From a virus, in the IMG/VR virus record IMGVR_UViG_3300037339_000331, positions 1 through 25,769 of that record: 25,769 nt of DNA. One strand, given 5' to 3'. Below the pieces are notes generated by a model. The model made no database searches and was not told the origin of the DNA. It saw nothing but the letters and a program-made list of their open reading frames with translations. Both the position numbers and the translations under genes were made by a program. Below are positions 1-25,769 of this stretch, one piece after another (the first letter of the stretch is position 1; every line of letters starts with the position of its first letter).

Positions 1-43
1 GAATATCAGCCACTTTGATCTAGCTACAACAATAGTTATAGAT

Positions 44-87
44 AGATTAAAAGGGGAGAGGCACTCCCTCAGGAAGAGTGCCTCTCT
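44..87 (-). terminator. Hairpin plus TTAAA motif after the leftmost gene
   Basis: A perfect 11-bp stem (56-66 with 76-86, 9-nt loop) lies just downstream of the leftward gene ending at 94. On the minus strand it is followed by CCCCTTTTAATC, giving a short T-run, so it reads as an intrinsic terminator. It is also the leftmost of six related hairpin-plus-TTTAA elements in the leftward cluster and may serve the next leftward unit outside the window. Confidence 0.65.
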
Positions 88-93
88 GTTAGC

Positions 94-1005
94 TTATCCT
101 AAGATGATGCGAGCGCCATCAATCTCTTCTTGGGTAGCCATCGCAACGGTAATACCAGCGTTGCTCTTGAGGATACCAGAGATGATGCGATTCTTGCTGC
201 TATCATCGTTGACACGGAACCACTCAAAGCGTGGGTCTGGTGAGGACAGGGTTTGGATTTTCAACACTACATCCTTACTCGCAGTGTTCAGTTGTTCAAC
301 CAAGCTAACCTTCTCGGTAGAAGGTGGCTTAGCGGGAACATAGCGATCTGATGGGTAATTGATCTTCTGGACAGCCTGAACCTCATTCCAGCGCTTGATC
401 TGCTCTTCAAGGTATACCGAGTATGGAGACTCGAACCACTTGCGAATCTCATCCTGGTAGTGATGCTTGACGTTATCATCAGCCATGATTACACGGTAGT
501 TATTCTTGAAGTCCTTGGCCTGACAGTAGCGGTCAAGCTCTGCATGCTTTTGAACGATGTTGCGTCTCTTGTTCAGAAGGTTCTTGGAAGTGAGAGTTGG
601 CATATTCAGGATGGATGATTGGAACACACCATTCAGCCATGAATAGAACTCGTACTTGCCAGTTGCCTCATTGAAGTACACAACAACATCATTCGCATCC
701 AGGGTAGGATCGAACCAAGCGATGTGCTTGTGCCATTCGAGGGTGCGGTACTTGGGAATATCAGCCAGAGCATTCAGGCCAGAAATAGGATTCCTGGCAT
801 TCATGTTCTTTTTGTGATCCCCAATCGACACCATAGCATGCTGCCCTTCAGATTCTTTGGTATCAGTGATACCGAGTTTCTTCCAGACCTCAGCCATTGT
901 TTTCTTGGCAACACGTTCTTGCCAGGACTCGAATTGGTCACGATCCTCAAGGATTTCACGCTTGAGTTGTTCAGTATTATTTTGTACTCTCGGGCTAAAG
1001 TTCAT
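94..1005 (-). CDS. Hypothetical phage protein, 303 aa
   Basis: I do not recognise this protein. The start at 1005 is chosen because an AAGGAG site sits just upstream; an in-frame ATG at 1023 would place that site inside the gene. The product is soluble and charged, with a helical N-terminus rich in Glu and Lys, a central aromatic-rich stretch (W, Y and F around residues 90-130), and a second charged helical part. No signal peptide, membrane segment or catalytic motif is evident. It overlaps the end of the upstream gene by 11 bases, so the two are probably translationally coupled in one leftward unit ending at the hairpin at 56-86. It is by far the largest gene of the leftward cluster. Function is unknown. 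Confidence 0.75.
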   Translation of the reverse strand: MNFSPRVQNNTEQLKREILEDRDQFESWQERVAKKTMAEVWKKLGITDTKESEGQHAMVSIGDHKKNMNARNPISGLNALADIPKYRTLEWHKHIAWFDPTLDANDVVVYFNEATGKYEFYSWLNGVFQSSILNMPTLTSKNLLNKRRNIVQKHAELDRYCQAKDFKNNYRVIMADDNVKHHYQDEIRKWFESPYSVYLEEQIKRWNEVQAVQKINYPSDRYVPAKPPSTEKVSLVEQLNTASKDVVLKIQTLSSPDPRFEWFRVNDDSSKNRIISGILKSNAGITVAMATQEEIDGARIILG

Positions 1006-1339
1006 ATGTGTCTCCTTTTTCAATGTACTGGTTTAGGTAATCTTTTAGTTTTGGGTCATTTGTATCCTGCAGGACTTCCCTGAGATACGCATTGGGATGC
1101 CAGCGTGCAACAAGTAGACCATTCAGGGTTAGCATGTTCCTGTTACGGATCTCTTCTTTACGCAGGGCTATGAGGTGCCTGAGTCTCATAGTTTCTTCCC
1201 TAATATCTCTAGGTTCTGTATTAGGAGTACATTTACCCTCGATGTAGGCTGCGAGTATTTTGCCCTCTATACTTACCTGTGAGTCGGACACAAACACATC
1301 GTGAGCCTGTTCTAGCAGACGTTTTATTGCAAGGTTCAA
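995..1339 (-). CDS. Hypothetical phage protein, 114 aa, TTG start
   Basis: The reading frame opens with TTG at 1339, preceded at good distance by AAGGAAGG on the minus strand; no better ATG exists near that site. The product is a mainly helical, charged protein (for example the Glu/Arg-rich stretch REETMRLRHLIALRKEEI) with no membrane segment. Its end overlaps the ribosome binding site and start of the 303-aa gene, suggesting coupled translation. A hairpin and TTTAAGT motif at 1452-1489 lie upstream and may be its promoter, or the terminator of the preceding unit. I recognise no family. Confidence 0.65.
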   Translation of the reverse strand: MNLAIKRLLEQAHDVFVSDSQVSIEGKILAAYIEGKCTPNTEPRDIREETMRLRHLIALRKEEIRNRNMLTLNGLLVARWHPNAYLREVLQDTNDPKLKDYLNQYIEKGDTYEL

Positions 1340-1449
1340 GGCGTACCTTCCTTTCTTAGTACTAATAGTGTCTGCTTACTGCATGATGTACATACCTTAT
1401 AGGCGCTCCTTTCTGTAGCAACTACCATACAAGTAGTGCTCGTAAACAT
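1336..1449 (-). CDS. Possible 37-aa leader peptide
   Basis: An ATG-started frame of 37 codons ends in TGA that overlaps the TTG start of the next gene (TTGA). The product would contain a CTSC pair and a basic C-terminus. No ribosome binding site precedes the ATG, and an AAAGGAG lies inside the frame instead. The stop/start overlap is the main reason to list it. It may be chance. Confidence 0.22.
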   Translation of the reverse strand: MFTSTTCMVVATERSAYKVCTSCSKQTLLVLRKEGTP

Positions 1450-1451
1450 TT

Positions 1452-1489
1452 ACTTAAATGGAGTTAGGGCTAGCATCCCTGCTAGCCCT
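1452..1489 (-). repeat. Intergenic hairpin plus ATTTAAGT element
   Basis: A perfect 10-bp stem (1466-1475 with 1480-1489, loop TCCC) is followed on the minus strand by CTCC and ATTTAAGT (1452-1459). It lies downstream of the 52-aa gene and upstream of the 114-aa gene. The same arrangement recurs at 44, 1905, 2279, 2561 and 2809. It could be a weak intrinsic terminator, a processing site or a hairpin-type promoter. Confidence 0.6.
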
Positions 1490-1506
1490 TATTTAGTTAT
1501 GTATTG

Positions 1507-1665
1507 CTATTTATTCAATGCTTCATCTTTTAGCATCTCCTTGATCTCAGTTTGTTGTTTACCTGTTTTCACACCCTCTTTACGTACTTTATATTGAGAT
1601 AATCCTGATTTACCCTGCCCTTTATCATTCTTCTTATTACGGTTTTGATGCTTGATTTTAGCCAT
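1507..1665 (-). CDS. Small basic protein, 52 aa
   Basis: The start at 1665 follows a GGGAG site at normal spacing; the frame extends upstream without a better signal and would overlap the previous gene. The product is very rich in Lys, Gln and Asn and strongly basic in its N-terminal half, with an acidic C-terminal tail, suggesting a nucleic-acid-binding or partner-binding small early protein. It lies two bases after the stop of the 70-aa gene, so the two form one unit. No family is recognised. Confidence 0.55.
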   Translation of the reverse strand: MAKIKHQNRNKKNDKGQGKSGLSQYKVRKEGVKTGKQQTEIKEMLKDEALNK

Positions 1666-1667
1666 GC

Positions 1668-1880
1668 TTATCTCCCTAATATGCTTATGGATGGTTGATC
1701 GCCATTCTTCTCGCCTTGCCACAGTATGGGCTTTAGATGTTCATCAATAATTCTATATAGTGCCCTTAGCTTGGATAGGTCTTTATGCGCTGCCATTACT
1801 ACAAAGTAATTACCTCGCATGTGCCAATCAAAGTGCGTACATGGCAGTATGGCTCTAATAGCATCAATACTTTTCAACAT
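1668..1880 (-). CDS. Hypothetical small protein, 70 aa
   Basis: The ATG at 1880 has a near-ideal GGAGG site eight bases upstream on the minus strand; a GTG nine bases earlier lies too close to that site. The product is a compact mixed protein with several His, Cys and Trp residues in its first third and a helical middle. No motif allows a functional call. It is the first gene of a two-gene unit with the 52-aa gene and is preceded by the hairpin element at 1905-1938. Confidence 0.6.
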   Translation of the reverse strand: MLKSIDAIRAILPCTHFDWHMRGNYFVVMAAHKDLSKLRALYRIIDEHLKPILWQGEKNGDQPSISILGR

Positions 1881-1904
1881 GAATATCACCTCCTTTCTTT
1901 ATTA

Positions 1905-1938
1905 GATTAAATAGGCATAGGGAGATTGCTCTCCCTAT
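1905..1938 (-). repeat. Intergenic hairpin plus ATTTAATC element
   Basis: A perfect 9-bp stem (1917-1925 with 1930-1938, loop TTGC) is followed on the minus strand by ATTTAATC, a variant of the ATTTAAGT motif. It separates the 79-aa membrane protein gene from the 70-aa gene. Confidence 0.6.
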
Positions 1939-1950
1939 ACCCCTTACTGA

Positions 1951-2190
1951 TTAGATGTTGAGCAAGACACCCAATACGCTTACCACTGCAATAGCAATGG
2001 ACAACACCACGATGCGTACATTGATGGTGCGTGCAGCCTTGGCATAGTTGCTTGCGTAGGCAGCATACTTGAAGTGCTCTTTTGTGTAGATTGGCATAGT
2101 TGATGTTCCCACATTGGCCTTATAGAAAGGGCCATTATCGTTGCGGAACTTTGCGTAATCTGCACGTTTACTAATCATTTTCTCTGACAT
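1951..2190 (-). CDS. Small C-terminally membrane-anchored protein, 79 aa
   Basis: The ATG at 2190 follows AAGGAG at eight bases. The first ~55 residues are hydrophilic, with several Tyr and Lys; the last ~22 (from about IVVLSIAIAVVSVLGVLL) form one strong membrane segment that ends at the C-terminus. This is a tail-anchored layout with no signal peptide. The 57-aa protein at 2610-2783 has the same layout without clear sequence identity. A role at the host membrane (for example exclusion or regulation of host functions) is possible, but nothing in the sequence decides it. Confidence 0.65.
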   Translation of the reverse strand: MSEKMISKRADYAKFRNDNGPFYKANVGTSTMPIYTKEHFKYAAYASNYAKAARTINVRIVVLSIAIAVVSVLGVLLNI

Positions 2191-2243
2191 GGTATATTCT
2201 CCTTTTTGTGAAATAAGTTGTGATTGTGTATACTATCGCTGGT

Positions 2244-2261
2244 GTAACTATAACGAGTTAC
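2244..2261. promoter_or_regulatory. Dyad in the leader of the 79-aa gene
   Basis: GTAACT (2244-2249) and AGTTAC (2256-2261) form a 6-bp inverted repeat with a 6-base spacer in the unusually long (~90 base) untranslated stretch upstream of the gene at 2190. It could be an operator or small RNA hairpin. Evidence is limited to symmetry. Confidence 0.25.
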
Positions 2262-2278
2262 CCATACTTGCATACCTT

Positions 2279-2308
2279 ACTTAAATAGAGAAAGGGCATT
2301 TCTGCCCT
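2279..2308 (-). repeat. Intergenic hairpin plus ATTTAAGT element
   Basis: The 6-bp stem AGGGCA/TGCCCT (2293-2298 with 2303-2308) is followed on the minus strand by TTTCTCTATTTAAGT. It lies directly after the 75-aa gene and upstream of the 79-aa gene. Confidence 0.6.
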
Positions 2309-2313
2309 AGTCT

Positions 2314-2541
2314 CTAAAATAATTTAGAATAATGATCTACGAACTGAATAACCGCTGATGCTGCTCTATGGTCTTTATACTGATCGATGAGTATCTGCAC
2401 TACTGTTAGTAGATATGATTTCCACCAATCAGGGCCTAGTGCTAGCAGGGTAGAGTTGAGGTCGTCTTCAAGCTCTTTTGCCTGTGCTTCAGACAGTAGG
2501 TAGTACATATGTATAGATAGTGCCACGAGTGAGATTTTCAT
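2314..2541 (-). CDS. Hypothetical small protein, 75 aa
   Basis: The ATG at 2541 has a GGAG site nine bases upstream. The product is predicted helical, with a moderately hydrophobic N-terminus (too polar for a clear signal peptide), an acidic middle (AKELEDDLNS) and an aromatic-rich C-terminal helix. No known family. It is a single-gene unit flanked on both sides by the hairpin plus ATTTAAGT element. Confidence 0.55.
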   Translation of the reverse strand: MKISLVALSIHMYYLLSEAQAKELEDDLNSTLLALGPDWWKSYLLTVVQILIDQYKDHRAASAVIQFVDHYSKLF

Positions 2542-2560
2542 AATAAGTCTCCTTTCTAAG

Positions 2561-2592
2561 ACTTAAATGGACAAAGGGCAGATGCCTGCCCT
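2561..2592 (-). repeat. Intergenic hairpin plus ATTTAAGT element
   Basis: The 7-bp stem AGGGCAG/CTGCCCT (2575-2581 with 2586-2592, 4-base loop) is followed on the minus strand by TTTGTCCATTTAAGTC. It lies between the 57-aa and 75-aa genes. Confidence 0.6.
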
Positions 2593-2609
2593 ATGTCCTG
2601 AATAAGTTG

Positions 2610-2783
2610 TTATCTTGCCAATACGTATATCAATATACCTAGTACTGCACCCACTATAAAAGCAGCGCTATAGAAGGATACGCCCACATTGTACTTACTA
2701 TGCACTAAGGGCAATTCTTCTTTTGTATTCCAACCGAATTGATCGTATGTAGCTTTACCCGATGGCTGATACTTTGTTTTCAT
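2610..2783 (-). CDS. Small C-terminally membrane-anchored protein, 57 aa
   Basis: The start at 2783 is set by a GGAGG site on the minus strand; a frame start nine bases earlier would overlap that site. The N-terminal ~35 residues are polar, and the C-terminal ~20 form a single hydrophobic segment rich in Ala, Val, Ile and Gly ending in Arg. It is another tail-anchored mini-protein, like the 79-aa product. Function unknown. Confidence 0.6.
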   Translation of the reverse strand: MKTKYQPSGKATYDQFGWNTKEELPLVHSKYNVGVSFYSAAFIVGAVLGILIYVLAR

Positions 2784-2808
2784 TAGTCTCACCTCCTTTC
2801 TTAGATAG

Positions 2809-2839
2809 ACTTAAATGGAGAAAGGGCTATTCGCCCTTT
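2809..2839 (-). repeat. Intergenic hairpin plus ATTTAAGT element, overlapping a stop codon
   Basis: The 7-bp stem AAAGGGC/GCCCTTT (2821-2827 with 2833-2839) contains the TAG stop of the 61-aa gene and is followed on the minus strand by CTCCATTTAAGTC. The overlap shows the element is packed as tightly as possible between genes. Confidence 0.6.
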
Positions 2840-3012
2840 TCCTTTGCTACTCTATTGATTTGTTTATTGATTAGGTCATAGTAGACCCACTCAAGCACAT
2901 CAATTGCTCTATGAATAGCATGACCTCTATCCATTTCTTGATGAGCATAAGCCTGATCTGCTCTTCTACACATTTCCTTAGCCACTGTTGTTACGAACAT
3001 TGCTGCGTCCAT
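2827..3012 (-). CDS. Hypothetical small protein, 61 aa
   Basis: The ATG at 3012 follows AAGGAGG by five bases on the minus strand; the open frame runs further upstream only through the G-rich tract and is low-complexity there. The product is a helical, charged protein with one Cys and several His residues and no membrane segment. It is the first gene of the leftward cluster, next to the divergent control region, so probably the most strongly expressed. No family recognised. Confidence 0.55.
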   Translation of the reverse strand: MDAAMFVTTVAKEMCRRADQAYAHQEMDRGHAIHRAIDVLEWVYYDLINKQINRVAKEKGE

Positions 3013-3025
3013 GTCTACCTCCTTA

Positions 3026-3069
3026 GGGTATGGGTGGGTGGGGGGGTGGGGGGGGGAGCCCCTCCCCCC
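3026..3069. other. G-rich tract with quadruplex potential and GC hairpin
   Basis: The plus strand has five runs of three or more G (3026-3028, 3032-3034, 3036-3038, 3040-3046, 3048-3056) separated by one to three bases, which satisfies the usual G-quadruplex pattern. GGGGGGAG (3051-3058) also pairs perfectly with CTCCCCCC (3062-3069). The tract lies directly upstream of the ribosome binding site of the first leftward gene, so the leftward transcript is C-rich here. Confidence 0.6.
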
Positions 3070-3081
3070 TGCCAAGGGTTG

Positions 3082-3115
3082 AAATAATTCTCTCTGGTGG
3101 AGAATTATTTTTTAT
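3082..3115 (+). terminator. AT-rich hairpin with T-run in the divergent region
   Basis: A perfect 11-bp stem (3082-3092 with 3100-3110, 7-base loop) is followed on the plus strand by TTT and an AT-rich stretch, resembling an intrinsic terminator for rightward transcripts. No rightward gene precedes it in the window, so it may instead insulate the divergent region or act as an operator dyad. The stem is AT-rich and may be weak. Confidence 0.4.
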
Positions 3116-3204
3116 AATAAAGGGTATACGTTCACTTCACGATCTCCTGTATCCCTTCCAAGTCTTCCTACACCCCCGTTGTGCTATATGTTCATAATCC
3201 CTTT

Positions 3205-3256
3205 CACCTAACACAAGCTAACACTTTACTAACACATTCATAAAAATTGTTAGGTG
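3205..3256. promoter_or_regulatory. Operator-like array of CTAACAC repeats
   Basis: CTAACAC occurs three times as direct repeats starting at 3208, 3218 and 3229 (10 and 11 bases apart, one helical turn each). The first lies within CACCTAACA (3205-3213), repeated inverted as TGTTAGGTG (3248-3256). The array ends about 22 bases before the -10 box at 3279, a typical place for a regulator controlling rightward and perhaps leftward transcription. Confidence 0.5.
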
Positions 3257-3278
3257 TTCCTATCCCCGTAATCTGTTG

Positions 3279-3284
3279 TATAAT
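3279..3284 (+). promoter_or_regulatory. Candidate -10 box of the rightward promoter
   Basis: A consensus TATAAT lies 45 bases before the ATG at 3330, at a good position for the rightward operon. No convincing -35 box is found 16-18 bases upstream, which would fit an activator-dependent promoter using the CTAACAC array. The rest of 3116-3329 shows no gene. Confidence 0.4.
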
Positions 3285-3329
3285 TGTCCTGTCCAGTAAA
3301 AAGTAGATCAAACTGAATAGGAGATTGAC

Positions 3330-3536
3330 ATGACTGAACCTGTTGGTAGGATTACTCAGAGCAGTGATCCTGAACTTTGGCAATCGTTATACAAACAATG
3401 GCTTGAAGAGCGCAAGCCTGGATGGATAGCCCGACATGCGGGTGGCGAATCTTGGCAAGTAGTCCAGCTTGTAAACCAGGAAGTCGCTTTCGATCCACAG
3501 TCGCAGAAATCTCTCTATGAAACAACTAGCTTCTGA
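3330..3536 (+). CDS. Hypothetical protein, 68 aa, first rightward gene
   Basis: The ATG at 3330 follows GGAG by six bases. The product is a small soluble protein rich in Trp, Gln and Glu, with a helical first half (around residues 13-40). It sits in the place where a small terminase gene is often found, two genes before the large terminase, but it is short for a small terminase and shows no evident helix-turn-helix. Function unknown. Confidence 0.55.
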   Translation: MTEPVGRITQSSDPELWQSLYKQWLEERKPGWIARHAGGESWQVVQLVNQEVAFDPQSQKSLYETTSF

Positions 3537-3777
3537 GAGAGACGCCTATTTCTTCCGCACGAAAGACCAAGAAGAAGTAATTATGCTTATTACCTATAAG
3601 TTACCTATTATGAAGACTGAAAGGGTTGGTAGGCGTGTTATATTCTTCTTCGAGCGGGAACAGGCATCGCCATATATGCAGATGTGGAAATCAAATACCC
3701 CTATGCCTGTATCGAATATCCGAGACGTGCTTGGTGCATATAAACTCTTCCATCAGATAGTACACGGAGACATTTAG
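3517..3777 (+). CDS. Hypothetical protein, 86 aa
   Basis: The frame overlaps the end of the previous gene by 20 bases and ends one base before the GTG start of terminase. No clear ribosome binding site precedes the ATG at 3517, so translation may be coupled to the gene before it; an internal ATG near 3582 is an alternative. The product is mixed and basic, with a beta-like centre (RRVIFFFEREQ) and a helical end. It is in a small-terminase position but I cannot support that function from sequence. Confidence 0.5.
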   Translation: MKQLASERDAYFFRTKDQEEVIMLITYKLPIMKTERVGRRVIFFFEREQASPYMQMWKSNTPMPVSNIRDVLGAYKLFHQIVHGDI

Positions 3778-3778
3778 T

Positions 3779-5506
3779 GTGCCAGCGAAATCAATTTACG
3801 AATTATCGGAGCAAGAGATCGAGTTACTGAAACATGGAATAACAAACCCTGATTTAGTTACTGATTATTTCTTTCGCCAGAAGGGGGAACCTAAAGGCTG
3901 GATACTTGATGAGAATTTTGACCCTGAAGGTTCTTGGCAAAAATCTGTTCATTCTGCGTCCCAAAAACGAATAGTCCTTGTGGGTGGCTTTGGTTCTGGC
4001 AAGACTAAAGGCGTGGCGATTAGCGCCTGTGTCTGGTGCCTTCTTACCAAAGACTTCACGTTTATGAACTGTGCTCCCACAAGCTGGCAGTCCGAATTGA
4101 TGTACAAATTTATCATGAACACGCTGGCGAGGGATACTGTCTTCGAGAAGATGATTTGGGCTTCACCAAAACGCCCTTACCCGATGATCGACATTCGCTT
4201 CCGCATTCACGGTGTCCTAGTAAAGTCCACAATGGAGTTTATGTCCGTAGACAAGAACGCTAACGCTATCCTGTCATGGGAAGGCGATTGGGTCAATGTC
4301 GATGAGGCTGGCTTGCTGGACGATCTTGGTGGCACGATTATCAATCTTGGCTCTCGCATGCGAGGGCATGTCAATGGCAGACCGTTTCTTGGTCGCATGT
4401 CTATGTGCTCAAACTCGTGGGACAATCCAGAGTTTTGGTACAGATACGACCTTGCTCACGACTTGCCAGATGACTATCTCTCGATGGCTATCTCAAGTCG
4501 CTATAATCACAATATCACGCCTGACCAGCTTCGCTTGATGCTGAAAGACATTCCTGAGGATGAGCATGACCGCTTTATTGATGCTACCAGACCTGAGGGA
4601 CGTGGTAACTACTTCAGCAAGCCGAGGATTTACGCTGCTGAGGATGAGAGCTACAGTGATTTTATACTTGGTCATATCGAGGCTGGCATGGAGGGCTTCG
4701 CTGCATCTACTACTTATGGCTGTGGAGTGACCTACTTCGAGGTTCCCTGGAATCCATCACATGAGTACATGCTGCTTGGAGACCCTGGTACTGGTGCTGC
4801 GCCTAACAGAAATGCGCCTGTTTTGATGGTTTGGGACATTCACGACTTCCCAAAGTTCAAAGCGACCCTTGCTGCCTTCTATTGGGGCGATGGAAAGGGC
4901 TCGATTACGCCCTTTTACAACACTTTATTCAAGTTTATGGTCAAATATAACCCTGTGGTGACTGCTGTGGACAATACAGGTACCCAAAAGAACACTTCTG
5001 AGATACTAAATAACTATATTATGTCGTCTAGGATGGAAGAAGGCAAGAAATTTGAGTTTTTGGGCGAAGTAGTTGACCTTTCTCGTGTCCTGAACACCCA
5101 AATTCAGGGTATGGACTTCTCAGGAGGCAAAAAACCAGCCTATTTGATCGCTGGAAGGCTCATGCTGGAGGCTGGACTGTTCTCCTGGCCTAAAATCATT
5201 ACTGGAATGAGGTCACAACTGAGTAATTATGACCCCGAGAAGGATAATACCAATGGCACTAAAATACCTCAAGACCTTGTGGCAACGTATAGTATGTCGT
5301 CTTACGCAGTTCAAGTCTGGTTTCATATCGACCCTAGTAAAGTGGCAGCGAAATCTCCGAAAGAGGCTGTTCAAACGTATGAAGAGCTTGGCTACCGAAC
5401 AATTAGACAATCTATACCAGCAAGAACAGCAAGATCACCAAGACCCGATACGTCCGACCCTGCGAAGTACCGAGAGGAACCAGAGAAGTTCCTCAGCGAG
5501 ACCTAA
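3779..5506 (+). CDS. terL: Terminase large subunit (packaging ATPase/nuclease)
   Basis: This is the motor ATPase that drives DNA into the capsid and the nuclease that cuts concatemers. The N-terminal ATPase domain shows a Walker A motif GGFGSGKT (residues 69-76) and a Walker B motif VNVDEA (172-177, with catalytic Glu after Asp). The C-terminal RNase H-like nuclease has the expected acidic residues: D335 in LLGDPGTG, D398 in TAVDNTG and probably D499 near IPQDLVA. The length of 575 aa is usual for the family. The start is GTG at 3779, nine bases after CGGAG and one base after the previous stop. One copy of the 12-bp palindrome lies within it at 4353. It acts at the portal, whose gene follows after a 176-base gap holding a promoter and structured RNA. 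Confidence 0.95.
   Translation: MPAKSIYELSEQEIELLKHGITNPDLVTDYFFRQKGEPKGWILDENFDPEGSWQKSVHSASQKRIVLVGGFGSGKTKGVAISACVWCLLTKDFTFMNCAPTSWQSELMYKFIMNTLARDTVFEKMIWASPKRPYPMIDIRFRIHGVLVKSTMEFMSVDKNANAILSWEGDWVNVDEAGLLDDLGGTIINLGSRMRGHVNGRPFLGRMSMCSNSWDNPEFWYRYDLAHDLPDDYLSMAISSRYNHNITPDQLRLMLKDIPEDEHDRFIDATRPEGRGNYFSKPRIYAAEDESYSDFILGHIEAGMEGFAASTTYGCGVTYFEVPWNPSHEYMLLGDPGTGAAPNRNAPVLMVWDIHDFPKFKATLAAFYWGDGKGSITPFYNTLFKFMVKYNPVVTAVDNTGTQKNTSEILNNYIMSSRMEEGKKFEFLGEVVDLSRVLNTQIQGMDFSGGKKPAYLIAGRLMLEAGLFSWPKIITGMRSQLSNYDPEKDNTNGTKIPQDLVATYSMSSYAVQVWFHIDPSKVAAKSPKEAVQTYEELGYRTIRQSIPARTARSPRPDTSDPAKYREEPEKFLSET
4353..4364. repeat. 12-bp palindrome CTCGCATGCGAG, copy 1
   Basis: Perfect palindrome within the terminase gene, where its frame encodes part of GSRMR. 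Preceded by T as in copies 2, 4 and 5. Confidence 0.7.
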
Positions 5507-5530
5507 TAAATCAATATTTGACTAATATCC

Positions 5531-5561
5531 TTGACAAATTTCTCGCACATTGTAGTAAAAT
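5531..5561 (+). promoter_or_regulatory. Promoter candidate between terminase and portal
   Basis: A consensus -35 TTGACA (5531-5536) is followed after 19 bases by TAAAAT (5556-5561). The spacing is longer than the ideal 17, so the exact -10 is uncertain. Transcription would start near 5568, about 30 bases before the three-way-junction RNA. Confidence 0.5.
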
Positions 5562-5596
5562 ATAGACAGTACGTGTTCGCACTCACCCCGAGTAGT

Positions 5597-5664
5597 AAAG
5601 AGTAGATTTAGAGTAAATGTAGAAGGCTACACCCGACAGGGTTACTCTAACTCTGCTCTTTTTT
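5597..5664 (+). ncRNA. Three-way-junction RNA with terminator-like U-run
   Basis: The arms 5599-5616 and 5642-5659 pair over 18 positions with one G-U pair and one U-C mismatch, and can extend by two A-U pairs. Inside this stem lie two small hairpins: TGTAG-AAGG-CTACA (5618-5631) and CCC-GACA-GGG (5632-5641). Almost every base is paired or in a tetraloop, a compact three-way junction. It ends in six T (5659-5664), so it has the form of an intrinsic terminator. It could be an attenuator of the portal operon, an antitermination element, or a discrete small RNA made from the promoter at 5531. Structure was judged by eye. Confidence 0.6.
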
Positions 5665-5682
5665 GTTTTCCTAAGGAGACTA

Positions 5683-7269
5683 ATGTATAGTTCTGCCCAT
5701 AGCTTCATAGAAACTTTAGAGAATGTACAGACTCCACCTTACAGTCTTCAGCAAATCCCTGGATTTCCTTATGACGAGTTCTCTGAACGCATAAGAATCT
5801 ACACAGAAGCAGAGAGTTGGTATACAGGGAAGGTGCTCGAAGATATAAAGATTGTCAAGGGGGAGAATGTTGAAGTTTATCCAGTAAAAATCAATCCAAT
5901 ACGTACTGCAGTTCAGAAGCATGTCTATGCTCTCTTTGGTGAGGTTGGCGAAGATGATCGACCTCTGGTGTCTGCTAGATTCGTCTTTCACAGCGATGGC
6001 GAAAGAGCGCTGGCAGAGACAGCCGAGCATATACTGAACCAAATTTGGTACGAAAGTAATGGAAGGGCTATTCAGTGGCAAAATGGCGCACTGTCTCAGG
6101 TCTATGGTGGCTGTATCTTCAAGATCGCTTATGACCCGCTCGATAAGCTGCGAACCTTCCCACTTAGAATAGAGAATCCCCACCCCAAGTACTTTATAGG
6201 TGTTCCTAGCGCCAACGATATCTATCGTTTGAGAGAGGCATGGTTCGTGAAGCCTGTCTCATGGGATGAAGCCAAAGAGAATGGCTACGATGGCTCTATC
6301 GATGGATCTCAAACTCCCTGGCTGGTAGAACACTACACAGATACCCTCTATGAGGCTACTGTGCAGGGTCAGCCAGTCAAAAGATGGGCTGATGGCAAGT
6401 GGCACGATGTCACAAGAGATGGTTGGGGTTTTGTGCCAGCAGTATACATACCTCATATTCGTGTCAATGGCTTTTATGGCGAAAATATGTTCGATCACAC
6501 GAAAGGCGTGGTCAAGGAACTAAATTTGCGAGTTGCCGACTTCGGTGACGCTGTGAATGCTGACTCTCATGCCTATTCTTGGATGCGTAACGTTCAGGGT
6601 TCTCCAGATGTGATAACAATCGCCCCTGGACTCAATGCAATCAACCTTGGCAATAGCATGGCCTTCTCAGGTAATGCCAATGAGCCAGAAATGGAGAGCT
6701 TAGGTAAAGATCGAGCTTCTCAACCAATGCAAGACCTTGCAACTGCTCTTTATGACCAGTTCAGGCGTGATTGCTTCATTCCGAAGGTCGCAGATGGTGA
6801 AGATGAAGGTTCTCAACGCTCTGGACTCACTTTAGCCATGCGTATGCTCTCTTTGACATGGCATACTAGCTCAGAACGTGTATTCTGGACTGCTGGACTG
6901 AATTTACTCAATAAGATGCTTATTCGGATGTGCATCGAGGCAGTTCCAGAGGCAGGACTCCAAATCTCGCATGCGAGTCTTAGAACGAAGCTGGATTGGG
7001 CTCCTGTGCTCCCGAGAGACCGAGAAATGCTCATCAATGAGGTCGTAGCACGTATGGGCTCCAATGTGTCGGCTCCTGAGACACTTTTTGGCATTTTAGG
7101 CGATATTCAGGATACAGATGAAGAAATAAAGGCAATTTTGGAGTTTCAAGAGAAATTAGCAGAGGCAACGGCAAAAGGCGCTCAAAAGGGCGCTCCCCCT
7201 CCGACAACTGGCGCAAAACCAGTCTCGAAGGGCACCATTAGTCGTTCTGCATCAGAAAAATCAGAATAA
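5683..7269 (+). CDS. Portal protein, 528 aa
   Basis: This is the dodecameric ring at the capsid vertex through which DNA enters and leaves and to which the tail attaches. The call rests on size, its place directly between terminase and scaffold/capsid genes, and features typical of portal proteins: a helical, aromatic N-terminal part, a segment around residues 110-160 with a conserved-looking NQIWYESN helix followed by a beta-rich YGGCIFKIAYD stretch, and a long helical C-terminal part ending in a low-complexity Ala/Lys/Pro tail. The ATG at 5683 follows AAGGAG. A copy of the 12-bp palindrome lies at 6966. It is the first gene downstream of the structured RNA, so its expression may depend on read-through. 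Confidence 0.85.
   Translation: MYSSAHSFIETLENVQTPPYSLQQIPGFPYDEFSERIRIYTEAESWYTGKVLEDIKIVKGENVEVYPVKINPIRTAVQKHVYALFGEVGEDDRPLVSARFVFHSDGERALAETAEHILNQIWYESNGRAIQWQNGALSQVYGGCIFKIAYDPLDKLRTFPLRIENPHPKYFIGVPSANDIYRLREAWFVKPVSWDEAKENGYDGSIDGSQTPWLVEHYTDTLYEATVQGQPVKRWADGKWHDVTRDGWGFVPAVYIPHIRVNGFYGENMFDHTKGVVKELNLRVADFGDAVNADSHAYSWMRNVQGSPDVITIAPGLNAINLGNSMAFSGNANEPEMESLGKDRASQPMQDLATALYDQFRRDCFIPKVADGEDEGSQRSGLTLAMRMLSLTWHTSSERVFWTAGLNLLNKMLIRMCIEAVPEAGLQISHASLRTKLDWAPVLPRDREMLINEVVARMGSNVSAPETLFGILGDIQDTDEEIKAILEFQEKLAEATAKGAQKGAPPPTTGAKPVSKGTISRSASEKSE
6966..6977. repeat. 12-bp palindrome CTCGCATGCGAG, copy 2
   Basis: Perfect palindrome within the portal gene, in a different reading phase from copy 1 (encodes SHAS), so protein constraint does not explain its sequence. 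Confidence 0.7.
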
Positions 7270-7282
7270 GGAGAATTAAGTA

Positions 7283-7954
7283 ATGACACTACCAGCTACA
7301 CCCCCTGTAACGACAGAGCCGATCAGTGATGGTACTACGACAGCACCACCCCCAATGCCACCCATCACAACGACTCCTCCCGTACAGCAGGACGAAGATT
7401 GGGAGAAGCGATACAAAGGTTTGCAAAAGCTGTTCGAGAAACAACAAAAATCCCTCACTGACCTTCAGTCTGAGCACGCAACGACTGTAGAAGGTCAAGA
7501 GGCAATACGACAAGCTCAGCAGTCGGCGCAAACTGAACTATTGACGACAAAGGCTTCCTTAGACTCCCTAACGAAGGAGAAGGATACCTTGTCAACTCAA
7601 CTAACTTCCGAATCAGCAAAGGCCAAGCGTGCTACCCTGATACTTGCGGAGTTTCCTGATTTAGCAGCTTTTGAAGCAAGCGGTTTACTGCCAGCAGCGA
7701 ACACAGAAGAGGAAATGCGTGAGAAATTCACAAAGTTCCGAGAAGTGTATAGTGGCTCAGTAAGCAAGACCGTTCAGGACAAACTGAAAGGCTCTAGTCC
7801 AGCCCCAACAGGGCCAGTGACAACGACCACAGCTAGTTCCAAAGAAACGGTTTACGCCCGATTGAATCAACTGGCTGGTTCACGGAAACCCGAAGACAGG
7901 GCAGAACGTGAGAGACTTATGGCTGAATGGGATGAAATAAACAAACAACCGTAA
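7283..7954 (+). CDS. Capsid scaffolding protein, 223 aa
   Basis: Scaffold proteins guide assembly of the empty procapsid and leave before or during packaging. This product has the usual form: a Pro/Thr-rich disordered N-terminus (first ~30 residues), a long coiled coil rich in Gln, Lys, Glu, Leu and Thr (about 33-120), a helical middle, and a short charged C-terminal helix (GSRKPEDRAERERLMAEWDE) that could bind the capsid protein. It lies directly before the major capsid gene. The ATG follows AAGGAG. No protease motif is seen. Confidence 0.8.
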   Translation: MTLPATPPVTTEPISDGTTTAPPPMPPITTTPPVQQDEDWEKRYKGLQKLFEKQQKSLTDLQSEHATTVEGQEAIRQAQQSAQTELLTTKASLDSLTKEKDTLSTQLTSESAKAKRATLILAEFPDLAAFEASGLLPAANTEEEMREKFTKFREVYSGSVSKTVQDKLKGSSPAPTGPVTTTTASSKETVYARLNQLAGSRKPEDRAERERLMAEWDEINKQP

Positions 7955-7969
7955 TTTTTGGAGGCTATC

Positions 7970-9349
7970 ATGGCTATTGGAGATATCGATCTCTATTATA
8001 GTGACGAGCCCTTCTCGATCATGGACAAGACTACAAGGACTTTCCTTGACCCTGACCTGATCGATATTTGGCGACTCAATTCTGTATTTCGCCCTCTTAT
8101 CACCTTCACCAAAAATCTTGGTGATATGAGAGCCAGATCGATGACCGTTACACAATTGCTAGACCCCCATGCCGACACGACTCCTCTCTCGACTCGTCAA
8201 ATCTGGATGCCCTCCATGCACATTGACACTCGCGAGATTGAGATCACCTTTGACCACAACGGTAACAAAATCGCATACCACAAGTATGACGATATGATTA
8301 CCTACTGGAAGAAGAACGGTCAGGCAGGGCTGCGTGCAATTGCTCGTGGCGCTCTCGGTCAATCTGAAGTGGACATGAACGACATGCTCGCTCGTAACGC
8401 TCTTATCGCAGGTTCGTTGACCACAGGTTATTCTCTGTATGGTACGTCAGGTTCTCTGGCAGACTTTGCAGCGATTGACGGTGGACAGCTTTACAACCCT
8501 GAAATGGGCGCTGAGATCATGTTGGGTATGTCCTACCGCAATGTTCCAGGTGCTATGTCACCTGATGGTGCTGGCATGACTGTGGTCTGCTACACTACCC
8601 CTGGTGTCATCTATGACATCCAGAAGAATGAAGACTGGCTGGCTGCACATCAGTACCAGCAAGACAAAGCGAAGCTGAACTATGAAGTCGGATCGTACAA
8701 GAACGTCCGTTACGTCCAGACTCCAAAATGCACGCTTTGGAATACTGGCACAATCCTGGCTCGTGCCCCTCTCAGTCTCGCCCACTTTGCTGGTGATGGT
8801 GCCCCCAATCCTGCTAGCGCCAAGGTTGATGGAACTTACCGCACTGGTCAGACAACTGCATCAGTCCGTAACTACATCCAGCTTGGCACGTTCACGGTTG
8901 GTACCATCGCTACCCTAAAGGTGAATGACATCATCACCTTCCACCAGTCAACCACGAATGCCTATGGCGTTAGTGGTGGCGTGAACTTCAACGAAGGCAA
9001 GCTCCAGAACCGCAGAATCGTAAGCATCGATTCTGGCAATGGTCGTATCTGCGTAGATATCCCCTTCCTTGTCGATTACGACACTGATCTCGGTGGTGGT
9101 GTGTTTGGTTACATCACCAAAGCACGTCATATCCATGCCTCGATCTTCATCGGTGGGCCGAACGCTCTTGTAGCTGGTGTTGCTCAGCAACCCATGTTCT
9201 ATGAGCTTGACCCGATTGACGACTTCAAGGCAATCTATCGATTCAGCTACGATCAACGAATCGGGTATCAGCCTTATACTCCAGAGGTCATGGAAGTAGT
9301 CTTCACTGCTGGAACGACTCGTGTGAAGGGTGTAGGGGGTGTCCAGTAA
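7970..9349 (+). CDS. Major capsid protein, 459 aa
   Basis: Called by position (scaffold before, connectors after), size and composition. It probably has the HK97 fold that all tailed phages use. The N-terminal half has a helical arm followed by the stretch with MTVTQLLDP and IEITFDHNGNKIAYHKYDDM, which would suit the extended loop and spine helix. Residues ~285-370 are Gly/Thr/Val-rich and beta-like and may form an inserted domain on the capsid surface. The ATG at 7970 is used because GGAGG lies five bases before it; a TTG at 7958 overlaps that site. It resembles the N4gp56-type capsid proteins in general character, but I cannot confirm that subfamily. Confidence 0.85.
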   Translation: MAIGDIDLYYSDEPFSIMDKTTRTFLDPDLIDIWRLNSVFRPLITFTKNLGDMRARSMTVTQLLDPHADTTPLSTRQIWMPSMHIDTREIEITFDHNGNKIAYHKYDDMITYWKKNGQAGLRAIARGALGQSEVDMNDMLARNALIAGSLTTGYSLYGTSGSLADFAAIDGGQLYNPEMGAEIMLGMSYRNVPGAMSPDGAGMTVVCYTTPGVIYDIQKNEDWLAAHQYQQDKAKLNYEVGSYKNVRYVQTPKCTLWNTGTILARAPLSLAHFAGDGAPNPASAKVDGTYRTGQTTASVRNYIQLGTFTVGTIATLKVNDIITFHQSTTNAYGVSGGVNFNEGKLQNRRIVSIDSGNGRICVDIPFLVDYDTDLGGGVFGYITKARHIHASIFIGGPNALVAGVAQQPMFYELDPIDDFKAIYRFSYDQRIGYQPYTPEVMEVVFTAGTTRVKGVGGVQ

Positions 9350-9990
9350 TGGCTATAACGTACACTTCGCTTCTTCAGAGAGTTGCACGACTCGTTTCTG
9401 ACTCTGAGGTCACTATCTACTCAGAGGAGCTTTACCACGATTCTATTTGTGCAGCGCATGACGCTATCCTTCCTTGGGTGCCTAACTTCTGCATTGCTGA
9501 AGTATTCACCTCGGGATCTTGGGTAGGTTATAAACTCCCTGATGATGTATATGATGTCCAGTCCGTCAAGATTGGTACTGGTAACTTCATACCGAAGTCT
9601 ACGTTAGCCGCTGGAACAAACCGCCCTACATCTCTCACGGCGTGCGACTGGATCGAGACACCGAAAGGCTATCTCAGTCTCTCTGCGTCCGATATAACTG
9701 ACCCTGTTTATGTAAACTATCTAGGATTTTGGCCTAAGCCACCGCCAACAGGCAATACTACGTTTCAGATTGCTGTACCAGCGTGTGGACATCAAGGGAT
9801 AGTCTTTTATGCTGCATCCCTTGTAATAACGCCAGTCGTTGTTGATATATCGACTCTAGGCCCTTTCAAGCTAAGGGTAGAGAGTGGCACTCCTGAAGAC
9901 AATCCTATGATGAGAACCTCTGAATGGTTCAGACAGTTATTCCTCCAAGAGATGAAAATGATGCCACCTTACCAAAAGGCTAAGTCATGA
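9349..9990 (+). CDS. Head-tail connector / adaptor protein, 213 aa
   Basis: Proteins of this kind bind below the portal and prepare it for the tail. Evidence is the position directly after the capsid gene (start and stop overlap as TAATG), the size and the fold pattern: an N-terminal helical bundle (LLQRVARLVSDSE, then EELYHDSICAAHDAILPW) followed by a beta-rich half with Pro, Gly and aromatics. This matches the general gp6/gp15-like adaptor layout, but no definite family motif is visible. Confidence 0.65.
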   Translation: MAITYTSLLQRVARLVSDSEVTIYSEELYHDSICAAHDAILPWVPNFCIAEVFTSGSWVGYKLPDDVYDVQSVKIGTGNFIPKSTLAAGTNRPTSLTACDWIETPKGYLSLSASDITDPVYVNYLGFWPKPPPTGNTTFQIAVPACGHQGIVFYAASLVITPVVVDISTLGPFKLRVESGTPEDNPMMRTSEWFRQLFLQEMKMMPPYQKAKS

Positions 9991-10523
9991 GTCAGCTAAA
10001 ACATATCCTTGTGCTGTCACTTGCTGATTGGCTTGAACGAAAGCTAATCACTGAAGTTAGCGGAGATACTCAGGCAAAGCTCGTCAAGCCTTACCGCTTT
10101 CAGTCCAATCCGCTTGTGCAGGATATCTACGTTTGGGTGTCATCGGGAGACATACAAAATCCCAATGACCCTGACGCAAGAATAAACACGGTAGGCATGG
10201 AAGACTTAGGTCTAAAAATACCTTCTGGCGAAGTTGGTGGAGGCCATCTCTGGTGGCGTAGAGGGAAGGCTGAGATAGGGTGTTACTTTATCAAAAAGAA
10301 TTACGATGAAATCCAGGCAGCAGACATTGCTCACACTGTGTATGGAAGAACTATGCACTGGCTGGAAAGAGCACCTGTATCTGGTCTAGTCGATGATTAC
10401 GGTGAACTGGCATACCAAGTATTTGTCTATAACTCCACTCTCTTTGAGGGTGGTGGCCCTCCAACTCAATACTATTGGAGAGGCAATGTCTCTTGGCAAT
10501 GCTTGACACAACGTCCGTTATAA
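9987..10523 (+). CDS. Probable neck or tail-completion protein, 178 aa
   Basis: It starts within the stop of the connector gene (ATGA overlap), so the two are translationally coupled. The N-terminus is a helix (LSLADWLERKLI) followed by a beta-rich core with many Trp and Tyr residues. Small proteins at this position usually complete the neck or the tail end near the head. No catalytic motif is seen. The specific family is not recognised. Confidence 0.55.
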   Translation: MSQLKHILVLSLADWLERKLITEVSGDTQAKLVKPYRFQSNPLVQDIYVWVSSGDIQNPNDPDARINTVGMEDLGLKIPSGEVGGGHLWWRRGKAEIGCYFIKKNYDEIQAADIAHTVYGRTMHWLERAPVSGLVDDYGELAYQVFVYNSTLFEGGGPPTQYYWRGNVSWQCLTQRPL

Positions 10524-10535
10524 GGAGATACTAAA

Positions 10536-11624
10536 ATGACTACTGTAGCTCAAGCTGGTATTCTCGGTTTTGGCCCTTCCGCAGGGAAAGGTACTGCTGT
10601 CACAAGTGGTAGCTGGTTCCGTCATAAGGCAACTTTGATTGACCTAGCTGTGCTTGACGATCAGCGCCTTGGCCCTCCTGAAGTCGGTGGTCGCCCACTT
10701 CCTACGCTGCCCTACAAGGGTGGCGTGATGGTCGGTGGTGGGGCAACCATCAATCCTCGTCTTGAGGCATCTGTTGGCTGGCTCTTGGCTGGTGCGTTAG
10801 GGTCTTCGACCACAACGTCTGGCTCTGGCCCCCTCAAGAACCACGTAATGAGGATCAACAACGCTCTTCCTGGCTTAGTACGCTGGATGGGCTTCCGCAA
10901 GTACATTCCCTCAGATACATCGGGGTCTGACCTTGGGGAGCTTTATAAAGACTGCAAGATCACTAACTTCGTCCTGACACTCCCCAATGATGGTCTGGTG
11001 AGTGCTCGTGTTGACGTGGTTGGTCGTGAGTTCACGCTTGAGGGTGCCCCTGCTTGGGGTATCACCTCTGGCTCGGGTGGTGGTTGGGCTCCCACTTATG
11101 GTGAGTTTGAGTCCTATCTGTCTGTGCCAATCGGTACAGATGTTGGTGGCTGGATTAACACTCCAGGCTTTGGCGATTTGCCAGTGGTTCAGTGTCAGAT
11201 TGGCATCCAGAACATGCCTCTCGATCCTCGGATGGAGAAAGTGTACGGAAGTCCATATCTTGACGATGTGACCATTGTCTCTCGCGCCGTGACCCTTGAC
11301 CTTACCGTCAAGTGGCGTGACCCAACCCTCTATCGCAAAATCTTGACTGGCTCGGTCAGCGGTACCCAATGGTCTGCTGTTCCGTTCACGACTGAGATCA
11401 ATTTCCGCACCAAGTCACCCAATCTCATTCCGACAACGCACTTTCCGTATACCCTCGACATATACGTGAAGGAAGCGATGCTGGCAATGCAGGGTGGCGT
11501 CCAATTGGCTGGCAACAACGCTGTGATGATGAGATTCACTGGTACCGCCCTTGACGTTACTGGTGAGTACGCAACCTTCTCACTGTTGAACGCTTATTCC
11601 AATTACGACTGGCCGACTTCGTAA
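10536..11624 (+). CDS. Major tail tube protein, 362 aa
   Basis: Tail tube subunits stack into rings around the tape measure. The call is based on position (between neck genes and the tail chaperones), the high Gly/Ser/Thr/Val content, and features common to tail tube proteins: an N-terminal G-rich strand (ILGFGPSAGKGTAV) and mid-protein beta-strand repeats, with a helix containing PRLEASVGWLLAGALG. It is longer than many tube proteins, which suggests an extra surface domain. AAGGAG precedes the ATG. The next gene follows after 14 bases. Confidence 0.7.
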   Translation: MTTVAQAGILGFGPSAGKGTAVTSGSWFRHKATLIDLAVLDDQRLGPPEVGGRPLPTLPYKGGVMVGGGATINPRLEASVGWLLAGALGSSTTTSGSGPLKNHVMRINNALPGLVRWMGFRKYIPSDTSGSDLGELYKDCKITNFVLTLPNDGLVSARVDVVGREFTLEGAPAWGITSGSGGGWAPTYGEFESYLSVPIGTDVGGWINTPGFGDLPVVQCQIGIQNMPLDPRMEKVYGSPYLDDVTIVSRAVTLDLTVKWRDPTLYRKILTGSVSGTQWSAVPFTTEINFRTKSPNLIPTTHFPYTLDIYVKEAMLAMQGGVQLAGNNAVMMRFTGTALDVTGEYATFSLLNAYSNYDWPTS

Positions 11625-11638
11625 GTAGGAGGAATCGC

Positions 11639-12079
11639 ATGAAACAACCTTTGATCCGTACCAAGTTGACACACGACCCTGCCTCAATGGAAGGACAGGC
11701 TTACGTTCTTCCTGCGGTGGCACTTCTATTCGATGTCGCCACGTCAGGCTCGGGTGTTCACAATATCTACTCTGTTCCTGCTGGAACATGGCTTGTCGAG
11801 GCTCAGGCAATCTTATTGACTGCTCTTGATGGTTCAGGCACACTTGACATTGGTCTTGATGGCAGCACCGCTGCTTTGATTGCCAATAGCGAGTGGACTG
11901 AGCAGACTATCAATTCCATTGCCTCCAGCAGACAGACAACCGCTCCCGATGGGCTTTACTTCTCGGCACAAGATAACATCGCTGTCGATTTCAAGAATTG
12001 CTCTGTCGGGAAAGTGTTGGTCTTGCTATGGTTGCTCAATGTCACTGACATTGTTGCAGCGCCACATAGCTCGAACTAA
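11639..12079 (+). CDS. Small beta-rich virion protein, 146 aa
   Basis: The ATG follows AGGAGG. The product is rich in Ala, Ser, Thr and Val in alternating patterns that suggest a beta-sandwich, with a PAGTWLVEAQ stretch and a hydrophobic C-terminal strand (KVLVLLWLLNV). Such small proteins between tube and chaperone genes are often decoration or tail surface proteins; that role is inferred only from place and fold pattern. Transcription may be modulated just after it by the hairpins at 12080-12125. Confidence 0.5.
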   Translation: MKQPLIRTKLTHDPASMEGQAYVLPAVALLFDVATSGSGVHNIYSVPAGTWLVEAQAILLTALDGSGTLDIGLDGSTAALIANSEWTEQTINSIASSRQTTAPDGLYFSAQDNIAVDFKNCSVGKVLVLLWLLNVTDIVAAPHSSN

Positions 12080-12125
12080 CCCCAATGTTTAGGGATTTGG
12101 GGAGGGACACAAAATGCCCCTCCCC
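12080..12125 (+). promoter_or_regulatory. Two mutually exclusive hairpins before the chaperone gene
   Basis: CCCCAA (12080-12085) can pair with TTGGGG (12097-12102), or GGGGAGGG (12099-12106) can pair with CCCTCCCC (12118-12125). The two share GGGG and cannot form together. The second is GC-rich and followed by a T-rich but imperfect tract, so it may be a partial terminator that lowers expression after the abundant tube gene, or a translational switch for the chaperone. Confidence 0.4.
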
Positions 12126-12147
12126 TATCCAAATCTTTCTTTTTATC

Positions 12148-12159
12148 CTCGCATGCGAG
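12148..12159. repeat. 12-bp palindrome CTCGCATGCGAG, copy 3
   Basis: The only intergenic copy. It lies 16 bases before the chaperone ATG and runs into the AAGGAG ribosome binding site. Confidence 0.7.
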
Positions 12160-12174
12160 AAGGAGTTTTATTCT

Positions 12175-12618
12175 ATGCCTATTAGATTAGATGTACCTTT
12201 AGAAAAAGAATACGTCCTTGAACATTCGGATAAGATGTTCGGAATTTCAGAGGCCGAATCCACAAGGGTCACTATTCGTCAAGCTACTCAAGGCGATCAC
12301 GAGCGCAGGGCTGCTTTGTTTTCTCAGGTTATTCGAGAGATGACAAGAGAGAACCAGCAAGAAGATGTTGTCAGGCTCATCCAGCGCTTTAGTTTTGAAG
12401 AGCTAAAGAGGATTGAAGTCCAATTGACTATGGTCGCATGCAATATACTTGGCAGTGACGGAAAGTTGCTATTCAAGTATAATTCTGATGGTAAATTAGA
12501 CGAGCACAAGTTTCGTGATGCATGGAACGCATTACCTCCATCCGTAGCTAGCGAAATTCACGAGTACTCCATAGACTTAAATGTAGATTGGCAGCCATCA
12601 TTGGGGGAAGCCTCTTAG
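12175..12618 (+). CDS. Tail assembly chaperone (short form), 147 aa
   Basis: Tail assembly chaperones hold the tape measure during tail-tube building. This product is an acidic helical protein with the usual family C-terminal pattern: FRDAWNALPPSVASEIHE followed by a Trp. It lies directly before the tape measure gene. The ATG at 12175 is used because AAGGAG precedes it; an ATG at 12085 in the same frame has no site and lies in the hairpin region. The frame overlaps the next by about 30 bases in the -1 register, the usual gpG/gpGT arrangement. The overlap contains TTGGGGGAAG (12601-12610), a G-run where glycyl-tRNA could slip back by one. Confidence 0.7.
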   Translation: MPIRLDVPLEKEYVLEHSDKMFGISEAESTRVTIRQATQGDHERRAALFSQVIREMTRENQQEDVVRLIQRFSFEELKRIEVQLTMVACNILGSDGKLLFKYNSDGKLDEHKFRDAWNALPPSVASEIHEYSIDLNVDWQPSLGEAS

Positions 12619-12923
12619 GGGAAATTTTAGAAGACTTAGAGAATAGATTAGCCGACTACTTCGGAATGCTAAACCAGCTAAGAGCTGGTCTCCGTGTAGC
12701 GCCAGAAGAGCGATTCAGTAAACCTGATGAGCTAAAGAAGTATGAGCAGATGAAGGCTCTTGGTATTCCTGTTTGGGCTGGAGGAGTCCAAGATCAGCCC
12801 CATATTTGGCTTTTGGAGTTTTCAGTTATAGATAACTTCGTAAGGCTCCAAGAGACTCTGAATCGTGCTTCACAACAGGCGCAGTTGCAGCAACAGCAGT
12901 TGCAGCAACAAATTGGAGAATAG
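12588..12923 (+). CDS. Tail assembly chaperone -1 frame extension
   Basis: This frame has only a TTG as possible start (12588), with no ribosome binding site, so it is probably made as a C-terminal extension of the preceding chaperone by -1 slippage near 12603-12606. The frame is open from 12552. The extension is ~105 residues: a helical acidic part, a Trp/Pro part and a Gln-rich tail. This is the T part of the gpG-gpGT system, which would bind the tube protein. The G-run is not a perfect X-XXY-YYZ heptamer, so independent initiation coupled to the first gene remains possible. Confidence 0.55.
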   Translation: MAAIIGGSLLGEILEDLENRLADYFGMLNQLRAGLRVAPEERFSKPDELKKYEQMKALGIPVWAGGVQDQPHIWLLEFSVIDNFVRLQETLNRASQQAQLQQQQLQQQIGE

Positions 12924-12924
12924 C

Positions 12925-15900
12925 ATGGCCCGAATGATGGTTCCTTATAATAACGCCACTGGTGACGATGAAATCGCTGACGTAAGAGCCTTGGTGGATA
13001 GCCTCAACCGTGATCTAGTAAACGAAGGCTATACATTTGAGTTCTCTGGAAACAAGGTAGGAGACAACTTCTACCGTGTCTACGCGTCTCATGGTGGTGG
13101 AGGTTATGGTCAATATGGCGCATTTCTAGACTTGCGCCTCGGTATGCTGAGTCCAAAAGGGCGTACCATAGAAATGATGACTGGAAAGCCAGGAACATAC
13201 GGTATGCCTGGATTCGCACGTCACATTTATGGACAAGCTGATATTTCCCAACCTTACGATACTTTCAAAGACTATGTACGCTCTGTATTTGAATTTGCCT
13301 CAAATGAGGGCAAAAGTCCTAATGAAGTGAAATGGACAGTGTACCAAGAGGGATTTGAGGGTAGAGATTTGCCAGGGTCGGAGGAATTTGGGATCGATAG
13401 TTACGAAGCGACTATGTTCCCATCTATAGGTGGAATACTTACAAAAAGCTCTTCACAGGCGCAACGTGTGTTTATGGCGTCTGCAGTTAGACCTTTTCTC
13501 CCTAGAAGTGTCGAACCAAGGGATTATGTAGCAGATATCATAAAACAGATGAAAGCCAAGTCTGGAGCCCCTCTAGGGCTATATGGCTATGTTCCGACCT
13601 CTAAATATGGATGGGTTCCTGGTGGAACGTCTTTTATGACTGCAGAAGACCTTGTAAGTGATGAACCTAATTATTTTGTAGCCTTACCCAATGCGCCAGG
13701 GAAAGCAGCCAAAAGTACAACTTCTTGGGTTGGTTCTCGAAATATGGCTAATGTGCCACTTGTAAAAGACCCAAACACTGGAAGATTAGTAAAAGTACAA
13801 CCTAGCATGCCTGAGAGGGGATATGGGTTTAGAAGAGGGTGGACGATGACTTCTGGCCCGATTGCGACTGAACAGGAGCCTAGAATGGTTTATTCTGCTC
13901 AAGTCGCAATGTTAGACATGCCAGACATGCCAGGAGCGATGCTGGCGTCAAAAGGCGCTTTTAGCTTTTATGGCAAGACTGGTATCCAACCACAAGAGGG
14001 AGTGAGTCCCAAGCTAGATACTTATGCGATTGGCGAAAAGGGCGAAGGACTATACGAGTTCAATGTCACAACTGTCGATGATTTCTGGAATCTTGTTGAT
14101 AAAGGCAAACTAAAGTTTTTTGATGTACAGGGCAAGCAAGTGAAGCCAGGAGATGGAAAGTACTCTCTAGGTCATTACTGGCGAGAGGGAGCAGAAGGAA
14201 AGCCTGGACAGTGGAAAGATGTTTATATTGACAAACGATCTTACGGTATGTCGCTGAATAAGCCCACCCTTCATATACCTGAGTTCTACAATCCGACTGT
14301 CCAAGGTGGCGCTTTCTCCAATCTACCTGTGATGAAACCTGATGGAAAAACTTTGTCAAAAACCGATAAGTTAGTAGCACAGCTAAGGCAGACTTATGGA
14401 GATACTGTCAATATTGTTCAGTATAGCGGTATTGGAGTCGGTACAGAAGAAAGCCCTGCTGCTGCATATTTGACATATGATTTCGAGAGAATTACACCTG
14501 TTTCTACCAAGAGTGGTAGAGACTTCAAGGGCTTTGTAGCTCAGAAGGGATATTCCTACGAGCTTGAATATCTTGGCGAAGAAGGCTCACCGCAACGCGT
14601 TGACTTTATGACTAGCGAGACCAAGATACCTGTAGGCGCAATTCAAGGCTCTTTCCAGATTATGAACATGAAGACTCAGCAAAGTTTTCTCAAGACGTTC
14701 TTGCCTAAAGGACTGAGAGAAAGCGCTGCTGTCAGGAAGATGCAACAGCGTATCGAGGAAGCATACGACAGCCCTCTTCCAGGTGGAAATGTGAACGTAG
14801 ACCCAAATCTACTCGCTGAGGAATGGTCTGAGGCTACAAAGACTGAGACAACAGCAGATCAGCTATTCAAGATAATTACGAATAATATCTTGAACGTAAC
14901 CGACAGAAAGAAAGCCAAGAAGTACAGAGAGATGTATGGCTTGGGATTTCTCACAGACCAATGGGTAAAGGGAAATGTCTATGCTCCTGGCAGAAAAGAT
15001 GAGTTCATGCGATTACTGCGTGAGTTGCCAGAGGCAGATAGAGCCAATATCGATTGGGAGGATTTCTTTGAGGAATATCCAGAGCTTACATCTGCTGATC
15101 TGAGAGTTGATGAAAATACAGAAATAAAGAATATTACGCCAGTTCAGCTAAAAAGAATGAGATTCAAGGCTAGCGGAGGCGGTAATGCTCTGGCGATACA
15201 GGCAGCCCTAAACTTTGTTCCTGAGTATCAGTCTTCGTCTGGTTTCATGAACAAGCAAGCTATCATGGATTTGATAGAAAATTTCCCTGCTGCTGCCCGA
15301 GAGGTCGGTCTAATGGATGACTCAGGAGGTTGGGGTGGCGTATTCAATCCAGATGCGTATGGCGCAAAGGGTGTTCCCGATCCTGCTACTGTTGGCGCTC
15401 AATCTATGCTCTATTATCTTGAATACCAGAAGAGTCTACTGTCTGGTGGAGAGGTTGTGCCTGGAGACACTGTGGGACTAAGCCCTAAGTTAGCTGCTGA
15501 TATTTCGGGAGTCATTGAGGATGCACGTAGGCTTTATCCCAAGAATAATAAAGAACAAATCAATTATTTGCGAGACCAGCTAAAAATATTAAGTAAGGGT
15601 GCGGAGCGCTACGGTCTAGATAAATCAACGAGACTGGACGAGTCATTCTTCCTAGACCCTCATAGCGGGACTCTTATACCAAAGATAGATGCTGTTACTG
15701 GACTAGAGCATTACAAGCCAGGAGTACTTGAGGGAGTAACCGAGACATGGTTGGGCGATAGCTATATGCGCCTGTTGGATGCTGCAACTCAATCTGCTAC
15801 ATCGTCTCCTGGTGCTCAGATGACCATTATTGGCTCGGCAAGAGATCGTTTTCTTGGAAGGGCTAATAACTACTTCTTTCCTGATGGTCGCCGCTCGAAG

Positions 15901-18900
15901 CCAATGTTTAGGCATATAACAGGCATGGATCTTCCTGGCTCTCGTGGTGGGCGCTATCAGGGCATGACTGAGCTTGAGTCTGGTGAGGCTTACGCATCCG
16001 ATAACTATATTATTCGTGCTTTAGCTGCTGGTGGTTTCAAGAACTCACGCCAGATAAGAAGCATTCTGAATTATATGAATAGCTCGCCAGACGCTTTTCT
16101 CCCTATACAGTTTCAGCGTTACCCTGATCTAAGTGGCAATGTGACATTCATGCCAATGAAACTGAGATCGCAAAAGCATCTCGTAAGGTATGGCGTACCT
16201 CCTCCAGAGGGTGGGCCTAACTCAGAAGACCTATTGTATATATCAGATACCATCAACCGCTTTCAGGTGGGCGACTTTGACGCTGATCCATACATGACCA
16301 AAATAATGCCAATATTCCAGACGAAGGATACAACTACTGGAAAATTGATAGACGAATGGGCTATGGGCGATGCCACAAGAGAAGAGTTTGAGAGGAAGTT
16401 TTCGTTTCTATATAGCCCTGAACTTGACAACGAGAACAAAACTCGTCTTGATAGAGTGCTTGAAGATCAATTTGGCGAGCGTGGTACGCAGCCATCTCAA
16501 GAAAGTCTTGACCAATCTAGAAAAACAGTAAGCGATTACTCGAAGGCAATGAGGACTGTCGGTAGCATAAGGTCTCGTACTGCTGATGCTCAGTGGTACC
16601 CGATTGCCGATGTGCTGGATGCGTACACATCTTCATATGAATCTGGTGCTGGCAAGGGCGTTTCCTATATCGCTCGTACTGAAGTTATGGATATAGCCTC
16701 TACTGTTTTAGGGATGTCGGGCAGAAGTGTTGATATATTCAAGAAGGCATATGAATCTATGGCTTTGCCATACCAGCTTTATCTCGACTTGAATAAGAAG
16801 ATGCTTGGTGGCTTTACTCAGCTAGAGACCATGCTAAATACCTATGGCATTTATGGTATTGAAAAGCAGGGTAATGCTACATACTACCGCTTGAATTACA
16901 AACTGACCAATCAGGGTAGTCCAGTTGAACTAGACCCAAATAAATGGGCTAAGGCTGGTGGAACAGGGGTTAGCGCTGAAGCAGGGATGCTAATCAATAA
17001 ACTGATGAACTCCACTGCACAAATGCCAGAAGAGCTTATGACTAATGATGCATTAGCTATGGGCTGGTCTACTCCAGGTAATGAAGAGGCGGTGCTAAAT
17101 GCATTAAAGAATCCAGAGAAATTCTGGCAAGAAGCAAAGTATGGCGCTGAAACAGTTAACGCTTTATCATCGGATGTAGTTAGATCGAGAAGTGCTATTC
17201 TCGGTGAGCTATATACCCAAGGCAAGGTTGGTTGGGGGTCAAATTACTACACAGCCTTGACCTATAGAGCTATCGAGAGACTCAGACGCACTACCCCTTC
17301 TGAGATTCAGAACGAGAAGATAATGCTTCCCTGGATGAATGGCGAAGTTATGCCTATCAAGGACATTGTGAAAACTCGTGAATTTATGAAATGGGATTTA
17401 GCTGAGACGCTTTTTGTTAGAGGTGCTGAGGCGCCCACTCCAGAGCAAATGGAGCTTCTCAATCAAATTGGTGGCTTCAGGATGCTAGGTATGCTATCTG
17501 GTATCCGTAAGGACTATGAAATTGCTACTGGTGGAATGAGAAGTGTCGAGAGCGCTGGCAAGGAATATGGTCAGAGACTAAAGGACGCTTTCAAAGTATG
17601 GCAGGAATCGAGGCTTACTCGGTCTCCGATTGTGCATGCGAGTGAACTTGGCTCTGTTCTTAAGGCTCCAAAGTTTCTTCAGGATGAAGGTTGGCAAAGT
17701 GCTCCTGATGAGCAGTCTATTGAAACACAGTATCGTATTGGCCTCAGTATGATGGGCTTTCCATTCTTGATGACAGGACACGGCAAGGCTGGTACTCACT
17801 TCAGAAGAGTGAACTGGATTGCTGGTGGCGAGTCTTTGATTGATAAAGGCCCAATAGGTGGTGGTATTGATTTCGAGAGAGAGTTTAATCTGGCTCATCC
17901 AGCAATGCAGCATATTGGTAGAGTGTCAGAGGAAGGCATCATAAAATTCCAGCTAGGCAATATAACGATGCATGGAACACCAGACTTTGTTAATCTTGAT
18001 GATGATGGGAATGTAGTCATCACGGACACAAAGAGTCCAGCACCGACCAAGAATACTCCGTACACTCAGGATTATGCAGAAGCCAAGGCAAAGCAATACC
18101 GCTATCGCATTCAGCAGCTTAGTTATGCTTATGGTCTCCAGTCAATGGCTAGAAACAAAGATACTGATTGGGATACGTTCATGGAGTCATGGAATATCCG
18201 TGACAAAGACACGAAGACACGTATTCGACTGGCTGCTTCTGCTGGCAAGATAAAGCTATTTATTCAGCCAGGGCGCTATACAACCGACACTGGTCTTGAG
18301 GAATACACTCCCATTGAAATACCCTACAATGATGACACAAAGCGAGAGCTTGTTGCTTATGGTCAAGCATTTGAGAAGAAGATCGTTGACAGGGCGATGA
18401 TTGGTGAGGTAGCGCAGAAGTCTTGGGAAGCTCTTGGTACAGGGAATGTTCCAGAAGCGCTTACTGGCTATGCGTTCACGTCAAAGCATGTTGACATGGA
18501 TTTGTTCAGTGGTCTAAAGGAATATGCCAAGAGGTACTTCAAGGGAACTAGGGCTTCGGGTGGTGGTTCATTCCGCAAGGGTTCTCGCATGCGAGTAAGA
18601 GTTGGCGAGGGTGGCCCTGAAGAATTGCTAATCGGTGAAGAGGGTGTAGAGGTTATCCCTACACATGAGCTTGCTGAGTCTCGCATGGCGCAGGGGCTAG
18701 ACCCGACAGAGGTTATTATTGGCGCAACCGCTAGGGAGGGTGATGAGTTTGGTTTCGAGGCTATAGCTAAGGTCGGTGGTAAGCCAGGAAGGAAAAAATC
18801 TAAACTCCCTACTGGTAGTGATGTTATTCCTACTGAAACTTCACTTTTGGCTAATGCTGTTGCTGCCAGCGCTCCTGCTACTGCTACTGGTATTGGCGGT

Positions 18901-21900
18901 GGAGCGATTATAACCAAAGAAGATTTGAGAAAGTCTTTAGGTGAACTATTCTCCGAAAAGGTTGACTTAACTGTTAGATTTCCAAACAGGACTGTCTCGC
19001 CCTACGAGGGTACATATAATGCTCAGGTTGGGACTCTCCTGCAGTCCATCAGAACAATGGAGCCATCTATTAGGGAAGTCGCTTCTGGCACTCAGGATAT
19101 ATTGAAGGATTGGTTTACTTCGGTTGGCAAGGAGGGTATGATAACCTCATTGCTCGATCTTCCTACTACAGGAGAGCAGTATGATTTAGCTCTTTTACAG
19201 GGGATGTCGTCAGAGGATTTTGTCTCAAGAGCAGCCAAGAAAACTGGATTGGTGGGAGCAGCACGCAAAGTATCTAAAGTCTCCACAATGATGAATAAGC
19301 TGAACGCTGTTATAACTCGTGCTGGTGGAGTTAAAGAGATGGAAGGGCTAGATAAAGAACTTCCAGAGCTTCAACTACTCAAAGAGACAGCGAAGTATTT
19401 GGACACGAGCACTACAGAAGGTGCTCAATATGCACAACAGCTAGGGCAAGTTGGTAGTGTAGCTGGAACGATAGTGAATCTCCAGAAAGATATTACGGAA
19501 GCAGTAAAAGAAGGAAAGCCTGGTGGTGCCAAAGATATTTATTCACTCCAGGCATCGCCAGAATCGGTGAACAGGTATATTGCATCTTTTGATAAGATGA
19601 CCGAGGCGCATGGCAAATATAACGAGGCTCTAGAGAAGGGCAAGAAAGTACACGAAGCGCAGTTTGAGTTAGATAAACAGAGATTACAAGTTGGCATTGA
19701 TTTGAATAGAATGCAGAAGGAAGACGCTCAAGCAAGAGCAGGTAATTTACGTAAAGATGACAGATGGCTAACTCCAACGGAAGTGCAAGCATTACCAAAA
19801 GGTGAAGTTGATCTTACTATGAGAAAGGCTGCTGCTGCAGCACGAGCTTACGAACAATCAGAGATACAAAAGGGAGAACAGCTTGGTAAATTAATAGAAC
19901 GAGGCACTTCTGGTGGCGGTGGTATGGAAGCCATCGCTGGCTTTGGTCGTAAAATGCTTGGTGGGTTTGGGCTAATGTATATGCAGTCCATAGCTGGAAT
20001 TATTGGTGCAAAGGCTATGGAAGGGTATCCTGAAGCCGAACAGAACCAAATGCTAGCCTTTCAAGCTCTTGGTGGTCTTACTGGTGGTTTTGACCCATAT
20101 ACTAGTGCTGAAAGACGTATTGCTCAAACGAAGAGAATGGCTGGTGGTCTTGGTGGTTTTGGTATTAGAAGTATATATGCGAAGGTCTTAGAAGACCCCA
20201 CATTGAGTATGGCTCTTGGTATGGGGCAGACTGCTCTTGGTGCCGCTTCCTTTGGTATGTTTGGCGCTGCCTCTCTTGGTCTTACTGGTGCTACTATCGC
20301 TGCCACTGGAGGCATAGCTGCTGCCATTGCTGTTCCCTCTATATTAGCTGCTGGTACTTATGGAGCTATGTTAGAGCCTGAGCTTTCAGCTTCCTCTTTA
20401 GCAGCACAAGCTAGCAAGGGTAAGGCTGGCGAACTCTCCTTTGCTCAAATGGGTATGGAGTGGCAGGGGCCAGGGGGACAAATATCAAAAAACCTGAAGG
20501 ATATACAATTCGCTCAGCAATTAATTGGCTACAAGCCATCTATCACTTTCCAGCAGTTACGTTCCGATCTTGGATGGGATAGAGAGGAATATGTAAAGCA
20601 ACTCAGGATGTATTCAGAGACACTGGCGAAGACATTTACTACTGCGCCAGAGTACACGTATCAGGCTGTACGACTAAAGGAAGCCTACCAGATACCTCTC
20701 AGCGAAGGTGGAATAGAGAGAATGGCTGGCATTCTTGAACAGGGTATGCCTGTTCAGCAACTCGGAGAAATAGCGGGTTGGTCGCCATACGCAACTGGCG
20801 CAGAGCGCAGGTTTGCTGCTGGTCGTGTCATGGCTGATATTGTCGGTCATCCTGATCGTTGGACTGAAGAGAGACAAGCATATTTGCAACAGGGCGCTAG
20901 TTTTGTTCAGTCTCTTGGATATATGGCTCCTAACATTACTGGTTCTAGAGAAGTTACTACTCCAGGGGCGTGGGTAGATGTAGAGGTAACTAAGAGAGGG
21001 ACAGATTATAAATGGAAGGGTGGGGGTGGGATCGGAGAAATGGGTTGGTATCCAGAAGAAAAGACATGGACTGAGCTAGAAAGAGTCTGGCAGGACGCCA
21101 CAGTTGATATTGTCAGTAATATGGCTGAATACGAAGCTAGGATAGGCGAAACGCTTAGCACTTCTCAGGAAGCCCTCATAACAAAAATGGTAGCTGTTGA
21201 AGAGAGTAAGCGTCTTCGTGGGCAAGAATACACTTCTTCCTACGATATTATCAAGGCAGTCGGAGCAATGACGCCAGCGCAGATGGATTTCCAAATGCGC
21301 GCTACTAAAGTAGACCAGATCATGGGTAATGCTTTAGATCGTTTGGAGCAAACATTTATTCAGCTTGGCGACTTGATGCCTAATATGGAACGATTTTCAA
21401 CTATGACGATGGGACAAGTAGGCTTTTACACTCAAGCTGCTCAGTATGGACAGCAACTTGAGCAAACCTTGATTGGTGGTGGTGTAGCTCCAAAACAGGC
21501 GCAGATGACAGGAAGAACATATGCTGCCTTGGCTCAGCTTGACCCTCAATTAGCTACTCGTATGGCTGCTGCTGGTCGTGGCGATGTTAGAGAAATGGTT
21601 GCACTTATGCAGAAGTATCCAGAAATGTCTAACATTGGTGGAACTATAACTGGTGTTGGTGGTACAGAGATTGCTATCGGTAATCTGAATTTTGCTGCTG
21701 GTCTTACTGGCCCTGGTGGTCAATTAAGTGGTTTGTCTTGGGGAAGAGCTAACCTAGAAACTCCAGCGTGGTCGGGACAACAGGTAGCTAATATGATTTG
21801 GGGGCCTGAGTCTAGTTGGGCTGGCAAAGGTTACAACGCAGATATCATTAACCAGATGATAACTGGTGGCACAAGAAGCGTAGAGACTGCTCAGGCTCGT

Positions 21901-22539
21901 TTAGGTTTCCAGTATCAACAAGCTCAAGCTGGCATGCAGATGGAGCAGATAGCGCTTCAAAAATGGTACATGCCACAGCAATTTGCTTTGCAAGAACGTG
22001 GTCGCAATCTAAGCTATGCTCAAGCTGAATGGGGTTTCCAGCAACAGGAACAGCAACTAGCTCTCGGACAGCAAAACTTTGCCTTCCAAACTGGTATGCA
22101 ACAACGTCAGATGGGCTTGCAGCGTGGGTGGCAGCGAGAGGATTGGGCCTACAACGAACAGGTACGTGGGTTGCAATGGCAATGGAAGCAAGAGGACTAT
22201 GGCGAGAATCTACGCTTTATGACAGGGCGTGACCGTAGACTTGCCGAGCGCCAGATGGGTCGTGAGACCACTATGCACGATCTTGAGAGTGAGCAGATTG
22301 AAAAGCAGAAGGGTCGCCAAAAAGAACTTTGGGCGATGGAAGACGAGCGCTTCAATCAGCAAATCGCTTATCAGACAGCGCTATTCAAAATGCAGGAAGA
22401 GAATCTCTCAAAGCAAAAAGATTTCTTTGAACAGAACAAGGCAATCCAAGAAGAGTCTGCTGATTTGCAGGAAGAGTACTGGAAACGATCAATCGCTCTT
22501 CAGGAAAAGGCCGCTGGTATTGCTGCTTCCATTCAATAG
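12925..22539 (+). CDS. Giant tape measure fused to RNA polymerase-like and nuclease domains, 3204 aa
   Basis: The ATG at 12925 follows GGAG by six bases; a frame start 60 bases earlier overlaps the previous gene. Parts in order: (a) residues ~1-1300 with two-barrel RNA polymerase signatures (K529/K535 near 530 and D1117/D1119/D1121 in DFDAD); (b) a PD-(D/E)XK nuclease at ~1645-1830; (c) GEEGVEVIPT near 1904-1913, resembling the GERGPE motif common near tape measure ends; (d) a charged helical stretch at ~2050-2330; (e) hydrophobic segments at ~2334-2364 and ~2436-2483 that could insert in membrane; (f) a Gln/Trp-rich coiled coil from ~2985 to the end. Parts d-f are typical tape measure. The C-terminus seems to continue in the +1 frame to 23080. 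At about 350 kDa it is unusually large. Inferred role: sets tail length and delivers the enzymatic parts with the DNA. Confidence 0.85.
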   Translation: MARMMVPYNNATGDDEIADVRALVDSLNRDLVNEGYTFEFSGNKVGDNFYRVYASHGGGGYGQYGAFLDLRLGMLSPKGRTIEMMTGKPGTYGMPGFARHIYGQADISQPYDTFKDYVRSVFEFASNEGKSPNEVKWTVYQEGFEGRDLPGSEEFGIDSYEATMFPSIGGILTKSSSQAQRVFMASAVRPFLPRSVEPRDYVADIIKQMKAKSGAPLGLYGYVPTSKYGWVPGGTSFMTAEDLVSDEPNYFVALPNAPGKAAKSTTSWVGSRNMANVPLVKDPNTGRLVKVQPSMPERGYGFRRGWTMTSGPIATEQEPRMVYSAQVAMLDMPDMPGAMLASKGAFSFYGKTGIQPQEGVSPKLDTYAIGEKGEGLYEFNVTTVDDFWNLVDKGKLKFFDVQGKQVKPGDGKYSLGHYWREGAEGKPGQWKDVYIDKRSYGMSLNKPTLHIPEFYNPTVQGGAFSNLPVMKPDGKTLSKTDKLVAQLRQTYGDTVNIVQYSGIGVGTEESPAAAYLTYDFERITPVSTKSGRDFKGFVAQKGYSYELEYLGEEGSPQRVDFMTSETKIPVGAIQGSFQIMNMKTQQSFLKTFLPKGLRESAAVRKMQQRIEEAYDSPLPGGNVNVDPNLLAEEWSEATKTETTADQLFKIITNNILNVTDRKKAKKYREMYGLGFLTDQWVKGNVYAPGRKDEFMRLLRELPEADRANIDWEDFFEEYPELTSADLRVDENTEIKNITPVQLKRMRFKASGGGNALAIQAALNFVPEYQSSSGFMNKQAIMDLIENFPAAAREVGLMDDSGGWGGVFNPDAYGAKGVPDPATVGAQSMLYYLEYQKSLLSGGEVVPGDTVGLSPKLAADISGVIEDARRLYPKNNKEQINYLRDQLKILSKGAERYGLDKSTRLDESFFLDPHSGTLIPKIDAVTGLEHYKPGVLEGVTETWLGDSYMRLLDAATQSATSSPGAQMTIIGSARDRFLGRANNYFFPDGRRSKPMFRHITGMDLPGSRGGRYQGMTELESGEAYASDNYIIRALAAGGFKNSRQIRSILNYMNSSPDAFLPIQFQRYPDLSGNVTFMPMKLRSQKHLVRYGVPPPEGGPNSEDLLYISDTINRFQVGDFDADPYMTKIMPIFQTKDTTTGKLIDEWAMGDATREEFERKFSFLYSPELDNENKTRLDRVLEDQFGERGTQPSQESLDQSRKTVSDYSKAMRTVGSIRSRTADAQWYPIADVLDAYTSSYESGAGKGVSYIARTEVMDIASTVLGMSGRSVDIFKKAYESMALPYQLYLDLNKKMLGGFTQLETMLNTYGIYGIEKQGNATYYRLNYKLTNQGSPVELDPNKWAKAGGTGVSAEAGMLINKLMNSTAQMPEELMTNDALAMGWSTPGNEEAVLNALKNPEKFWQEAKYGAETVNALSSDVVRSRSAILGELYTQGKVGWGSNYYTALTYRAIERLRRTTPSEIQNEKIMLPWMNGEVMPIKDIVKTREFMKWDLAETLFVRGAEAPTPEQMELLNQIGGFRMLGMLSGIRKDYEIATGGMRSVESAGKEYGQRLKDAFKVWQESRLTRSPIVHASELGSVLKAPKFLQDEGWQSAPDEQSIETQYRIGLSMMGFPFLMTGHGKAGTHFRRVNWIAGGESLIDKGPIGGGIDFEREFNLAHPAMQHIGRVSEEGIIKFQLGNITMHGTPDFVNLDDDGNVVITDTKSPAPTKNTPYTQDYAEAKAKQYRYRIQQLSYAYGLQSMARNKDTDWDTFMESWNIRDKDTKTRIRLAASAGKIKLFIQPGRYTTDTGLEEYTPIEIPYNDDTKRELVAYGQAFEKKIVDRAMIGEVAQKSWEALGTGNVPEALTGYAFTSKHVDMDLFSGLKEYAKRYFKGTRASGGGSFRKGSRMRVRVGEGGPEELLIGEEGVEVIPTHELAESRMAQGLDPTEVIIGATAREGDEFGFEAIAKVGGKPGRKKSKLPTGSDVIPTETSLLANAVAASAPATATGIGGGAIITKEDLRKSLGELFSEKVDLTVRFPNRTVSPYEGTYNAQVGTLLQSIRTMEPSIREVASGTQDILKDWFTSVGKEGMITSLLDLPTTGEQYDLALLQGMSSEDFVSRAAKKTGLVGAARKVSKVSTMMNKLNAVITRAGGVKEMEGLDKELPELQLLKETAKYLDTSTTEGAQYAQQLGQVGSVAGTIVNLQKDITEAVKEGKPGGAKDIYSLQASPESVNRYIASFDKMTEAHGKYNEALEKGKKVHEAQFELDKQRLQVGIDLNRMQKEDAQARAGNLRKDDRWLTPTEVQALPKGEVDLTMRKAAAAARAYEQSEIQKGEQLGKLIERGTSGGGGMEAIAGFGRKMLGGFGLMYMQSIAGIIGAKAMEGYPEAEQNQMLAFQALGGLTGGFDPYTSAERRIAQTKRMAGGLGGFGIRSIYAKVLEDPTLSMALGMGQTALGAASFGMFGAASLGLTGATIAATGGIAAAIAVPSILAAGTYGAMLEPELSASSLAAQASKGKAGELSFAQMGMEWQGPGGQISKNLKDIQFAQQLIGYKPSITFQQLRSDLGWDREEYVKQLRMYSETLAKTFTTAPEYTYQAVRLKEAYQIPLSEGGIERMAGILEQGMPVQQLGEIAGWSPYATGAERRFAAGRVMADIVGHPDRWTEERQAYLQQGASFVQSLGYMAPNITGSREVTTPGAWVDVEVTKRGTDYKWKGGGGIGEMGWYPEEKTWTELERVWQDATVDIVSNMAEYEARIGETLSTSQEALITKMVAVEESKRLRGQEYTSSYDIIKAVGAMTPAQMDFQMRATKVDQIMGNALDRLEQTFIQLGDLMPNMERFSTMTMGQVGFYTQAAQYGQQLEQTLIGGGVAPKQAQMTGRTYAALAQLDPQLATRMAAAGRGDVREMVALMQKYPEMSNIGGTITGVGGTEIAIGNLNFAAGLTGPGGQLSGLSWGRANLETPAWSGQQVANMIWGPESSWAGKGYNADIINQMITGGTRSVETAQARLGFQYQQAQAGMQMEQIALQKWYMPQQFALQERGRNLSYAQAEWGFQQQEQQLALGQQNFAFQTGMQQRQMGLQRGWQREDWAYNEQVRGLQWQWKQEDYGENLRFMTGRDRRLAERQMGRETTMHDLESEQIEKQKGRQKELWAMEDERFNQQIAYQTALFKMQEENLSKQKDFFEQNKAIQEESADLQEEYWKRSIALQEKAAGIAASIQ
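14467..14655 (+). other. Beta-like catalytic barrel of a two-barrel RNA polymerase
   Basis: Residues 515-577 resemble the double-psi barrel of bacterial RNAP beta around its two conserved active-site lysines. Here YL...ERITPVSTK is followed by S-GR-DF-K-G, giving K529 and K535 next to a GR and a KG. In beta the order is K-x2-GR-x3-KG (E. coli K1065 and K1073). Then VD (559-560), IP (568-569) and G575 have the same spacing (VD-x8-VP-x5-G) as in beta without a gap. Residues 334-343 (DMPGAMLASK) may match the upstream beta strand. Confidence 0.65.
16117..16293 (+). other. Beta'-like catalytic barrel with three-aspartate loop
   Basis: Residues 1113-1123 read FQVGDFDADPY. The metal-binding loop of cellular RNAP beta' is NADFDGD, and YonO-type and crAss-like phage polymerases keep DFDGD; the three Asp are preserved here as D1117, D1119 and D1121, with Ala for Gly. 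An RYP (1065-1067) lies 52 residues upstream, like the R-x-P before the loop in beta' and RNA-dependent polymerases. YQLYLDLNKK (1283-1292) downstream may match the Q-x3-D-x2-K helix of two-barrel enzymes; this last point is tentative. Confidence 0.65.
17857..18412 (+). other. PD-(D/E)XK nuclease domain (RecB/Cas4 type)
   Basis: Residues ~1645-1830 carry the ordered motifs of this fold: G1684-T-P-D1687, then the strand VVITDTK with D1701 and K1703, then a helix with Q1730-x3-Y1734 (QQLSYAY). All expected catalytic residues are present, so the domain is probably active. It lies between the polymerase-like and tape measure parts of the same polypeptide. Confidence 0.8.
18584..18595. repeat. 12-bp palindrome CTCGCATGCGAG, copy 4
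   Basis: Perfect palindrome within the tape measure gene; encodes part of GSRMR as in copies 1 and 5. Confidence 0.7.
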
Positions 22540-23080
22540 GCTTCTTGAAGACTTGAATGGCTTATACAGCCTTATTAATACAGAGAGTGGTGCTGATTTC
22601 AATAAGTGGATAGAGGAATTAGATCCTGCTCTGCTTGGAGCAAATTCCGAACTAGGAAAACTTTTGGCATTGGCTCAGGCGATGGCGCTGCTAGACTTTC
22701 CCGACCCTGGTAGTGGTGGAGGCGGTGGTGGAGGGAATTACAAATGCCCTATATGTGGAGACACGTTTACTACTGAGTCTGGTTTGATTAATCACTATGG
22801 CAAACATCCTGATCCTAAGCCTCCACTGGAATTACAGCATGGTGGTCGTGTTATGCCAGGGATGGATTACGTTGTTGGCGAAAGAGGCATAGAAGTATTT
22901 CGTCCTGATGTATCTGGCAGAGTTATGCCTCTCGATCCTTGGGGTACTACCTACACCACAGACTATGCACCCACTAATAAAGGCGAGGGCAGACAACTTG
23001 TTCACCTACAGGTATTTGTTGGCGATGAGAAGCTGATTGACAAGGTAATAGATGCTGTTGACCAGAAGGTTAGGGAATAA
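22538..23080 (+). CDS. C-terminal part of the tape measure in the +1 frame, ~180 aa
   Basis: The 3204-codon frame stops at TAG 22537-22539, but from the next bases the +1 frame reads on as a natural continuation: helical RLLEDLNGLYSL, then a Gly-rich linker, a C2H2 zinc finger (22745-22807), the tape measure end motif GGRVMP...VVGERGIEVFRP, and the helix FVGDEKLIDKVIDAVDQKV that ends many tape measures. Upstream of ~22530 the same frame is Arg/Ser/Lys-rich noise. No ATG with a ribosome binding site is found near the junction (a TTG at 22553 is poor). So the segment is likely joined by a +1 frameshift at ATT-CAA-T-AGG, or the TAG is a one-base insertion in this sequence. Its stop overlaps the next start (TAATG). 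Confidence 0.7.
   Translation, partial: RLLEDLNGLYSLINTESGADFNKWIEELDPALLGANSELGKLLALAQAMALLDFPDPGSGGGGGGGNYKCPICGDTFTTESGLINHYGKHPDPKPPLELQHGGRVMPGMDYVVGERGIEVFRPDVSGRVMPLDPWGTTYTTDYAPTNKGEGRQLVHLQVFVGDEKLIDKVIDAVDQKVRE
22745..22807 (+). other. C2H2 zinc finger in tape measure C-terminus
   Basis: The residues follow the classical pattern exactly: C-x2-C-x3-F-x5-L-x2-H-x3-H (CPIC...F...L..HYGKH). It sits just after a run of glycines and 15-20 residues before the GERG end motif. All four zinc ligands and both hydrophobic core residues are present. Confidence 0.8.
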
Positions 23081-23490
23081 TGCCGACTACTAATTATATT
23101 ACGTTGACGCCTAGTTCTGGCTCGGGTTATCGCTTCAAGGCTATAGAAATGGCTATGCCACACAGGAGAACAGATAGCATTGATTACACCATTGGTGGAA
23201 AGATAGACAAGCACAGTGGCCCGATTATTAAATCTTGGGTGTATACCCTGCGTATTCCGATTGATATCCAGACTGACCCTGTGTATGGTTGCTATGATAA
23301 CCTGATGTACCTCTTTGACCTTACGAGTTCCAGCGGTTCTGTTACTGATGTAATAACTTTACTAGACCACTTTGGTCAATCTCATTTTGTCTACTTTTCT
23401 GGAGAGATGTCGCCTAAGCCTTTGACGACTCAATTGGAGGGCGTGAATGCTTGGCACATTGTTCCAGTAACACTTTTGGAGATACCATGA
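23080..23490 (+). CDS. Probable distal or minor tail protein, 136 aa
   Basis: The start overlaps the stop of the tape measure C-terminus (TAATG), and its stop overlaps the next start (ATGA), so the three are coupled. The product is beta-rich with many Gly, Ser and Tyr residues; the order after the tape measure fits a tail-tip protein that closes the tube and joins the baseplate or fibre. The stretch KSWVYTLRIPIDIQTDP with a later HFGQSHFVYFSGE suggests a compact beta-barrel. The specific family is not recognised. Confidence 0.6.
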   Translation: MPTTNYITLTPSSGSGYRFKAIEMAMPHRRTDSIDYTIGGKIDKHSGPIIKSWVYTLRIPIDIQTDPVYGCYDNLMYLFDLTSSSGSVTDVITLLDHFGQSHFVYFSGEMSPKPLTTQLEGVNAWHIVPVTLLEIP

Positions 23491-25769
23491 GTCGTGATTT
23501 ATCTGGAACCAGCATTAGAAGTGCTATCGATACTGATGGCAGCTATTGGATGCTCACGAAGATTGATATCTCTCCATCTCGTGTCTTTTTTGGTGATATC
23601 ACCAATAATAGTAGTGGTAGTGTTGTAGACCAGATAGGTGTTCCATTGACACCTATAAAACAGGATATAGAGGTGTCGCCTATTGATAGTCTTCTGTATA
23701 CCTTCTATGTAAACCCTAGCGACAATCACTTATGCTACATGATTCAAGGGAGTAGCACAATCTATGATACAGGTCATATATCCAGCGGAAAGCCAGGAGT
23801 TCTAGGTAGCACAGTCTTCTTGTCTGACAATGATGCTATGGCACTCTATACGCTCAACTGGAATACGATGGTGTTCTCTGAGATAGACGATATATTGACA
23901 TCTGGCTCGATCTGTGCCAACCATGCAGTGAGTGACACTGAGGGAGTGGCTATCGTAAATAGTGATGGTGGCTTCAGGCCAGTATACACTTACCTGAGTG
24001 GCAGTCTGGCAAAGGTTGAGGCGCCACAGCGCTTTATGTTTCCAACTCTTATGATTAGCTCTGGCTCAGGTAGGTCTATGGGCGACATGGGTATGTCCTC
24101 TGGAGCAGCCAAGTTAGGCAATAAGATATTTGTATACATCAGCAATGTACAGAATGGGTATGTGGAGGGAATGTACTATGATCTCGACACTCATTGTTGG
24201 AGCGATATTTTTACTGCTCTACCTACTGATTTGGCTGTATCTCAATGTGAGTTCAAGATTACGAATGTCTATACTCGAAATGGCACTCTATATATGTGCG
24301 GTCAGTTCAATCGTCTTGATAACCTCACTGGTGCTCAGCCTTACACTCTTATACTTCAGTCGCCTGATGGACGCACTTTTAGTCTTGATAGGCACACTCT
24401 CGTCAGCAATATTGGCTACAGGTTTTTAGCTAGAGCAGCGAATAACAAGCTCTATCTAGGTAATTGCAACCGTGTTTGTTATGCCGACATAACATGGGTG
24501 TTTGATGGTACCTCTGGTAGCGCTGGAAGCACGCTTAGTATTCCAGTAAATGATATAAAGGGTATCAACGATCAGAACTCTGACCGTATAGGAATAACGC
24601 TGAAGTCTGGTCTTGAGCAGTACTTTAATCACCCTCAGATTATTGAAGGCTCTCGCATGCGAGCGTATTTTGGCATGAAGACTCCCAATGATGAGTATGT
24701 AAAATGGGGCACATACATCATTGATGAAATACAAAATATCCGTAGCGACAACAGAAAAGGGAATACCATCAAGGGCATGAATGAATCCCTGTGGAAGCTG
24801 TCTGGACTGACCATGCCATTCTACGCAGAGCTATTAGGGAAGTCTGTTTACTTTGATCCGATGTCTGGTGATTCCACAGAGCTAACAACTGCCTCCCCGA
24901 CTGGTAAGACAGTTACTCAGTTCTATGTGGATATGTGGAGGCAGGAGCCCTATACCAACAGCGCCAGAGGCATTGTTGGCGTGAATATGATTGACAGGGG
25001 TGGAGTCAACTTCAATACTTCTGGCAGTGCTGGCGAACACCATTTTGGAATTATTGGCAATGCTGATGTTTCAGACATTTGCCTGATGGATAAGAATCCA
25101 CTAATCACATCGGGTAGTGTCCATATGCATGTGCATGGCTGGTCGCATCCTGCTACTGTTGGTGATAACGATAGGATTAGTATAGTTTTTGTTACTGTAG
25201 ATGGGAATAATAACGAAACTTACCACTTCTCGAAGGACAATACAAGTGGATCTGGTCAATGGAAGATTACATGGCCTGAATTGCTTGATAGACCCGAACC
25301 TCTTGAGTTATGGATGACTGGCTTGACTGTGGGGCATCGCATCAAGAAAGTCGGTATGCTGATTGAGTGTACCACTGGTACTTGGTTCAATGTAGCACGA
25401 GTGGATTTCATGAGTGGTGCCGAGGCAACCTATTCTTATGATGATGCAGAGACATCGTGGACAAAAGAGTCGGATGGTACATTTACTATTCCAAAAGCTG
25501 GTAGACCCTTCATTATGTATGGTCAACGCCCATACCATACTGCGAACTTCTCTCTGGCTGCATCATTCAATAATAGCATTAGCTCTGGTTCCTGTATTGC
25601 CAACTACCCTGTTGGGTGTGGTCTTATAGGCTTTGCAGAAGATGGCTCTAACTATATTCTGGCTCGTTATAACAAGACAAACAATCAGGCTGAGCTAGTG
25701 AAGTGCAGGAATGGTATAGAGGTAGTCACCAGTGGCAGTACTATTGGTTTTGCTGTTCAGAACGATCAC
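23487..25769 (+). CDS. Large tail-tip or receptor-binding protein, partial (761+ aa)
   Basis: The ATG at 23487 lies in the ATGA overlap with the previous gene; the frame stays open for 761 codons to the window end, so the C-terminus is missing. The N-terminal ~330 residues are rich in Gly, Ser and Asp, with recurring strand-like blocks (for example NKIFVYI, GTLYMCG and NKLYLGN) that resemble a beta-propeller. Residues ~360-460 (ending near WKLSGLTMPFYAELLG) look like a tail-hub or fibre-base domain, and the rest is beta-sandwich-like (lectin or carbohydrate-binding-like), including a His-rich VHMHVHGWSH stretch. Position suggests the tail-associated hub and adhesin. One palindrome copy lies at 24652. 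Confidence 0.65.
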   Translation, partial: MSRDLSGTSIRSAIDTDGSYWMLTKIDISPSRVFFGDITNNSSGSVVDQIGVPLTPIKQDIEVSPIDSLLYTFYVNPSDNHLCYMIQGSSTIYDTGHISSGKPGVLGSTVFLSDNDAMALYTLNWNTMVFSEIDDILTSGSICANHAVSDTEGVAIVNSDGGFRPVYTYLSGSLAKVEAPQRFMFPTLMISSGSGRSMGDMGMSSGAAKLGNKIFVYISNVQNGYVEGMYYDLDTHCWSDIFTALPTDLAVSQCEFKITNVYTRNGTLYMCGQFNRLDNLTGAQPYTLILQSPDGRTFSLDRHTLVSNIGYRFLARAANNKLYLGNCNRVCYADITWVFDGTSGSAGSTLSIPVNDIKGINDQNSDRIGITLKSGLEQYFNHPQIIEGSRMRAYFGMKTPNDEYVKWGTYIIDEIQNIRSDNRKGNTIKGMNESLWKLSGLTMPFYAELLGKSVYFDPMSGDSTELTTASPTGKTVTQFYVDMWRQEPYTNSARGIVGVNMIDRGGVNFNTSGSAGEHHFGIIGNADVSDICLMDKNPLITSGSVHMHVHGWSHPATVGDNDRISIVFVTVDGNNNETYHFSKDNTSGSGQWKITWPELLDRPEPLELWMTGLTVGHRIKKVGMLIECTTGTWFNVARVDFMSGAEATYSYDDAETSWTKESDGTFTIPKAGRPFIMYGQRPYHTANFSLAASFNNSISSGSCIANYPVGCGLIGFAEDGSNYILARYNKTNNQAELVKCRNGIEVVTSGSTIGFAVQNDH
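24652..24663. repeat. 12-bp palindrome CTCGCATGCGAG, copy 5
   Basis: Perfect palindrome within the tail-tip gene; encodes part of GSRMR. Confidence 0.7.

Follow-up and report, generated by a model that had tools for sequence, protein, structure and literature searches.

A Putative Two-Barrel RNA Polymerase at the N-Terminus of the Tape Measure Protein in a Divergent Lineage of Uncultured Phages

The N-terminal ~1450 residues of a giant ORF in an uncultured phage probably form a single-chain, DNA-dependent RNA polymerase (RNAP) of the two-barrel type (double-psi beta-barrels, DPBB), fused to a siphophage-type tape measure protein. Judged from sequence, the probability is roughly 0.8 that such an enzyme is carried in the tail, injected, and transcribes the early genes. 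The window, meaning the whole stretch of 25,769 nucleotides analyzed here, comes from a record that is a 25.8-kb fragment of an uncultured virus. The fusion of a tape measure with an RNAP as such has already been described for gp96 of the Thermus phage P23-45 (PMC10770324). The window phage and its relatives most likely represent a new, divergent lineage of this known kind, two members of which also have a nuclease-like domain. Compared with the open-access PMC literature, what is new here is a second, highly diverse putative lineage, composed of uncultured contigs only and without detectable similarity to gp96.

Genomic Setting of the Giant ORF

The features of the window are listed in Table 1. 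The reading frame of the giant ORF is open from 12865, and the ATG at 12925 is its likely start. The two ORFs of the chaperone pair overlap (12085-12618 and 12588-12923). The order of terminase, portal, capsid, tail tube, overlapping chaperone ORFs, and giant ORF was the same in every inspected relative with a contig extending to the giant ORF, and the structural gene order of the window phage is that of P23-45. Assignment as a tape measure protein is consistent with the location of the giant ORF, with its hydrophobic segment, and with an end that is coiled and Q-rich. The C-terminal end of the tape measure is in one frame with the giant ORF in the relatives G020, G017, G018, and G011. Its out-of-frame position in the window (22526-23080) reflects either a genome frameshift or an assembly error.

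Table 1. Coordinates of the annotated and putative features in the window.
Feature	Position	Strand	Remarks
Large terminase	3779..5506	+	phrog_2, E=1e-11; key for finding relatives
Portal protein	5683..7269	+	PF05133, E=4.8e-7; phrog_64
Major capsid protein	7958..9349	+	phrog_1357, E=1.2e-9
Tail tube protein	10536..11624	+	PF18906, E=7e-14
Tail assembly chaperone pair, candidate frameshift	12085..12923	+	Assigned by position; relatives share the order
Giant ORF	12925..22539	+	3204 aa; syntenic phages have homologous ORFs of 2879-3318 aa
Giant ORF modules			N-terminal RNAP-like part (~aa 1-1450), nuclease-like stretch, tape measure region (~aa 2330-3204)
Putative DPBB-B signature, aa 529-575	14509..14649	+	K529, K535-G536, then VD-x7-IP-x5-G; E. 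coli RpoB layout
Putative DPBB-A segment, aa 1020-1135	15982..16329	+	From the 8-sequence alignment
R1065-Y-P1067, R-x-P of the beta' RAPTLH motif	16117..16125	+	Invariant in 8/8
D1117-F-D1119-A-D1121, putative metal-binding DxDxD	16273..16287	+	Three Asp invariant in 8/8
PD-(D/E)XK (RecB/Cas4-like) nuclease-like stretch	17959..18204	+	D1687, D1701-x-K1703, Q1730-QLSYAY; phrog_5715 exonuclease, E=1.8e-4
Hydrophobic segment, tape measure part, aa 2450-2483	20272..20373	+	Hydropathy peak, likewise in G017 and G011
Tape measure C-terminal end, other frame	22540..23080	+	C2H2-like zinc finger and terminal domain

Polymerase-Like Signatures

The giant ORF contains the sequence K529-SGRDF-K535-G, followed by VD-x7-IP-x5-G at residues 559-575. 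The layout is like that of E. coli RpoB, in which K1065-MAGRHGN-K1073-G is followed by VD-x7-VP-x5-G at 1094, whereas the lysines are separated by five residues in the window and by seven in RpoB. The R-x-P motif lies 52 residues before D1117, a spacing near the 35-39 residues seen in RpoC, gp96, gp64, and gp66. R-Y-P and DFDAD resemble E. coli RpoC, in which RAPTLH is located 35 residues before NADFDGD (DFDGD). The lysine pair is N-terminal to RxP and DxDxD, which is the order in RpoB/RpoC. The E. coli enzyme differs in having beta and beta' as two chains, and there is no detectable overall similarity. Counted from the ATG at 12925, the residue numbers of the original prediction (K529, K535, R1065-x-P1067, and D1117/D1119/D1121) are all right, while its VD-x8-IP spacing had to be corrected to x7.

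Shuffling of residues 1-1500 produced a tolerant beta signature in 2 of 20,000 sequences and both signatures in order in none (0/20,000). The signatures are considered to be above chance because they are conserved in relatives.

Conservation in Syntenic Relatives

Neither tblastn against annotated phages nor peptide-based scans using the giant ORF and the terminase found a relative. A terminase Walker-B pattern recovered 25 contigs, and synteny with the window holds for nearly all of them. The conservation test covered the seven inspected relatives whose contigs include enough of the tape-measure ORF. Their terminases are 36-64% identical to that of the window, and the giant ORF stands at the same place, following the genes for the tail tube and the chaperones, in all seven. 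Residues 19-1400 were matched at 35% in G020. BLAST linked G017, G023, G018, and G011 to the window in the tape-measure part only, and gave no link for the giant ORFs of G012 and G014.

All eight giant ORFs (the window and seven relatives) have RxP followed by DxDxD 40-67 residues downstream, in mostly variable surroundings. The total of DxDxD per protein is one or two, and one of them is always at this distance. The forms are DFDAD, DLDWD, DADKD, DIDLD, DSDRD, DFDAD, DLDTD, and DQDSD. A pair of such spacing occurred in only 1 of 174 background ORFs, and the combined shuffle probability over the seven relatives is ~1e-13, uncorrected for relatedness. The DAD in the window had been pointed out as a notable variant. 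This remark carries no meaning, because the positions between the Asp are free to vary, the middle one being occupied by A, W, K, L, R, T, or S in the family.

The lysine pair was aligned in six proteins, in which K529 and K535 are kept in 6/6, with the exact column varying with the alignment. The pair does not line up in the eight-way alignment or in G012 and G014. The six-way alignment of residues 1-1500 has 18 invariant columns among 811 gap-free ones. Among the 146 gap-free K/R/D columns, the invariant ones are exactly K529, K535, R1065, D1117, D1119, and D1121. The hypergeometric probability that the six residues named beforehand are these six is ~8e-11; with P1067 added, 7 of the 18 invariant columns among 811 are accounted for (P ~7e-13), both values treating columns and relatives as independent. 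Eight-way alignments still show R1065, P1067, and the three Asp as invariant. The VD...IP...G element that had been proposed with them held in part: D560 is present in 5/6, and IP in only 2/6. A conserved GxGxxY was also observed around G1245.

The conserved positions correspond to the metal- and NTP-binding residues of two-barrel RNA polymerases. Because these are the residues conserved and the ORF is that of a tape measure, a fused RNAP carried in the tail is the best-supported reading. K529 and K535 would lie in one barrel of the module and R1065-x-P1067 with the three Asp in the other, where the Asp trio would bind the catalytic Mg2+. A catalytically active polymerase would then ride in the tail of the virion as part of the tape measure. 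By analogy with the proposal of the P23-45 authors, the tape measure may enter the cell before the DNA or together with it and form the entry channel. The polymerase would remain tied to it and, as for gp96, may transcribe the first phage genes during their entry.

Structure Prediction and Profile Searches

AlphaFold2 gave low-confidence models, with a pLDDT of 35 without relatives and 40 with the seven relatives. The best-scoring stretch was the DPBB-A segment, where blocks of ten residues reached a pLDDT of up to 74. Paired barrels were not seen in these models, and this lack of structural support counts against the RNAP reading. One Foldseek search returned nothing meaningful, and PDB sequence searches gave no match. 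For the polymerase predicted at the tape measure N-terminus, the active-site residues are borne out by seven relatives with the ORF in the same genomic location, whereas the fold would need a confident model.

Sequence and profile comparisons found no significant match to any known RNAP, which counts against the RNAP reading. The same test also misses accepted homologues, namely the crAss profile against RpoC and gp96 against gp64. Three further observations count against it: the two lysines fail to line up in the eight-way alignment and in G012 and G014, no recognizable bridge helix or trigger loop signature follows DPBB-A in the giant ORFs, and 489-667 residues separate the second Lys from the first Asp. 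A search for T7-type RNAP in G011 gave no signal, and the controls were equally silent. No promoter set was definable for the window phage.

Comparison with Known Two-Barrel Polymerases

The DxDxD motif of two-barrel RNAPs has been described (PMC10770324). The P23-45 gp96 is a 5002-aa tape measure with an N-terminal virion RNAP of proven activity and with solved crystal structures (PDB 8H2M, 8H2N), for which ChIP and transcription data are also available (PMC10770324). The first proof of such an arrangement dates from 2024 and concerns one group of hot-spring phages. The giant ORF is like gp96 in having RxP and then DxDxD in a single chain, N-terminal in a tape measure ORF. The distance from RxP to the first Asp is 38 residues in gp96, versus 52 in the window and 40-67 in the relatives, and the long Lys-to-Asp interval sets the window lineage apart from gp96. 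The gp96 carries a metallopeptidase domain, whereas the giant ORF of the window has a nuclease-like domain instead. No sequence similarity to gp96 was found by BLAST, HMMER, or hhalign, which also miss the gp96-gp64 relationship.

The gp66 of the crAss-like phage phi14:2 (PDB 6VR4) is likewise a single-chain two-barrel virion RNAP with RxP and DFDxD. It differs in being a separate protein outside the tape measure, with 39 residues from RxP to the first Asp versus 52 in the window, and has no significant similarity to the giant ORF. The non-virion RNAP gp64 of P23-45 and the YonO-type phage RNAPs share the single-chain two-barrel type and DxDGD, but have no fusion to a structural protein (YonO itself was outside the comparison). 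The corresponding distance in gp64 is 38 residues.

Alternative Explanations

The module may descend from a two-barrel polymerase and have another role, as an inactive scaffold, a primase-like enzyme, or a DNA polymerase of the PolD superfamily. PolD does belong to the two-barrel enzymes (PMC10770324). The P23-45 relatives G18 and phiFa have no RNAP part (PMC10770324), so the RNAP domain is dispensable for a tape measure. However, the catalytic positions are strictly kept at 15-35% overall identity, which argues against an inactive relic, and the sole known example of a polymerase fused to a tape measure is an RNAP. We regard this explanation as unlikely.

A second possibility is that the protein is a structural tail component with no relation to polymerases, in which DxDxD forms a calcium-binding loop of the EF-hand, dockerin, or FG-GAP type. 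The string GDFDGDPY is found unchanged in FG-GAP-type proteins and in others that are not RNAPs. The pattern GDFD[AG]DPY had 10 matches in 257 Gb of cellular genomes, none of them RNAP-like. GDFD[AG]DP recurs, as GDFDGDP, in an unrelated phage repeat protein of ~960 aa. A bare DxDxD proves nothing because identical strings are found in unrelated proteins, and the cellular-genome control ruled out GDFD[AG]DPY as a string diagnostic of RNAP; the same scans also turned up other giant ORFs. In the proteins studied here, however, DxDxD lies outside any repeat, and the usual Gly after the third Asp is absent, the next residue being P, R, or F. The RxP upstream in 8/8 and the lysine pair upstream in 6/6 also make a calcium loop very unlikely.

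Coincidence in a fast-evolving tape measure protein is hardly credible: a by-eye motif hunt over 3204 aa invites chance matches, and such a DxDxD appeared in 100 of 20,000 shuffles of residues 1-1500 (0.5%), but the residues had been named when no relative was yet known, and they then proved to be the sole invariant K/R/D in the N-terminal alignment.

Nuclease-Like Stretch and Neighboring Families

The nuclease-like stretch lies behind the polymerase-like module in the window and in G020. Among the aligned relatives it is kept only in G020, and it was not found in G017, G023, G018, or G011.

Several other giant proteins were observed during the searches. A family of 2083-3046-aa proteins (L008 13396-20000 with L009 1-583, together G003; G001, G007, G008, G009, L102, and L103) has RNP and RF-x-IGD[FY]DAD motifs. 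Its gene adjoins a giant ORF, which in G003 has an Amidase_2 domain. These proteins are likely another family of virion-associated two-barrel RNAPs, as a separate protein. Giant "hypothetical" proteins of up to 4838 aa in cyanophages and uncultured relatives (L078 4573-15261, gp080 of the Microcystis phage Ma-LMM01; L005, L014, L016, L018, and L077) have RSPPPG and GDFDGD motifs and are probable two-barrel RNAPs. The profiles of both families match the window at no place other than the DxDxD string, so we claim no homology on their basis. The Flavobacterium phage Fpv1 (L150, record 34368-47573) has a 4401-aa annotated structural protein with a crAss gp66-like RNAP domain.

The 84.6-kb contig G011, which is related to the window, has thirty tRNA genes, nearly a full set (L133 86-6155, L145 4444-4519). 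It also has 15 copies of the palindrome TTCCTATTAGGAA at <=1 mismatch, versus 0.15 expected, within and between genes (e.g., at 6351, 19684, 39479, and 75117).

Biological Significance

We tentatively suggest that tape-measure-fused RNAPs are widespread and very diverse in uncultured siphophages, possibly independent of P23-45, and that some chains combine a ruler, an RNAP, and a PD-(D/E)XK nuclease; this wider reading is possible but doubtful. As a search rule where sequence and profile searches see nothing, giant tape measures may be screened for the pair of RxP and DxDxD in their first half. The relatives offer a diverse sequence set for reading the minimal active site of what would be the least conserved RNA polymerases. 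If the three-part chain is true, the entering tape measure would bring with it both early transcription and a nuclease attack on nucleic acids. If the fused polymerase is confirmed, the coupling of DNA entry to transcription via the tape measure would be a recurrent phage strategy.
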